This document shows, in pieces, positions 1-64,000 of a stretch of DNA of 64,000 bases; positions within the stretch are counted from its first letter, which is position 1, and each line of letters opens with the position of its first letter. The translations under genes and the position numbers were made by a program. The stretch is from Synechococcus sp. WH 8101 (lineage in GTDB: Bacteria; Cyanobacteriota; Cyanobacteriia; PCC-6307; Cyanobiaceae): NCBI RefSeq assembly GCF_004209775.1, contig NZ_CP035914.1, forward strand, positions 1,984,001 to 2,048,000. The letters run 5' to 3'. The notes beneath the pieces were generated by a model. The model saw only the letters and a list, made by a program, of their open reading frames with translations, had not been told where the DNA came from and did not search any database.

Positions 1-69
1 TACTTACTTGGTCGCGCAGGCGACACAGGTCAGCCGCTCGAAGCCAGACGCTTTGCTGTTGGTCAGCCT

Positions 70-143
70 GGGACCGTAGTTCAATTGGTTAGAGCACCGC
101 CCTGTCACGGCGGAAGTTGCGGGTTCGAGCCCCGTCGGTCCCG
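70..143 (+). tRNA. tRNA-Asp (GTC)
   Basis: A complete 74-nt cloverleaf is readable. The acceptor arm GGGACCG (70-76) pairs with CGGTCCC (136-142), with discriminator G at 143. The D-loop region is TTCAATTGGTTAGAG, the anticodon loop CTGTCAC carries GTC at 104-106, and the T-arm contains GGTTCGAGCC. The anticodon reads Asp codons GAC/GAT. No CCA is encoded. The gene ends only 20 nt before the gltX start, so the two may share a transcript. Confidence 0.97.
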
Positions 144-163
144 TTCCAGTTCCTGTTCCAGCC

Positions 164-1600
164 GTGTCGGTTCGCGTTCGCCTCGCCCCGAGTCCGACAG
201 GAACCCTCCACATTGGCACGGCCCGCACGGCCGTCTTCAACTGGCTCTTCGCCAGGCGCATGGGTGGAGCCTTTCTCCTGCGCATTGAAGACACCGATCG
301 GGAGCGGTCAAAACCGGAATTCACCGCCAACATTCTTGAGGGGCTGCGCTGGCTGGGTCTCGAATGGGATGAAGAACCAGTAGTACAGAGCGAACGACTG
401 GACGCCCACCGTGAAGCGATCCAGACCCTGCTCGACCGCGGCCTGGCCTATCGCTGTTACACCAGCGAGGACGAACTCAACGCCCTGCGCGATCAACAAC
501 GCGCCTCGGGCCTGGCTCCCCGTTATGACAACCGTCACCGCGATCTGAGTCCTGAGCAGGAGGCCGCCTTCCAAGCAGAGGGTCGTACGGCGGTGATCCG
601 TTTTCGCATCGACGATGAGGAAAGCATCACCTGGTCTGACATGGTGCGCGGAGCCATGCGCTGGAGTGGGTCCGATCTGGGGGGCGACATGGTGATCGCC
701 CGCCGGGCCGCCGCTGATGCCATCGGCGACCCCCTCTACAACCTGGTGGTGGTGGTGGACGATGCGGCCATGGCCATCACCCACGTGATCCGCGGCGAGG
801 ACCACATCGCCAACACGGCCAAACAATTGCTGCTCTACGAAGCCCTCGGCCTCGGCGCACCCCAGTTCGCCCACACCCCGCTGATCCTCAATGCCGAAGG
901 GCGCAAACTTTCCAAACGCGATGGCGTCACCTCGATCAGCGACTTTCGCGCCATGGGCTACACCGCAGAAGCGCTCGCCAATTACATGACCCTGCTCGGC
1001 TGGTCGGTGCCCGAGGGGATGGAGGAGCGCTTCAGCCTCACCGAAGCGGCAGCCGTATTCAGCTTTGAGCGGGTGAACAAGGCCGGCGCCCGTTTCGACT
1101 GGGACAAACTCAACTGGCTGAACGCCCAGGTCTTGCACGGCTGGGATGCCGACCAGCTGCTGACGGCACTCCAGCCCCTCTGGCAACAGGAAGGATGGGG
1201 CCTGCCTGGCGACGACCGCAGCTGGGCCAGGGATCTGGCCACTCTGCTGGGTCCTTCCCTCACCCTGGTGAACGATGGCGTGGAGCAGGCGCGTCCGTTC
1301 TTTGAGGAACCGGCGCTGGAAAGCGATGGTCTGCAGCAACTGGACCAGGACGGTGCCAAGGCAGCCCTTCAGGCCCTCAACAGCCTGCTGGAGTCGTCTC
1401 CCTGGGATGGCACCGACAACGGGCGCGGCCAGGAGCTACTGAAACAGGCGGTGGAGCAGGCCGGTGTGAAAAAAGGTCTGATGATGAAAAGTCTCCGTGC
1501 CGCCCTGCTCGGTCGCCTGCAGGGGCCCGACCTGATGACCACCTGGGGCTTACTGGCTCGAATCGGCCACGACCGGCAACGGATCCAACGCTGTTGCTGA
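164..1600 (+). CDS. gltX: glutamyl-tRNA synthetase
   Basis: A class Ic aminoacyl-tRNA synthetase that charges tRNA-Glu in the cytoplasm; in cyanobacteria the same enzyme type usually also mischarges tRNA-Gln for later amidation. The 478 residues match the bacterial family length. The N-terminus reads [11 protein letters not shown] followed by the HIGH-type motif HIGT (residues 17-20), and the second signature KLSKR is at 248-252. The start is GTG at 164; no ATG lies upstream in frame before the tRNA-Asp gene. The last 51 bases overlap the antiporter gene on the opposite strand tail to tail, and both frames look genuine. Confidence 0.97.
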
Positions 1601-2836
1601 CCCATCAGGCGCTTCCTCAGCCCCTGGGGCGTCATCGCCCTCGTCGGCAGCGATCAAACCGAGCCAGTGAGCCAGGGGCTGGGCCGTCAATCCCTGCAGG
1701 CCCACCGTCATCAAAATTGTGAGAAACACCAGGCCCTGAAGGCGGCCAGCCCCGAGCACACCCGCCTGCTCCAGACGAATCGCGAAGAGCGAAGCCACCG
1801 CAGCTGTGACGATGCCCCGTGGCGCCAACCAACCGAGAAACAGGCGCTGACGCCAGTCCAGGGGCAAGCCAATCGTGGCGACACTCACCGCCACCGGTCG
1901 CACGAACACCATCAGCACCAACACACAACTGATCCCACCCCAACCGAGCGGGCTCAGTTCCGCCCAGGACACATCGGCCGCCAACAGGGGGAAGAGCATG
2001 GTGATCGCCAGACGAGCCAGTTCCCTGATCAACTCATCCAGCTGCGCCGCATCGGTGGAGGGGCGACGGCCCACCACCACGCCAGCTGCCACCGACGCCG
2101 GCAACCCCGACTCGGGCAACAACCACTCACAGGCGCCGAACATCAGGAACAACACCCCAAGGGTGAGCTGCAACCGCAACCCGACCGATGGATCGGGCTT
2201 GAGGCGTCGCAGGGCCTCGGAAAGCAGCCAGCCGCAGGCCAGTCCAATCAGCACCCCGCCGCCGAGGCGCGAGAGCAGACCGATCGCCAGACCCCGCCAG
2301 CCATGCAGATCGCCCAGCAGCAATTCGAGCAGCAACAAGGCGAGCACCGCCCCCACGGGCTCCAGCACCAGCCCCTCCGCTTCCAGCACATCCCCCAGCG
2401 GTGGTGCCAGACGGATCTGCTGCACCAGAGGGGTGACCACCGTGGGCCCTGTCGCGAGCACGATGGCGCTGTAGACCGCCGCCACTGACCAGCCCAGCCC
2501 GGCAAGCCAATGGGCCGCCAACAGACCGGCGGCGAGAGACAGCAACAAGCGGATCAGCGAAATCCGCAGCACCGTCGCCTTGATCGTGTCACCCGGCAGG
2601 CGCAGATTCAGGCCACCATCGAAGAGCACCAGGCTCACGAGCAGCCCCACCACCGTCTCCAGGCCCTGGCCGAGATCCAGGGGCTCCACCAGTCCCAGGC
2701 CGGAGCGGCCGATCAATAAGCCCGCGAGCAGCAGCAGCACCACCCCCGGCAAACCGGACAGGGCCGCCAGCAAACGCGCACTGGCGCCGGCAAACACGGT
2801 GACGCCCCAGAGCAGTCCCAGCCGCTCAGGTGTCAT
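1550..2836 (-). CDS. CPA1-family Na+/H+ (cation/proton) antiporter
   Basis: A 428-residue polytopic membrane protein with about a dozen hydrophobic segments. It has features of the NhaP/CPA1 exchanger family: [10 protein letters not shown] near residue 70, a polar [14 protein letters not shown] segment near 130-145 corresponding to the ion-binding helix, and a late [15 protein letters not shown] segment. It probably exchanges monovalent cations for protons and so serves pH and salt homeostasis. The C-terminus is a short acidic soluble tail of about 30 residues. It overlaps the upstream 81-residue gene by 11 bases, suggesting translational coupling, and its 3' end overlaps gltX by 51 bases. 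Ion specificity cannot be read from sequence. Confidence 0.9.
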
Positions 2837-3071
2837 CGAGAGAGGCGAATTGAGGTTCCACCCGCAGACCGGTCACCGCATCGGGGCGCACCACCAGATA
2901 TTCCCCGTCGAGATCACCAAGGGGAACATTAATGAAACCGCCCTGGCTCGGCGCATTGACCAATCCCTGATACCACTGCTGGAACTGATCCAATGTGGAG
3001 AAGTGCACCTGTTCCGTCTGTCCGCCCACTAAGTGGAGCGACACGGCATAACGGCGGGGTTGGCGAGTCAT
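2826..3071 (-). CDS. conserved small protein of unknown function (81 aa)
   Basis: An 81-residue soluble protein starting MTRQPRRYAVSLHL. It has alternating hydrophobic and polar residues, a central FSTLDQFQQWYQGLV segment and a PLGDLDGEYLVVRPDAV segment that looks like beta strands; there is no signal peptide or membrane helix. The start codon is ATG, and its 3' end overlaps the antiporter start by 11 bases on the same strand. That tight coupling is the main evidence that it is real. I do not recognise a named domain and assign no function. Confidence 0.7.
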   Translation of the reverse strand: MTRQPRRYAVSLHLVGGQTEQVHFSTLDQFQQWYQGLVNAPSQGGFINVPLGDLDGEYLVVRPDAVTGLRVEPQFASLDDT

Positions 3072-3131
3072 GGGCGAACCGTACTTCCCGGGGGCATCCC
3101 GTCAGGATGACGGTTCAAAGCGGCCGTGTCT

Positions 3132-4244
3132 TCAGACCTCCAGCAGGGTCAATGACGCCTCCAGGATCCGCTGACTGGCCTGGCCATCACCGAAGGGGTT
3201 CACGGCGCGGGCCATGGCGTCATAGGCCTGGGGCTCATCCAACAGGCGCGAAGCCTCGGCCGCGATGGTGGCGGGGTCGGTGCCGACCAAACGGGCGGTC
3301 CCCGCATCGACCGCCTCCGGTCGCTCCGTCGTCCGTCGCAACACGAGCACGGGTTTTCCGAGGGCGGGCGCCTCTTCCTGAAGGCCGCCGGAGTCGGTGA
3401 GCAAGAGGGTGCACCCCTTCATCGCCGCCACGAGGCGGTCGTAATCGAGGGGCTCGGTGAGTACAACCCGGGGGTGGCCGCCCAGCAAGGCCTGCAGGGG
3501 TTCGCGCACGGTGGGATTGCGATGCAGCGGCAGCAGCAGCGCGGTGTCGGGGTGGGAGTCGAGCACCCGCAGCATGCCATCGGCGATCAGGGCCAGACGC
3601 TCACCCCAGTTCTCACGCCGATGCACCGTGGCCAGGATCACCCTCTGGCCCGACCAATCGAGGGGCAGGTCCGTGAGCGGTGCCGCCTGTTCTGCCATGT
3701 GCAGCAGGGCGTCAATCACCGTGTTGCCGGTGACCATCACCCGGCCCACCACACCAGACGCCTGAAGATTGGCCTCCGAACGCGCCGTGGGAGCGAAATG
3801 CAGCTGGGCGACCTGGGAGATGAGGCGACGGTTGGCCTCCTCCGGGAAGGGGTCGTAGAGGTTGTCGGTCCTCAGACCGGCCTCTACGTGGCCCACCGGA
3901 ATCTGCTCGTAGAACGCGGCCAGAGCGGCGGCAAAGGCTGTGGTGGTATCGCCCTGCACCAGCACCAGAGAGGGCGGAAAGGCCTGAAAGTCTTCACGCA
4001 GGCCTTGGAGTGCGGCACAGGTGACATGGGTGAGGGTCTGGCGCGGCGCCATCAGGTTGAGATCCTGGTCAGCGCGGAGCCCGAACAGCTCCATCACCTG
4101 CTGCACCATCTCCCGGTGCTGTCCGGTCAGCACCACACGGGTCTGCAGCCGATCACAGGCCTGGAAGGCCTGAATCACCGGTGCCAACTTGATGGCCTCC
4201 GGTCGGGTTCCCAGAACGATCGTGACCCGCGGCTGGCCAGACAT
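3132..4244 (-). CDS. wecB: UDP-N-acetylglucosamine 2-epimerase (non-hydrolysing)
   Basis: Interconverts UDP-GlcNAc and UDP-ManNAc for surface polysaccharide synthesis. The length of 370 residues is typical. The N-terminus has VTIVLGTRPEAIKLAPVI, the family hallmark, followed by VLTGQHREM. Later landmarks are VQGDTTTAFA, GHVEAGLRT, PFPEEANRRL, NRRENWG-type VHRRENWGERL and LLTDSGGLQEEAPALGKPVL, which binds the nucleotide-sugar phosphates. It is transcribed away from pilT across a 120-base divergent gap. A nanE gene at 24791-25513 also acts on ManNAc chemistry, but there is no linkage between them. Confidence 0.95.
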   Translation of the reverse strand: MSGQPRVTIVLGTRPEAIKLAPVIQAFQACDRLQTRVVLTGQHREMVQQVMELFGLRADQDLNLMAPRQTLTHVTCAALQGLREDFQAFPPSLVLVQGDTTTAFAAALAAFYEQIPVGHVEAGLRTDNLYDPFPEEANRRLISQVAQLHFAPTARSEANLQASGVVGRVMVTGNTVIDALLHMAEQAAPLTDLPLDWSGQRVILATVHRRENWGERLALIADGMLRVLDSHPDTALLLPLHRNPTVREPLQALLGGHPRVVLTEPLDYDRLVAAMKGCTLLLTDSGGLQEEAPALGKPVLVLRRTTERPEAVDAGTARLVGTDPATIAAEASRLLDEPQAYDAMARAVNPFGDGQASQRILEASLTLLEV

Positions 4245-4364
4245 ACAGCGAGAGAGGGGCTGATCTGGCCGGATCCTAGGGGTGATCTCATCGCGCTCCC
4301 TCGCTCACCCTTGCCAGATCCCCGCCTATGGCGAAGCTGATGGAAGATTGCCTGCCGTCGCCCT

Positions 4365-5537
4365 GTGACCGATTCGGTTCTGCCGCCGGGATTGTCCCGG
4401 TCGCTACCCACGGCTCGCCGCCCCGAGCCTGCACCCTCGCCCGTGGGCAATCCCACTCCAGAGACCGGCAGCGCCCCGTCGTTGCAGGAGATTGTGAAAT
4501 GCGCCCACGACAATGGCCACTCCGACGTGCACCTAGGGGTGGGGGAGAAGCCCCGCTTCCGGGCCCGCGGCGAGATGGTCCTCACCGACTGGCCCCGCAC
4601 CGACAGTGCCGTGTTCCAGGGCTGGCTCCGCGAAATCCTCACGCCCCATCAGATCGATTCGTTTCAACGCAGCAAGGAATTGGATGGCTCCCACGCCTTT
4701 CCCTTCGTGCGGGTGCGCATCAATCTGCTCGACAGCCTCCACGGGCCGGCCATGGTGCTGCGCCTGATCCCCCAGACGATCCTCACCCTGGACGACCTGC
4801 AACTGCCCCCGGTGCTGCGGGAGCTGGCATCGCGACCGAAAGGCCTGGTGCTGGTGACCGGCCCAACCGGATCCGGCAAGAGCACCACCCTGGCCGCCAT
4901 GATCGACTGGATCAATCGGAACCAGGCGCGACACATCCTCACAATTGAGGATCCTGTTGAATTCGTGCACACGAGCCAACGATCCCTTGTTCGCCACAGG
5001 GAAGTGGGGCAGCACACACTGAAATTCCACAACGCCCTGAGGGCGGCCCTGCGCGAAGATCCCGATGTGATTCTCGTAGGAGAAATTCGCGATCGGGAAA
5101 CGCTGGGCACGGCCATGGAAGCCTCCCAGACCGGTCACCTGGTGTTCGGGACCCTGCACACCAACTCAGCCGTGAAAACGGTGGAGCGGGTGCTCGGCAT
5201 GTACCCCCCCGACGAGCAGGACAGCGTGCGTCGTGCGCTCTCCGAAGCCCTGCTGGGCGTGATCGCTCAGGGGCTAATCCGCACCACCGACGGCAAGCGC
5301 GCCGCGTATCACGACATCCTGATCAATTCTGATGCTTGCCGTGATTACATCCAGCGGGGAGCTCTTGATGAGGTGGAAGAGATCATGAGCCGCAGTGGCT
5401 TCGAGGGCATGCTCACCATCAACCAGTCATTGCAGACCCTGGTGGAGGCAGGCCGTGTGGAAGCAGATCAGGCCGTCGGCGTGAGCCTGAAACCAAATGA
5501 GCTAGCCCAGGCTCTGCGCGGCCGAGATGGAACGTGA
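4365..5537 (+). CDS. PilT/PilU-type twitching motility retraction ATPase
   Basis: A hexameric AAA-like ATPase of the type II/IV secretion family that powers type IV pilus retraction at the inner membrane. The protein is 390 residues with a GTG start at 4365; the first 45 or so residues are a low-complexity, proline-rich extension. The family core begins at LQEIVKCAHDNGHSDVHL. The Walker A motif GPTGSGKST is at residues 166-174, the Asp box LREDPDVILVGEIRD near 230-244 and the His box GHLVFGTLHTNSA near 257-269. The absence of a GspE N-terminal domain favours PilT over PilB. It is convergent with the hli gene across a 15-base gap. No other pilus gene is in the window. Confidence 0.92.
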   Translation: MTDSVLPPGLSRSLPTARRPEPAPSPVGNPTPETGSAPSLQEIVKCAHDNGHSDVHLGVGEKPRFRARGEMVLTDWPRTDSAVFQGWLREILTPHQIDSFQRSKELDGSHAFPFVRVRINLLDSLHGPAMVLRLIPQTILTLDDLQLPPVLRELASRPKGLVLVTGPTGSGKSTTLAAMIDWINRNQARHILTIEDPVEFVHTSQRSLVRHREVGQHTLKFHNALRAALREDPDVILVGEIRDRETLGTAMEASQTGHLVFGTLHTNSAVKTVERVLGMYPPDEQDSVRRALSEALLGVIAQGLIRTTDGKRAAYHDILINSDACRDYIQRGALDEVEEIMSRSGFEGMLTINQSLQTLVEAGRVEADQAVGVSLKPNELAQALRGRDGT

Positions 5538-5552
5538 CGGGTCAGCGTCTGA

Positions 5553-5777
5553 TCAGGAAGGGCTGCCACCGAACAGGCGCACCAGCAGAAGGGTGGCGAG
5601 ACCCACGGAGAGGCCCAGCATCGCCAAGCGTCCATTCCAGATTTCCGCTTGGGGGGTGAAGCCGCGTCGCCAGGCGTTCAGTTCACCATTCGCAACAGGT
5701 TGCCGCGCTGCACGGTCCGAACCGGGCTCAGCTGAGGACGCCGCCGCAGCGGTTGTGGTTCCAGACTCGGAGGCCAT
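5553..5777 (-). CDS. high-light-inducible protein (Hli/Scp family)
   Basis: A 74-residue single-helix protein. The C-terminal half carries the chlorophyll-binding signature AEIWNGRLAMLGLSVGLA (family consensus ExxNGRxAMxG) followed by a hydrophobic stretch. The first 35 residues are Ala/Ser/Thr-rich and variable, as in other Hli proteins. Hli proteins associate with photosystems in the thylakoid and help photoprotection and chlorophyll recycling. It lies 41 bases downstream of tsaD on the same strand; I see no clear separate promoter. Confidence 0.92.
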   Translation of the reverse strand: MASESGTTTAAAASSAEPGSDRAARQPVANGELNAWRRGFTPQAEIWNGRLAMLGLSVGLATLLLVRLFGGSPS

Positions 5778-5818
5778 GCCGTTGCGACGAAGGAAACTCG
5801 ATCTTAAGAATTTCAGTC

Positions 5819-6904
5819 TCAGAACGGCGCCTCAGTCGACACCAAAGCCTCGGCCTGCTCCAGGGGCCAACGGGCTGACACGCCCAGGCGCAGCGAACTG
5901 AAGTCCTGCGCCCCACGGAGACGCTGCAGTGCAGCCGCACCCACCATGGCGGCATTGTCGGTACAAAATTCCAGCGGTGCGATCTGAACCTGCACCCCAC
6001 AAGCGGCGGCCCGATCGCTCATCTGTCGGCGCAAGCGGAGATTGGCCGCCACGCCACCCACAAGCACCAATTGGTTCAGTCCCTCATCGCGGCAGCAGCG
6101 CAGGCTCCGCTCCACCAGCACATCCGCCACCACCTGCTCAAAACTGGCGGCAAGATCGGCCCAGACGGCGGCTGCGGCGTCTCCATCCACCAGCTCAGCC
6201 TTGCAGGCTTCCACCTGGCGCAACATCGCTGTTTTCAAGCCACTGAACGAGAAGTCGTAGGGGTGGAAGCCCCCCTCTCGCCGCGACACCCGCCCCTTCG
6301 GCAGGGAGAACCGGGACGCATCACCCTGGGCAGCCAGAGCCTGGATCGCCGGACCGCCCGGATAAGGAAGGCCAAGCAACCGCGCCACTTTGTCGAAAGC
6401 CTCTCCCGCCGCGTCGTCGTGGCTGCGCCCAAGCCGGGTCATCGCACTATCCGCGGCCACCCGGATCAGCTCCGTGTGGCCGCCGCTGACGAGAAGCACC
6501 AGGTAGGGAGGCGTTGGTGGGGTGTCGCCCAACGACACCGAGGCGAGATGTCCCTCCAGGTGGTGCACCCCCAGAAAAGGCTTGCCATGCAGAGCCGCCA
6601 GCGTGCGGGCGCTCACCGAGCCCACCATCAGGGCACCCACCAGGCCAGGCGCCACGGTGGCGGCCACAGCATCAAGCGCATCGATGCCGAGCTCGGAGTG
6701 TTCGAGAACCTCATCCACCAGCGTGGGCAACGCCTCCACATGGCGGCGGGAAGCGATCTCCGGCACAACCCCACCCCACTGGGCATGCTCCTCCACCTGG
6801 GAAGCAATGCGGTGAGCGAGCACTTCAAGGCGGCGGCCGTTCTGCCGCACGACGGCCGCCGCCGACTCGTCACAACTTGTTTCGAGCGCCAGCACTGTCG
6901 GCAT
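5819..6904 (-). CDS. tsaD: tRNA N6-adenosine threonylcarbamoyltransferase
   Basis: The Kae1/Gcp subunit that installs t6A at position 37 of ANN-decoding tRNAs. The 361-residue protein opens with [16 protein letters not shown], the ASKHA fold phosphate-binding signature. It carries the metal-binding HHLEGH motif near residues 113-118, the [10 protein letters not shown] motif, and [13 protein letters not shown] late in the chain. The start is ATG. It is divergent from psaF across 76 bases and sits 41 bases upstream of the hli gene on the same strand. Confidence 0.97.
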
Positions 6905-6942
6905 CGCTTTCCACAGCCTCCCCTACTGTCCGTTTGTGACAT

Positions 6943-6960
6943 CCTGCCGTCCGGGGCAGG
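6943..6960 (+). other. small hairpin in the psaF leader
   Basis: CCTGCC (6943-6948) can pair with GGCAGG (6955-6960) around a six-base loop, 20 bases before the psaF start codon. Because it lies in a leader of under 80 bases it may affect transcript stability or termination, but a six-pair stem is easy to find by chance at this GC content. Confidence 0.3.
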
Positions 6961-6980
6961 CCTAATCAGGAATCGATCCG

Positions 6981-7460
6981 ATGCGTCGTCTCTTCGCCCT
7001 TGCGCTTTCGGCCCTGCTCATCGTCGGCTTCGCTCCCGTTGCCAAAGCGGACGTGGCCGGCCTGACCCCCTGCGCTGAAAGTGCTCGCTTTCAGCAGCGT
7101 GCCGCTGCTGCCACCACACCTCAGGCCAAAGCGCGTTTCGAGATGTACAGCGAAGCTGTGTGTGGCGACGACGGTCTGCCCCACCTGATCGTGGATGGTC
7201 GCTGGAGCCATGCCGGTGATTTCGTGTATCCCGGTCTGATGTTCCTCTATGTGGCTGGTTGCATTGGCTGGGCCGGTCGTGAGTACCTCAAGGCCACCCG
7301 CGGCACCAAAGAGCAATACTCCAAGGAAATTCAGATCGATCTCCCCCTCGCCCTGAAGAGCTGCATCGCAGCAGCCACCTGGCCCCTGGCAGCATTCGGT
7401 GAATTCACGAGCGGCAAGCTTCTTGAGAGCGACAACAAAATCACCGTGTCGCCTCGCTGA
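6981..7460 (+). CDS. psaF: photosystem I reaction centre subunit III (plastocyanin/cytochrome c6 docking)
   Basis: A 159-residue thylakoid protein of photosystem I on the lumenal side. A clear signal peptide ([23 protein letters not shown]) precedes the mature N-terminus [11 protein letters not shown]. The [17 protein letters not shown] segment and the hydrophobic [19 protein letters not shown] helix are typical PsaF landmarks. It is followed after 35 bases by psaJ, its usual partner, and then by a strong terminator, forming a two-gene psaFJ transcript. Confidence 0.98.
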
Positions 7461-7495
7461 GACTTTTTCACCCTCCACGTTTCTTCTCACCTCCC

Positions 7496-7615
7496 ATGCA
7501 GAAATTCCTAACTACCGCCCCTGTGGTTGCCGCGATCTGGTTCACCCTCACCGCCGGCATTCTCATCGAGTGGAATCGTTTTTTCCCCGATCTGCTCTTT
7601 CACCCGATGGGTTGA
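7496..7615 (+). CDS. psaJ: photosystem I subunit IX (39 aa)
   Basis: A short gene of 40 codons including TGA. The translation begins [19 protein letters not shown] and continues through [18 protein letters not shown], one transmembrane helix followed by the conserved [10 protein letters not shown] motif that packs next to PsaF. Length, motif and position directly after psaF make the assignment firm. Transcription probably ends at the hairpin 7635-7664. Confidence 0.97.
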
Positions 7616-7634
7616 TTCCTTCGCCATCAATGAA

Positions 7635-7664
7635 GAAAAAAGAGGGCTGAGGCCCTCTTTTTTT
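7635..7664. terminator. rho-independent terminator, probably bidirectional
   Basis: AGAGGGC (7641-7647) pairs with GCCCTCT (7652-7658) across a four-base loop, flanked by an A-run on the left (7635-7641) and a T-run on the right (7658-7664). It terminates psaFJ on the plus strand, and its A/T symmetry would also stop gmk transcription on the minus strand, whose stop codon is at 7669. Confidence 0.93.
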
Positions 7665-7668
7665 GTTG

Positions 7669-8238
7669 TCAGGCCGCCAGACCCATCAAGTGCTCCACCT
7701 CGGCGAGGGCGCGATCGAGATGATCATTGATCACCACAGCGTCGAATTCCGACTGGGCCGCCAGCTCGATGCGCGCCCGCTCGAGACGACGCTGAATCGC
7801 CGCCTCTGCATCCGTGCCCCGGCCACGGATCCGACGCTCCAACTCCTCAACACTGGGCGGCGCCAGGAAAATCTGCTTCGCCGTGGGGAAAGTGCGACGC
7901 ACCTGACGGGCACCTTCAAGCTCGATCTCCAGCAACACCGGCGTGTCAGCGGCGAGACGCTCCTGCACGGGCTGCCGCGGCGTGCCGTAGCAGTTACCGG
8001 CGAATTCAGCCCACTCGAGCAGACCCCCTTGCCGCACCAGGGCGTCGAACTGATCGCGACCGTGAAAGAAGTAATGCTCTCCGTCTCTCTCCCCGGCGCG
8101 GGGGGCACGGGTCGTAGCAGACACCGAGAGCCAGACCCTGGGATGGCGCTCCAGCAGTCGGGCCACCAGCGTGCCTTTGCCCACACCGCTTGGGCCGGTG
8201 AGCACCGTGAGTCCGGCGGTGGCTGGGGAAGAACCCAT
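7669..8238 (-). CDS. gmk: guanylate kinase
   Basis: Phosphorylates GMP to GDP with ATP, an essential step of GTP and dGTP supply. The 189-residue length is typical. The P-loop [10 protein letters not shown] is near residues 15-24. It is followed by the GMP-binding [15 protein letters not shown] segment, the ARQVRRTFP region and the [15 protein letters not shown] lid. The gene is divergent from the NFACT gene (61 bases between starts) and convergent with psaFJ at a shared terminator. Confidence 0.97.
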
Positions 8239-8299
8239 GCATTGCGTCCGATTGATCTGCAGGGTAGGAAGACACCTCGCCTACCAAGCCATCCCCGCC

Positions 8300-10047
8300 A
8301 TGGACCTGCCCCCCCGGGATCGTCCCTCAGCCCAGGGGATGGATGTCACCACCGTGCGGGCGGTGGTCAGCGATCTACGTCGTCGCCTGCTGCCCAGCCG
8401 TTTTGAAAAGGCACAACAACCGGATCCCCACAGCCTGCAGCTGGGATTCCGCACCCTGACGGGAATGGTGTGGCTGGAATTGAGCTGGCAAGCCGATCTG
8501 CCACGGCTGGTTCTGATCCCCCCACCACGACGGCAAGGGGGGGCAGCACGCTGGCGCAACAGGTCCAGCACAGTCTGCGACAACTGGCTCTCGTGCAGAT
8601 CGAGCAGCAGGGCTTCGAGCGGGTGGTGAGTTTCGCTCTCGCCAAGCGACCGGGTGACCCGATCCAGCGCCGTCTGGTGCTGGAACTGATGGGGCGACAC
8701 AGCAACCTGATGCTGCTGGATCCGGACCAGAGGATCATCGCCATCGGACGTCAGGTGCGGGACCACCAGTCGCGCATTCGACCGATCAGCACCGGCGATC
8801 TCTACGTGGATCCCCCTGGCCTGCAGGGACAGATCCCCAGCCTGGAGGAGTCGTTCGATCGCTGGAGACAACGACTGACACTCCTGCCAATTCCCCTCGG
8901 CAAAGCTCTGAGGCAGACCTATCAAGGCATCAGCCCCAGCCTGAGCCTGCAGCTGGCCCATGAGGAACGCAGCCCAGCCGAGCAACTGCTCAGCACACCG
9001 GTCGAGGCGCTGCAAACCCCCGACTGGCTGGCGCTGCATGCGCGCTGGCAACTTTGGTTGCAGCAGCTTGAGGCTGAGGGCTTCCGACTCCGTTATAACG
9101 GCCCCACCCCTTATCGGGTCTGGGGCCCCGACATTGACGGCGAAGCGCCGGAAGCCGACTCCCTCAGCCTCAGCCTTGGTCTCCACTACCGGCACCACAA
9201 CAGCCAACGCCGGATCGAGCGCCAGGCGAGGGAGCTGCGTCTCAGCCTGGAGCACTGGCGGCAACGGGAACAGCGCCACCTGGAGGATCAGGAGCGCCGA
9301 CTGCACGACACCGACCAAGCGCAGGCCCTGCAGCAGGAAGCCGATGGGCTGCTGTGCCACGCCTCCCCTAGCCGCGAGCAGATCGATCGCGCCCAGAAGC
9401 TGTATCAGCGGGCTCGCAAGCTGCGGCGAGCCGAGCCGCTTCTTGAGGAACGCCGGCGCTATCACCAACAGCGTCTGCAACTGATCGAAGGAAGCGAAGC
9501 CTTTCTGGACAACCTGCTCGACGCCCCGGCCGCTGCAGCAGGTGATGACCTGGATGACACACCCGAGCGCCTTCAGGAACTGCGCGGCGAACTGGATGAG
9601 CTGTTGATGCCGCACCGGCGGCGCAACCGAGCGGACGAACGACGACAACGCCAGGAGGGACCGCAACCCCTGCAGCTGCGCAGCCCCAACGGACTGATGA
9701 TTCAGGTCGGTCGGAACCATCGCCAGAACGACTGGATCAGCCTGCGCCAGGCACGCCCCGGCGATCTCTGGTTCCACGCACAGGAATGCCCGGGGAGTCA
9801 TGTGGTGCTCAAGGCCTCCAGCGGTCTGGCCTCCGAGGAAGACCTGGTGCTGGCCGCCGATCTCGCGGCTCACTTCAGCCGTGCGCGCCGGAATCGCAAG
9901 GTGGCCGTGGTGATGGTGCCGGTGGAGCAGCTGCAACGGATCGCGGGCGCGGCTCCAGGCACGGTGCGCCACCGCGGCGGCGACGTGCGCTGGGCCGAAC
10001 CGGAACGGATCGCCCAACAACTGCACAGCGGAGGGCTCCTAGCCTGA
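8300..10047 (+). pseudogene. NFACT (Rqc2/RqcH/FbpA-type) protein gene with a -1 frameshift
   Basis: Two frames together encode one NFACT protein of about 580 residues, a ribosome quality-control factor family that binds the 50S subunit with peptidyl-tRNA. The first part (ATG 8300; alternative ATG 8339) reads RAVVSDLRRRLLPSRFEKAQ and continues to about 8543. The rest continues in the next frame from GSTLAQQVQHSLRQL to LLA at 10047. The frames join at a run of seven G residues (8537-8543); one more G would restore the gene. The C-terminal NFACT-R domain (LRSPNGLMIQVGRN and PGDLWFHAQECPGSHVVLKA) is intact, with a charged coiled-coil in the middle. It is a recent mutation, a sequencing error or programmed slippage; the high conservation of both parts argues against old decay. 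Confidence 0.82.
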
Positions 10048-10050
10048 GCA

Positions 10051-10884
10051 TTGCTTAGTCACAGCCCCCTGGAACCGCCGCCGCCGATTCGCATCCCCAG
10101 ACCCACGGCCTCCCAGCCGCCGGTTGATGCACCGCCGGCCGACCGGGACATGCCCCTGGTGGATCACCTGGAGGAGCTGCGCCAACGGGTGTTGCGCAGC
10201 CTGCTGGCCGTTGTACTGGCCGCCCTCGGCTGCCTCCTGGCTGTGAAACCCCTGGTGACCCTGCTGGAACGCCCCGCCGGCTCGATTCATTTCCTGCAGC
10301 TGGCACCAGGTGAATTTCTGTTTGTGTCGTTCAAGGTGGCCGGCTATGCCGGCCTCACCCTGGCCTTGCCCTATGTGCTCTACGAGGGCCTTGCCTTCGT
10401 GATACCCGGCCTCACCCGAAGGGAACGGCGCCTGATCGCGCCCGCCGTGGCCGGATCGGCCTGCCTGTTTCTTGCCGGGCTCGCCTTCGCCTGGTGGGCC
10501 CTCGTGCCTGCGGCCCTCCGCTTTCTGGTGAGCTATGGCGCCGATGTGGTCGAACCGCTCTGGTCGATCGAGCGCTACCTGGATTTCGTGCTCCTGCTGA
10601 TGCTGGCCACCGGCCTGGCCTTCCAACTGCCGGTGCTGCAGCTGCTTCTGGGGCTGTTCGGACTGATCACCTGGCGACGGATGCTGGCGGCCTGGCGCTG
10701 GGTGGTGCTGGCCGCAGCCCTCGCAGGGGCCGTGCTCACCCCCTCGACGGATCCGATCACCATGCTGCTGCTGGCTGGAGCGATCACCGCCCTGTTTCTG
10801 ATTGGTGTGGGCCTGGTCGCCCTCACCCAGGGGTTCAAAGCAGAAACTCCTCCAGACGCTCCGCCCCCTGCAGCTGCAGGCTGA
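10051..10884 (+). CDS. tatC: Sec-independent protein translocase TatC
   Basis: The multispanning core receptor of the twin-arginine pathway, which exports folded proteins with RR signal peptides such as the Rieske protein. The family start MPLVDHLEELRQRVLRSLL is followed by FVSFKVAGYAGLTLALPYVLYE and the remaining helices, six in total. The longest reading gives 277 residues from TTG at 10051, with a proline-rich N-terminal extension of about 33 residues; the first ATG is 10150. It begins three bases after the NFACT gene stops. The 3' end overlaps the DUF3067 gene on the other strand by 50 bases. Confidence 0.94.
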   Translation: MLSHSPLEPPPPIRIPRPTASQPPVDAPPADRDMPLVDHLEELRQRVLRSLLAVVLAALGCLLAVKPLVTLLERPAGSIHFLQLAPGEFLFVSFKVAGYAGLTLALPYVLYEGLAFVIPGLTRRERRLIAPAVAGSACLFLAGLAFAWWALVPAALRFLVSYGADVVEPLWSIERYLDFVLLLMLATGLAFQLPVLQLLLGLFGLITWRRMLAAWRWVVLAAALAGAVLTPSTDPITMLLLAGAITALFLIGVGLVALTQGFKAETPPDAPPPAAAG

Positions 10885-11221
10885 GAGCCTTGCCGAGCCG
10901 GGGCCGATCCCGGGTGGAGGCCAGCCACTGCCGCACCACATCAGCCTGAGCCAAGCGGTTCACCACCTCGAGCACCTCGGCGAGGTGATGCCGATACGCC
11001 GTCGCATCCATGGGGAAGGACTGCTGCTCCAGATAGGCCCACATCACCTGCAGGTACAAACGGCCTTGTCTGACGACGAGCTGAAGGTCGTAACTCGCCT
11101 GCCAACGCTGCTGAAGACAGGCGATCACCTCCTCCACAGTCAGGGGCTCAGGCACGTTGGCGGGTGGATCAACAAGCACGAAAACAGGCTGTGGCGGGAG
11201 GTTAAAGCCCAGTCGTTGCAA
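10835..11221 (-). CDS. DUF3067 family protein
   Basis: A small soluble protein conserved in cyanobacteria, function unknown. The recognisable core is WQASYDLQLVVRQGRLYLQV followed by WAYLEQQSFPM and a C-terminal TRDRPRLGKALSL segment. The long reading is 128 residues from TTG 11221; an internal GTG at 11137 would give about 100 residues, closer to the length I recall for the family. It is divergent from petC, a neighbourhood that may hint at a link to cytochrome b6f or Rieske assembly, but this is inference. Its last 50 bases overlap tatC. Confidence 0.85.
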   Translation of the reverse strand: MQRLGFNLPPQPVFVLVDPPANVPEPLTVEEVIACLQQRWQASYDLQLVVRQGRLYLQVMWAYLEQQSFPMDATAYRHHLAEVLEVVNRLAQADVVRQWLASTRDRPRLGKALSLQLQGAERLEEFLL

Positions 11222-11281
11222 AGCGTGATGGGCCCTTCAACGTCCATAATGGTCGCCATTCAGTGACGGTTGCCCTCCGCC
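11222..11281 (+). promoter_or_regulatory. probable petCA promoter region
   Basis: A 60-base divergent gap between DUF3067 and petC. CATAAT at 11245-11250 resembles a -10 hexamer at a sensible distance from the petC start. The best upstream TTGCAA (11217-11222) is 22 bases away, too far for a classical -35 box, so the call is weak. Confidence 0.3.
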
Positions 11282-11818
11282 ATGACCCAAGCCTCCTCGA
11301 GCGATGTGCCCGGAATGGGTCGTCGGCAGTTCATGAATCTGCTGACCTTCGGATCCGTAACCGGCGTCGCCCTCGGTGCGCTCTATCCGGTTGTGAACTA
11401 CTTCATCCCCCCGCGGGCCGCCGGCAGTGGCGGCGGCACCGCAGCCAAGGATGAGCTGGGCAATCCCATCACCGCCACCGGCTGGCTGAGCAGCCACCCC
11501 AGTGGTGACCGCAGCCTGGTGCAGGGTCTCAAGGGTGACCCCACTTATCTGATCGTCGATGGCGACGACGCCATCGGCAGCTATGGCATCAACGCCATCT
11601 GCACCCACCTGGGTTGCGTGGTGCCTTGGAACAGTGGTGCCAACAAGTTCATGTGCCCCTGCCACGGCAGCCAGTACGACGCCACGGGCAAGGTGGTGCG
11701 TGGTCCTGCACCCCTGTCCCTTGCACTTGCCAACGTCAGCGTTGAAAACGACAACGTGTTTGTGAGTCAGTGGACCGACACCGACTTCCGGACGGGCGAG
11801 AAGCCTTGGTGGGTCTGA
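11282..11818 (+). CDS. petC: cytochrome b6-f complex iron-sulfur (Rieske) subunit
   Basis: Carries the high-potential 2Fe-2S centre that oxidises plastoquinol and passes the electron to cytochrome f. The protein is 178 residues from ATG 11282, preferred over an in-frame TTG at 11270 because the family begins [17 protein letters not shown]. The [12 protein letters not shown] segment is an uncleaved twin-arginine signal anchor. Cluster-binding boxes are CTHLGC (107-112) and CPCHG (125-129), with a preceding Gly-rich hinge GSGGG. petA follows after 44 bases in the usual petCA operon. Confidence 0.98.
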
Positions 11819-11862
11819 TCTTCAGAGCCTTCCCGACAGTCCCACCCGTTTTCCCGACTCCG

Positions 11863-12795
11863 ATGCGCCGCCTTCTCTCCCCTCTCCTCGCCGCCCTCAT
11901 CGTCGGCGTTTCCGTGTTCACCGCTCCGGCAGCCAGCTGGGCCTATCCCTTCTGGGCCCAGCAGAACTACGACTCACCCCGTGAGGCCACCGGCAAGATT
12001 GTGTGCGCCAACTGCCATCTGGCCAAGAAACTCACCCAGGCGGAGGTGCCCCAATCGGTTCTTCCCGACAGCGTCTTCAAGGCTGTGGTGAAGATCCCCT
12101 ATGACACCAGCGTTCCGGAGATTGGTGCCGACGGCAGCGACGTGCCCCTGCAGGTGGGTGCGGTGGTGATGCTTCCCGATGGCTTCAGCCTCGCCCCCCA
12201 GGACCGCTGGACTGATGACATCAAAGAAGAAACCGAAGGGGTGTATTTCACCCAGTACAGCGACGATCAGCCCAATGTGATCCTCGTCGGCCCGATCCCA
12301 GGTGATCAGCATCAGGAGATTGTCTTCCCGATCCTTTCACCCGATCCCGCCTCAGACAGCAACATCCACTTCGGCAAATATTCCATCCACGTGGGCGGCA
12401 ATCGGGGCCGTGGCCAGGTCTATCCCACCGGCGAAAAGAGCAACAACACCGTGTTCACGGCGCCTGGAGCCGGCCGGATTAGCGCCATCGAGGCTGGCGA
12501 CAATGGTGCCAGCGTCGTGACGATCACGGCGGCCGATGGCAGCGAAGCCAGCGAAACCATTCCGGTCGGTCCCCAACTTCTTGTCTCCGTTGGCGACGAG
12601 GTGGAGGCTGGTGCTGCACTCACCAATGATCCCAATGTGGGTGGTTTTGGCCAGCTCGATACGGAAGTGGTTCTTCAGAACCCGGTGCGGATCTATGGCC
12701 TTCTCGCCTTCTTCGCTGCGGTGGCCCTGGCCCAGATCATGCTTGTGCTGAAGAAAAAGCAGGTCGAGAAAGTGCAGGCAGCTGAAGGCGTCTGA
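11863..12795 (+). CDS. petA: cytochrome f
   Basis: The c-type cytochrome of the b6f complex that reduces plastocyanin or cytochrome c6. The protein is 310 residues from ATG 11863. A signal peptide ends at ASWA, leaving the mature N-terminus YPFWAQQNY, whose first Tyr is the axial haem ligand in this family. The haem-binding CANCH is at 48-52. A single C-terminal transmembrane helix ([17 protein letters not shown]) is followed by a KKKQVEKVQ stromal tail. It is the second gene of petCA; a terminator-shaped hairpin starts 35 bases after its stop, inside lgt. Confidence 0.98.
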
Positions 12796-12799
12796 TCCC

Positions 12800-13666
12800 G
12801 TGTCCCTCTTCGCGATATTCACATCTCCCGGGCCCGAGCTTGTTCAGCTCGGGCCTTTTGTCTTGCGGTGGTATGGGCTGCTGATCGCCCTGGCGGTGCT
12901 AATCGGCCTCAACCTCTCCAGCTGGCTTGCCAAACAACGCCACCTGGAGCAGGGGCTGATCAGTGATCTGCTGCCGATCCTGGTGCTGGCGGCCGTGGTG
13001 GGCGCTCGCCTGTATTACGTCGCCTTTGAATGGCGCAACTATCAGGGGGCCTGGTGGGAAGCCTTCGCCATCTGGCGCGGCGGCATCGCGATCCACGGTG
13101 CCCTGCTGGCCGGCACTATCGCGGTGATCCTGTTCTGCCGCTGGCGGCGCCAACCACTCTGGGATGTGCTGGATGTGCTCGTGCCGTCGGTGGCCCTCGG
13201 GCAGGCGATCGGTCGCTGGGGCAACTTCTTCAACTCCGAAGCCTTCGGCGTGCCCACCGATCTTCCCTGGAAACTGTTCATTGCCTACCCCAACCGGCCG
13301 GCCGTCTTTGCCGATGCCGAGTTCTTCCACCCCACTTTCCTGTATGAGTCGGTCTGGAATCTGGGGGTGTTCGGCCTTTTGATGGTCCTGTTCGTGCGTG
13401 GCCAACGCGGTCGTCTCGTGCTGCCCGCCGGTGCTCTTAGTTGCCTTTATCTGCTCACCTACAGCCTTGGCCGCTTCTGGATCGAAGGCCTTCGCATCGA
13501 CCCCCTCTGCCTCAAAGGCCTTCCCCCTTTTTGCGATGGAGGCCTGCGGATGGCGCAATTGATGAGCCTCGCCCTGATCGCTCTGGCCGGAGTCGGGCTG
13601 TGGTGGCTATACGGGCGTAAGCGTCCCTTACCTGATCCCTGCGGACATCGACGAGAAGCTGCATGA
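12800..13666 (+). CDS. lgt: prolipoprotein diacylglyceryl transferase
   Basis: Transfers diacylglycerol from phosphatidylglycerol to the lipobox Cys of prelipoproteins, the first step of lipoprotein maturation. The 288-residue polytopic protein has [15 protein letters not shown] near the start. The signature [17 protein letters not shown] contains the conserved Arg and Asn residues, and a late [11 protein letters not shown] segment is also conserved. The start is GTG at 12800, four bases after petA. A perfect 10-bp hairpin with a T tract lies inside the first 20 codons. It overlaps cobM by four bases (ATGA). Confidence 0.96.
12831..12863 (+). terminator. terminator-shaped hairpin inside the 5' end of lgt
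   Basis: GGCCCGAGCT (12831-12840) pairs perfectly with AGCTCGGGCC (12846-12855) around a five-base loop and is followed by TTTTGTCTT. It begins 35 bases after the petA stop, where a petCA terminator would be expected, yet lies within lgt codons 11-19. It may end most petCA transcripts and allow only readthrough into lgt. Confidence 0.7.
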
Positions 13667-14430
13667 CCCAACCCGATGCTCTGGTTTCCATTGTGGGAGC
13701 CGGTCCAGGTGCTCCCGACCTGCTCACCAGACGCGCCGAAGACCGCATCCGCTCCGCCGATGTACTGATCTGGACGGATTCACTGATTTCCCCCGAGATC
13801 GCCGCCCTGGCCAGGCCTGAGTGCGAACGAATCCGCAGCAGCACCTTGACCCTCGAAGAAGTGGTGCCCCTGATGATCGATCGCGTGCGGCAGGGCCTTC
13901 GCGTGGTTCGACTTCACGATGGTGATCCCTGTTTGTATGGCGCCCTCACCGAACAGATCTGCGGGCTGGCCGATGCCGGCATCGACACGGAGGTGGTTCC
14001 TGGCCTCAGCGCCTACCAGGCGACGGCCTCCGCGCTGAAGGCGGAACTGACCATCCCCGGCCTGGTGCAAACGATCGTGCTCAGCCGCGCCGGGGGGCGC
14101 ACCGGTGTGCCGGAGACCGAGACTCTCGAGCAGCTGGCACGGTTAAGAGCCTCGCTCTGCCTTTATCTAAGTGCTCGCCATGTCGAAGAGGTGCAGGCGA
14201 CCCTTCTGGAGCACTATCCGGCCGACACCCCCGTCGCCATCGGCTACAGGGTCAGCTGGCCCGACCAATGGCTGCAGGTGGTGCCGCTGGAGCGCATGGC
14301 GCAGGCTTCACAGGAACGTGGACTGATCCGAACAACCCTGTACGTGATCAGCCCAGCGCTGACGGCCCAGGGCCATCGCTCCAAGCTCTATTCACCGGAG
14401 CACGACCACCTGTTCCGTCCGCAGCGCTGA
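13663..14430 (+). CDS. cobM: precorrin-4 C11-methyltransferase
   Basis: An S-adenosylmethionine-dependent methyltransferase of corrin ring synthesis. The 255-residue protein opens with [18 protein letters not shown], the tetrapyrrole-methylase SAM loop. It continues with [18 protein letters not shown] and [19 protein letters not shown], where the last segment is typical of CobM/CbiF. It overlaps the lgt stop by four bases, so the two are probably translationally coupled. The other corrin-related gene in the window is the CobT-like UPF0284 gene at 37763-38893. Confidence 0.93.
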
Positions 14431-14473
14431 CGGCTCGGAGGACTGCCGGTGGTGGTTTAAGATTCTTTTGTGC

Positions 14474-14545
<72 letters not shown>

Positions 14546-14558
14546 TGTCTTCATCAAT

Positions 14559-14605
14559 GACCGACTGATCGGTCCATCAAGATCTCATCGTCATCTTTGA
14601 CGATG
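14559..14605 (+). other. two hairpins downstream of tRNA-Val
   Basis: GACCGA/TCGGTC (14559-14574) and CATCGTCA/TGACGATG (14586-14605), each with a four-base loop, lie between tRNA-Val and the RodZ-like gene. Neither has a T tract, so they may be processing sites or weak terminators. The rest of this 110-base gap shows nothing I recognise. Confidence 0.4.
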
Positions 14606-14655
14606 ACAGAACAGGGCACTGCATTTAAGGTTTAAGGCCATTGTTTGGGGTCTTC

Positions 14656-15486
14656 ATGGGAGCGGGTCATGGCCGTGATTCCTCCATGCTCACCTCCGCT
14701 GAGGAGGCTGATTCGACAGCCACAGCGACGGGTCTCGCCGCTGCTGGTCTGGCCCTGCGGCAAGCTCGCGAGGCCCAGGGCCTGAGCCTCCACGAGCTGG
14801 CAGGCAGCCTGCGCATGGGCGAAGAGCAGCTGGCAGCCCTTGAGGCCGGCGACCGCGCCAACCTGCCTGAAGCGGTGTTCGTCAAGGCGATGGTGCGTCG
14901 GGTCGCCGGCAAAGTTGGACTGGAGGCCAACGCACTCGTCACGGGCCTGGGTGATCTGGATCAGGAGCGCCCCCAGCCCCAAAGGAACTCCGGCAGATCG
15001 AGCGCAACGCCACGCAGCAAGAGCCAGGCGCGCCCGACGCCACAAGGCCGGCCCGGATGGCTGGGGCTCGCGACTCTGTCGGGGTTGATCGCCATCGCGG
15101 CCGTGATCGCCGGGCTGTTCAGCCTGAGCAGGATCACCCCGGAACCCTCCACCGCCGCCCAACCAACCGAAGCCTCTGCGGTCTCCCCGCCGACGCCCCC
15201 CCAGCCTCCGGCAGCTGCCTCCACTGTCACAATCACATCCCAGGAGCCCAGCTGGCTGGTCATCCGCAACGCCAAGGGCGCCATCCTCTTTGAGGGCATG
15301 CTGAAAACCAGCACCACCCTGCGCGGGGAGCGGGTATTGGAGATCTATGCCGGACGGCCTGATCTGGTCAAGGTCAGCACCGGAGAGGGAGACAACGCCA
15401 CCGCCGCACGGACCCTCGGGAGGATCGATGATGTGCGCTGGTATCAGGTCACTGCTGAACCGTCACCGTCAGATTCAGCCCTGTGA
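14656..15486 (+). CDS. RodZ-like protein (HTH_25 + membrane helix + DUF4115)
   Basis: A bitopic membrane protein of 276 residues from ATG 14656; an in-frame ATG at 14686 is an alternative. The cytoplasmic part contains an Xre-type helix-turn-helix (LRQAREAQGLSLHELAGSLR, then LAALEAGD). A basic linker (about 110-135) leads to one transmembrane helix (LGLATLSGLIAIAAVIAGLF), a Pro/Ala-rich periplasmic linker and a C-terminal beta domain (WLVIRNAKGAILFEGML) of the DUF4115 type. RodZ proteins couple the MreB cytoskeleton to the wall machinery. The 3' end overlaps the ppx gene by 38 bases on the other strand. Confidence 0.85.
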   Translation: MGAGHGRDSSMLTSAEEADSTATATGLAAAGLALRQAREAQGLSLHELAGSLRMGEEQLAALEAGDRANLPEAVFVKAMVRRVAGKVGLEANALVTGLGDLDQERPQPQRNSGRSSATPRSKSQARPTPQGRPGWLGLATLSGLIAIAAVIAGLFSLSRITPEPSTAAQPTEASAVSPPTPPQPPAAASTVTITSQEPSWLVIRNAKGAILFEGMLKTSTTLRGERVLEIYAGRPDLVKVSTGEGDNATAARTLGRIDDVRWYQVTAEPSPSDSAL

Positions 15487-17110
15487 TGTCACGGAGCACC
15501 GAGGCACAGCTCTCCAGACTCCACTGCTCCAGGCTGATGTTCTGATTCACGCGCTCTGGAATCAGGCCGAGCTGGAGCTCGTGGCCCGTGACTTTGGCCT
15601 GAATCGAGGCCACCACAGGCTCCGGGCGACGGTCGAGCGCTGCAGCCAGGCGCAGCAACAGGGCCATCTCCGACACCGTGGCGCGATTGGCACGAGACTG
15701 GAGCGCCTGCCAAGCTTCATGCCGTTTTTTCGGCAGGCTGCGGCGGTGATATCGGGCGATGGCCGCCACCATCAGATGCTCCGCCTCTGAGTAGCCCAGC
15801 AATTCGCCATGGCGAATCAGATACCAGGAATGCTTGTGATAAGCACTGAGATTGATGTGTTGGCCACAGGTGTGGAGCATGGCGGCCGCCCAGAGCAAAT
15901 CACGGCCAGGCCCCTCATCACGATGCAGGCGACCACGGGTGGCGTCGTAGAGGCTGAGGGCATGGGAAGCGACCCGTTCGGCCCGCAGCTGATTCACAGC
16001 GAACCGCTGCACCTGATGAATGACGGTGCGCTGGCGGATACTGCTCTGAAAACTGAAGCGATCCTCCAGCAATCCATGCCGGAGCATCCAATCGACGATC
16101 AACCCCTCCCGGAGCGCCCGCTCGCTGAGCACCAACTCCTGGACGGCGAGCATCTGCATGGTGGTCTGCAGGATCAGCGCACCAGGCACGATGATTTCGG
16201 CGCGGCGGTCGTTGATCGGAGCCAGGGAGCGGCGCTGCTCCGGTGACATCTCAACCAGTTTCTCGACGACGCGATCCAGCCGTTGCCTGGAGATGCGATA
16301 CCCGTGCAGCTTCAGAGGTGGGCGCTCCTCCTCACTGGCAGCGAGCGCCCCGATGGCCATGGCGGTGCCACTGGTGGCCACCATCACAGGGGTCTCACCG
16401 GGCTTGATCCGCCGCCGCACCTTGTCGACCGCCGGCTCCAGTGATCCCTGAATGAACGCCTGCAGGAAAGCCCGCCTCTGGGCCGGCATCGGATCATGCT
16501 TCACGAAATCCCGCTGCAGGCGCACGGCACCCACCCGGGTGCTGGTGAGCGCCCGGGCATCGCGGCCATCGGCAAGGATCAGCTCCGTGGAACCACCGCC
16601 GATATCCAGGAGCAGGTGGGGGCGATCCCCGAATGGCATTCCCGACAGCACACCCAGGTAGATCAGCCGCGCTTCCTCTGGGCCACTGACCAGATCCACC
16701 TCCAGATCAAGCTCATCCTTCACTTTCTGAAGAAACTCCCGACCGTTGGGTGCTTCCCGCACGGCACTGGTGGCGGCTGTCACCACCTGCTCCACCTGAT
16801 GGCTGGAGGCGAGGTCACGGAAGCGCCGCAGCGTCTCTAGGGCCCTGGCCATCGCCGCATCGGTGAGCTTGCCGCTTTCGGGATCACGCTCGCCCAGGCG
16901 GGTGGTGGATTTCTCCGCCAGCTCGATACTGAAGGTGCGCAGGCTGGGATCAACGGCAGCCACCAGAAGGTGGGTGGAATTGGTGCCGATATCGATCGCC
17001 GCCACCTGACGAAGCCGTCGGCCATTGCGCAGGACACCCCTGGAGGAGGGGGCTGGCTCCGTCTCGGCCGTCACTGGCTCGCGCAGCGCGGAGGGGTCGG
17101 CACCCGCCAT
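15449..17110 (-). CDS. ppx: Ppx/GppA exopolyphosphatase
   Basis: Removes terminal phosphates from polyphosphate and/or hydrolyses pppGpp. The chosen ATG at 17110 gives 553 residues; a longer reading from 17182 only adds a Gly/Ser-rich stretch. The ASKHA signatures are AAIDIGTNSTHLLVAAV near residues 37-53 and LLLDIGGGSTELIL near 165. The C-terminal half is an HD-like helical domain (AAAMLHTCGQHINLSAYHKH) typical of long Ppx proteins. The gene is divergent from ubiA by 75 bases and its 3' end overlaps the RodZ-like gene. Confidence 0.93.
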   Translation of the reverse strand: MAGADPSALREPVTAETEPAPSSRGVLRNGRRLRQVAAIDIGTNSTHLLVAAVDPSLRTFSIELAEKSTTRLGERDPESGKLTDAAMARALETLRRFRDLASSHQVEQVVTAATSAVREAPNGREFLQKVKDELDLEVDLVSGPEEARLIYLGVLSGMPFGDRPHLLLDIGGGSTELILADGRDARALTSTRVGAVRLQRDFVKHDPMPAQRRAFLQAFIQGSLEPAVDKVRRRIKPGETPVMVATSGTAMAIGALAASEEERPPLKLHGYRISRQRLDRVVEKLVEMSPEQRRSLAPINDRRAEIIVPGALILQTTMQMLAVQELVLSERALREGLIVDWMLRHGLLEDRFSFQSSIRQRTVIHQVQRFAVNQLRAERVASHALSLYDATRGRLHRDEGPGRDLLWAAAMLHTCGQHINLSAYHKHSWYLIRHGELLGYSEAEHLMVAAIARYHRRSLPKKRHEAWQALQSRANRATVSEMALLLRLAAALDRRPEPVVASIQAKVTGHELQLGLIPERVNQNISLEQWSLESCASVLRDITGLNLTVTVQQ

Positions 17111-17185
17111 GGAGCAGCAGTCGTCAGTCCGCCCCACTCTGCCACCGCTTCCCCAACCGCTCCCGACTGCGGCCCAGGTCACACC

Positions 17186-18112
17186 ATGCCTAGGGTTCCG
17201 CAGTTGCAGAGCGTCGTGAGCAGCGCGTTGTCCCGTTCCGACCTCACCGCCTGGATCCAGCTGCTGCGCTGGAACAAACCCACGGGTCGCCTGATCCTGC
17301 TGATTCCGGCGGGCTGGAGTTTGTGGCTGGCACCCACCGCCCCACCGTCTCCCTCCCTGGTGTTGTGGATCGCGCTGGGGGGCGTGGCCATCAGTGGCGC
17401 CGGCTGCATTGCCAACGACCTCTGGGATCGGCGCTTCGATCGAGAGGTCGCCCGCACCCGCAACCGCCCCCTGGCCCAGGGAAAGCTCTCGCTCACCTCG
17501 GCATTTGCCGCCCTGGTGCTTCTGCTGCTGCTCGGCCTGGCGGTGGTGCTGGCGTTGCCGGCGACCAGCCGACTGACCTGTCTACTGCTGGCGATTCTGG
17601 CCTTACCCCCGATCCTTCTCTATCCATCAGCGAAACGCTGGCTGGCCTATCCCCAGGCGGTTCTGGCCCTCTGCTGGGGATTCGCCGTCCTGATTCCCTG
17701 GGCCGCCAGCGGCGCCAGCCTGCAGGCGTCCTGGCCTTTGCTCGGCTGCTGGATGGCCACCCTGCTCTGGACCTTCGGGTTCGACACCGTCTATGCCATG
17801 GCAGACAGACCTGACGATGCCCGTCTGGGCCTGAACAGCAGCGCCCTGAGCCTGGGCCATCGCGCCGTGCGCGTGGTGCGCATCAGCTACGCCCTCACCA
17901 GCCTCTGCCTGGCGATCGCCGCCTGGCAAGGTGGCCTGGGCTGGCTGTTCTGGCCCTGCTGGCTCCTCGCAAGCGTCGGCATGCAGCGCGCTACGGGCGA
18001 GCTGCGCGGCGATCAGTCCCAGCCGATGGCTCTCTTCGGACGCCATTTCCAGCAGCAGGTCTGGCTCGGATCCCTGCTGCTCTTGGGTCTGATTCTGGGC
18101 AGGATTCTCTGA
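17186..18112 (+). CDS. UbiA-family prenyltransferase (4-hydroxybenzoate/plastoquinone pathway)
   Basis: An integral membrane aromatic prenyltransferase of 308 residues from ATG 17186. RWNKPTGRLILLIPAGWSLW is the ubiquinone/plastoquinone-branch N-terminus. The first Asp motif is NDLWDRRFDREVARTRNRPL and the second is DTVYAMADRPDDARLG, both Mg2+/prenyl-diphosphate ligands. Other helices are plain hydrophobic. Placement after a divergent ppx and the RPL/NDxxD spacing favour the 4-hydroxybenzoate solanesyltransferase of plastoquinone synthesis over ctaB, which is separately present at 27772. Confidence 0.9.
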   Translation: MPRVPQLQSVVSSALSRSDLTAWIQLLRWNKPTGRLILLIPAGWSLWLAPTAPPSPSLVLWIALGGVAISGAGCIANDLWDRRFDREVARTRNRPLAQGKLSLTSAFAALVLLLLLGLAVVLALPATSRLTCLLLAILALPPILLYPSAKRWLAYPQAVLALCWGFAVLIPWAASGASLQASWPLLGCWMATLLWTFGFDTVYAMADRPDDARLGLNSSALSLGHRAVRVVRISYALTSLCLAIAAWQGGLGWLFWPCWLLASVGMQRATGELRGDQSQPMALFGRHFQQQVWLGSLLLLGLILGRIL

Positions 18113-18137
18113 GCCACGACCCACCGCCGCACCCCCC

Positions 18138-19043
18138 TTGGCTCCTCGCCCCGATCACCGGGCTGTCCTTCCGCCCCCTCAGCCCTTGCAACAGGGTGAT
18201 GGCGTCGCCGTGGTGGCCGCCAGTTCCGCCCTTGAAGATGCCAGTGCCCTTCAGGCCGGCCTCGATCTGCTGAGGTCCTGGGGATTGGAGGTGAAACCGA
18301 GCGAGGCAAGCGGGCGACGCTGGGGCTATCTGGCCGGGACGGATCGAGAGCGCCGCGCCGATCTCATGCCCACACCCCCAGCCCGGCTCCTGGCCTGTGC
18401 CCGTGGCGGCTGGGGGGCCGCCCGGCTGCTGGAGGAGCCACTGCACTGGAGCCCTGGATGGTTGTTGGGCTTCTCCGATGTGACCGCCCTGCTCTGGGCC
18501 CGCTTAGCCGCCGGCGTCCCCGGCGGCTAAGCGGGCCCTCTGCTCACCACGCTGGCCAGCGAGCCGGGCTGGAGTCAGCAACGCCTGCACGATCTGTTGT
18601 TTGGCCAGCCCATTCCCCCCCTGCAGGGCTGCAGCTGGCGAGGGGGCCGCAGCCACGGCCCCCTGGTGGTGGCGAATCTCACGGTGGCCAGTCACCTGCT
18701 CGGCAGCAGCCACGTTCCCAACCTCGATGGGGCGATTCTGGTGCTGGAAGACGTCGGCGAAGCGCCCTACCGGCTCGATCGCATGCTCACCCACTGGCGC
18801 CTGCTTGGACTGCTGCAGAACCTGGCTGGCCTCGGCTTCGGTCGCTTCAGCGGATGCGAGGAACGGGACGGGGAGCGCTCCGGCTTCCAGGTGGAGGATG
18901 TGTTGCGGGAGCGGACGGCCGACCTGGCCATCCCGCTGCTGGGCGAGCTACCCCTGGGCCACGGTGCAGGCGGCAATGCGGCGCTGCCCCTGGGCCGAAT
19001 GGCGGAACTCGATGGCGATCGGGGCCTACTCAGCCTGCTCTGA
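18138..19043 (+). pseudogene. LD-carboxypeptidase (peptidase S66) gene with in-frame stop
   Basis: One reading frame that would encode an LdcA/MccF-type enzyme, trimming murein tetrapeptides, is broken by TAA at 18528-18530. The first 130 codons (TTG 18138) carry the start VAVVAASSAL and the nucleophile motif GFSDVTALLW with Ser113. After the stop the same frame continues with AGPLLTTLA, VANLTVASHLLGS, the catalytic-Glu region VLEDVGEAPYRLDR and the catalytic-His region LGHGAGGNAALPLG to 19043. The stop separates the nucleophile from Glu and His, so the truncated product cannot be active. Codon use is otherwise coding throughout, and the stop lies in the right arm of a perfect 19-bp palindrome. 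The start codon is uncertain. Confidence 0.85.
18496..18538. repeat. perfect 19-bp inverted repeat with 5-base loop
   Basis: GGGCCCGCTTAGCCGCCGG (18496-18514), loop CGTCC (18515-18519), then its exact reverse complement (18520-18538). It lies inside the LD-carboxypeptidase frame and supplies that gene's premature TAA from its right arm. No T tract follows, so it is not a normal terminator. Confidence 0.97.
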
Positions 19044-19707
19044 GCGCCAGCACCGCCTCCGCCACGATGAGATCAAAGGGCGTCGTGACCTTGATGTTGG
19101 CGGGGCCGGCCTCCAGCACGCGCACCTGCCATCCCAGCCGCTCATACAGCGAGGCATCGTCGGTGACACTCCAGCCCTGCTCGAGCGCTTGACGGTGCCC
19201 CTGCCGCAGCTGCTCCACAGCAAACCCCTGGGGAGTCTGCGCTGCCCAGAGGCTGGAGCGATCCGGCGTTGCGGTGATCCGCCCCGCCTCATCCACACGC
19301 TTAATGGTGTCGGTCACGGGTGTGGCGGCAATGACCGCTTCTCCCGCCTCCACCGCTGAGGCACAGCGATTGAACAGCTCCGGCTCCACCAGGCAACGCG
19401 CTCCGTCGTGAATGAGCACATGCAGGGCCTCCGCCGGCAGGGCTGCCAGACCTCGCTCCACAGACTGCTGGCGGGTGCTGCCGCCTTCGATCCAGATCAC
19501 CGGCTTGGCCGTGTCGCTCATCAGCGGAGCGATGGCGGCCTGATCCACCGGTTGGCCAACGATGCCGATCCAGGAAATGGACGAGGCCTTCAACGCCGCC
19601 TCCAGGGTCCAGGCCAGCACCGGCCTCCCGGCCAGGGGGAGGAGCAGCTTGTTGCACTCGGCACCCATGCGACGTCCACTGCCAGCGGCGGCGATCAACA
19701 GATGCAC
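19030..19707 (-). CDS. ispD: 2-C-methyl-D-erythritol 4-phosphate cytidylyltransferase
   Basis: The third enzyme of the MEP isoprenoid pathway, which supplies carotenoids, chlorophyll phytyl chains and quinone tails. The family start is [20 protein letters not shown] with the CTP-binding Gly-rich loop. GTG at 19707 gives 225 residues, a typical length; an ATG at 19746 is possible. Later landmarks are [42 protein letters not shown] and [10 protein letters not shown]. It is convergent with the broken LD-carboxypeptidase gene (14-base overlap) and divergent from the GT9-like gene by 73 bases. Confidence 0.96.
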
Positions 19708-19780
19708 AAGCGACTCCTCGGACCAGCGGGTGGAAACGGCCTCCATACAATCAGCTCGCACCGTTCTGTGCTGCTGGTTC

Positions 19781-20616
19781 ATGCGTGTTCTTGCCCTCAG
19801 TCCGGGGAGTGTTCAGCAGCAACTCCAACGCCTACCGGCCCTGGCGGCGGTGGCGGATCAACTGGGCGGCACGCTGCAGGTGGCGGCACCCGCCGCCACA
19901 CGCGAGGTGTGGACGCTGCTTCCCGCAATGGAGAAGCTGATTCCCTTTCCTTTCGATGCAGCGCCCACGCTCGCCGACTGGGCCAACCTCCTGGGCTCCG
20001 TGCGCGAGCCAGATTTTCAGGTGTGTCTCAATTTCGCGGAAGGGCGTCAGGTGAATCTGATGCTGTCGATGAGCCACATCCCCACCCGCATCGCCAGCAG
20101 CGGCTTCGCCAGCACGGCCATCGCCACGCCCACGGAGGGCTGGTCCGCCCAACAGCCGCAAGGCTTCCTCAGCGCCATCGGGCTGTCGCTTGATGCCAAC
20201 AGCTTTCGCCTCACCCTTCCAGCCACAGCGCTGAACGAGGCCCGAGCCCAGCAACCAGCCGGCGAGGGGCCGATGCTTCTGCTCGCCCCAGGCGGCGGCA
20301 GCCACGACTGGCCGGCAGAGCGTTGGCACAGCCTTCCCGACGCGATCCGCACCCGGCTGGCCACCCTGCGCTGCAGCGAACTACCACCGGGCGGGTCTCT
20401 GCTCAGCCGTGCGGCTTCGATCGCCAGCGCTGATGTGGTGCTCAGCAGCTGCCCGATCAGCCAGCTGCTGGCTGTTTACAGCGGCGTGCCTTTGGTGGCC
20501 CTTGGCGCCGACCTACAGCAGCTGCCTGCCCGAGAAGGGCTCAAGGCCGTTCCAGCCCCTGCCTGCGGGCTGCCATCCCTCGATCCCCAGGATGTTCTGA
20601 GCGCGCTGGGCTTCTG

Positions 20617-20617
<1 letters not shown>
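19781..20617 (+). CDS. glycosyltransferase family 9 (heptosyltransferase)-like protein
   Basis: A 278-residue soluble protein from ATG 19781. Features of the ADP-heptose transferase fold include [20 protein letters not shown] at the start, [20 protein letters not shown], and the nucleotide-binding half [20 protein letters not shown], then [21 protein letters not shown] and VPLVALG. It is shorter than the usual 330-350 residues, so activity and donor sugar are uncertain. The stop overlaps the start of the K+ channel gene by one base (TGATG). Confidence 0.7.
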
Positions 20618-22528
<1,911 letters not shown>

Positions 22529-22544
22529 TCAGGCCGCCCGTTTG

Positions 22545-22721
22545 TCATGACTCCAGCGGTTGGCCCAGTTCATCCCGCAATCGCCGGATCCTCTGGAGCA
22601 GCCGCAGCCGTCGGCTGCGTGCCGTGGCCGTGAGAAATATGCGCAGGGGCACGTAGACGAGCGTCATGGCTCCGGCCAGAGCCGCGATCAGCACAAAGAA
22701 CAGGGTGCCGGAATCACTCAT
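22545..22721 (-). CDS. 58-residue membrane microprotein, unknown function
   Basis: An ATG-initiated frame of 59 codons including TGA. The N-terminal half MSDSGTLFFVLIAALAGAM continues into TLVYVPLRIF as one membrane helix. It is followed by a strongly basic tail (TARSRRLRLLQRIRRLRDEL) that may be an amphipathic helix. It fills the gap between fabG and groEL, where the opposite strand has no frame of similar quality. I do not recognise a family. Confidence 0.68.
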   Translation of the reverse strand: MSDSGTLFFVLIAALAGAMTLVYVPLRIFLTATARSRRLRLLQRIRRLRDELGQPLES

Positions 22722-22850
22722 GAGTCGACGTTAACGAGTGTGTTCGGCACACACACGCTGAAGCGGCCCTTGATTCGGCTTTCCCCACCGAAGCGTTGAT
22801 CCAGGAGACCGCCTCTCTGTGGGACATTGATCGGCGGGATTCAGACCATC

Positions 22851-24530
22851 ATGGCCAAACTTCTTAGTTTTTCGGATGATTCGCGCGCCGCTCTCGAGCG
22901 GGGCATGAATGCCCTCGCCGATGCCGTGCGCGTGACGATCGGCCCGCGCGGTCGCAACGTTGTGCTGGAGAAAAGCTTCGGCGCACCCGACATCGTGAAC
23001 GACGGCGACACGATCGCCAAGGAGATCAGCCTGGATGATCCTTTTGAGAATCTGGGAGCCAAGCTGATTCAGCAGGTGGCCGCCAAAACCAAAGACAAGG
23101 CCGGCGATGGCACCACCACCGCCACCGTTCTCGCCCAGGCCATGGTGGAGGAGGGTCTGCGCAACACCGCCGCCGGTGCCAGCCCGATCGAACTGCGTCG
23201 CGGCATGGAGAAGGCCGTGGCCCAAGTGGTGGCTGGGCTCGACCAGCGCAGCCAGAGCGTCAGCGGTGATGCCATCCGTCAGGTGGCCACGGTGAGCTCC
23301 GGCGGCGATGAAGAAGTGGGCCGAATGGTGGCCGAAGCGATGGACCGGGTCAGCGTGGATGGGGTGATCACGGTTGAGGAATCAAAATCCCTGGCCACCG
23401 AACTGGAAGTCACTGAAGGCATGGCCTTCGACCGTGGCTATTCCTCCCCCTACTTCGTTACCGATGGGGACCGCCAGGTTTGTGAATTTGAGAATGCCCT
23501 GCTGCTGCTCACCGACCGCAAGGTCAGTGCTGTGGCCGACCTCGTGCCTGTTCTCGAAAGCGTCCAGTCGTCTGGCTCACCCCTGGTGATCCTGGCGGAA
23601 GAAGTTGACGGGGAAGCCCTGGCCACGCTGGTGGTGAACAAGAACCGCGGTGTGCTTCAGGTGGCAGCGGTGCGCGCTCCTTCCTTCGGAGAACGGCGGA
23701 AAGCTGCCCTGGCTGACATCGCCGTGCTCACCGGTGGCACAGTGATCAGCGAAGACAGAGCGATGACCCTCGACAAGGTGACGCTGGCCGACCTGGGCCG
23801 CGCCCGTCGGATCACGATCACGAAAGACAGCACCACGATCGTGGCCAATGATGATCACCGGGATGCTGTGTCAGCTCGGGTGGCTTCGATCCGCCGTGAG
23901 CTGGAGAACACCGACTCCGACTATGACCGTGAAAAGCTGAATGAGCGGATCGCCAAGCTGGCCGGTGGCGTTGCGGTGATCAAGGTGGGAGCGCCCACCG
24001 AAACCGAACTGAAGAACCGCAAACTGCGGATCGAAGATGCCCTCAATGCCACACGTGCCGCCGTGGAAGAGGGGATCGTTGCAGGTGGCGGCTGCACCCT
24101 GCTGCAGCTTTCGACCGAGCTGGAGGGCCTCGCCAACACTCTTCAGGGTGATCAACGCACTGGCGTGGCGATTGTGCAGCGGGCCCTGGCAGCGCCCCTG
24201 CGCCAGATTGCGATCAACGCTGGCGCCAACGGCGATGTGGTGATCGACGAAGTGCGTCGCAGCGGCAAAGGCTTCAATGCCATGACCGGTGGTTACGAGG
24301 ATCTGCTTCAGGCCGGCATTCTCGATGCCGCCAAGGTGGTGCGCCTCGCCCTTCAGGATGCAGTGTCCATCGCCTCCCTGCTGATCACTACCGAAGTGGT
24401 GATTGCCGACAAGCCTGAGCCTCCAGCCCCGGCGGCTCCTGGCGGTGGTGATCCCATGGGTGGCATGGGAGGAATGGGTGGCATGGGCATGCCTGGCATG
24501 GGCGGCATGGGAATGCCCGGCATGATGTGA
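22851..24530 (+). CDS. groEL: 60-kDa chaperonin (second-type GroEL, no groES upstream)
   Basis: An ATP-dependent chaperonin of 559 residues from ATG 22851; an upstream in-frame ATG at 22827 is less likely. Signatures are [19 protein letters not shown], the ATP-site [20 protein letters not shown] and [13 protein letters not shown]. The C-terminus is a long Gly-Gly-Met repeat tail. No groES precedes it; the upstream gene is a 58-residue protein on the other strand. Cyanobacteria typically have two groEL genes, one with groES and one alone, and this fits the stand-alone copy. No perfect CIRCE element is visible in the 129-base leader. Confidence 0.96.
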
Positions 24531-24559
24531 CGCACCTGCCCCCTGGTGTTTCAGGCGCT

Positions 24560-24760
24560 TCAGAGCGCACGCACCAGGCGGGCATGCAAGCGACAAACCG
24601 TAAGAGCCTCGCGGGGTGGGCGTCGGCACAGACGCCCCAACTCCGCATTTAGAGCCTGCAATTCACCCATCGGCAGCCCGGCGATCGGCATGCCGAGGAA
24701 GAGGCCACCGAGTAGAAGCGGCGCAAAGAAACGATGGGCCACAGATCTTATGCGTCTCAA
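24560..24760 (-). CDS. small predicted exported protein (66 aa)
   Basis: A 66-residue frame from ATG: basic start MRRIRSVAHRFF, hydrophobic stretch APLLLGGLFLGMPIAGLP resembling a signal peptide or anchor, then an amphipathic ELQALNAELGRLCRR segment with two Cys residues. It is convergent with groEL (29-base gap) and sits 30 bases downstream of nanE on the same strand. I do not recognise a family; support is position and composition only. Confidence 0.5.
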   Translation of the reverse strand: MRRIRSVAHRFFAPLLLGGLFLGMPIAGLPMGELQALNAELGRLCRRPPREALTVCRLHARLVRAL

Positions 24761-24790
24761 CCCATTCTGAACACGCGACGTTCGCGCGGA

Positions 24791-25513
24791 TCATGCGCTT
24801 GACGCTGCTTGACGTCGACGCTGGTCCTCCAAAGCACGGCCGTAGGCCTGCACCTGAAGGTCCACGCCGGTGATGGCCGTCCCAACAACCACCAGGTCGG
24901 CGCCTTTGGCGACCGCGTCCACCGCCGCAGGGGCCGAAGCGATGCCTCCCTCGCAGATCAACGCCACGGATGGCGGCAGCTGCTGCCGCAGGGGTTGAAG
25001 CAGATCCAGGGCCGGCGGACTGTCTCCGGATGTGGCTTCTGTATAGCCGTAGAGGGTGGTGCCGACCCAGGCGCATCCGAGCGCTGCCGCCCTCAACCCG
25101 TTGGCCACACTGTCGATGTCGGCCATCAGTGGAGCACCGAGCTCCTCCCCGGCACGTTTCACTAACGCCTCAAGAGACTCGCCATCCGGTCGTGAACGCG
25201 CAGTGGCATCGATCGCGACCACATCGGCTCCTGCGGCCCACACAGCGCGAATCTCCTGCCAACGCGGCGTGATGTACACACTGCTGCCGGGGAAGGTTCG
25301 CTTCCACAAACCGATAATCAACGCCTCCGGGCAACGACGACGCACAGCGCCGATATGCTCCGGGCTCTCCAGGCGCACCCCCACCGCACCATTGCGCAGA
25401 CTCGCTTCCGCCATCGCCGCGATCACCTCCGGATGGCGCATCGGCGATGCTTCCGGAGCCTGCACCGACACAATCAGGCCTCCGCGCAAAGCCCCCAGAT
25501 CAAGGCGCTCCAT
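24791..25513 (-). CDS. nanE: N-acylglucosamine-6-phosphate 2-epimerase (NanE type)
   Basis: A TIM-barrel enzyme that converts ManNAc-6-P to GlcNAc-6-P. The 240-residue protein has the family landmarks GGLIVSVQAPEASPM, NGAVGVRLESPEHI, IIGLWKR, VYITPRWQEI, VVAIDATARSRPDGE, LMADIDSVANGLRAA, WVGTTLYGYT and ICEGGIASAPAAV. No nanA, nanK or sialic-acid transporter is in the window, so it probably works in amino-sugar recycling rather than sialate catabolism. It lies three bases after a 108-residue gene at the end of the minus-strand ctaA-ctaB-ABC run. Confidence 0.92.
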   Translation of the reverse strand: MERLDLGALRGGLIVSVQAPEASPMRHPEVIAAMAEASLRNGAVGVRLESPEHIGAVRRRCPEALIIGLWKRTFPGSSVYITPRWQEIRAVWAAGADVVAIDATARSRPDGESLEALVKRAGEELGAPLMADIDSVANGLRAAALGCAWVGTTLYGYTEATSGDSPPALDLLQPLRQQLPPSVALICEGGIASAPAAVDAVAKGADLVVVGTAITGVDLQVQAYGRALEDQRRRQAASSA

Positions 25514-25516
25514 CGA

Positions 25517-25843
25517 TCAGGAGGCCTGAGGGAACTCGACGGTGTCGGCAGGAAGCCAACGGCGCAGGCGTTGAAGACGGGGTGCCGGTGGCGGCGGCAG
25601 TTCGCTGTCCTGGACCTGGCTGCGCCAGTCGAGCGTGGGGATCTCCGCTTCCGTTACGGCAGGCAACCCATCCTCTGACTGGTCGATCGAACCATCGGGC
25701 AGCGAATCGACGCCATAGCGATGCACCCACTGCAATTCCAACAGGGCAGCAGCGCGGTGGTCACCGCGATCCCGGCACGAGGCCAGCAGGCGCTTGAGGG
25801 TGTCCTGACGCTGATGGGGTTGGCGAAACGGAGAATCGAGCAC
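25517..25843 (-). CDS. conserved hypothetical protein (108 aa)
   Basis: A 108-residue soluble protein. The N-terminal helical half reads RQDTLKRLLASCRDRGDHRA and AALLELQWVHRYGVDSLP; the C-terminal half is acidic and Pro-rich, with DWRSQVQDSELPPPP and a final RLRRWLP segment. No signal peptide, helix or catalytic motif is visible. It is packed four bases after the ABC permease and three before nanE, so it is probably co-expressed. Function unknown. Confidence 0.7.
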   Translation of the reverse strand: MLDSPFRQPHQRQDTLKRLLASCRDRGDHRAAALLELQWVHRYGVDSLPDGSIDQSEDGLPAVTEAEIPTLDWRSQVQDSELPPPPAPRLQRLRRWLPADTVEFPQAS

Positions 25844-25847
25844 GGAA

Positions 25848-26675
25848 TCAGGCGAGCTTGCGGTTCAGGAGGGGGCGGATCAGCAGGAACAGCCCAAGAG
25901 TGAGGCCAGCGAGGACCAGCAGACAGGTGGTGCCACTGACGGGCCCATAGGGCGCCTCAAGCAACACATTGGACAGGTCGAGGGGACCGGCGTAAGCGGC
26001 CCGAATCGGTTCAATCGCGAAGGTAAGCGGATTCAGGGCTGCAAGCCAGCCCATCCAGGTGGGCATGAAAGACAGTGGCGCCAGAGCAGTGCTCGCAAAC
26101 AGCAGCGGCAGGTTGGCCACGAAGATCACCGCGATCAACTCGATATGACCCGGCAGGGCGAACGCGAGGCCCAGACTCAGCGCAGTGACCGCAAACACCA
26201 GCATCAAGAGCGTGAGCATCACCAGCCCCAGGCCAGCCAGACCGGGCCAGCCATAGCCGAGGACAGCGGCCATCAACATGATCGCCAGGCTCTGCACCAG
26301 GCTGAGGGTGGTGATGTAGAGCACCGAGGCCAACACAATCGAACTGCGACTGCGCAGGGGAGCGACGAGCAGACGGTTGAGAAACCCGAATTCACGGTCA
26401 AACATCACCGGCAAACCGGCATTAAGTGCGCCGCTGAAGGCGGTGAACACGATCACGCCAGCCCCGAGAAAACGTCCATAACTCATGCCGCCGGGAAGCA
26501 ACCCTTCCGGCGCACGCGAAAACAGAGCCCCGAACAACACCAACCAGATCAGGGGCTGCAGGATCCCGGCCACCAGAGTGGAGGGTCTGCGCTGCAACTG
26601 CAGGAAAAGGCGACGGGTGAGAGCCGCTGTTTCCTGCATCAGTTCAGAGAGAGCGGAAGGGTCAGACGCGGTCAT
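25848..26675 (-). CDS. ABC-2 type exporter permease
   Basis: A 275-residue membrane protein with six hydrophobic segments, the DrrB/NodJ-like half of an ABC exporter. Typical features are QLQRRPSTLVAGILQPLIWL near the N-terminus, VMFDREFGFLNRLLVAPLRS in the coupling region, and the late FMPTWMGWLAALNPLTFAIE segment before the last helix. It lies 51 bases after its ATPase partner on the same strand. The substrate cannot be read; the location next to haem A genes suggests but does not show a membrane or respiratory role. Confidence 0.9.
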   Translation of the reverse strand: MTASDPSALSELMQETAALTRRLFLQLQRRPSTLVAGILQPLIWLVLFGALFSRAPEGLLPGGMSYGRFLGAGVIVFTAFSGALNAGLPVMFDREFGFLNRLLVAPLRSRSSIVLASVLYITTLSLVQSLAIMLMAAVLGYGWPGLAGLGLVMLTLLMLVFAVTALSLGLAFALPGHIELIAVIFVANLPLLFASTALAPLSFMPTWMGWLAALNPLTFAIEPIRAAYAGPLDLSNVLLEAPYGPVSGTTCLLVLAGLTLGLFLLIRPLLNRKLA

Positions 26676-26726
26676 CGCAACAAGGGGAGAGGTTCGAAGT
26701 GGGAGAGAACACAGCCGCCTGGGCTG

Positions 26727-27740
26727 TCAACGCATGGCCTGCTTACGCTCTTGCTTTGGATCACGCTGACCGGCCACAGCCAGTTCCGCATCCATCAAGG
26801 TGCGGCCGGTGGCCTGCAAATACACATCATCGAGGCTCGGGCGGCTCTGGGCCAGGGCGAACACAGGGAGCCCGGCGGCGTCGAGCTCGGCACGCAAGCG
26901 CGGCAACACCTCCTCGCCATCCACAACCAGATTGAGCGAATAGCCCTGGGAGCGATTGACCACGATCCGACGCACCCCCTCCAGGGGTTCCAACAGGGCA
27001 CAGAGGTGGTTCGCCTCCGAAGGATCACTAAATTCCCTGACGCGCAGGGTGACCCGATCCCCCCCCAGTGCCTGCTTCAGAGCCTCAGGCGAACCCTCCG
27101 CGATCACTCGCCCTGCATCAATGATCGCCATCTGATCGGCAAGCGCTTCCACCTCCTCGAGGTAGTGACTGCTGAGCAGCACGCTGGTGCCCTGATCCCG
27201 CAGGTCCCGCAGCACCTGCCAGATCGCGGCCCGACTCTCGATATCCAGACCCACCGTGGGTTCATCGAGCACCAGCACCCGGGGACGGTGAAGGAGGCCG
27301 GAGGCCAGGTCGAGGCGACGGCGCATCCCACCGGAATAGGTCCCGCAGCGCCGGTCGACCCACGCCTCCATGCCCAGACCATTCACCAGCTCGTCAATGC
27401 GCCTGTCCCGTTCCCGTCTTGGCAGGTGGTAGAGATCGCCCTGCAGTTGAAGTAATTCGCGGCCGGTGAGGATCTTGTCGATCGCCACCTCCTGGGCGAC
27501 ATAACCGAGGAGACGACGCACAGCGCGAGGATCGGTCAACGCGTCAACCCCCGCCACCCGCACGCTGCCGTGATCAGGGGCGAGCAGGGTGGCGATGATG
27601 CGCAGGGTGGTGGTTTTGCCGGCACCGTTCGGTCCCAGCAAGCCATACAACGCTCCCTCTGGAACCGAGAGGGAGAGACCGTCGAGGGCCTTCACCTCGC
27701 CATAGGCCTTCTCCAGTTGAACCAGCTCCAAGACAGGCAT
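26727..27740 (-). CDS. ABC exporter ATP-binding protein (DrrA type)
   Basis: 337 residues from ATG 27740. It has Walker A GPNGAGKTT near residues 38-46, the YVAQE Q-loop, the signature YSGGMRRRLDLASGLLHRP, Walker B VLVLDEPTVGLD and the switch His in SSHYLEEVEALAD. A C-terminal domain of about 100 residues after the core is typical of DrrA-like ATPases. It pairs with the permease at 25848-26675 and lies 31 bases downstream of ctaB, so the exporter is probably co-transcribed with haem A synthesis genes. Confidence 0.93.
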   Translation of the reverse strand: MPVLELVQLEKAYGEVKALDGLSLSVPEGALYGLLGPNGAGKTTTLRIIATLLAPDHGSVRVAGVDALTDPRAVRRLLGYVAQEVAIDKILTGRELLQLQGDLYHLPRRERDRRIDELVNGLGMEAWVDRRCGTYSGGMRRRLDLASGLLHRPRVLVLDEPTVGLDIESRAAIWQVLRDLRDQGTSVLLSSHYLEEVEALADQMAIIDAGRVIAEGSPEALKQALGGDRVTLRVREFSDPSEANHLCALLEPLEGVRRIVVNRSQGYSLNLVVDGEEVLPRLRAELDAAGLPVFALAQSRPSLDDVYLQATGRTLMDAELAVAGQRDPKQERKQAMR

Positions 27741-27771
27741 CGAGCCGTTGCTGCAGGAATCTTGACGGAAT

Positions 27772-28776
27772 CTAGGCAGCTGGCCCGAGGCCGCCGCCCA
27801 GCATGGCCTCCAGCACGCTGCGGACCTGCAGATCGAAGCTGGCCGCACCCGACCAACGGCTGAACACCAGCAGCAGACAGATGCCGAAGAGGTAAAGAAT
27901 CGACCAACGGAAGAGGCCTTTGGCCCGCTCCAGACTGTCGGGATCGGAGGCAAGATTGCCGACCATCTGCAGCAACCGACCGTTGAAAGGAAGCAGCAAG
28001 AGGCCATAAAGGAGACCGCCCTCAGGGAGGGCCAGCACTCCAAAACCGCTCAGCACCACCGTGGCCCAGCCGTAGTGGCGGATGGCCCGGGCGGTGACGG
28101 TCGACCCCTTGACCACCGGAAGCATGGGGATCCCCACCGCCCGATAGTCCTCACGCAGCAGGAGGGCAAGGGCCCAGAAGTGGGCCGGTGTCCACACCAT
28201 CACCAGACCGAACAGCCACCAGCTCCCCAGGCCGACGTGGCCGGTGGCAGCTGCGGCCCCCACCAGGGGTGGGATGGCGCCTGCCACACCGCCGATCACG
28301 ATGTTCTGAGGCGTCCTCGGCTTGAGCAACGCGGTGTAGAGCAGCACATAGCTGCAAAGCCCGAGCAGCGAAAGACCCGCGGCCAGACAATTGACGCCAC
28401 TCACCAGCAACACGGCTGCTGCGAGCGTGCAGGAAACCGCGCCGGTGAAGGCGGCTGCCGGCGACAAGCGACCCGAGGGCAGAGCCCGGCCGCTGGTGCG
28501 CTGCATGCGCCCATCCAGATCTTGCTCCCAGAGGCAATTGAGCACGCCCGCCGCAGCCGCCGCCAGGGCACCGCCGCCAAGGGTGCAGGCCAGGCGAGGC
28601 GAGGAAAGCGGCCAGCCTTCCGTGAGAGCCATCCCTCCCAGGGTGGTGGCGAGCAACAGGGGAATCAGCCGCGGTTTGGCCACCTCGAGCCAGGCGGGCA
28701 ACTTGATCCGGCGCCTGGACGGCACCACCTGCTCGCGGCTGATCGCCACGGCGGATGTCTGAACGGAACTAGCCAT
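27772..28776 (-). CDS. ctaB: protohaem IX farnesyltransferase (haem O synthase)
   Basis: A UbiA-superfamily membrane enzyme that farnesylates haem B to haem O for the aa3 oxidase. 334 residues from ATG 28776. After a 27-residue variable N-terminus comes [20 protein letters not shown], then the Asp motif [20 protein letters not shown], the [18 protein letters not shown] segment and the second Asp region [20 protein letters not shown]. It overlaps ctaA by eight bases and precedes the ABC ATPase by 31. Confidence 0.95.
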
Positions 28777-29713
28777 GCGCAGGCTCCAGAGAAGAGGACT
28801 CAACAACGACTGGCAGCGGTTGCTCCGACGCCGCCTCGGGACGACGACAGAGCAGGGCCGCCAGCAGGGCAACCAGAAGAGAGGCGATCAACTGATGGGC
28901 CACGGTGACCGCGGGCTGACTCAGCCCCAGGCGCAACGTGAGAACCCCCAGCGCGATTTGAGCCCCCACCAGGCCACTGGCGAGAAGCAGCAGGGGCCAT
29001 TGACGACGAGCCCAACCGCCGGCGAGGAGGGCGACGGCCGCCAGCAACAGCACGCTCAGGGCCGCCGGAGTGGCGAAACTCCGATGCCAATGGAGCCATT
29101 GGCAGGACTGGCCTGCCTCAAGACAGCGCTGCGCCGCCCAGGAGGTGGACATCCGAGCACCGAGCAGGCACTGGCCCATCACCGCAGCGAGGCTGATCGC
29201 CGCAAGCACTCGCCACCAGAGCGGTGCTGAAGCGGCACTGCTGTCGGCTGGAGCGAGAAGCAGCTGACTGCACCCACTGACGATGGCCACCAGGGTGAGG
29301 GCCAGGAGCAGATGGGCGGTGACCACCCCCGAGGGCAGAAGCTGCAAAACCGTGAGAGCCCCCAGACCGCCCTGGGCAGCAACGAGCACAAGCAGAAGGC
29401 CGCTGATCGGAAGCAGCCAGCGGGGCAATTGGGCCCGCCACCAGGCGGCGGCAGCGAGCTGAACCACCAGCGCGATGCCGATCACAAAAGCATCGAGGCG
29501 ATGAAACCACTCCAGAAACACCTGAACGTTCATCTGACGCCCCGGCAGGAAGCTGCCGTAACAGAGCGGCCAATCGGGACAGGCCAGACCGGCCTCCATG
29601 ACCCGGGTCGCTCCACCGATCACCACAAGGGCCACGAGGGCGACGACCAGATGGGTGCTCAGAAGAGCGAGGCGGTGACGAATGGGAACCAGGGGTGTGC
29701 TGACCAAAGCCAT
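28769..29713 (-). CDS. ctaA: haem A synthase
   Basis: Oxidises haem O to haem A for cytochrome oxidase. 314 residues from ATG 29713, eight hydrophobic segments in two four-helix halves. The haem-ligand regions are visible as [47 protein letters not shown], a second [13 protein letters not shown] and [11 protein letters not shown], supplying the paired His ligands. Cys pairs lie in the [10 protein letters not shown] loop and in a later CLEAGQSC loop. It is divergent from ctaC, and a short hairpin sits just upstream of its start. Confidence 0.94.
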
Positions 29714-29982
29714 CGCGTTGCCCAAAGGCAACTGGAGTGTGTTCGGAACGTAGCGATTGGATTCCGGCGCGCACGTTGTGTGGCTTACTGCAACACAAAC
29801 CCGGCGCCAACATCTCGCTTCCCTGACAGGCCACCCCATCCCTGGGCATCCATGCACACCAAAACCAGGGGATTGAAGTGGATGACGCGCCACCAAGCAG
29901 AGGATTTTCCACCCCTCTTAAGAATCAGAACGTGGTGAGGGCATCACCTCCTCCATAGCCTGAAACCATTCACGGACTCGCC
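29714..29982. promoter_or_regulatory. divergent ctaA/ctaC control region
   Basis: 269 bases without a credible gene, so both cta transcripts must start here. On the ctaA side GTTGCC (29717-29722) pairs with GGCAAC (29727-29732), ending four bases from the start codon. On the ctaC side GGTGA (29934-29938) can pair with TCACC (29944-29948). A TTAAGAAT run near 29918-29925 could be a -10 element for ctaC. No strong -35 box is evident. Confidence 0.4.
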
Positions 29983-30819
29983 GTGCCGATCCCTTCATCG
30001 ATCATCACACTGGTGCTGGGAATGGTCCTGGTGCTGGGAGGGCTATGGATTGGCCAGAACGTCAATCTTCTGCCGGTTGATGCCAGCGCAAATGCGCCGA
30101 TTTACGACGAACTCTTTCGGGTTCTCTTCAGCATTGGCGCGATTCTGTTCCTTGGCATCCTCGGCCTGGTGATCTTCAGCCTGATCCGCTTCCGCCGCCG
30201 CGAAGGTCAACTGGCCGATGGCCTGGCGATCGAAGGCAATCTTCCCCTGGAAGTTCTCTGGACAGCCGTCCCCGCGATCGTCGTGTTGTTCATCGGCTTG
30301 TTCAGCTACGACATCTATGAACGCATGGGAGGGATGGCCCCCCTGGGACATGACGCCATGACCCATGTCAGCGCCAACGCTCCCAGCAGCGATCAAAGAG
30401 TGTGGGGAGGGATCGGCACACCCACTCTCAGCACGACAACGGAGGCCGCCCTGGCACCCCCACTACCGGTGGAGGTGACGGCCATGCAATTCGCCTTCCT
30501 GTTTCGCTATCCCCAGGGCGATTTCATCTCCGGTGAGTTGCATGTGCCCGTCGGTCAACCCGTGACGCTGGCGATGGAAGCGAAGGATGTGATTCACGCC
30601 TTCTGGGTTCCTGAATTCCGCTTGAAACAGGATGTGATCCCCGGCCAGCCAACCGTCCTCAACTTCACGCCCACACGCGCCGGTCGCTATCCGATTGTGT
30701 GCGCAGAACTCTGTGGCCCTTATCACGGCGGCATGCGCTCCACCGTGGTGGTCGAAGACCAGCAGGCCTACGACGCCTGGTTTGCCCAAAACGACAAGCT
30801 TTCCGCCACCAACACATGA
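29983..30819 (+). CDS. ctaC: cytochrome c oxidase subunit II
   Basis: The CuA subunit of the aa3 oxidase, accepting electrons from cytochrome c6 or plastocyanin. 278 residues with a GTG start. Two N-terminal membrane helices (about 5-25 and 45-70) precede a cupredoxin domain; VIHAFWVPEF supplies the first CuA His. The CuA loop CAELCGPYHGGM has Cys240, Glu242, Cys244, His248 and Met251. A roughly 40-residue loop after the second helix (GMAPLGHDAM onward) is longer than in most bacteria. It overlaps ctaD by four bases. Confidence 0.97.
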   Translation: MPIPSSIITLVLGMVLVLGGLWIGQNVNLLPVDASANAPIYDELFRVLFSIGAILFLGILGLVIFSLIRFRRREGQLADGLAIEGNLPLEVLWTAVPAIVVLFIGLFSYDIYERMGGMAPLGHDAMTHVSANAPSSDQRVWGGIGTPTLSTTTEAALAPPLPVEVTAMQFAFLFRYPQGDFISGELHVPVGQPVTLAMEAKDVIHAFWVPEFRLKQDVIPGQPTVLNFTPTRAGRYPIVCAELCGPYHGGMRSTVVVEDQQAYDAWFAQNDKLSATNT

Positions 30820-32489
30820 CCGCCACCCTGACGCCCCAGGCCGAATCATCCCAGCCGCCCTCCCTGCAACCGCACGGCTGGCTGCGCTATCTGAGCTTCA
30901 GCGTCGATCACAAGGTGATCGGGTTGCAATATCTGGTGTGCGGCTTTGCCTTTTACCTGATCGGCGGTGCCCTGGCTGGAGCCATCCGCACGGAACTGGC
31001 CAGCCCCCTCTCCGACTTCATGCCACGCGAGGTCTACAACCAGGTGCTGACGCTGCACGGCACGGTGATGATTTTTCTGTGGATTGTCCCCGTCGTGAAT
31101 GGAGCCTTCGGTAATTATCTAATTCCCTTTTACGTGGGAGCCAGAGACATGGCCTTCCCCCGCCTCAACGCGGTGGCCTTCTGGCTGATTCCGCCTGCGG
31201 GTCTGCTGCTGATCAGCAGTTATTTCATCACAGGTGCTGCCCAATCCGGCTGGACGGCCTATCCACCGCTCAGCCTCACGACCCCAGCCAGCGGCCAGAT
31301 CATCTGGATCCTTAGTGTGCTGCTGTTGGGGGGAAGCTCCATTTTCGGTGGCATTAATTTCATCGCCACCATTCTCAAGCTGAGGCGGCCTGGGCTGAAG
31401 CTGATGCAACTGCCGATGTATTGCTGGGCGATGCTCGGCACCAGCATCCTGGTGGTTCTCTCCACGCCGGTTCTCGCCGGAACCCTGATCCTGCTCAGCC
31501 TCGACATCGTGGCCCACACCGGCTTTTTCAACCCAGGGATGGGCGGCAATGTGGTGGTCTATCAGCATCTGTTCTGGTTCTATTCTCACCCCGCCGTTTA
31601 CATCATGGTGCTGCCAGCCTTCGGCTTGGTGAGCGAAATCCTGCCGGTGCACTGCCGCAAACCTCTCTTCGGATACGCCACGATGGTTGTCTCCATCATG
31701 GCGATTGTGGTCCTGGGTCTTGTGGTGTGGGCTCACCACATGTTCACCAGTGGAACACCACCCTGGATGCGCCTGTTTTTCACCATCGCCACAGCTTTCA
31801 TCGCTGTGCCCACAGGCATCAAGTTCTTCAACTGGCTGGCGACGCTCTGGGGAGGCCGGATTTCACTGAACAGTGCCGTGCTGTTCTCCTGTGGCTTCAT
31901 CGTCAACTTTGTGCTCGGAGGCATCACTGGTGTGGCCCTGGCCCAGGTGCCCTTCGATGTTCATGTGCACGACACCTATTTTGTTGTTGCCCATTTTCAC
32001 TACATCGTCTATGGCGGCTCGGTGTTTGTGATCTTTGCCTCCATCTATCACTGGTACCCCAAGGTGACTGGTCGCATGCTCAACGAGCCGCTGGGGCGCC
32101 TGCACTTTCTGATCACCTTCATCGGCTTCAATCTCTGCTTTGCGCCCCAGCATTGGCTCGGCCTAAACGGCATGCCCCGGCGCGTCGCTGAATATGACCC
32201 CCAATTCGCTTTCATCAACCAACTCAGCAGCGTCGGCGCCCTGTTGATGGCGATCAGCACCCTGCCCTTTCTCTGGAACGTGATCGCCAGCGCGTTCCAA
32301 GGTGAGATCGCCGGCGACAACCCCTGGCGGGCCCTCACGCCCGAGTGGCTCACCAGTTCGCCACCCCCGGTGGAGAACTGGCGGGGAGACGCCCCCCTGG
32401 TGACCGAGCCCTATGGCTATGGCGTCGCCGCCGATGAACTCGATCTGAAGGCCGCCAGCGGCCGTGACCTTTGGAGCAGCGGACGATGA
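30816..32489 (+). CDS. ctaD: cytochrome c oxidase subunit I
   Basis: The haem a/a3-CuB catalytic subunit, 557 residues from ATG 30816. Twelve membrane helices are evident. Haem and copper ligands are visible in LHGTVMIFLW (low-spin haem His), WFYSHPAVYIMVLPAFG (CuB His-Tyr crosslink region), GLVVWAHHMFTSG (two CuB His) and HDTYFVVAHFHYIVYGG (haem a3 and haem a His). The chain ends with a short hydrophilic tail. It is translationally coupled to ctaC and ctaE through ATGA overlaps. Confidence 0.98.
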   Translation: MTATLTPQAESSQPPSLQPHGWLRYLSFSVDHKVIGLQYLVCGFAFYLIGGALAGAIRTELASPLSDFMPREVYNQVLTLHGTVMIFLWIVPVVNGAFGNYLIPFYVGARDMAFPRLNAVAFWLIPPAGLLLISSYFITGAAQSGWTAYPPLSLTTPASGQIIWILSVLLLGGSSIFGGINFIATILKLRRPGLKLMQLPMYCWAMLGTSILVVLSTPVLAGTLILLSLDIVAHTGFFNPGMGGNVVVYQHLFWFYSHPAVYIMVLPAFGLVSEILPVHCRKPLFGYATMVVSIMAIVVLGLVVWAHHMFTSGTPPWMRLFFTIATAFIAVPTGIKFFNWLATLWGGRISLNSAVLFSCGFIVNFVLGGITGVALAQVPFDVHVHDTYFVVAHFHYIVYGGSVFVIFASIYHWYPKVTGRMLNEPLGRLHFLITFIGFNLCFAPQHWLGLNGMPRRVAEYDPQFAFINQLSSVGALLMAISTLPFLWNVIASAFQGEIAGDNPWRALTPEWLTSSPPPVENWRGDAPLVTEPYGYGVAADELDLKAASGRDLWSSGR

Positions 32490-33088
32490 CCACCCTCAAT
32501 CCATCCCAGTCTGAGCTCGATCACGCCGGGGCCAGCGCTGAGCACCACGCCGACCATCGGATCTTCGGTCTGGCGACGTTCCTGGTGGCCGATGCGATGA
32601 CCTTCGCCGGTTTCTTTGCCGCTTATCTCACGTTCAAAGCCGTCAATCCTCTCCAGCCCGGGGCGATTTACGAACTGGAACTGCCTTTGCCGATCCTCAA
32701 CACCGTGCTCCTGCTCGTGAGCAGCTTCACGTTTCACCGGGCCGGCGTGAACCTGCGACGGGGCATGAGTCAACGCTGCCGCCAGTGGCTGCTGCTCTCG
32801 GCCGTACTCGGGCTCGCCTTCCTGGCCAGCCAGATGGTGGAGTATTTCACCCTCCCCTTCGGCCTGACCGACAACCTCTACGCGAGCACCTTCTACGCCC
32901 TCACCGGCTTCCATGGCCTGCACGTGACCCTCGGTGCCCTGATGATCCTGATCGTGTGGTGGCAATGCCGCACGCCGGGGGGCCGGATCACAGCCGACAA
33001 CCACTTTCCGCTCGAAGCGGCAGAGCTCTACTGGCACTTCGTGGATGGCATCTGGGTCATTCTCTTTGTGATCCTCTACCTGATCTGA
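32486..33088 (+). CDS. ctaE: cytochrome c oxidase subunit III
   Basis: A five-helix subunit of 200 residues from ATG 32486 that stabilises the oxidase. Landmarks are FGLATFLVADAMTFAGFFAA at the start, FHRAGVNLRRGM, QMVEYFTLPFGLTDN, STFYALTGFHGLHVTLGALM and the C-terminal EAAELYWHFVDGIWVILFV, all family-typical. It is the last gene of ctaCDE; cyAbrB follows 80 bases later. Confidence 0.97.
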   Translation: MTTLNPSQSELDHAGASAEHHADHRIFGLATFLVADAMTFAGFFAAYLTFKAVNPLQPGAIYELELPLPILNTVLLLVSSFTFHRAGVNLRRGMSQRCRQWLLLSAVLGLAFLASQMVEYFTLPFGLTDNLYASTFYALTGFHGLHVTLGALMILIVWWQCRTPGGRITADNHFPLEAAELYWHFVDGIWVILFVILYLI

Positions 33089-33111
33089 ACACCGCCAGGG
33101 CAAAGTCGCAG

Positions 33112-33134
33112 GATCGCTTGCCTGGCTTGCGATC
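33112..33134. repeat. inverted repeat upstream of cyAbrB
   Basis: GATCGC (33112-33117) is mirrored by GCGATC (33129-33134) around an 11-base spacer in the ctaE-cyAbrB gap. It could be an operator or a weak hairpin; short HIP1-like GCGATC repeats are common in cyanobacteria, so chance is likely. Confidence 0.3.
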
Positions 33135-33168
33135 GAGGTTCAGAATTCTTGCAACATTCACCGTAGAG

Positions 33169-33573
33169 ATGCTGGTCGGCAAGGAGCTTCTCGACAAGGC
33201 GCGCGCACTCAGCAATCGCCCAGAGGATGAGATCGCGAGAGGCTGCGGCTACGTGGGCCCCAGCGGCCGCCTGCTTCGCAAGAGCTTTTACCGGGCCCTC
33301 GTGGAAGCGAAGGGATACAAGCTGCCCACCTCTGGGGCTGGCGCTGGTGGTGGCACCCGAGGCCGCCAAGCTGAATTCCGCACCCGTGTGCATGGCAACG
33401 GCAATCTGCTCATCGGGCATGCCTACACGCGACGGCTCGGACTAGAGCCGGGCCAGGAGTTCCGGATTGAACTGCATCGGGACTCGGGCTCGATCTGGCT
33501 GCTGCCACTCGATGAGCAAGACCTCGATGGGCAAAACGACCACCCGGATCAGAGCGACGAGGCTGCGCTCTGA
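33169..33573 (+). CDS. cyAbrB transcriptional regulator
   Basis: A 134-residue cyanobacterial AbrB-like DNA-binding protein; family members act as global regulators of carbon-nitrogen balance. The N-terminal part GKELLDKARALSN and EIARGCGYVGPSGRLLRKSF is characteristic of the cyanobacterial subfamily. The AbrB domain follows as FRTRVHGNGNLLIGHAYTRR then LGLEPGQEFRIEL, and the tail is acidic. The 3' end forms one arm of a perfect 18-bp hairpin. It may be transcribed from its own promoter or by readthrough from ctaCDE. Confidence 0.92.
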   Translation: MLVGKELLDKARALSNRPEDEIARGCGYVGPSGRLLRKSFYRALVEAKGYKLPTSGAGAGGGTRGRQAEFRTRVHGNGNLLIGHAYTRRLGLEPGQEFRIELHRDSGSIWLLPLDEQDLDGQNDHPDQSDEAAL

Positions 33574-33583
33574 TCCGGGTGGT
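33539..33583. terminator. 18-bp hairpin straddling the cyAbrB stop codon
   Basis: ACCACCCGGATCAGAGCG (33539-33556) pairs perfectly with 33566-33583 around a nine-base loop. The cyAbrB TGA (33571-33573) is inside the right arm. There is no T tract. It sits between convergent cyAbrB and the HdeD-like gene, whose stop is at 33590, so it probably ends or stabilises both transcripts. Confidence 0.7.
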
Positions 33584-33589
33584 TGGTCA

Positions 33590-34180
33590 TCAGGCGAGTG
33601 CCGGAGGATCCTGATCGTCATGGATGGCCGAGCTGAAGGCGATTAGCTCGATGCCGCTGAACAGGAAGCTGATGCCCACCAGGGTTCCCAGCACCCACAA
33701 CAGCCCCCAGAACTTCAGGGTCACGATGAGGAGGCCCAGGATGAAGGTGATCACACCATTGGCGATCGCCCAACCGGCACCGGGGCGGTTGCTGTTCGCC
33801 AGACCGGTGAAGAAGGCCACCACGCCCTCAACCAGGAAGACGATGCCGATGGCCAGGGCGAAAGCGGCCACCTGTTCGGCGGCCTCAGCCGGATCGCGGA
33901 AATTGCCGATCATCGAGGCACCAGCAACGATAAACAGGGTGGACACCACCAAACGCCAGAAACAGATCCAGCGCCCCATGCGGCCGGAACGGGCCAGATT
34001 GCTGATCCAGCCAACGACACCGCCCACGAGGAACAGCACCGCAATCACCCCCGTGGTCCAGAAAGAGGCCACCACGGGAAACACCAGGGCCAGAATGCCC
34101 AGAACGATCAGAAGAATGCCTTCAGCGATGGCGAAGGCCTTGAAGCTGCCCAAGGAATCCGGGCGGTCATCACCGGTCAT
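33590..34180 (-). CDS. HdeD-family membrane protein
   Basis: A 196-residue protein with six short hydrophobic segments in repeated pairs: AEGILLIVLGILALVFP, TTGVIAVLFLVGGVVGWI, LVVSTLFIVAGASMI, ALAIGIVFLVEGVVAFF, IANGVITFILGLLIV and LGTLVGISFLFSGIELI. This is the DUF308/HdeD fold, associated with acid stress in enterobacteria; its role in cyanobacteria is unknown. It is convergent with cyAbrB across the hairpin and followed upstream by ribE on the same strand at 74 bases. Confidence 0.88.
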   Translation of the reverse strand: MTGDDRPDSLGSFKAFAIAEGILLIVLGILALVFPVVASFWTTGVIAVLFLVGGVVGWISNLARSGRMGRWICFWRLVVSTLFIVAGASMIGNFRDPAEAAEQVAAFALAIGIVFLVEGVVAFFTGLANSNRPGAGWAIANGVITFILGLLIVTLKFWGLLWVLGTLVGISFLFSGIELIAFSSAIHDDQDPPALA

Positions 34181-34253
34181 GAAAAGTTCGGAATGAACAC
34201 CCCCTGCAAGGTATTGATCTTTGCTCCAGGAGACCAGGGTTTGTGATCGTTTC

Positions 34254-34904
34254 TCAGCTCCAGCCCTGCCGGGCCAACCATTCGGAGCTGATCACCTGGC
34301 TCCCATCCGCGTGGGATGGCTCGGTTGCCAACAGTCGCTCGGCGTAGCGAGCGATCACATCCACCTCCAGATTGACCCGATCGCCCACCCTGAGGTGGTG
34401 CAGGGCGGTGGTCCGCCAGGTGTGGGGAATCACAGCGATCCAGAACTGCCGCCCCGCCGCCGCCAATCCGGCCACGGTGAGGCTGATGCCGTCCACGGCG
34501 ATGCTGCCCTTCTCGCAGATGTAGCGCTCATGGCCTGGCTCGTGCCAGCGCAGCTCCAGCCGCCAGGACTGGGGCAGGGCCTCAATGGCCATCACCTCGC
34601 CGGCGGCATCCACATGGCCACTGACCAGATGACCCCCAAGCCGATCAGATAGCCGCAGGGCAGGTTCCAGATTCACCACCCCCCCGCGCAACGCCTTGGG
34701 GCCCAGCGTGGTGCGCTCCAGCGTCTCCTCGCTCACATCGGCCAGAAAGCCATCCCCCACCAGGGAGGCCACCGTGAGACACACCCCATCGACGGCGACG
34801 CTATCGCCAAGCTGCAGTGGGGCGAACGGCGCGCATCCGTGCACAAGCACCTGGGAACCACGTCGTTCCAGCCGGCCCACAGCCTGCACGAGCCCCGTGA
34901 ACAT
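34254..34904 (-). CDS. ribE: riboflavin synthase, alpha chain
   Basis: Dismutates two 6,7-dimethyl-8-ribityllumazine molecules to riboflavin. 216 residues with two lumazine-binding barrels. The first starts MFTGLVQAVGRL and includes GDSVAVDGVCLTV and FLADVSEETLERT. The second has HLVSGHVDAAGEV and GSIAVDGISLTVAG, with a matching INLEVDV-type VNLEVDVIARYAERL. The N-terminal MFTG is invariant in the family. It is divergent from the BFN gene by 56 bases; no FMN riboswitch is visible upstream. Confidence 0.96.
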   Translation of the reverse strand: MFTGLVQAVGRLERRGSQVLVHGCAPFAPLQLGDSVAVDGVCLTVASLVGDGFLADVSEETLERTTLGPKALRGGVVNLEPALRLSDRLGGHLVSGHVDAAGEVMAIEALPQSWRLELRWHEPGHERYICEKGSIAVDGISLTVAGLAAAGRQFWIAVIPHTWRTTALHHLRVGDRVNLEVDVIARYAERLLATEPSHADGSQVISSEWLARQGWS

Positions 34905-34960
34905 CCTCTCAACCTGTGGCTGCTGACCTGGTCATAATCAAACCAGGGGCAGGAGTGACA

Positions 34961-35587
34961 GTGGTCGAAATGCATGTCGCCGGGATCGCCCTGGATGCGG
35001 CCAGTCGCAGTCCGATCGTGCTGCTGCGGGATCCGGCCGGACGGCGCCAGGTGCCGATCTGGATCGACCAGGCGCAGGCCCACAACATCATGGCCGGGCT
35101 CCAGGGGGAGCCAGCGCCCCGGCCCCTGAGCCATGACCTGATGGTGGCCCTGCTCGAGGCGGGCGGCCTGGAGCTAGAGCGGGTCATCATCCATGCGATA
35201 GAAGACAACACCTTTCGGGCCGTGTTGCGCCTCGAAGCCTCGACAGAGAAGAGCGAAGAGGCTGACAGCAACAGCACTGAACGCAGCCCACAACCCTCCA
35301 ACCAGGCCATCACACCATCAGAGCCGACAGGCCCAACCGCTGGAGTGGAAGTCGATGCCCGACCCAGTGACGCGATCGCGCTGGCGGTGCGCACCGGCAG
35401 TGGCATCTGGATGCTAGAGGAAGTGGTGGCGGAAGCCTCGATCCCGGTCGATGCCGATGCCGATCACGAGGAACAGGATGCCTTCCGACGGTTCCTTGAT
35501 CAGGTGAGTCCGGCTGCGCTCGTGCGCCATCTGGAATCGCGCCGCCCCGATGACGGCTCCACCTCGGAGGAGTCATCTGAACCGTGA
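34961..35587 (+). CDS. bifunctional nuclease (BFN/DUF151) family protein
   Basis: A soluble protein of the DUF151 family, some members of which have nuclease activity. GTG at 34961 gives 208 residues starting VVEMHVAGIALD, the usual family start; a longer reading from 34916 is possible. The domain is seen as RSPIVLLRDPAGRRQVPIWI, HNIMAGLQGEPAPRPLSHDL and VDARPSDAIALAVRTGSGIW. Between ELERVIIHAIEDNTFRAVLRL-type sequence and VEVDARPSD there is a 45-residue Ser/Glu/Pro-rich insert. The stop overlaps the start of the aldo/keto reductase gene. Confidence 0.88.
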   Translation: MVEMHVAGIALDAASRSPIVLLRDPAGRRQVPIWIDQAQAHNIMAGLQGEPAPRPLSHDLMVALLEAGGLELERVIIHAIEDNTFRAVLRLEASTEKSEEADSNSTERSPQPSNQAITPSEPTGPTAGVEVDARPSDAIALAVRTGSGIWMLEEVVAEASIPVDADADHEEQDAFRRFLDQVSPAALVRHLESRRPDDGSTSEESSEP

Positions 35588-36720
35588 CGGCCACGCGTCG
35601 GCCCTTCGGCCGGGGACCGGCCGTGAGCCTGTTCACGCTCGGCACGATGCGGGCCCTGGCCTCCCAGGCACAGATGGATGCGGTGGTGCGGGCCGCACTC
35701 GAGGCCGGAATCAACCATCTGGAGACGGCCCCGGCCTATGGCCCGGCGGAAACCTTCCTGGGCGCTGCCCTGGCCAGGCTCGAACGGCAGGGCCGCAGGC
35801 CTGACGGGGGGTGGGTGGTCACCAGCAAGATCCTGCCGGGAGTGAGCTTCAGCGAAGGTCGCTCCCAGCTGCAAGCGAGCCTGAAGCGCCTGGGCTTGCA
35901 CCATCTTCCGAACCTGGCGGTTCACGGCATTAACCGGCAGGAGCACCTTCTGTGGGCCCAGGACGGCGAAGGCCAACAACTGCTCCAATGGGCACGCGAC
36001 TCCGGCCTGGTGGGGCAGGTGGGATTCAGCAGCCATGGGTCCCATGCCCTGATCGCCGAGGCGATCGCCAGCGGGCTGTTTGAGTTCTGCAATCTGCACC
36101 TGCATCTGCTCGATCCCAGCCGCATGGAGCTGGCTCACGACGCCCTGGCCCGAGGCATGGGCGTCCTGGCGATCTCTCCGGCTGACAAAGGAGGGCGGCT
36201 GTGGGACCCGAGCCCGACGCTCTGCGAGGACTGCGCTCCTATCCCACCGCTGACACTCGCCTATCGCTACCTACTGGCGGCCGGCATTTCCACCCTGACC
36301 GTCGGCGCCACCCAACCGCAGGACCTTGACCTCGCCCATCGGCTTGCCAAAGCCAGCGGCGCCCTCAGCCCGGCGGAACGCAGCGCCCTGACCCGCCTGG
36401 AGCAACGCCGGCGGCAGCGACTCGGGCAGGAGCACTGCGGCCAATGCCGCTCCTGCCTGCCCTGCCCCAACCAAGTGCCGATCCCGGAGCTGCTGCGCCT
36501 GCGCAATCTTCGCCTCGGCCACGACCTGCAGGCCTTCACCCAGGAGCGCTACAACCTGATCGGTCGAGCCGGGCACTGGTGGGAGCAGCTCGATGCCAGC
36601 GCCTGCCAAGGCTGTGGCGACTGTCTGCCCCGCTGCCCCCATGACCTACCGATCCCCGATCTGCTGGCCGAGACCCATCGCTTGCTGGCAGCGCCGCCCC
36701 GGCGCCGACTTTGGGGGTGA
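35584..36720 (+). CDS. aldo/keto reductase with C-terminal 4Fe-4S ferredoxin-like domain
   Basis: 378 residues; GTG 35584 overlaps the BFN stop (GTGA). The TIM-barrel half shows the AKR pattern HLETAPAYGPAETFLGAAL, VVTSKILPG, LAVHGIN and GVLAISPADKGG. The catalytic Asp position reads Glu (LETAPAYG), while Tyr, Lys and His equivalents are present. The C-terminal 100 residues contain two Cys clusters, CGQCRSCLPCP and CQGCGDCLPRCP, followed by IPDLL, consistent with one or more 4Fe-4S centres. Such proteins probably take electrons from ferredoxin-like donors; the substrate is unknown. Confidence 0.88.
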   Translation: MTATRRPFGRGPAVSLFTLGTMRALASQAQMDAVVRAALEAGINHLETAPAYGPAETFLGAALARLERQGRRPDGGWVVTSKILPGVSFSEGRSQLQASLKRLGLHHLPNLAVHGINRQEHLLWAQDGEGQQLLQWARDSGLVGQVGFSSHGSHALIAEAIASGLFEFCNLHLHLLDPSRMELAHDALARGMGVLAISPADKGGRLWDPSPTLCEDCAPIPPLTLAYRYLLAAGISTLTVGATQPQDLDLAHRLAKASGALSPAERSALTRLEQRRRQRLGQEHCGQCRSCLPCPNQVPIPELLRLRNLRLGHDLQAFTQERYNLIGRAGHWWEQLDASACQGCGDCLPRCPHDLPIPDLLAETHRLLAAPPRRRLWG

Positions 36721-36730
36721 GCGCCAGCCC

Positions 36731-37753
36731 TCAAGGAGCGGCCTGGCGCCAACGGCGGCTGAGCTGCGCACGGGCTGCGTCCTGGAGCGGCGGCAGGCTC
36801 CAGCAGCGCTCCCAAACCGGCTGCGGTGGGAGCACGAGCGACCGCAAACTGCCAGGAATGACCTTGGCCTGGGCCTGAAGTTGCTGGAATGGCAACGGGG
36901 GGCGCCATCCCCGTGCCAACAGCTGCCCGAGCAGGGGGGCCTGCCAGGCCGCCTCCACCCAGGCCTGGGGCAGTGGTTCACGACTGGTCGCCGGCCGCAG
37001 CAGCAGCGTCCAATGCAGGGGCGCCCCACTGCGGGGGAGCACGGCATGCAGGCGGGGATCACGCCGAAGCGAGGGCACACAGCGCTGCAACGGCAGCACT
37101 GCCACCCTGGCCTTCCCCTGCAACAACCAATTCAGCGCCTGGCGATCGTCGAGCGTGAGGGCAGCACGGCGCAACCTACCTAGGCTCTCGGGCTGATCAA
37201 GACGATCGGCAAGCTCAACCACCACCCTGGGGCTGGCCGGCAACACCACCTGCCCGCGCAGGCCGGGATCGAGCAGCACATCCCAGCCCTGTTCGGCGGC
37301 GCCTCCAAGCCAGTCGCTACCCCGGAAGAGCATCACCCAGGGGCTGACGCCAACGGGCAGCACCCGAGCGGCACGCACAGGCCCCAAAGCGTCAAGAAAA
37401 CGCCCAGCCTGGACTCCCAGACGCCCCTGCAGGGGTGCCGCGTCCACCGGTTGTAGCGCCTCATCGGTGAACTCCGGCAACCAACCATCACCGCAGGCGA
37501 GCAGATCGGCCGACGGCTCGATCCGCAGGGCCGCCCGTGAGGAGCCAGACTTCGTCTCCAGGGGCTGAAACCGCCAGGGGCGGGGTAAGCGCCGGCGCCA
37601 CAGAGGGGGGAGCGTTTCCGGTGCTGCCTGGAGCAGGGGCTGCGCCGGGCCGCGGGCACAGCCCCCCAGCAGCCCCAGCCCCGCCGCCAGGCCGAGCTGC
37701 AGCAGATCACGACGCCCCAGCCTGGCCTGCTCGGTGTGATGCAACCTGCTCAT
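36731..37753 (-). CDS. Tat-exported lipoprotein resembling an ABC solute-binding protein
   Basis: 340 residues. The N-terminus LGRRDLLQLGLAAGLGLLGGC combines a twin-arginine motif (RRDLLQL) with a lipobox ending LLGGC, so the mature protein is probably a folded, Tat-exported lipoprotein. The rest has the two-lobe pattern of spermidine/putrescine-type binding proteins (LPVGVSPWVMLFRGSDWL, GWDVLLDPGLRGQVVLPASP, VAVLPLQRC), but I see no permease or ATPase beside it. It is nine bases after the UPF0284 gene on the same strand. Confidence 0.75.
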   Translation of the reverse strand: MSRLHHTEQARLGRRDLLQLGLAAGLGLLGGCARGPAQPLLQAAPETLPPLWRRRLPRPWRFQPLETKSGSSRAALRIEPSADLLACGDGWLPEFTDEALQPVDAAPLQGRLGVQAGRFLDALGPVRAARVLPVGVSPWVMLFRGSDWLGGAAEQGWDVLLDPGLRGQVVLPASPRVVVELADRLDQPESLGRLRRAALTLDDRQALNWLLQGKARVAVLPLQRCVPSLRRDPRLHAVLPRSGAPLHWTLLLRPATSREPLPQAWVEAAWQAPLLGQLLARGWRPPLPFQQLQAQAKVIPGSLRSLVLPPQPVWERCWSLPPLQDAARAQLSRRWRQAAP

Positions 37754-37762
37754 GGCCAGACC

Positions 37763-38893
37763 TTACAGGCGTTGCAGTGCATCCAAGGCCTGGTCGCAGT
37801 CGCGGCGCAGCAGCTCCAGGCTGCAACCTCTCAACTGGGCCAGCAGGGCGAGAGCACCGGCACCCACGCCCTCCTTCACATAGCCGCGTTCGTAATCGCG
37901 CAGAGCCTGATGGCGACTGTCATGGAAGCGAAGGCCGCTATGCAGGGCCAGGATCTCCACCGACAGAGCCCTTTCGAGGCGGGCCAACAGCTCAGCAAGG
38001 GCCGGCCGACCGGCCAAGGACTCTGCCGCCAACCAGGCCGTGGTGCCCAGGGTCACCCCAGCCGTCAGGGCGGACCTGTCGGCCCTGGGGAGGGCCCGCA
38101 GGGCCAGGGCGAGGACCGCCAGCATCTGGCTGCCGCCGGCCAGCAAAACCGGTTGACCACTCTCCATCGCCCCCAGCAGCAAGCCCGCAGCCACCGCCTG
38201 AAATGGATCACCAACGGCGGCCAGAATCGCCTGAGGCGAAGGATCAGGCCCCAAGCCTGCCCGTTGCAGACCAGCCTCCACCAAGCGACGCTTCAGCTGC
38301 ATGGGCGGATGCAGCGCACTTCCACTCACCAGATCAGCGACGGGCAGGCCGAGGGCGGTCAGAGCCGCCTGGGCAGTGCTCGTTCCGCCGGGAACGCATT
38401 CAGCGAGCACCAGCGGCCGGCGCAGGGAGCGGCCAAGGCGCACCCCCCTCTGCCAGAGCCGTTCCACCCGATCGGGAGCCATCGCCCGTCCGCTGCTCAG
38501 ACAGGCGGCGGGTCCGCAGTCGCAGGCCTCCAGGCGCAGATGGGGGAAGGGGGGCTGCTGTTGCAGGCCAACCGCGGCCACCTGGGGCCTCAGGCCGAGC
38601 GCCTGAGCTGCGACCCAGCTGATCAGCGCCGGGCTCACCCCCGCCGGCAGGGGCGGCAGGGACCAGCGGGGCCGGTGGCCGGGGCCGTAGAGCAACAGCT
38701 CGGCATCGGCAAGCGCGGTGTAGCGACGGGATGCGGCCGAGGCACCGGCCGCCGAAATCCCCTCCACTTCAGCCGTGGCCGTCGCGGCCAGCACTAGCAG
38801 AAGATCGGGCTGAACCTGAGGATGGCGCCAGGGGGCGAGCCGCTGCTTCAGCGCCGTTGCCTCCGGATCAGGCCACACCCGGCCAGCCGTCAT
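37763..38893 (-). CDS. UPF0284 / CobT-like nicotinate-nucleotide phosphoribosyltransferase
   Basis: 376 residues from ATG 38893. The family (TIGR00303-like, related to CobT) is recognised from LLLVLAATATAEVEGISAAG, LEACDCGPAACLSSGRAM, VLAECVPGGTSTAQAALTAL, GLLLGAMESGQPVLLAGGSQ and ALVEILALHSGLRFHDSR-type C-terminal sequence. CobT activates the lower ligand of cobamides. The start ATG overlaps the DUF2232 stop by one base (TGATG). cobM is also in the window but unlinked. The exact substrate is unproven; marine Synechococcus make pseudocobalamin with an adenine ligand. Confidence 0.82.
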   Translation of the reverse strand: MTAGRVWPDPEATALKQRLAPWRHPQVQPDLLLVLAATATAEVEGISAAGASAASRRYTALADAELLLYGPGHRPRWSLPPLPAGVSPALISWVAAQALGLRPQVAAVGLQQQPPFPHLRLEACDCGPAACLSSGRAMAPDRVERLWQRGVRLGRSLRRPLVLAECVPGGTSTAQAALTALGLPVADLVSGSALHPPMQLKRRLVEAGLQRAGLGPDPSPQAILAAVGDPFQAVAAGLLLGAMESGQPVLLAGGSQMLAVLALALRALPRADRSALTAGVTLGTTAWLAAESLAGRPALAELLARLERALSVEILALHSGLRFHDSRHQALRDYERGYVKEGVGAGALALLAQLRGCSLELLRRDCDQALDALQRL

Positions 38894-39564
38894 CAGAGGG
38901 GATCCAGCGCCACCAGGCCTTTCAACTGTGGCGGCGGCTCGGGCAGAGGGGAGCGGAGCCGCGGGAAAATCCAATAGGCCAGGGCGTGCAATGCCAGCAC
39001 GTACACCAACTGCTGAAAGAGCACCAGGCCCAGCGCCATCAACTGCACCTCCAACAGATCGGGAGCCAAGGGAAGACGAAGCAGATCCACCAGGCGATCG
39101 AGCAGACCAGCCCCCGCCCTGGTGATCACGACCCAGAGGTTCTCACCCACCAACAACGAGAGGGCCAGCACCCGCACGAGGAAGCCGATGGCGCCCAGCA
39201 ACAGGCCGACACCCCAGCTCAACCACCAGCTGAACCTCCGGCTCCAAGCCCAGCCCAACCAGAGCGACAACAGGCCATAGGGGAAGAGCATCAGGGGGCC
39301 ACGGACCGGCCCCATCAGCGCCGTGAGCAGGAGCAGGGCCACCGCCACTCCCTCAAGCCCGGCTTTCCAGCCCCGACGCAGCACCAGCAGGGCCAGGGGC
39401 AACGGCAGCGCCAGACGGAACAGGGCACCCCCGACCGGCAGGTAATAAAGAGCCAGCCAGATCAACGACGCCGCCGCCGCCAGATAGGCCGTTTCCATCA
39501 TGCGAAGCGCCTGGCGGCGGCTCATGGACGGCGTCGCCGGCGGTGCAGGCGGTGGCGGGGTCAT
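38893..39564 (-). CDS. DUF2232 multi-pass membrane protein
   Basis: 223 residues. A 20-residue Pro-rich N-terminus (PPPPAPPATPSMSRRQ) leads into about seven hydrophobic segments: ETAYLAAAASLIWLALYYL, FRLALPLPLALLVL, VAVALLLLTALMG, LMLFPYGLLSLWLGWAW, WWLSWGVGLLLGAIGFLV, and two more. The pattern fits DUF2232, a widespread but uncharacterised membrane family. It overlaps the lipoprotein gene by four bases and UPF0284 by one, so it is part of a coupled cluster downstream of topA. Confidence 0.82.
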   Translation of the reverse strand: MTPPPPAPPATPSMSRRQALRMMETAYLAAAASLIWLALYYLPVGGALFRLALPLPLALLVLRRGWKAGLEGVAVALLLLTALMGPVRGPLMLFPYGLLSLWLGWAWSRRFSWWLSWGVGLLLGAIGFLVRVLALSLLVGENLWVVITRAGAGLLDRLVDLLRLPLAPDLLEVQLMALGLVLFQQLVYVLALHALAYWIFPRLRSPLPEPPPQLKGLVALDPL

Positions 39565-40031
39565 GGCGTTGCAGCAGGGGATGGCGTGTCGCCTGAGGCT
39601 GGGCCGCCGGCGGGACTGATCCGTTCGATCGTCTCCACTTCAAACGGAATGCCGGCCTCCCGCAGCGACCGGGTGACAAGCTCAGCCGGTGCGGCCGGAT
39701 CCGCCCCCGACAGACGAATGGTGATCCGATAGGGCTGGGGGTTGACCGTTGAGGGCTTAGCTGGCGTCTGGGTTTTGGCGGTGTTGGCCGGCTTGGCTGT
39801 GCCGTCTGGCTTGGCTGTCGCCGCTGCCGTGTCCTCGCCCGACCCCCGCTTCTGCGGGTCGGGCTCTTCAGGTTTCGGCTGCTCCTGTTTGGGCTGGGCG
39901 TTGGCCGTGGCGGCGGGAGGAGCCGGTGGAGGGTCAAAACTGTCGGCCAGCTGCCGACCAAACGGCGTGGTGCTGCAGGCCTGCAACACCAGGAGAATCG
40001 GGATCCAGAGGCCGACACGGCGCGGGGCCAT
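39561..40031 (-). CDS. putative lipoprotein with Lys/Pro linker and small C-terminal domain
   Basis: 156 residues. The N-terminus RVGLWIPILLVLQACSTT is a lipoprotein signal with a probable lipobox LQAC. Residues 35-95 are a low-complexity Ala/Pro/Lys/Thr linker. The C-terminal PYRITIRLSGADPAAPAELV and REAGIPFEVETIERI pattern suggests a small mixed alpha/beta domain. I do not recognise a family. The start overlaps the topA stop by one base and the stop overlaps DUF2232 by four, which supports translation. Confidence 0.72.
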   Translation of the reverse strand: MAPRRVGLWIPILLVLQACSTTPFGRQLADSFDPPPAPPAATANAQPKQEQPKPEEPDPQKRGSGEDTAAATAKPDGTAKPANTAKTQTPAKPSTVNPQPYRITIRLSGADPAAPAELVTRSLREAGIPFEVETIERISPAGGPASGDTPSPAATP

Positions 40032-42745
40032 CAGCTCTCCCCGGGTTTGATCACCCGCACGGCGCTGGCCCTGAGGCGCCCGGTCTTGGTGGTGGCGGGT
40101 GGTTTCTTGGCTGCGGGTTTGCGTGCCGCCGCCTTGCTTCCGGTGGTGCTTTTGGCCGTGCTGCTCTTGGTGCTGGAGCGCTTGCTGGTCTTTTTGCTGG
40201 CGGCCTTGGCTTCCAGCAATTCCACCGCTTCCGCCAGGGTGATGGCGTCAGCGCCCTTGCCCTCTGGCAAGGACGCATTCACCTTGCCCTGTTTCACATA
40301 CAGGCCGTAGGGGCCGTCGAACACTTGCACGGTCTCCTCGCTGCCTTCGGGCTTGCCAAGGTCCTTGAGGGCGGTGCGTCCCCCACGCCCCCGCTTCGGC
40401 ATCGCCAGCAACTCCAGGGCGCGACTGAGGCCCACCGCCAGCACATCGTCATCGCCCTTGAGTGAGCGGTAGTCCTTCTCACCCTTGCCCTTATCCCAAA
40501 CCACGTAGGGGCCGAAGCGGCCGAGTCCGGCCTGAACACGCCCTCCCTCGGGATGCTCCCCGAGCAACCGCGGCAACCGCAGCAGACCGAGCGCATCGTC
40601 GAGGCTGAGATCCTCCGGCTTCACTCCCTTGGGCAGAGACGCCCGTTTCGGCTTCGGGTTCTCATCACTCACCTGGCCGCGCTGCACATAGGGGCCGTAT
40701 TGACCAAACAGCAGATACACCAGATCACCGGTTTCCGGATCTTCACCCAGGGCTTCGGGGCCGTCGGCCTTCTGCTTGAGGATGAGTTCAGCCTTGTCGG
40801 CATCGAGATCGGCCGGCGTGATCTCCTGGGGCAAGGTGGCCTTGATCAGCTCCTCCTCGCCGTCGTCTCCCACCCGTTTCGCCTCCAGATAGGCGCCGAA
40901 GCGGCCGATGCGCACCACGCAGGGCAGCCCCTCCAGGTCGACCGTGCGGGAGGCACCGGCATCAATGTCGCCCTCACGCTTCTGAACCTGGGATTCCAGC
41001 CCCTCCTCACCCTTGTAAAACCCTTCCAGGTAAGGCAACCACTGCACCTTGCCCGTGGAGATCTCATCCAGGGTCGACTCCATCCGAGCGGTGAAGCCCG
41101 TATCGACGAGATCGGGGAAATGCTCCTCCAGCAGGGCGGTGACGGCAAAGGCCGTGAAACTCGGGGTCAGGGCATTGTTCTGAAGTGAGGCATAGCCCCG
41201 GTCGACGATCGTGCCGATGATGCTCGCGTAGGTGGACGGCCGGCCGATCCCTTCCTTCTCCAGCATTTTCACGAGCGACGCCTCGCTGTAGCGAGCCGGG
41301 GGTTGGGTCTGGTGACCGAGGGCCTCCACCTCGCGGGGCGTGGGCGCATCACCGGATTTCAGAGCCGGCAGCAGCACCTCCTGGCCTTCCAGAGCCGCAT
41401 CGGGATCATCGCTGCCCTCCACGTAGGCGCGGAAGAAACCAGGGAAGTCGATGCGTTTGCCGGTGGAGCGAAACCGGGCGTCCGCCACCTGCAGATCCAC
41501 CGTGAGCATGGTGAGCCGAGCTTCCGCCATCTGACTAGCCACCGTGCGTTTCCAGATCAGCTCATAGAGAGCGAGATCGCGACCATCCAGACCGGTGTCC
41601 GCAGGCGCGCGGAAGGTTTCACCGGAAGGCCGAATCGCCTCATGGGCCTCCTGGGCGTTGCGGGCCTTCGTGCTGAACTGCCGCGGCGCCTTGCTCAGAT
41701 AGTCCTTGCCGTAGCGATGCTCCACGCAATGACGGGCCGCGCTGATCGCCTGCTCGGAGAGGTGCACCGAATCAGTGCGCATGTAGGTGATGAAGCCCCG
41801 TTCGTACAGCCCCTGGGCACAGCGCATCGTCTCCCGTGCCGACAGCCGCAATTTGCGGTTGGCCTCCTGCTGCAGGGTGCTGGTGATGAAAGGAGGCACA
41901 GGCCGACGCACCGTGGGCTTCTCCTCCACCGACTCCACCCGCCAGGGAGAGGTCTGAACGATGTTCACCAGAGCACGGGCCTCAGTCTCACTGAGCAGCC
42001 GCACCTTGCTGCCCTCCTTGAGACCGCCGGTCGACTCATCGAAATCCTGACCGGTGGCGATGCGCTGGTTCTCCAGATGGGTGAGCTTGGCGTCAAAAGC
42101 AGACCCAGCCTGCTCCAGTTGCGCCTTCAGATCCCAGTAACTGCCGCTGCGAAAGGCACGACGTGCCCGTTCCCGCTGCACCAGCAGGCGCACCGCCACC
42201 GATTGCACCCGACCGGCTGAGAGGCCCCAGGCCACCTTCTTCCACAACAGAGGCGAGAGGGTGTAGCCCACGAGGCGATCGAGGATCCGCCGGGTTTCCT
42301 GGGCATGCACCAGCTCCATGTCCAGCTCGCGGGTCTGCTCCAGAGCCCGGGAGATCGCCTCCTTGGTGATCTCGTGAAACACCATCCGCTTCACAGGCAC
42401 CTTGGGTGCCAGGAGCTGGAGCAGATGCCAGCTGATGCTCTCCCCTTCCCGGTCTTCATCCGTGGCGAGCAGCAACTGGTCAGCGCCTTTGAGCGCGTCC
42501 TTGAGCTCTCGCACCACCTTTTTCTTGTCCTTCGGCACCACATACAGCGGTTCGAAGTCTGCCTCGGTGTTGACACCGAGATTGGCCCATTTCTGACCTT
42601 TCTGGGCGGCTGGAATCTCGCTGGCGTTATTGGGCAGGTCGCGCACATGCCCCATGGAAGCCTCCACCCGATAGCCCTTGGGCAGAAAGCCACGGATGGT
42701 GCGGGCCTTGGTGGGGCTCTCAACAATGACCAGGGTGTTCGCCAC
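40031..42745 (-). CDS. topA: DNA topoisomerase I
   Basis: Type IA topoisomerase that relaxes negative supercoils; 904 residues. TOPRIM domain at the N-terminus ([37 protein letters not shown]). The active-site Tyr is in [15 protein letters not shown] near 320, with HEAIRPSG and [21 protein letters not shown] downstream. The C-terminal quarter has repeated GRFGPYV / QYGPYVQRG modules and a Lys/Ser/Thr/Ala-rich basic tail instead of zinc ribbons, usual in cyanobacteria. It is divergent from ndhB and heads the coupled lipoprotein-DUF2232-UPF0284 cluster. Confidence 0.97.
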
Positions 42746-42891
42746 AGGCGGCAGGTATCCGTCCCCCTTCTTTATCGCACCATGGTTCCCACTGCAGGGA
42801 ATGGCGGCCTGGGATGGTGGCCCGGACGCGTGAGCGTGTGCAGCCGGGCAGCGCAGCTACAGTCGCCGCACGGACGGATCCCAAGCGAGTC

Positions 42892-44463
42892 ATGCCCGAG
42901 CTGGGTGCACTGTTTCTCTCCACCCAGGCGATGGCCGCTCCAGGGGAGTTGATCAATCTGGCCCTCAATGCTGGAGCCGTGGCTCCTGAGGGCGCTGTGC
43001 TGGTCGCCATGCTGGCCACGCTGCTGGTGGATCTGGCGGGCGAACGCGTGGCCGTGCGCTGGGTTCCACCCATTTGTTACGTCGGCCTCGGCACCGCCCT
43101 GGTGCTGCTCGCCCTGCAGTGGAATGCGCCGCTGGAGCCCTCATTCCTGGGAGCTTTCCTGTCGGACCGACTCGCCATCGCCTTTCGAGCGATCGTCGCC
43201 CTTTCCACCCTGCTGTCGCTGCTGATCAGCTGGCGCTACGCCGAGAAAAGCGGCACACCCGTGGGTGAGTATGCCGCCATCCTTCTTGCCGCCACTCTTG
43301 GCGCCATGCTCCTTTGCGGAGCCACCGATCTGGTGAGCGTTTTTGTTTCCCTGGAAACCCTCTCGGTCGCCAGCTACCTGTTATCGGGCTACATGAAGCG
43401 GGATGCCCGCAGTTCCGAGGCAGCCCTGAAATACCTGCTCGTGGGCTCAGCCGCTGCTGCCGTTTTCCTCTACGGCGGCTCCCTGCTGTATGGCCTCAGT
43501 GGTTCCACCAGCCTGGAGGTGATCGGGGAGGCGCTGCTCACCAGCCCCACGCCACTGGCGGCCCTCGCCCTCGTGTTTGTGCTGGCCACGGTGGCCTTCA
43601 AGATCGCGGCGGTGCCCTTCCATCAATGGACACCGGATGTGTATGAGGGATCGCCGACGCCTGTGGTCGCGTTCCTCTCCGTGGGCTCCAAGGCGGCTGG
43701 CTTCGCCCTTGCCCTGCGGATCCTGGTGGGTTGCTTCGACTTCTTCGACGCCCAGTGGAAGCTTCTTTTCACAGTGCTGGCGTTGTTGAGCATGACCCTG
43801 GGCAACGTGGTCGCCCTGGCCCAGACGTCGATGAAGCGGATGCTGGCCTACAGCTCCATCGGCCAAGCGGGCTTCGTGATGATCGGCCTGGTGTGCGGCA
43901 CGGAAGATGGATTTGCGGCCATGGTGCTTTACATGGCGGCCTATCTCTTCATGAATCTGGGCGCCTTTGCCTGCATCATCCTGTTCTCGATCCGCACGGG
44001 CAGCGATCGCATCGCCGATTACGCCGGCCTTTATCAAAAAGATCCATTGATTACCCTGGGGCTCAGCCTGTGTCTGCTGTCCCTTGGCGGTATTCCGCCG
44101 ATGCTCGGCTTCTTCGGCAAGATCTATCTCTTCTTTGCTGGCTGGGCCGACCACCAGTATCTGCTGGTGGTGGTGGGCCTGATCACTTCCGTGGTGTCGA
44201 TCTATTACTACATCGGGGTGATCAAGATGATGGTGGTCAAGGAGCCGCAGGAAGCGTCTGAAGTGGTGCGCAACTATCCCGAGATTCAGTGGACCACCCT
44301 CGGACTTCCGCCCCTACGCTTTGCCCTAGTCGCCTGCGTGTTGGTGACCGCCGTGGGTGGCATTCTCTCCAATCCCCTTTTCCAGTGGGCGAACAGTGCG
44401 GTGGATGGCACACCGCTGCTGCAGCAAGCGATCGCCCAGGCCAGTCTGCGGGCCCTTGGCTGA
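42892..44463 (+). CDS. ndhB: NAD(P)H-quinone oxidoreductase subunit 2 (NdhB)
   Basis: A proton-pumping antiporter-like subunit of the cyanobacterial NDH-1 complexes, which serve respiration, cyclic electron flow and CO2 uptake. 523 residues from ATG 42892; a longer reading from 42814 adds non-family sequence. Fourteen hydrophobic segments; landmarks [70 protein letters not shown] and [15 protein letters not shown]. Its stop overlaps the proposed start of the ABC ATPase gene by eight bases. Confidence 0.97.
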
Positions 44464-45190
44464 CCCCGCCCCCGCTGCTCCCTCGCCAACGGCCACCGAT
44501 GCGCAACCGGTGGCTCTTCTTCATGAGGTGAGCAAGGTTTACGGCACCGGTGCGGCCACAGTGAAGGCTCTCGACCATCTCAATCTCACCGTGCATCAGG
44601 GTGATTACCTGGCGGTGATGGGGGCGAGCGGCTCCGGTAAAAGCACGGCCATGAACATCATCGGCTGCCTCGACCGCCCCAGCAGCGGCTCCTACCAGCT
44701 CAATGGCATCGCCGTCGAACAACTCGATGACGACGCCTTGGCCGATCTGCGCAACCAGGAGCTGGGTTTTGTCTTCCAGCAGTTCCACCTGCTGCCGCAC
44801 GCCTCCGCGCTTGAAAATGTGATGCTGCCGATGATCTATGCCGGCGTTCCTGCCGGTGAGAGACGTCGCCGGGCTGCAGCGGCACTGGAACGGGTCGGCC
44901 TGGCCGAACGCCTGGAGAATCGCCCCAATCAGCTCTCCGGCGGCCAGCAGCAACGGGTGGCAATCGCCAGGGCGATCATCAATCAACCCGCCCTCCTGCT
45001 GGCGGACGAACCCACCGGCGCGCTCGATTCGCGCACCACCAACGATGTCCTCGATCTGTTTGACGATCTGCATCGTCAAGGGATCACGCTCGTGCTGGTC
45101 ACCCACGAAGACGACGTGGCTGCACGGGCCGCCACGGTGGCCCATTTCCGCGACGGCCGCGTCGAGCGCCTTGAGCGGAATCGCCGCTGA
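44456..45190 (+). CDS. MacB/LolD-type ABC transporter ATP-binding protein
   Basis: An ATPase of the mechanotransmission/exporter class. The reading from TTG 44456, which overlaps the ndhB stop, gives 244 residues; GTG 44510 would remove an Ala/Pro-rich start. Motifs: GASGSGKST (Walker A), [20 protein letters not shown] (Q-loop), [15 protein letters not shown] (signature), [11 protein letters not shown] (Walker B) and [12 protein letters not shown] (switch His). The partner permease (MacB/DevC or FtsX-like) is not in this window, so the substrate is unknown. Confidence 0.9.
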
Positions 45191-45230
45191 TTCAGGGCTG
45201 ACTAAGCTGATGTGAGGCCGCTGCTCTTGC

Positions 45231-45959
45231 ATGGTTGATGCTGCAGCCAGCCCCCCGAGGGTTCTGCTGGTCGATGACGAGTCTCGCCTGACCGACCTGC
45301 TGCGCCTCGAACTCGATGTGGAGGGCTACGCGGTCGACGTGGCCTCCGACGGTGCCTCAGCCCTGATCAAGGCCCGCCAGGACCCGGCTCCGAATCTGAT
45401 CGTTCTCGACTGGAATCTCCCCGATTTCACCGGCATCGACATCTGCCAGAGGATTCGCAGCAGTGGTGTCACCACGCCGATCCTGATGCTCACCGGCCAC
45501 GACGACATCGCCGATCGGGTCAAAGCTCTCGATGCCGGCGTGGATGACTACCTCACCAAGCCCTTCTCGATCGAAGAGCTGATGGCTCGCCTGCGGGCCA
45601 TGCAACGGCGGGCGGAATTCTTCTCCAAGGAGGGCACGAGCGGGCAGCCACTGCTCCTGGAGGTGGGCGATCTCCGTTTGCACACCGGCACGCGCGATGT
45701 GCGTCGAGGTGACCGGGAGATTCAACTCTCCGTGAAGGAATACGACCTGCTTCACTTCCTGATGCGGGGGCGGGGCCGGGTGCTGGAACGCGCTGAAATC
45801 ATGCGCGGTGTATGGGGAGAAAATTTCTATGGAGACGACAACCTTCTCGACGTTTACATCCGCTATCTCCGCCAGAAAATTGAAACCAAGGATCAACCCA
45901 CCCTGATTCACACCGTTCGTGGCGTTGGCTTCATCCTGCGGGATGAAGCCACGCGATGA
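45231..45959 (+). CDS. OmpR/PhoB-family response regulator
   Basis: 242 residues: receiver domain with acidic pocket LLVDDESRLTD, phosphoacceptor Asp in IVLDWNLPDFTGID, conserved Thr in ILMLTGHDD and Lys in DDYLTKPFSIEELMAR. The winged-helix output domain carries SVKEYDLLHFLMRGRGRVL and VYIRYLRQKIE then IHTVRGVGFILR. No histidine kinase is adjacent, so it is orphan in the window. It is 40 bases after the ABC ATPase and convergent with the M23 peptidase (12-base gap). Confidence 0.93.
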   Translation: MVDAAASPPRVLLVDDESRLTDLLRLELDVEGYAVDVASDGASALIKARQDPAPNLIVLDWNLPDFTGIDICQRIRSSGVTTPILMLTGHDDIADRVKALDAGVDDYLTKPFSIEELMARLRAMQRRAEFFSKEGTSGQPLLLEVGDLRLHTGTRDVRRGDREIQLSVKEYDLLHFLMRGRGRVLERAEIMRGVWGENFYGDDNLLDVYIRYLRQKIETKDQPTLIHTVRGVGFILRDEATR

Positions 45960-45971
45960 AGCCGGGCGTGC

Positions 45972-46976
45972 TTAGCCGCGGGGCCGCTCCAGCCCCTGCA
46001 TGAGCTGGGCCACCAACAACGACACGGCATCGTCTCCGCCCGCCGTCAGCGGGTTCAGATCCAGATCACCCGGATCCATCGCCACCCAGCCATCCCCTTC
46101 GGGTCGGCGCAGTTCGAAATGGAGATGGGGACCGGTGCTCAGCCCCGTGCTGCCGACCCGGCCGATCACCTCCCCCTGACGGACGGTCTGGCCCGCTTTC
46201 ACATAGATCTCGGAGAGGTGGCCATACAGCGTGCGCCGGCGGGGCTTGCTGTGTTCGAGCTCAACGGCGATGCCATACCCACCCGCCAGACCACTGCTGG
46301 TGACAATGCCGGACAACGCGGCCACAACCGGAGTGCCTTCAGGCGCGGCCAGGTCTTTACCGGCATGCATCAACCAATTGCCGATCACCGGATGGAGACG
46401 CCAGCCGAATTCACTGGTGGTGATCGCCGAGCCGATAATCGGAAAGAGGAGACGACGATCTCCGTTGCCCGCCAGCGGCAAGGGGCGAGGCGACACGGCG
46501 AACACCGATTCGAGTCGGAAGCCGGGACCGGTTCCACCGAGCAGAGCGGACACCGGCACCGTGATCGGTGGCAGGGGCTGACCATCAGCACCGCGACGCA
46601 AGCTGGCGTTCAGACCACCGTCACGGCGGGAACGCCAGGACAAAGGCGTTGGGTCACCGCGCAGGCCACGGCCACGCAGGGCCACACCGGAATGGCATTC
46701 CTGCTTCGACAGCGCACCGCTGCGACAGGCCTGCTGCAGGGCCGGCACATGAATGGGCCGAGCCACGGCACCTGCCTCCAGCTGCCGCCGTTCCAGCGGG
46801 GTGATCACCCTGTTGCGCTCCAGGCTTTCGAGGGAACGGTCAAAGCGCAACGGTTCCTGAGTCTCCAACCGGGCCGGGGGCAGCACAGGCGGCTCTGCGG
46901 CGGGGAGGTCACCCGGGGCCTGAGGGGCCACCGGCAAGGCCAGGAGCCAGGCAGCCGCAAGCCAACGCACGAGCAC
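45972..46976 (-). CDS. M23-family peptidase (LytM/peptidoglycan endopeptidase)
   Basis: 334 residues with a signal peptide (MLVRWLAAAWLLALPVAPQA). The N-terminal half is Arg-rich with helical ESLERNRVITPLERRQLEA and two Cys residues near 84 and 93. The C-terminal zinc peptidase domain has FGWRLHPVIGNWLMHAGKDL, where His and Asp are ligands, then VVAALSGIVTSSG, RRTLYGHLSEIYV and TGPHLHFELR with the HxH motif. It is probably a cell-wall endopeptidase acting in the periplasm; specificity is unknown. Confidence 0.93.
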   Translation of the reverse strand: MLVRWLAAAWLLALPVAPQAPGDLPAAEPPVLPPARLETQEPLRFDRSLESLERNRVITPLERRQLEAGAVARPIHVPALQQACRSGALSKQECHSGVALRGRGLRGDPTPLSWRSRRDGGLNASLRRGADGQPLPPITVPVSALLGGTGPGFRLESVFAVSPRPLPLAGNGDRRLLFPIIGSAITTSEFGWRLHPVIGNWLMHAGKDLAAPEGTPVVAALSGIVTSSGLAGGYGIAVELEHSKPRRRTLYGHLSEIYVKAGQTVRQGEVIGRVGSTGLSTGPHLHFELRRPEGDGWVAMDPGDLDLNPLTAGGDDAVSLLVAQLMQGLERPRG

Positions 46977-47000
46977 ACACCATTCAGGAACGGCGAGACT

Positions 47001-47780
47001 CTAGAGACCCTGATCGCGAGCGTCAGCCCAGCGAGTCCAGCTCATGGTCCGGGTTCCCTGTTGGAGCTGCAAAGCCCCATCCGCCCCCAACCCCGTGATC
47101 CGCCACGGCTCACCGGTGGCAGGGTCACGCACCTGCCGTTGCCACAGCCTCGCCTCCACGGCCCGCACCAGCGCCTGTGGAGCCAAGGCGAATCCACAGG
47201 CACGCTCGAGGCATCGCAGCACCTCGGTCGTCCAGACCTGAGGTCGGCAACGACCACCGGCCAGCACCTGACGCAGAGCCACAGCACCAACCGGCACGGG
47301 ATTCATCACATTCAGGCCCACGCCGATGCGCGCCAGACGAAGGTGACCGCCGCAGTGCACCATGCGCGGCAGCACACCGGCCAGTTTCCGGTCGCCGATC
47401 AGCAGATCATTGGGCCATTTGATCCGGATCGGTACTCCCTCGCTCTCGAGGCGCTCCGCCAAAGACAAGGCAACGGCCAGCCCCAGGAGGCCGGGTGCCG
47501 CCGCCGTCGAGGGCCAGGGCAGGGCCGCGCTGATCCAGACCCCTCCCGCCGGGGCCTGCCAGACCCGCCCCCATTGCCCTTGGGCCCGGATCTGATGGCG
47601 CGCAATCACCGCCCGGGGCTGCGGCCCCTGCCAGGGCCTGTGCTGCAACCACTGGGTGAGCTCGGTCTCCGTGCTGGCACAGACGGGAAGCACGCGAAGG
47701 TTCCAAAGGGGAAGGCCCTGACGGCGCCGTCGCCTCAACAGATCCGCCCCTCGCCGGCCGATCAGCTTTGCTGACGCCAC
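47001..47780 (-). CDS. birA: biotin-[acetyl-CoA-carboxylase] ligase
   Basis: Attaches biotin to the carboxyl carrier protein of acetyl-CoA carboxylase. GTG at 47780 gives 259 residues; no N-terminal DNA-binding domain is present, so this is a monofunctional ligase. Landmarks are VCASTETELTQWL, RAQGQWGRVWQAPAGGVWIS in place of the canonical GRGRxGR biotinyl-AMP loop, IRIKWPNDLLIGDRKLAGVL and RIGVGLNVMNP. The degenerate GRG part is notable but the KWPND and GVGLNV motifs are intact. Overlaps the aminotransferase gene by 19 bases. Confidence 0.9.
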   Translation of the reverse strand: MASAKLIGRRGADLLRRRRRQGLPLWNLRVLPVCASTETELTQWLQHRPWQGPQPRAVIARHQIRAQGQWGRVWQAPAGGVWISAALPWPSTAAAPGLLGLAVALSLAERLESEGVPIRIKWPNDLLIGDRKLAGVLPRMVHCGGHLRLARIGVGLNVMNPVPVGAVALRQVLAGGRCRPQVWTTEVLRCLERACGFALAPQALVRAVEARLWQRQVRDPATGEPWRITGLGADGALQLQQGTRTMSWTRWADARDQGL

Positions 47781-48955
47781 CAGGGCTCCAAACGCTGGAT
47801 GGCCTGCTCCAGGCTGTCGGTCGGTTGCACCAGGGCAAGGCGCAACCAATGGGCACCGGCGGCACCGAAGCCCGACCCCGGGGTGAGCGCCACACCCGCC
47901 TGATCGAGAAGCGCCGCCGCCAGATCCTCGTCGTTCCAGCCCCGCTGCCTAGCCCAGGCGGGTACGGGAAGCCATAGATAGAGCGCCATCGACGGGACGG
48001 GCGCCCGCCAGCCGAGGCGGTGAAGGGCCTTCAGGGTGCGATCCCTGCGCTCGCGATAGATGGGCACGATCCGGCGCGGCCAATCGGGAACCTCGGTGAG
48101 AGCCGCGATCGCCCCCTGCTGCAGGGCGAGGGATTGGTTGAAATCCACCACCCCCTTGAGCTGGCGGAGCGCGCTGATCAGAGGCGCCGCCCCAATGGCG
48201 AAGGCAAGACGGAAGCCACCGAGGCACCAACCCTTCGAGAGGGAAAAGAATTCGATCCCCCGCTCGCGCCAGCCCTGGCTGCGAAGCAGCGCCGGCGCCT
48301 CTCCCTCCAGGGCGAGATCGAGATAGGGGTTGTCGTGGGCCAGCACGCAGTCATGGCGCTGGGCCCGCTGCATCGCCTCGTCCAGCCAGGTTTGCTCTCC
48401 GACCTGCGCCGTTGGGTTGTGGGGGAAACCCAGCACCATCAACCGCAACTGATCCCATTCGGCACTGCTCAACCTGTCCCAGCAGGGTCGCCATCCCGTC
48501 GCCTCCTCCAGAGGCAGCGATGCAATCCGGGCATCAGCCAGCACCAGGCCACCGCGGTGAGAGGGGTAGGACGGATCGAGGATCAAGCCGGCCTCGCCAG
48601 GGTTGAGCACGGCTAGGGGCAGATGGGCCGTTCCTTCCTGGGAGCCCACCAGCAGCAGCACTTCCCGCTCTGGATCCACATCCACCGCGAAGCGGGACTG
48701 ACACCAGGAGGCCACGGCCTCACGCAGGGGCCGGGTGCCGGCATGGAGGCAATAGGTCGCGCTTCCAGGCGCCTCTAGTGCTGCCGCCATGGCGGCCAGC
48801 GCCTGAGGTGGCGGCTCCAGATCCGTCGACCCAAGGGAGAGATCCACCAGCGGCAGGCCTTGGGCCGCCTCACTGAGGCGATAGTGATGCTTGCGCTGGT
48901 CATTGCGGTCGAAAACACCACTGCCCAGTCGCTCCAGACGCCTAGAGGTGTGCAT
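47762..48955 (-). CDS. class I/II pyridoxal-phosphate aminotransferase
   Basis: 397 residues from ATG 48955, overlapping the trxA stop by 14 bases. Fold-type I landmarks are VDLSLGSTDLEPPPQALAAM, LLLVGSQEGTAHLPLAVLNP, LILDPSYPSHRGGL, GFPHNPTAQVGEQTWLDEA, HDNPYLDLALEGEAPALL and the PLP-lysine FFSLSKGWCLGGFRLAFAIG. It is most like LL-diaminopimelate or succinyl-diaminopimelate aminotransferases, so a role in lysine or another amino acid pathway is likely, but the substrate is unproven. Confidence 0.88.
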   Translation of the reverse strand: MHTSRRLERLGSGVFDRNDQRKHHYRLSEAAQGLPLVDLSLGSTDLEPPPQALAAMAAALEAPGSATYCLHAGTRPLREAVASWCQSRFAVDVDPEREVLLLVGSQEGTAHLPLAVLNPGEAGLILDPSYPSHRGGLVLADARIASLPLEEATGWRPCWDRLSSAEWDQLRLMVLGFPHNPTAQVGEQTWLDEAMQRAQRHDCVLAHDNPYLDLALEGEAPALLRSQGWRERGIEFFSLSKGWCLGGFRLAFAIGAAPLISALRQLKGVVDFNQSLALQQGAIAALTEVPDWPRRIVPIYRERRDRTLKALHRLGWRAPVPSMALYLWLPVPAWARQRGWNDEDLAAALLDQAGVALTPGSGFGAAGAHWLRLALVQPTDSLEQAIQRLEPWWRQQS

Positions 48956-49268
48956 CCAGGAAAGCCTGCAGCTGAGGCTTGGCGATGGCACCCTCATGGC
49001 GTGCCAGCTCCGCACCATTCTGAAAAATGATCAGCGTGGGAATGCCCTGCACCTTGTAGGCATCGCGGGTGGCGGGGTTGCCGTCCACCTCAAGCTTGCC
49101 GACGTCGAGGCGGTCGGCGTAGGTCTCGGCGGCCCAGTCCATCAGGGGGGCCATCAGGCGGCAGGGGCCGCACCAGGTGGCCCAGAAATCCACCAGCACC
49201 GGCTTGGACGCCTGGAGGACCTCCTGGGCGAAGGCCGCATCGGTGAAGTCGGAGACAACAGGAGCCAC
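48942..49268 (-). CDS. trxA: thioredoxin
   Basis: 108-residue thiol-disulfide reductant. The core is VLVDFWATWCGPCRLMAPLM with active Cys33 and Cys36 in WCGPC, and the cis-Pro loop VQGIPTLIIFQNGAE. Length and motifs match the m-type thioredoxins. It lies 36 bases downstream of vipp1 on the same strand and overlaps the aminotransferase gene by 14 bases. Confidence 0.94.
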   Translation of the reverse strand: MAPVVSDFTDAAFAQEVLQASKPVLVDFWATWCGPCRLMAPLMDWAAETYADRLDVGKLEVDGNPATRDAYKVQGIPTLIIFQNGAELARHEGAIAKPQLQAFLDAHL

Positions 49269-49304
49269 GGCAACAGATCAAGCGTGGCCCGATCCTATGG
49301 GGGC

Positions 49305-50084
49305 TCAGAGCTTGTCGATCGACTTGCGCAGCTCCTCGAGATCGGCATCCACCTCCGCCACCTTCACGGGCTCGACCTTGGTTGAATCGGAGGGCTCGCC
49401 GGCTGGCAAGGCCACCGCTTCCGGTCCACCCTCCAGTCGCTGCCGTAAGGAAGCCAGTTCATCATCCACATCACTGCCACCCTCGAGGGAAGCGAACTGA
49501 CTCTCCAGATCGGCGCCAGCCAGCTCGGCTGCAGCCTGGCTGCTGGCCTCCAAGGCCTGCACCTTGTCTTCCATGCGCTCAAACGCTGCCATGGCCGAGT
49601 TGGTGCCGAGATTGCCCACAGCACTCTGCAGCTGCTGCTGCGCCTGGGCCGCCTGGGCCCGGGCCTTGAGCATGTCCTTCTTGGTGCGCGCTTCGGCGAT
49701 CTTGCCCTCGAGGGCCACCAGGCTCTTCTTGAGGGTCTCCACCTGAGCGTCCTGACCCTGCAGCTGGCCTGAGAGCGACGTTGCGGTCTCCTGGAAGGTC
49801 TTACGGCGGGCCAGGGCCTCACGGGCCAACCCCTCCTCCCCTTTCTTCAGGGCCAGTTCAGCCCGTTCATACCAGGTAGCCGCCTGGGCCTCGGCCTGAT
49901 CGGCCTGATTGCGCAACCGCTTCTGACTGGCAATGGCCATCGCCACCGCCTGACGCAGCTTGACCAGGTCGGTCTGCATGTCGGCAACCGACTGATCGAG
50001 AATCTTGACCGGATCCTCCGCCTTGCTCACCAGATCGTTGAGGTTGGCCCGAAGCAGACGACTGAGCCGATCGAAGAAACCCAT
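49305..50084 (-). CDS. PspA/IM30 family membrane-remodelling protein (Vipp1)
   Basis: 259 residues, almost entirely helical. N-terminus MGFFDRLSRLLRANLNDLVS is the amphipathic membrane-binding helix of PspA proteins, followed by KAEDPVKILDQSVADMQTDL and long coiled-coil segments. The extended C-terminal 45 residues (SDSTKVEPVKVAEVDADLEE then LRKSIDKL) are the Vipp1-type tail absent from bacterial PspA. Vipp1 supports thylakoid membrane biogenesis and integrity. Confidence 0.93.
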   Translation of the reverse strand: MGFFDRLSRLLRANLNDLVSKAEDPVKILDQSVADMQTDLVKLRQAVAMAIASQKRLRNQADQAEAQAATWYERAELALKKGEEGLAREALARRKTFQETATSLSGQLQGQDAQVETLKKSLVALEGKIAEARTKKDMLKARAQAAQAQQQLQSAVGNLGTNSAMAAFERMEDKVQALEASSQAAAELAGADLESQFASLEGGSDVDDELASLRQRLEGGPEAVALPAGEPSDSTKVEPVKVAEVDADLEELRKSIDKL

Positions 50085-50180
50085 GGGGGAGGAGCTGGTG
50101 GGAGCGGCGGTTTGAGGCTAGCGAGAGACCCTCTCAGCGCCGCTTAACATCCACTGGAGCATCGGTACAGGTGGTTAGCC

Positions 50181-50753
50181 ATGGCACGGGCGCCCCGGTC
50201 CCAGCGTCGTCGTTTCGGCCGAGGCGAGCTGATGCAGGCGGCGGAACCAGCCGCGGCCAAGCCACTGCTGGGCTGCCTGGAAAGCCTGCAACGCGACTGG
50301 CGTTCGCAAGGATCGATCGCCGCGATCTGGCAGGACTGGCCGGGCTTGGCCGGAGCCCAACTCGCTCCGCACTGCCGTCCTCTCAGTTTCCATGGAGGGC
50401 TGCTCACCGTGGGAGCCAGCCAACCCCAATGGCGGCAGGCACTCCAGTACAGCCGCCCCCAGCTGCTGGCCGCGCTGCGGAGCGCTGGGCACGCGATTCG
50501 CGACCTGCGCATCCAGCAACACCACGCACCGACGCTTCCCGAGCTGGACAGCGAAGAGTCCATCTGGGCGCGCCATCCCAGCCGCATCGATGTGCACGGA
50601 CTCGCCACCTGTCCGCAATGCCAGAGCCCGGCCCCTGCTGGGGAGATGGCGCTCTGGGGCCATTGCGGCTTCTGCCGGCGCCAGCGGCTGGCCAGCAGCG
50701 ACAGGGCCTCGCTCAGTAGCGCTCCGGACGAGGCGCGCGCCAATCAGACCTGA
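50181..50753 (+). CDS. DUF721 (DciA-related) protein with C-terminal zinc-ribbon-like Cys pairs
   Basis: 190 residues. A basic start (ARAPRSQRRRFGRGELMQAA) is followed by the DUF721 core: LGCLESLQRDWRSQGSIAAI, WQDWPGLAGAQLAPHCRPLS, LTVGASQPQWRQALQYSRPQ and AIRDLRI. The C-terminal 45 residues hold CPQCQSPAP and CGFCRRQRL, two Cys pairs that could bind zinc. DUF721/DciA proteins load the replicative helicase in bacteria lacking DnaC. Its last 41 bases overlap the GT39-like gene on the other strand. Confidence 0.8.
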   Translation: MARAPRSQRRRFGRGELMQAAEPAAAKPLLGCLESLQRDWRSQGSIAAIWQDWPGLAGAQLAPHCRPLSFHGGLLTVGASQPQWRQALQYSRPQLLAALRSAGHAIRDLRIQQHHAPTLPELDSEESIWARHPSRIDVHGLATCPQCQSPAPAGEMALWGHCGFCRRQRLASSDRASLSSAPDEARANQT

Positions 50754-52581
50754 CGCCATCGGCCTGGAGTTGTTGGGCACGGGCCTCGAGGCGACGGCGA
50801 TCGAGGCGCCAAAGGCGATAGATGCCATAACGCCCGAGCAGCTGGGGCTCCAAGCCCTGCCAATGCTTCTGAGCCGCCGTGCCGGCATCGATCACAACCA
50901 AGGCGGTGGGCATCCGCTCGATCGGGACACCGCTCCACTGCCGCCGTTGCTCGGAGCGCAACCGCTCGGCGACATTCACCAGAGCACTTTTCGAGCGTCC
51001 CTCAAACACCACCACCCGATCGGTGTAGAAGTGCAGAGAAGGCTTCATCACCCCCACCATGGCCACCGGCTCCTGAGGAGATGGCGCTGGTGCTCGCTGG
51101 CCCTGACGAACGATCTCTGCAGCGGCCTGTCGCACGGGCTGCTGCCGCACCCGATCGCCAAGGTCAATCATCGGCACCAGGGCAACCAACTGAAACAGCA
51201 GCAGGGGCCCCTGCATACCGAGCATCGTGGCGGGCCCCTCGTCCGGCTGGCGGCGCCAGGCCAGCACCACGCCCAACACAGCCGCCACGCTGAAACACAC
51301 CGCCGCTCGCAGCACCAGGCCGCTGGCGAGCAGCTCTGTGGGGAGCGTGGGCATCTCCGGATCACGAATCAGAGGGATCCAGAGGTGAGAAAGCCAGAGC
51401 CCCACGGCCAGAACGGCACTAAGACCAGCGCAAGCGAACCAGGCCCACCACTGGGTGTGCCGGGAGCGTAGAGGCGATGGCAGCAAGGACAGACTGATCA
51501 ACAGTGCCGCCGCCGGCGTGGCCGGCAACCAATAACTGGGCAATTTGGTGGCCGCCGTGGTGAACAACAGCAGCACCGCCAGGAGCCAACAGGCGGCGAA
51601 AACCTGGAGCGACTCGTCTCGATCACCGGGCGCTGACCAACGGCCAGCGCCTCTTGCCACCTGAAGCAGACCCAGTGCCAGCAAAGGCGTGAACGGCAGC
51701 GCCGCCACCAGCATCACCGGGCCGAAAAACCACCAGGGCTGCAGATGGTTGTTCACCACGGAGGTGAACCGCTGCAGATTGTGATAGCCAAAAAAACTGT
51801 TCCAAAAAGGTTCTCCTTCCACCAGCAATTCAGCGGCATACCAGGGCAGGCTCACCAGAGCCGTGAGCGCCAGGCCGCGAAGCGGTCGCAGATGGCTCCA
51901 GAGCCCGACAACATCCCGGCGGATGAAGCCGAACAACACCAAGGTGAGGCCAGTGAGCACCACCGCCACCGGTCCCTTGGCGAGCACAGCACAACCGAGC
52001 AGCAACCAGGCGATCCACCACTGGCGGCCGCCGGCGCGATCACAACGCCACTGACAGAGCAGGCTCAGGGCCAGGGTGCCGCAGAGAAGGGCATCACTGA
52101 CGGCGGTGCGACTCCAGATCAGTACCAGAGGCGAGAGGGCAAAGGCCAGGGCTGTGGCGAGCGCCGTCCGACGGGGTGTGCCATCACCGCAGTGGGGATG
52201 GCGCATCACCGTGTCGCCAAGCATGAGCATCGCCGCCACCGTCGACAACGCCGAGGGCAGGCGAGCCGCCCAGGTGCCTAGGGGATCCCACTGCCCATGG
52301 CCGCGAATGACATAGCCCAGGCCCATGAGCCAGTAAACGAGCGGCGGTTTGTCGTAGCGCGGTAAGCCATTGACGCGCGGCGTGAGCCAATCACCGGTGC
52401 GCGCCATGGCCCGACCGGCAGCAGCGAACAATGGCGGGGTCTCATCCACCAGACCGGTGGCACCGAGCTGCCAGCAGCACACCAGCACTCCGAGGGCCAG
52501 AATCAGCAGCAGGCCTCGGCGCCGCTGCCTCGGGCTGAGCTGCTGCGCATGGTTTCGGCGGTCCGAAAGGGTCAGGGGCAT
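50713..52581 (-). CDS. GT39/ArnT-like membrane glycosyltransferase
   Basis: 622 residues from ATG 52581. A large GT-C enzyme with about 12 hydrophobic helices: FETPPLFA-type VDETPPLFAAAGRAMARTGD loop with the catalytic-type Asp/Glu pair near the N-terminus, DWLTPRVNGLPRYDKPPLVY, and SLPWYAAELLVEGEPFWNSF. It uses a polyprenyl-phosphate sugar donor to glycosylate lipid A, lipid or protein acceptors in the periplasm. Together with the GT4 and EamA genes it forms a tightly overlapping minus-strand trio. Confidence 0.88.
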   Translation of the reverse strand: MPLTLSDRRNHAQQLSPRQRRRGLLLILALGVLVCCWQLGATGLVDETPPLFAAAGRAMARTGDWLTPRVNGLPRYDKPPLVYWLMGLGYVIRGHGQWDPLGTWAARLPSALSTVAAMLMLGDTVMRHPHCGDGTPRRTALATALAFALSPLVLIWSRTAVSDALLCGTLALSLLCQWRCDRAGGRQWWIAWLLLGCAVLAKGPVAVVLTGLTLVLFGFIRRDVVGLWSHLRPLRGLALTALVSLPWYAAELLVEGEPFWNSFFGYHNLQRFTSVVNNHLQPWWFFGPVMLVAALPFTPLLALGLLQVARGAGRWSAPGDRDESLQVFAACWLLAVLLLFTTAATKLPSYWLPATPAAALLISLSLLPSPLRSRHTQWWAWFACAGLSAVLAVGLWLSHLWIPLIRDPEMPTLPTELLASGLVLRAAVCFSVAAVLGVVLAWRRQPDEGPATMLGMQGPLLLFQLVALVPMIDLGDRVRQQPVRQAAAEIVRQGQRAPAPSPQEPVAMVGVMKPSLHFYTDRVVVFEGRSKSALVNVAERLRSEQRRQWSGVPIERMPTALVVIDAGTAAQKHWQGLEPQLLGRYGIYRLWRLDRRRLEARAQQLQADGVRSDWRAPRPERY

Positions 52582-53684
52582 GTGGAAATGCTGCCATCTC
52601 CGGGCGCCAGGCCCCGGGAGATCCACCGCTCCACCCGTTCAGCAAAGATCGCCTGGCTGGCATGGCACTCAACCCAGTGGCGACAGGCGTTGCGGTCGAT
52701 CGCATCGAGCTGCTGCACCGCCGCCAGCAAACCATCACAGTCATCCGGAGGCACCAACCAACCGGTGACTCCGTGCTGCACCAGCTCGCCGGGGCCGCCA
52801 CGGTCGTAGGCGATCACAGGCACACCGCAGGCCAGGGCCTCCACCACCACGTTGCCGTAGGCCTCATTCCATTTCGGGGTGTTGATGAGGGCCCGACAGC
52901 CCCCCAACTCCTTCTGCAGAGCCGTGGTGGGCAGAAAGCCGCGCCATTGGATCGTGCCTGCTGGAGCGGCGGCTTCCACCCGGGCGGCGTAAGCGGGATC
53001 CTCGACCAGCCCCCACACCAGGAGCGGCTCCCCGAGGCGAGCCGCGACCGACACGGCATCCTCAAGCCCCTTCTCGGGGGCGACACGGCCCGCCCAACCC
53101 AGGGGTCCACCGGTCTGCACCTGAAGGGCGTAGCGGCTGAGATCAAACCCATTCCCCACCACCACCGGGGGGTTTGGCAGACCGAAATCATCCGCCTGCC
53201 TTCGGCTATGAAACGCAAGGCGCCGCTGGTCCCAGCGGGCCAGATCCAGCAGCAACGCATCGATCACCCGCGCCACCGAGCCCATACTCACCAAATGAAA
53301 GATCGGCTGGTGCTGGCGGGGCGTCAGCCAGAGGGGGAGCCAGTCGTAGCCGAAATTGAGAACGGCATCGGCTGTGGATGCAAGGTCTAAGGCCCGCTCC
53401 CACAACTTTGGCAGGACTCCCTGTGAGGGGATCAGCACCGGCCCATCGGGGTCGGCATGTTGCCAGCTGGGTTGATCCTCACCGGCCACAGGGTGCAAGT
53501 GCACCTGCTCACACCCCTCGGGCAGCCGGGAACCCTCCGGGGCCACCAAATGCATGTGGTGGCCGCGCTGGCCAAGTCCTCGCAACAGGGAGGTGATCGT
53601 GAGCTCCACCCCACCACCACGCCCGCTGCCTAAATAGCCGATCGGCGTGCTCACCAGCACGAGATCCAGAGGGGTCGATGCCAT
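52572..53684 (-). CDS. family 4 glycosyltransferase
   Basis: 370 residues from ATG 53684. GT-B fold. The N-half shows DLVLVSTPIGYLGSGRGGGV with the donor loop, and HHMHLVAPEGSRLPEG. The C-half has LGWAGRVAPEKGLEDAVSVA, IQWRGFLPTTALQKELGGCR, INTPKWNEAYGNVVVEALAC and GVPVIAYDRGGPGELV, the family E-x7-E region. It probably builds a surface glycan or glycolipid. It overlaps the GT39 gene by 10 bases and the EamA stop by one base. Confidence 0.88.
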   Translation of the reverse strand: MASTPLDLVLVSTPIGYLGSGRGGGVELTITSLLRGLGQRGHHMHLVAPEGSRLPEGCEQVHLHPVAGEDQPSWQHADPDGPVLIPSQGVLPKLWERALDLASTADAVLNFGYDWLPLWLTPRQHQPIFHLVSMGSVARVIDALLLDLARWDQRRLAFHSRRQADDFGLPNPPVVVGNGFDLSRYALQVQTGGPLGWAGRVAPEKGLEDAVSVAARLGEPLLVWGLVEDPAYAARVEAAAPAGTIQWRGFLPTTALQKELGGCRALINTPKWNEAYGNVVVEALACGVPVIAYDRGGPGELVQHGVTGWLVPPDDCDGLLAAVQQLDAIDRNACRHWVECHASQAIFAERVERWISRGLAPGDGSISTCP

Positions 53685-54640
53685 CAGCCCGATCCCCCTG
53701 TGGAGAGAAGCGTCTCGGGCACCGAAGGCTCCCAAAACCGACGCCGCTGACTGACCAGAACCACCGACAGCAGCACGAGGCAGACCCCGATCCACTGGAG
53801 GGTCGTCAACCGTTCCTGCAGCCAGATCCCACCCGACAGCAGAGCAAACACCGGCGTGAGAAAGCCCAGGGTGCTGAACCCGGTGAGATCGCGGCGGGTG
53901 GCGAACCAGAAGAACAATCCGTAAGCCAAGGCGCTGCCCAGCAGGCTGGCGTAGGCCATCAACCCCCACTCGGGCAAGGTCCAATCCGGCCAGAGCGGGC
54001 GGCCTGGCGCGATGGCTTGCAGAAGCAGGAGCGGAACCCCGCCGATCAGCATGTGCCACCCGGTGACAGCAATGGGATGACTGTGGCGGCAGGCATAGCG
54101 GCTCAGCACGGTGCCGAACGCCATGGCCACGGCCGCCGCCAGCATCCAGCCCGCCCCACCGCCGAGCAGGCCGGAGAGCGGCACCGGCGCTCCGAACAAC
54201 CACCAGTGCTGCAAGAGATCGGCCGGAACCCCAAGACAGACGATGCCGGCCAATCCCAGCAACAAGCCAATCCAGCCCACCGGATTGATCGCTTCAGCAA
54301 AGAGGGCCCGGGCCAGAAGAGCCACCATCAGAGGCTGGGAGTCAATCAGCACCGAACCAAGACCGGCACCGGTGAACGCCAAACCGCGGGCCAGGCAGAA
54401 CTGGAACACCGTGGCGTCCACCAGGGTGAAGAGCAGAAACCAAAACCAGTCGGCCGGATCCACCCGTGCGGAGGCACCGAACAGGGGCAGACTCAGTAGC
54501 ACCGCTATCCCCGCCGGCAACAGTCGCAGCGCAGCCACCAGCAGGGGGCCGCCGGAAGCCACCAGGGGGGCCATCGCCGCCATTGCCGTGCCCCACAGGG
54601 CGAAGGGCAACAGCATCAACAGCCCGAGCCGCAGGGACAT
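53684..54640 (-). CDS. EamA/DMT-family transporter
   Basis: 318 residues from ATG 54640, ten hydrophobic segments in two EamA repeats. The first contains MLLPFALWGTAMAAMAPLV and ALRLLPAGIAVLLSL; the second includes WMLAAAVAMAFGTVLSRYAC, LPEWGLMAYASLLGSALAYG and FLTPVFALLSGGIWLQERLT. Such transporters export amino acids or other metabolites; the substrate is unknown. The stop overlaps the GT4 start (TGATG). It is divergent from sppA by 44 bases. Confidence 0.88.
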   Translation of the reverse strand: MSLRLGLLMLLPFALWGTAMAAMAPLVASGGPLLVAALRLLPAGIAVLLSLPLFGASARVDPADWFWFLLFTLVDATVFQFCLARGLAFTGAGLGSVLIDSQPLMVALLARALFAEAINPVGWIGLLLGLAGIVCLGVPADLLQHWWLFGAPVPLSGLLGGGAGWMLAAAVAMAFGTVLSRYACRHSHPIAVTGWHMLIGGVPLLLLQAIAPGRPLWPDWTLPEWGLMAYASLLGSALAYGLFFWFATRRDLTGFSTLGFLTPVFALLSGGIWLQERLTTLQWIGVCLVLLSVVLVSQRRRFWEPSVPETLLSTGGSG

Positions 54641-54684
54641 GGGGGCCTCCAACAGGCTCCTTTTTAAGATCCAGACCACTTTGG

Positions 54685-55503
54685 ATGACGCAGATGGCCT
54701 GGCCCTGGCGGCGCAGATCCCGACGACGCATGGCACGCATCGCCATCGAGGGAGCGATCGGAGCCTCCACACGCCGGCGGGTGCTGAAAGCCTTGCGTGA
54801 GGTGGAGAAGCGGGAATTCCCGGCCCTGCTTCTGCGGATCGACAGCCCCGGCGGCACGGTGGGGGACAGCCAGGAGATTCATGCCGCCCTGCTCCGTCTG
54901 CGCGAGACGGGGTGTCGGGTTGTCGCCAGCTTCGGCAACATCTCAGCCTCCGGTGGGGTGTATGTCGGAGTGGCCGCCGAAACGATCGTGAGCAACCCGG
55001 GCACGATCACCGGATCGATCGGCGTGATCCTGCGCGGCAACAACCTCTCCAAATTGCTGGAACGGGTCGGCATCCGCTTCGAAACCGTGAAAAGCGGCGC
55101 CTACAAAGACATTCTTTCCCCCGACCGCGCCCTGAGTGCCGAAGAGCGAGACCTGTTGCAATCGCTGATTGACAGCAGTTATGAGCAATTCGTGCAGGCG
55201 GTGGCCGTAGGACGCCAGCTGGACGCTGACGTGGTGCGGCAATTCGCCGACGGCCGGGTCTTCAGCGGCGCCCAGGCCAAGGAGCTCGGCCTCGTGGACG
55301 CCCTTGGCGACGAAGAAACCGCCCGCCGCAAGGCGGCGGAACTGGCCGGACTCGAGGCCGACAGTCAACCGGTGACACTGGGCAAACCGCGCAAACAGCT
55401 GATGGGGCTTCTGCCCGGCTCGGGGCTGCTGCGGCAGTTGGGGCAACTGCTGGAAAGCGAAGTGCTGCTGGCCCACCAACCCCTCTGGCTGTTCCGGCCA
55501 TGA
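54685..55503 (+). CDS. sppA: signal peptide peptidase SppA (short type)
   Basis: A serine-lysine membrane protease that digests cleaved signal peptides. ATG 54685 gives 272 residues; ATG 54694 is equally possible. The single 36-kDa-type catalytic domain has LLLRIDSPGGTVGDSQEIHA, the nucleophile in NISASGGVYV (Ser89) and the general base in VKSGAYKDILSP (Lys141), the spacing known for the Bacillus enzyme. There is no clear N-terminal transmembrane helix, only a basic start. It overlaps aroH by four bases. Confidence 0.94.
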   Translation: MTQMAWPWRRRSRRRMARIAIEGAIGASTRRRVLKALREVEKREFPALLLRIDSPGGTVGDSQEIHAALLRLRETGCRVVASFGNISASGGVYVGVAAETIVSNPGTITGSIGVILRGNNLSKLLERVGIRFETVKSGAYKDILSPDRALSAEERDLLQSLIDSSYEQFVQAVAVGRQLDADVVRQFADGRVFSGAQAKELGLVDALGDEETARRKAAELAGLEADSQPVTLGKPRKQLMGLLPGSGLLRQLGQLLESEVLLAHQPLWLFRP

Positions 55504-55880
55504 CCGCCTCGCCCAAGCTCTGCGGCCTCCGTGGAGCCACCACCTGCTCCGCCAACACCCGCGACGCGATTGCCGCAAGCGTCGGCGATCTTGTCGGCAC
55601 CCTGGTGCAACGCAATGGGCTGAGCGCCGAACGCATCGTTTCGGTGACGTTTTCCGTGACCGCAGACCTGGATGCCTGTTTTCCCGCCGCAATCGCCCGG
55701 CGCCAGCCGGGCTGGGACAACGTGGCCCTGCTGGATTGCCAGCAGATGGCGGTGCAGGGCGATCTGCCGCGCTGCATCCGTCTGCTGGCCCACGTGTGGT
55801 TACCCGCCGATCAACCACCCCATCACGTCTACCTTGGCGAAGCGGCCCGCCTGCGTCCGGACAGATCCGGTCACAACTGA
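55500..55880 (+). CDS. aroH: chorismate mutase (AroH type)
   Basis: A trimeric chorismate mutase converting chorismate to prephenate for Phe and Tyr synthesis. 126 residues. Typical segments are LCGLRGATTCSANTRDAIAA with Arg, IVSVTFSVTADLDACFPAAI and LLDCQQMAVQGDLPRCIRLL, AHVWLPA. It is translationally coupled to sppA through ATGA. No other shikimate gene is in the window. Confidence 0.93.
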   Translation: MTASPKLCGLRGATTCSANTRDAIAASVGDLVGTLVQRNGLSAERIVSVTFSVTADLDACFPAAIARRQPGWDNVALLDCQQMAVQGDLPRCIRLLAHVWLPADQPPHHVYLGEAARLRPDRSGHN

Positions 55881-55978
55881 CAGCTCCAGGGCCGGCCCAG
55901 GCCGCCTCGCTGGCAGAGGCTGGCTCAGGACAATCAACCACAGACTTCCGCCGATGGCCCACGCCATCCGCTTTGCCC

Positions 55979-56584
55979 ATGCTGACTCCCACACTGTCCA
56001 CACTGCGCCAAACCTGTCGTGGGGCCGGCCTGGCCGGAGCCCTCAGCCTGACGACGGGCCTGCTTGCTGCAACAACGCTGGTCGACGTCGCCGCGCCAGC
56101 AGCCACCCGAGCCCAGGGCACTCCCGCCCTGCTGGAATTCCGTTGGGAAAACAGCAAGGATTACCGGAAGCTTTATTACTACCAGAGTTCAACCGCCCAG
56201 TTGGAGCGGGCCCAGTACTTTTTCATTCTTCGCCCGAAGGATCGCAAAAGCGCCATCCTCAAACTGAGCATCACGGTGCCCGATTACTTCAACGCCAAGA
56301 TCACCCCGGATGACTTAACGCTCTGCAGGATGGATCCCGGCGGCATGCTGGCGCGCACCCGGTGCAAGGAAAAACTGCCTGCTGTGTTTGAGGTGAACGA
56401 GAAGCAGACGGCGATTGAGGTCTTTCCGGACACCCCCATTCCCACCGGTGGCACCTACGGCGTGGTGATGAACATCTTCAACCCCAACCGCAGCGGCATG
56501 TTCCAGTTCAACGCCCTGGCCCAGGCCCCGGGCGATGTGCCCGTGGCCGGTTACCTAGGCAGCTGGCTCATCGACATCGAATGA
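55979..56584 (+). CDS. DUF2808 family exported protein
   Basis: 201 residues from ATG 55979. The signal region MLTPTLSTLRQTCRGAGLAG and ALSLTTGLLAATTLV is followed by the DUF2808 core: ALLEFRWENSKDYRKLYYYQ, RAQYFFILRPKDRKSAILKL, VPDYFNAKITPDDLTLC and VFPDTPIPTGGTYGVVMNIF. This cyanobacterial family is secreted or periplasmic with unknown function. It lies 98 bases after aroH and 60 before rpmH, so it probably has its own promoter. Confidence 0.86.
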   Translation: MLTPTLSTLRQTCRGAGLAGALSLTTGLLAATTLVDVAAPAATRAQGTPALLEFRWENSKDYRKLYYYQSSTAQLERAQYFFILRPKDRKSAILKLSITVPDYFNAKITPDDLTLCRMDPGGMLARTRCKEKLPAVFEVNEKQTAIEVFPDTPIPTGGTYGVVMNIFNPNRSGMFQFNALAQAPGDVPVAGYLGSWLIDIE

Positions 56585-56644
56585 GGGCGCAGACCGGCTG
56601 ATACATTGGCGGATCGATGAGAGGCCGGTCGCCGGACGATTTCC

Positions 56645-56782
56645 ATGACCAAACGAACACTCGGCGGTACTAGCCGCAAGCGCAAGCGCGTCTCCGGTTT
56701 CCGTGTTCGCATGCGGACCCACACGGGCCGTCGGGTGATCCGCAGCCGTCGTAAACGCGGTCGGGCGCGCCTGGCCGTCTGA
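56645..56782 (+). CDS. rpmH: 50S ribosomal protein L34
   Basis: 45 residues, highly basic: [20 protein letters not shown] then [20 protein letters not shown]. Length and motif are those of L34. It is followed 16 bases later by rnpA, the usual rpmH-rnpA pair. Confidence 0.97.
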
Positions 56783-56798
56783 GCTGAGCGGCTCGGCG

Positions 56799-57197
56799 AT
56801 GGCCTTACCCCCACCGATGCGACTGAGGGGGCATCGGTGCTTTGATCTCCTACACCGGCGCGGCAAACGCCACGACAGCGACCATCTCGTGCTTCGGGTG
56901 GTTCAGGCTGACCCCAGGCGCCTGATTCCCTCCCTTCAACGCTGGGAAAGCCTGGATCCGGCGGCACGCCGTTGTCGGTGCGGCGTTGTAATCAGCAGCA
57001 AAGTGAGCAAACGATCGGTGAAGCGCAATAGGCTCCGCCGATTTCTCCATCAGTATTTGCGCTCCCGCCTGGAACACGATCCAGGACTGGCCGACCGCTG
57101 GTTATTGCTCAGCCTGCGACCCAGTGCCGTCAACGCCGGCCCCGGATTGCTGGAAGAATGCGACAGATTGCTGAAGAAGGCCGGCCTGCTGCCATGA
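56799..57197 (+). CDS. rnpA: ribonuclease P protein component
   Basis: The protein cofactor of RNase P that matures tRNA 5' ends. 132 residues. The RNR motif lies in KVSKRSVKRNRLRRFLHQYL, with the conserved HLVLRVV strand before it and RWLLLSLRPSAVNAG after. It overlaps the PH-domain gene start by four bases (ATGA). Confidence 0.95.
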   Translation: MALPPPMRLRGHRCFDLLHRRGKRHDSDHLVLRVVQADPRRLIPSLQRWESLDPAARRCRCGVVISSKVSKRSVKRNRLRRFLHQYLRSRLEHDPGLADRWLLLSLRPSAVNAGPGLLEECDRLLKKAGLLP

Positions 57198-57604
57198 CCA
57201 CCACACCCGTTGAAGAGACCTTTTACGAGGGCGGCCCAGCCCGAGGTGACCTGATTCTCAATCTGCTCTTCGGTCTCACCCTCATCGGCTTGCCCTTCGC
57301 CGTCGGCGCCGTGGTCCGGGCGCTCTGGCTGCAGTTCCGCATCACCAGCCGCCGAATTTCCGTGAGTGGTGGCTGGATGGGACGGGATCGCAGCCAGGTG
57401 GCCTACAACCAGATTCGGGAAGTCCGCTGTGTGCCCCGCGGCTTTGGCGCCTGGGGCGACATGGTTCTGGTGCTCACCGACGGATCCCGCCTCGAGATGC
57501 GGTCCGTGCCTCGCTTCCGAGACACGGAGGCTTACATCCTCGCCAGGATCGAAGCCCGTGGAGACGGTGAGACAACACCCGAAGCCAAGGGCTTCGCAGC
57601 CTGA
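57194..57604 (+). CDS. bacterial PH-domain (bPH2/DUF304-like) membrane protein
   Basis: 136 residues from ATG 57194. FYEGGPARGDLILNLLFGLT, then two hydrophobic segments (LILNLLFGLTLIGLPFAVGA), then a PH-like beta fold with FRITSRRISVSGGWMGRDRS, IREVRCVPRGFGAWGDMVLV and LEMRSVPRF. It is coupled to rnpA by a four-base overlap and lies 66 bases upstream of yidC, a slot that YidD occupies in many bacteria. Its exact role is unknown. Confidence 0.82.
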   Translation: MTTTPVEETFYEGGPARGDLILNLLFGLTLIGLPFAVGAVVRALWLQFRITSRRISVSGGWMGRDRSQVAYNQIREVRCVPRGFGAWGDMVLVLTDGSRLEMRSVPRFRDTEAYILARIEARGDGETTPEAKGFAA

Positions 57605-57670
57605 ACGCCACGACCGCTGCCGCTGTTGCACACTGGCAGCATTCTTCCCACCACCATCAGGACTTCTGCC

Positions 57671-58816
57671 GTGATCGGGTACATCTCCGACAACCTGCTG
57701 ATCCCGATCCTGGATTTCTTCTATGGATTGGTTCCCAGCTACGGCCTGGCGATCGTGGCCCTCACGGTGGTGATCCGCCTCGCCCTCTTCCCGCTCAGCG
57801 CCGGCTCGATCCGCAGTGCCCGCCGGATGCGCATTGCCCAACCGGTGATGCAGAAGCGGCAGGCGGAGATCAAGTCACGTTTCGCCAACAACCCTCAGAA
57901 GCAGCAGGAGGAACTCGGGAAGCTGATGAAGGAGTTCGGCAGCCCCCTGGCGGGGTGTTTGCCCCTGCTGGTGCAGATGCCAATCCTCTTCGCCCTCTTC
58001 GCCACGCTGCGGGGGTCACCTTTCGCCGACGTTCCTTACACCCTGAATCTGAAAGTGCTGCCGGCTGAGCAGATTGCCGCCGTCGACCCGAAACCTTTCA
58101 ACAGCGCCAGCCATTCGATCTTCATCACCGAAACCAACCATGTGCCGGTGATTGCCAGCCTCCCCGGCGGCACCAAACTCGGCCAGGGCGACAACGCCAA
58201 AATCCAGCTCAAAACCAAAGACGGTGAGAGCTTCGCCACCGTTCTCGAAGGCGTGGAGGATGGCCAATCCTTCCTCCCCGACTGGACGGTGACCAAAGGC
58301 GAGGGTGTGGTTTCCGTGGCTGCCGACGGCACCATTCAGGCCCTGTCTCCCGGCGATGCGACCGTGGAAGGCAAGATTCCAGGCCTCGCCGCCCGCAGCG
58401 GCTTCCTGTTCATCAAAGCCCTTGGCCAGGTTGGCTTTTACACCGATGGAGCGATCAACTGGGACATTGCCATCCTCGTGGGGGCGTTTGGCCTGAGCCT
58501 GTTCGTATCTCAGCTGCTCTCAGGCATGGGCATGCCCGCCAATCCCCAGCAGGCGACCGCCAACAAGATCACTCCCGTGATGATCACCGGCATGTTCCTG
58601 TTCTTCCCCCTGCCGGCCGGCGTTCTCCTCTACATGGTGATCGCCAACATCTTCCAGGCGCTTCAAACCTTCCTCCTGACCAGAGAAGCCCTGCCTGAGA
58701 ACCTCCAATCGATTCTCGATGATCAATTGCGTCAACAGGCCGTGACAGCCACGGCCAGTTCCGGCGGTGGCGGCAGTCCGGCCGGGCGCTTGCCCTTCGA
58801 ACCGCGAAGCAAATGA
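57671..58816 (+). CDS. yidC: membrane protein insertase YidC with Big_2-like insert
   Basis: Inserts and folds membrane proteins, including thylakoid ones. GTG 57671 gives 381 residues. TM1 ([18 protein letters not shown]) has the conserved Arg36 of the hydrophilic groove; TM2 is [18 protein letters not shown] near 93-110. Residues about 125-258, between TM2 and the last helices, hold a soluble segment whose [20 protein letters not shown] and [10 protein letters not shown] pattern resembles a bacterial Ig-like Big_2 domain. The C-terminal helices ([35 protein letters not shown]) are intact. It is overlapped by yceD (ATGA). Confidence 0.93.
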
Positions 58817-59358
58817 TTCCGGGGCTCGAGCCCGTTCCCCTGCGTGATCTCCAGGCCCTTGGGGCCAACAAACGTTGGCCGATCGAGGGGAGTCTCGAGG
58901 ATCTGCCAAGCCTGACGCCAGTGCGGGGTGAACTGCAGGCGGAACATCTCGGCAATCTGCTCGCACTGCAGGGTCGGTTCGAAACGATCGTCACTCTCTG
59001 CTGTGATCGCTGCCTCGGTCAGTACAACCATCGCCTCCAGGCGGATGTGGAAGAGATCATCTGGCTCGGCGATGCGGAGAACGAAGCGGCCATGGCCGAA
59101 GCTGGCCTGGGAGTCGACGGAGCCCAGGGCCTGGTCGAGTGCCTCGACCCCCGCGGCAGTTTCGACCCCGAACGCTGGGTGTTCGAACAGCTGAATCTGC
59201 AACTGCCGGTGGTCAACCGTTGCGGTCTGGATTGCCCCGGCATGCCGCCCGAGCAATCCCGGCCCCCTGGGGCTAAAGACCGGAACGACCGCCTCAACGC
59301 TGAATCAGGCGATCCCCGTTGGGCCGCCCTGCGCAAGCTCAGAGGGGAAGATCGCTGA
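58813..59358 (+). CDS. YceD/DUF177 family protein
   Basis: 181 residues. Family landmarks are [75 protein letters not shown] and [13 protein letters not shown], in which two Cys pairs (CCDRC and CGLDC) may bind metal. DUF177 proteins are linked to 23S rRNA metabolism. The start overlaps yidC by four bases and the stop overlaps ycf46 by one (TGATG). Confidence 0.85.
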
Positions 59359-60869
59359 TGCAGGCGGAGTGGAGCGACCAGCTCGAGCTGTTGATCCGGG
59401 CCGCAACCCCCCTGATCTGGATCCGCAGCCAGGAGGAGGAACGGGTGGAAGCGCTGCTCGCTGAGGTCAGTCAGCGGTTTTCCGGACGCCAACTCGCCCG
59501 CTGGGACTTCATCACTGGCCTGCAGGGGCCGCTCAATGGTGCGGGAACAGGCGCTCGCCAGCCGATGGCGGTGCTCCAGTGGCTGCAGGAACTGGACGAC
59601 AGTCGCCCCACCCTGCTGCTGCTCAAGGATTTTCACCGCTTCTGCGACGATCCGGGCGTCGCCCGCATGGTGCGCAACCTCACGGCACGCCTGCGCGAAA
59701 CACCCCACACCCTGGTGTTGTGTCATGGCGCCTGGACACCGCCGCCGGAACTGGACGAGTGCCTCACCCTTCTGGACCTGCCCCTGCCTCGTGAGCAGGA
59801 ACTGAAGGCTCTGCTCACGTCGATCGCCCGCGCCTGTGACCAGGAGCTGGACGAAGAGGTGCTCGAAGAACTCACCCATGCCTGCAGCGGTCTGACCGAG
59901 GCACGCGTGCGTCATGTCGCGGCGCGAGCCCTGGCACAGCGCGGCCAGCTCAGCCGCCTTGATCTGGAGGATGTGCTCGAGGAGAAACGGCGTTGTCTCG
60001 CTCGCAGTGAAGTGCTCGAGTTCTGCCAGACCGATGCCGATCCAGGCGACATCGGTGGCCTGGATGCGCTCAAACACTGGCTCGACCAACGCCATCAGGC
60101 CTTCAGTGACGAAGCCCGCCGTTTCGGTCTGCCGATGCCCCGTGGCGTGCTCCTGGTGGGACCGCAGGGCACGGGCAAGTCCCTCACAGCCCGAGCCATT
60201 GCCCACAGCTGGTCGATGCCCTTGCTGCGCCTCGATGTGGGGCGATTGTTTGCAGGTCTGGTGGGTGCCAGTGAAGCGCGCACCCGCGACACGATTGAGC
60301 GGGCCGAGGCCATGGCGCCCTGCGTGCTCTGGATCGATGAGGTCGACAAGGGCTTTGGGGGAGATGGCCGCAGCGATGGGGGCACCAGCCAACGGGTTTT
60401 GGCCACCGTTCTCACCTGGATGGCAGAGAAACGGTCCGCCGTGTTCGTGGTCGCCACGGCCAATGCGGTGGACCGGCTGCCGCCCGAGCTGCTGCGCAAA
60501 GGCCGATTTGATGAGATTTTCCTGCTCGATCTCCCCTCAGCCCAGGAGCGGCAAAGCATCCTTGCCCTGCATGTGGCCCGGCGGCGCCCCAATCTGACGC
60601 TGCCGCTGGAGACCGTGGTGGATCGCACCGAGGGCTATTCCGGCGCAGAACTCGAACAAGTGGTGATCGAAGCGATGCATCTGGCCTTCGCTGAGCGACG
60701 CGAACTGGAGGAAAGCGATCTGATCGTGGCCGCCAACCAGCTGGTGCCGCTCTCACGCACGGCCCGGGAGCAACTAGAGGCCCTGCAGCGCTGGGCGAGC
60801 AGCGGCCGAGCCCGACCGGCATCCACCCTCGCGCCAGCCCGTGATGTTGCGGGCAATGAAGAAGCCTGA
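59358..60869 (+). CDS. ycf46: Ycf46-like AAA ATPase
   Basis: 503 residues from ATG 59358. The N-terminal half (WSDQLELLIRAATPLIWIRS, LLLLKDFHRFCDDPGVARMV) is a degenerate P-loop-like domain. The C-terminal AAA module has Walker A VGPQGTGKSLTA at 267-278, Walker B LWIDEVDKGFGG, sensor 1 VATANAVDRLPPEL and RKGRFDEIFLLDLP. Ycf46 is conserved in cyanobacteria and some plastids and has been linked to inorganic-carbon responses; its substrate is not established. Confidence 0.9.
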   Translation: MQAEWSDQLELLIRAATPLIWIRSQEEERVEALLAEVSQRFSGRQLARWDFITGLQGPLNGAGTGARQPMAVLQWLQELDDSRPTLLLLKDFHRFCDDPGVARMVRNLTARLRETPHTLVLCHGAWTPPPELDECLTLLDLPLPREQELKALLTSIARACDQELDEEVLEELTHACSGLTEARVRHVAARALAQRGQLSRLDLEDVLEEKRRCLARSEVLEFCQTDADPGDIGGLDALKHWLDQRHQAFSDEARRFGLPMPRGVLLVGPQGTGKSLTARAIAHSWSMPLLRLDVGRLFAGLVGASEARTRDTIERAEAMAPCVLWIDEVDKGFGGDGRSDGGTSQRVLATVLTWMAEKRSAVFVVATANAVDRLPPELLRKGRFDEIFLLDLPSAQERQSILALHVARRRPNLTLPLETVVDRTEGYSGAELEQVVIEAMHLAFAERRELEESDLIVAANQLVPLSRTAREQLEALQRWASSGRARPASTLAPARDVAGNEEA

Positions 60870-60950
60870 CGCGCCGTAACGAAGGTCAGGGCGTGGGCAG
60901 ACAGCCCTTCCCACCCTCCGTAGGTTCGCTGCAATACCGACAGAGCCGGC

Positions 60951-61112
60951 GTGAACCGATCCAGTGAACTCACCAGCCAACTCGCCGTGGCGTGCCTCGG
61001 TGCCGGCGTGATCACCACCGTGGCCGTGGCCCAGGGCCAAAACCCACTCACCGCCCTCGGCATCACCATCTTCTCTGCCGTGGCCGCCGTCATGGTCGGT
61101 CAGGTGCTCTGA
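60951..61112 (+). CDS. 53-residue membrane microprotein, unknown function
   Basis: GTG-initiated frame of 54 codons including TGA. The translation has a polar start MNRSSELTSQL and two Ala/Val-rich hydrophobic stretches, AVACLGAGVITTVAVAQG and ALGITIFSAVAAVMVGQVL, predicted to be two short membrane helices. It fills the gap between ycf46 and serS in frame with coding-like third-position GC. I do not recognise a family. Confidence 0.62.
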   Translation: MNRSSELTSQLAVACLGAGVITTVAVAQGQNPLTALGITIFSAVAAVMVGQVL

Positions 61113-61126
61113 GGGCCTGCACCTAG

Positions 61127-62431
<1,305 letters not shown>

Positions 62432-62450
62432 GTCGATTGACCAAGGCGGT

Positions 62451-63551
62451 GTGAACGTTCTCTCAGCCCTGATCGCCCTGGGGCTTCTGGTGGTGATTCA
62501 TGAAGCGGGCCACTTCCTCGCAGCGGTGGGGCAGGGCATCCGCGTGAATGGCTTCTCCGTTGGCTTTGGGCCGGCCCTGATCAAGACGGAGTGGCGGGGT
62601 GTCACCTATGCCCTGCGCCTGTTGCCGCTCGGTGGCTTCGTGTCATTTCCCGATGACGACGACGACAGCCCCATCCCAGCCGACGATCCCGATCTGCTGC
62701 GCAATCGGCCGATCCCGCAGCGCATCCTGGTGATCAGTGCCGGGGTTCTGGCCAATCTGATTCTGGCCTGGGTTCTGCTGGTCGGTCAGTCAGCCCTGAT
62801 GGGTCTGCCCGCCGAAGCTGAACCGGGCGTGCTGGTGGTGGCCGTGCAACCCGGGGAAGCGGCAGCCCGTGCCGGTCTCCAGGCCGGTGATCGGATTCTG
62901 CGGCTCGACGGTGAGCTGCTGGGCACAGGTCAGGACGCGGTGCGATCGCTGGTGGATCAGGTGCAGAGCGAACCGGGGCAGTCGCTGGCGTTGCTGACCC
63001 AGCGCCCAACGGGCAAGGAGCAACCGAGCACGGAGCAGGTCCTGACCCTCACACCTGAGGATCGGGATGGACTCGGACGCATCGGCGCCCAGCTCCAGAT
63101 CAATCGGGGCAGCGCCCTGCGTCCCGCCCGGGACCCGCTGGAGGCGATCGGTTTCGGCACTGCGGAATTCGGCGGGCTGCTGCGCAACACGGTGGAGGGC
63201 TATGGCGGGCTGATCACCCATTTCGGAGAAACCGCCCAGCAAGTGAGCGGACCGGTGAAAATCGTGGAGATGGGGGCCCAGCTCAGCAGCCAGGGCCAAG
63301 GTGGACTGGTGCTCTTCACCGCGTTGATTTCGGTGAACCTGGCCGTGCTCAACGCCCTGCCCTTACCTCTGCTCGACGGCGGCCAACTGGTTCTCATCCT
63401 GCTGGAAGCGGTGCGGGGCCGCCCCCTGCCGGAGCGTCTTCAGCTGGCGGTGATGCAGTCCGGTCTGCTGCTTCTGCTCGGCCTGAGCGTGGTGTTGATC
63501 GTGCGCGACACCAGCCAATTGCCGTTGGTGCAGCAGCTCACCGGCCACTGA
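62451..63551 (+). CDS. rseP: site-2 metalloprotease (RseP/S2P family)
   Basis: An intramembrane zinc protease; family members cleave anti-sigma factors or other membrane regulators. 366 residues, GTG start. The zinc motif HEAGH is at residues 17-21 in [15 protein letters not shown]. One PDZ domain lies near residues 125-215 ([20 protein letters not shown]). The third ligand motif is [14 protein letters not shown], and the final helices are present. It starts 19 bases after serS. Confidence 0.93.
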
Positions 63552-63612
63552 GACCTCACAGCCCAGCCAACAGGTATGGTTATGGATTATTCGCAACGCT
63601 CTCCCCGCCCGC

Positions 63613-63915
63613 ATGGCCAAGAAGTCGATGATCGCCCGCGACGTGAAGCGGAAGAAAATGGTCGAGCGGTATGCGGCGAAGCGCACGGCGCTGATGGCCG
63701 CCTTCAATGCGGCGAACGATCCAATGGAGCGGTTGGAGATCCACCGGAAGATCCAATCCCTCCCTCGCAACAGTGCTCCCACCCGCATCCGCAATCGCTG
63801 CTGGGCCACGGGCAAACCCCGCGGTGTGTATCGCGACTTCGGCCTTTGCCGTAATCAGCTGCGCGAACGCGCCCACAAAGGCGAACTCCCTGGAGTGGTG
63901 AAGTCGAGCTGGTGA
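63613..63915 (+). CDS. rpsN: 30S ribosomal protein S14 (zinc-free type)
   Basis: 100 residues: [20 protein letters not shown] at the start and [20 protein letters not shown] in the conserved C-terminal part. The longer form lacks the CxxC-CxxC zinc finger, usual for cyanobacteria. A strong terminator follows 28 bases after the stop. Confidence 0.97.
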
Positions 63916-63943
63916 TTGTCCGATCGGCCCAGCTTTCGCACGG

Positions 63944-63971
63944 AAGAGGCAACCCTGTTGCCTCTTTTTTT
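63944..63971 (+). terminator. rho-independent terminator after rpsN
   Basis: AAGAGGCAA (63944-63952) pairs with TTGCCTCTT (63958-63966) around a five-base loop, followed by a T tract to 63971. This is a canonical intrinsic terminator. The last 29 bases of the window show no gene. Confidence 0.95.
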
Positions 63972-64000
63972 ATGGACGGATGCAGGTGTGGCCAGTTCTT

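Follow-up and report, generated by a model that had tools for sequence, protein, structure and literature searches.

The window analysed here, a stretch of 64,000 nucleotides from a relative of Synechococcus and Cyanobium, carries a gene for an LD-carboxypeptidase of peptidase family S66 whose continuous frame is absent: it is broken by a TAA at 18528. A preliminary description of the DNA had held this frame to be open from 18138 to 19043 save for one TAA at 18528-18530, and analysis of the reading frame confirms that this codon and the final stop are its only interruptions. The features of the locus are collected in Table 1.

The GFSD motif, which presumably holds the serine nucleophile of S66 LD-carboxypeptidases, is retained in the window copy. 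HGP is also present at the aligned position in the solved relative 1zrs; the window copy has lost this motif and reads stop-A-G-P there. Because the window copy stops before HGP, and because its C-terminal domain is severed from the N-terminal one (Pfam profiles were run on the two halves of the gene separately), its LD-carboxypeptidase activity has probably been lost. The TTG at 18597, downstream of the break, is a possible restart codon.

Table 1. Coordinates of features at the interrupted S66 locus, numbered within the window
Feature	Position	Strand	Details
LD-carboxypeptidase (peptidase S66) frame	18138..19043	+	one internal stop; first standard start TTG 18138
In-frame TAA stop	18528..18530	+	reading-frame analysis
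Pfam PF02016 N-terminal domain match	18204..18515	+	E 2.7e-19; profile 1-115 of 121; includes GFSD motif
Pfam PF17676 C-terminal domain match	18657..19010	+	E 2.9e-31
First downstream in-frame ORF with standard start (TTG)	18597..19043	+	spans whole C-terminal domain match
Left arm of perfect inverted repeat (donor arm)	18496..18514	+	19 nt
Loop	18515..18519	+	5 nt; one base unlike G153; not inverted
Right arm (recipient arm)	18520..18538	+	19 nt; 100% complementary to left arm
Six donor bases copied into right arm	18501..18506	+	include derived TTA codon 18504-18506
Six-base rewritten patch	18528..18533	+	stop-Ala (TAAGCG) here, Val-His in G153
Codon Glu 142, where G153 has its own TAA	18561..18563	+	alignment; L034 (G153:C1:1975443)

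Elsewhere in the genus the gene is mostly whole. Of 31 genomes, 27 have a frame of 308-408 codons; shorter frames are found in the present genome (170 codons), in its closest relative G153 (159 codons) and in G162 (206 codons, near a contig end), and the listing of these 31 genomes holds no copy for G163. The orthologue in G166 (L035) is intact and is flanked by the same two kinds of neighbour, which we take to be polyprenyltransferase-like and ispD-like genes. Two or more S66 genes are present in 29 of the 31 genomes; in this one another S66 gene, whose frame is open over 333 codons, lies at G000:C1:1462663-1463007 (L235).

The stop lies within an inverted repeat. According to the preliminary description, the TAA belonged to the right arm of a perfect repeat (19 bp, 5-base loop) and lay opposite a left-arm TTA encoding the Leu of ARLAAG; both statements stand, the arms being those of Table 1 and the leucine being residue 123. 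It is the sole repeat of this kind in the window even when up to three mismatches are allowed, and none of 100 shuffles gave one. As single-stranded DNA, positions 18486-18548 are predicted to fold with −30.3 kcal/mol (z −8.0), as against −18.1 (z −2.6) for the counterpart in G153. A mobile or dispersed repeat was rejected: at up to two mismatches the arms have no match in this genome besides each other.

Comparison with relatives and the origin of the stop

Relatives were sought in the 31 genomes of the genus. Over 17600-19400 the closest, G153, has 94% DNA identity and the next, G166, has 71%; there is thus one close relative only, and the interval since the split is not divisible. At the repeat, length and frame are the same in G153, without insertion, and the disrupted spot reads GVHGPLL: the claims that frame and length had been kept, and that the family normally reads about G-V-H-G-P-L-L here, were both correct. 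The two genomes share eight inner and five outer paired bases of the hairpin. Between these lie six right-arm bases, 18528-18533, all of which differ from G153, with flanks that match well, and which agree base for base with the reverse complement of 18501-18506. The donor arm has changed by one synonymous base only and the loop by one base. The six changes form one unbroken run and the opposite arm supplies a template for every one of them, which supports the suggestion that a short patch was copied from there.

Comparison across the family gives the change a direction. Among 138 loci whose arms align without gaps, the three window copies pair at 19/19 positions, and the other 135, including G153 with 13/19, never exceed 13/19; the expectation that the ancestral right arm was imperfect and became perfect only here is thereby borne out. 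Codons 131-132 could be read in 141 aligned loci, a set that includes the three window copies, G153, the paralogue L002 and some duplicates between two collections: they encode Ile-His in 93, Val-His in 44, Leu-His in one and stop-Ala in three. Since stop-Ala is found in the window copies only, the right arm of the window is the derived one. Codon 132, Ala in the window, is His in all 138 loci from elsewhere, where codon 131 is Ile, Val or Leu. The donor codon is TTG in G153 and in G166 (L035) and TTA in the window copies only, and this synonymous change from TTG to TTA is itself derived. The stop depended on it, because copying TTG would give CAA; at least two changes thus lie behind the interruption.

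A perfect, GC-rich hairpin of 19 bp might also be an element inserted in the gene and kept by selection: a terminator, a mobile repeat or a hairpin with a regulatory role. Such an element would not be expected to leave length and frame as they are in G153; in addition, no run of T follows the right arm, and the repeat sits in the middle of a gene and is imperfect in 135 other loci. We give this explanation almost no credence.

The significance of the template was gauged against other differences between the two genomes. With minus-strand matches dropped, the alignment of an 804-kb and an 800-kb sample covered 659,744 positions (82%), of which 5.7% were mismatched. The mismatches form 34,308 runs; only 10 are six or more long, 18528-18533 among them. 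For 732 gapless clusters of at least three mismatches with good flanks, a template was sought within 100 bp. The longest inverted template belongs to 18528-18533 (19 nt here, none in G153) and outruns its cluster by 13 nt, the runner-up doing so by 11. Templates that outrun the cluster by at least 10 nt number two among inverted matches (18528-18533 and a cluster at genome position 2385116) and none among direct, complement-only or reversed ones. At a threshold of 8 nt the numbers are two inverted, five direct, and no complement-only or reversed, and since direct templates there outnumber inverted ones five to two, short templates are by themselves weak evidence. It is the length of the template that stands out at 18528-18533.

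We consider it highly probable (roughly 0.88) that the stop arose by quasi-palindrome correction through template switching during replication. The starting point would be an imperfect hairpin, its eight inner and five outer paired bases enclosing a mismatched block of six. While the plus strand was being made, its nascent 3′ end would first run through the inner right arm and then fold back onto the left arm of the same strand; the eight paired bases would then serve as primer, and the nascent end would copy six bases from the left arm before returning to the proper template by way of the outer 5-base homology. In this manner six bases would be replaced at once, leaving a perfect repeat with a TAA in frame: a nonsense allele of the S66 LD-carboxypeptidase, probably a recent one. 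We infer a single event, the plus strand as the one being made and fold-back of that strand, the fold-back being drawn from geometry only; the six-base change is seen as one contiguous run between two species, and a switch to the other nascent strand would yield an identical product. Van Noort and others, in 2003, are said to have described quasipalindrome correction by strand misalignment, judged by its title the same process.

The mechanism is already known, and the locus is a new natural example of it, and an unusually clean one. Template-switch mutation associated with quasipalindromes is established in Escherichia coli at a thyA hotspot and in lacZ reporters (Ripley 1982, Viswanathan 2000, and Dutra and Lovett 2006, as cited in PMC7202029). 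There, as here, copying from the opposite arm makes an imperfect repeat perfect, or more nearly so; however, the E. coli cases are mutational hotspots and engineered reporters, whereas ours is a natural difference between species with a nonsense outcome. In coding genes of yeast, template switching between inverted-repeat arms has likewise been inferred from phylogeny, with homogenisation of the arms producing multinucleotide changes inside genes; orthologous sets with a premature stop codon were excluded from that study, and the present bacterial event is of the excluded kind (PMC8604942). Short-range switching, with mutation clusters ascribed to template-switch errors, has been described in great apes (PMC7954356), and the creation of hairpins by template switching in PMC8794818; these two works reportedly concern ape genomes or RNA sequences, whereas here a bacterial protein gene is interrupted. 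Among the matches listed, no title or abstract opening on template switching, quasi-palindromes or LD-carboxypeptidase describes this case.

What the locus offers is a known replication error seen in both of its states in close species, with a gene interrupted in what was probably one six-base step. Events of this sort can be miscounted as several substitutions, and so mimic selection or decay.

A second stop in the same gene

G153, too, has a broken copy, with an unrelated TAA 33 bp downstream of that in the window. The codon affected, 142, is Glu in the other 140 loci (GAA in 71, GAG in 69), although this residue, unlike HGP, is not conserved in 1zrs. No exact inverted or direct template for the G153 stop was found within 500 bp, and a template origin was rejected for it on that ground: the S66 gene can be interrupted without a visible template.

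Three scans were made for other broken genes. A third-position scan listed 34 stops in this genome and 21 in G153; as many of these are probably antisense frames, it was replaced by a codon-usage scan, which over ∼660 kb returned one nonsense difference per genome, both in the S66 gene, with a sensitivity of ∼38% (705 of 1876 random positions in long frames). A frame-length scan gave two candidates here and three in G153 and missed the S66 gene itself. The candidate at window position 8281 was rejected as a frame antisense to a plus-strand ORF of 525 codons; the four others may include further broken genes in either genome. As a rough guess, with two or three breaks per genome in a few hundred genes (371 long frames were counted), chance would place breaks of both genomes in one gene 1-2% of the time. 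A common cause for both stops is therefore plausible, be it a dispensable gene, loss in culture or a tolerated break, and the G153 stop poses the question of why a cell-wall recycling gene should be interrupted in parallel.

Substitution rates bear on the age of the lesions. Between this genome and G153, omega over codons 20-299 (codons 131, 132 and 142 excluded) is 0.209. The reference is a set of 85 other pairs, not independent of one another, drawn from 113 distinct genes and with dS of 0.06-0.30, in which the median is 0.212 and the range 0.074-0.345. The halves of the gene differ: omega is 0.392 in the N half, a value equalled or exceeded in two of the 85 pairs, and 0.127 in the C half, where 73 pairs are as high or higher. 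The gene is somewhat less constrained than its two neighbours, which could be compared in part (0.18 versus 0.07 and 0.12), and its alignment with G153 is free of gaps. By a simple, baseline-dependent Poisson reckoning, the maximum unconstrained share of the combined path is ∼4.5%-19% for the C half and 11%-26% for the whole gene. Because whole-gene rates are like those of intact relatives, the likelihood is that the two lesions arose recently or that the pieces remain in use; the high value in the N half allows for a degree of relaxation before that. An old pseudogene under neutral decay is disfavoured by these rates, even with the N half as high as it is.

The same figures weigh on the idea that ordinary substitutions, accumulating one by one in a decaying pseudogene, completed the palindrome by chance. 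Interruption of the gene in both relatives and the raised omega of the N half would suit such decay. Yet the overall rate matches the median of the reference pairs, omega in the C half is low and the gene has gained no gaps against G153; moreover, six contiguous changes would all have to equal the opposite arm, at odds of about (1/3)^6 if change at each of the six is granted, even before their clustering is counted. We judge this explanation very improbable.

It is also conceivable that the enzyme now works as two pieces, the C-terminal domain being made from the restart codon. Both stops, at codons 131 and 142, fall between the end of the N-domain match at codon 126 and the start of the C-domain match at 174; the TTG start lies downstream of both; the C half remains constrained; and in both genomes the one nonsense difference picked up by the codon-usage scan falls in the S66 gene. 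If so, two relatives would independently have split the same LD-carboxypeptidase, one of them by template switching, into pieces that act together – a repeated gene fission. On the other side, the window stop may clip the N-terminal domain, whose profile is matched only to 115 of 121; the window has lost a His kept in all 138 other loci and G153 a Glu kept in the other 140; and no evident ribosome-binding sequence, read by eye, precedes the TTG. Recent loss accounts for the constraint equally well, and with at least two S66 genes in most genomes of the genus (29 of 31) a second copy could stand in. Both the working of the enzyme in pieces and the repeated fission that it would imply strike us as distinctly unlikely.

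Inverted repeats elsewhere in the two genomes

Perfect inverted repeats (arms of at least 12, loop of 3-20) were counted in an 804-kb sample of this genome and in the sample of G153. Each contains 13; mirror repeats number one here and two in G153, and triplet shuffles of this genome gave three and two perfect inverted repeats. Counterparts in the other species could be aligned for 11 of the 13 repeats of this genome and 10 of the 13 of G153. In three of those found here – at 1803267, 2002496 (the repeat with the stop codon) and 2385111 – one arm differs by several bases and the other is little changed. G153 likewise has one-sided differences at 2214216 (+3 nt), 1916962 and 1747687 (+3 nt), although at 1916962 the other arm differs too, at two places. 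Polarity was tested for two only, the stop-codon repeat and that at 1803267. The one-sided rewritings in both genomes, and the excess of perfect inverted over mirror repeats, count in favour of template switching at the stop codon. With further rewritings of this kind, the two species could be used to quantify template switching in bacteria in the wild.

These repeats also bear on the possibility that the patch, known from assemblies alone, is a fold-back artefact of library preparation, sequencing or assembly, and that the gene of the organism is intact. The stretch forms a strong hairpin, a stop in a gene otherwise constrained over codons 20-299 resembles an error, and perfect repeats with one differing arm occur in both assemblies, as a systematic artefact could yield. 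Against this, each genome is a single contig with a completeness rating of 100%, and an error in the consensus would presumably have had to outvote correct reads; the codon-usage scan, within its sensitivity, turned up no further nonsense change here over ∼660 kb; and a fold-back error offers no explanation for the lesion that G153 carries in the same gene without a template. A weaker argument is that two of the rewritten arms in G153 are on balance 3 nt longer, and that one of these two lies past a stop codon. An artefact is, in our estimation, unlikely, and template switching in the organism itself remains our preferred reading of the stop.

The repeat at G000:C1:1803267-1803345 (L199/L256) is perfect, with 34-bp arms, and is 4 nt longer than its counterpart in G153. 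Its right arm resembles those of G157, G158 and G169 (the G166 row is badly aligned), and the left arm is the one that has changed. As a result of the change, a plus-strand frame shifts at its end and acquires a new tail with ELAELQERGLA, a peptide that also occurs close to the end of the minus-strand frame converging on it. Within the window, positions 33539-33583 hold another perfect inverted repeat, of 18 bp with a 9-nt loop, in which the two species differ at two positions.
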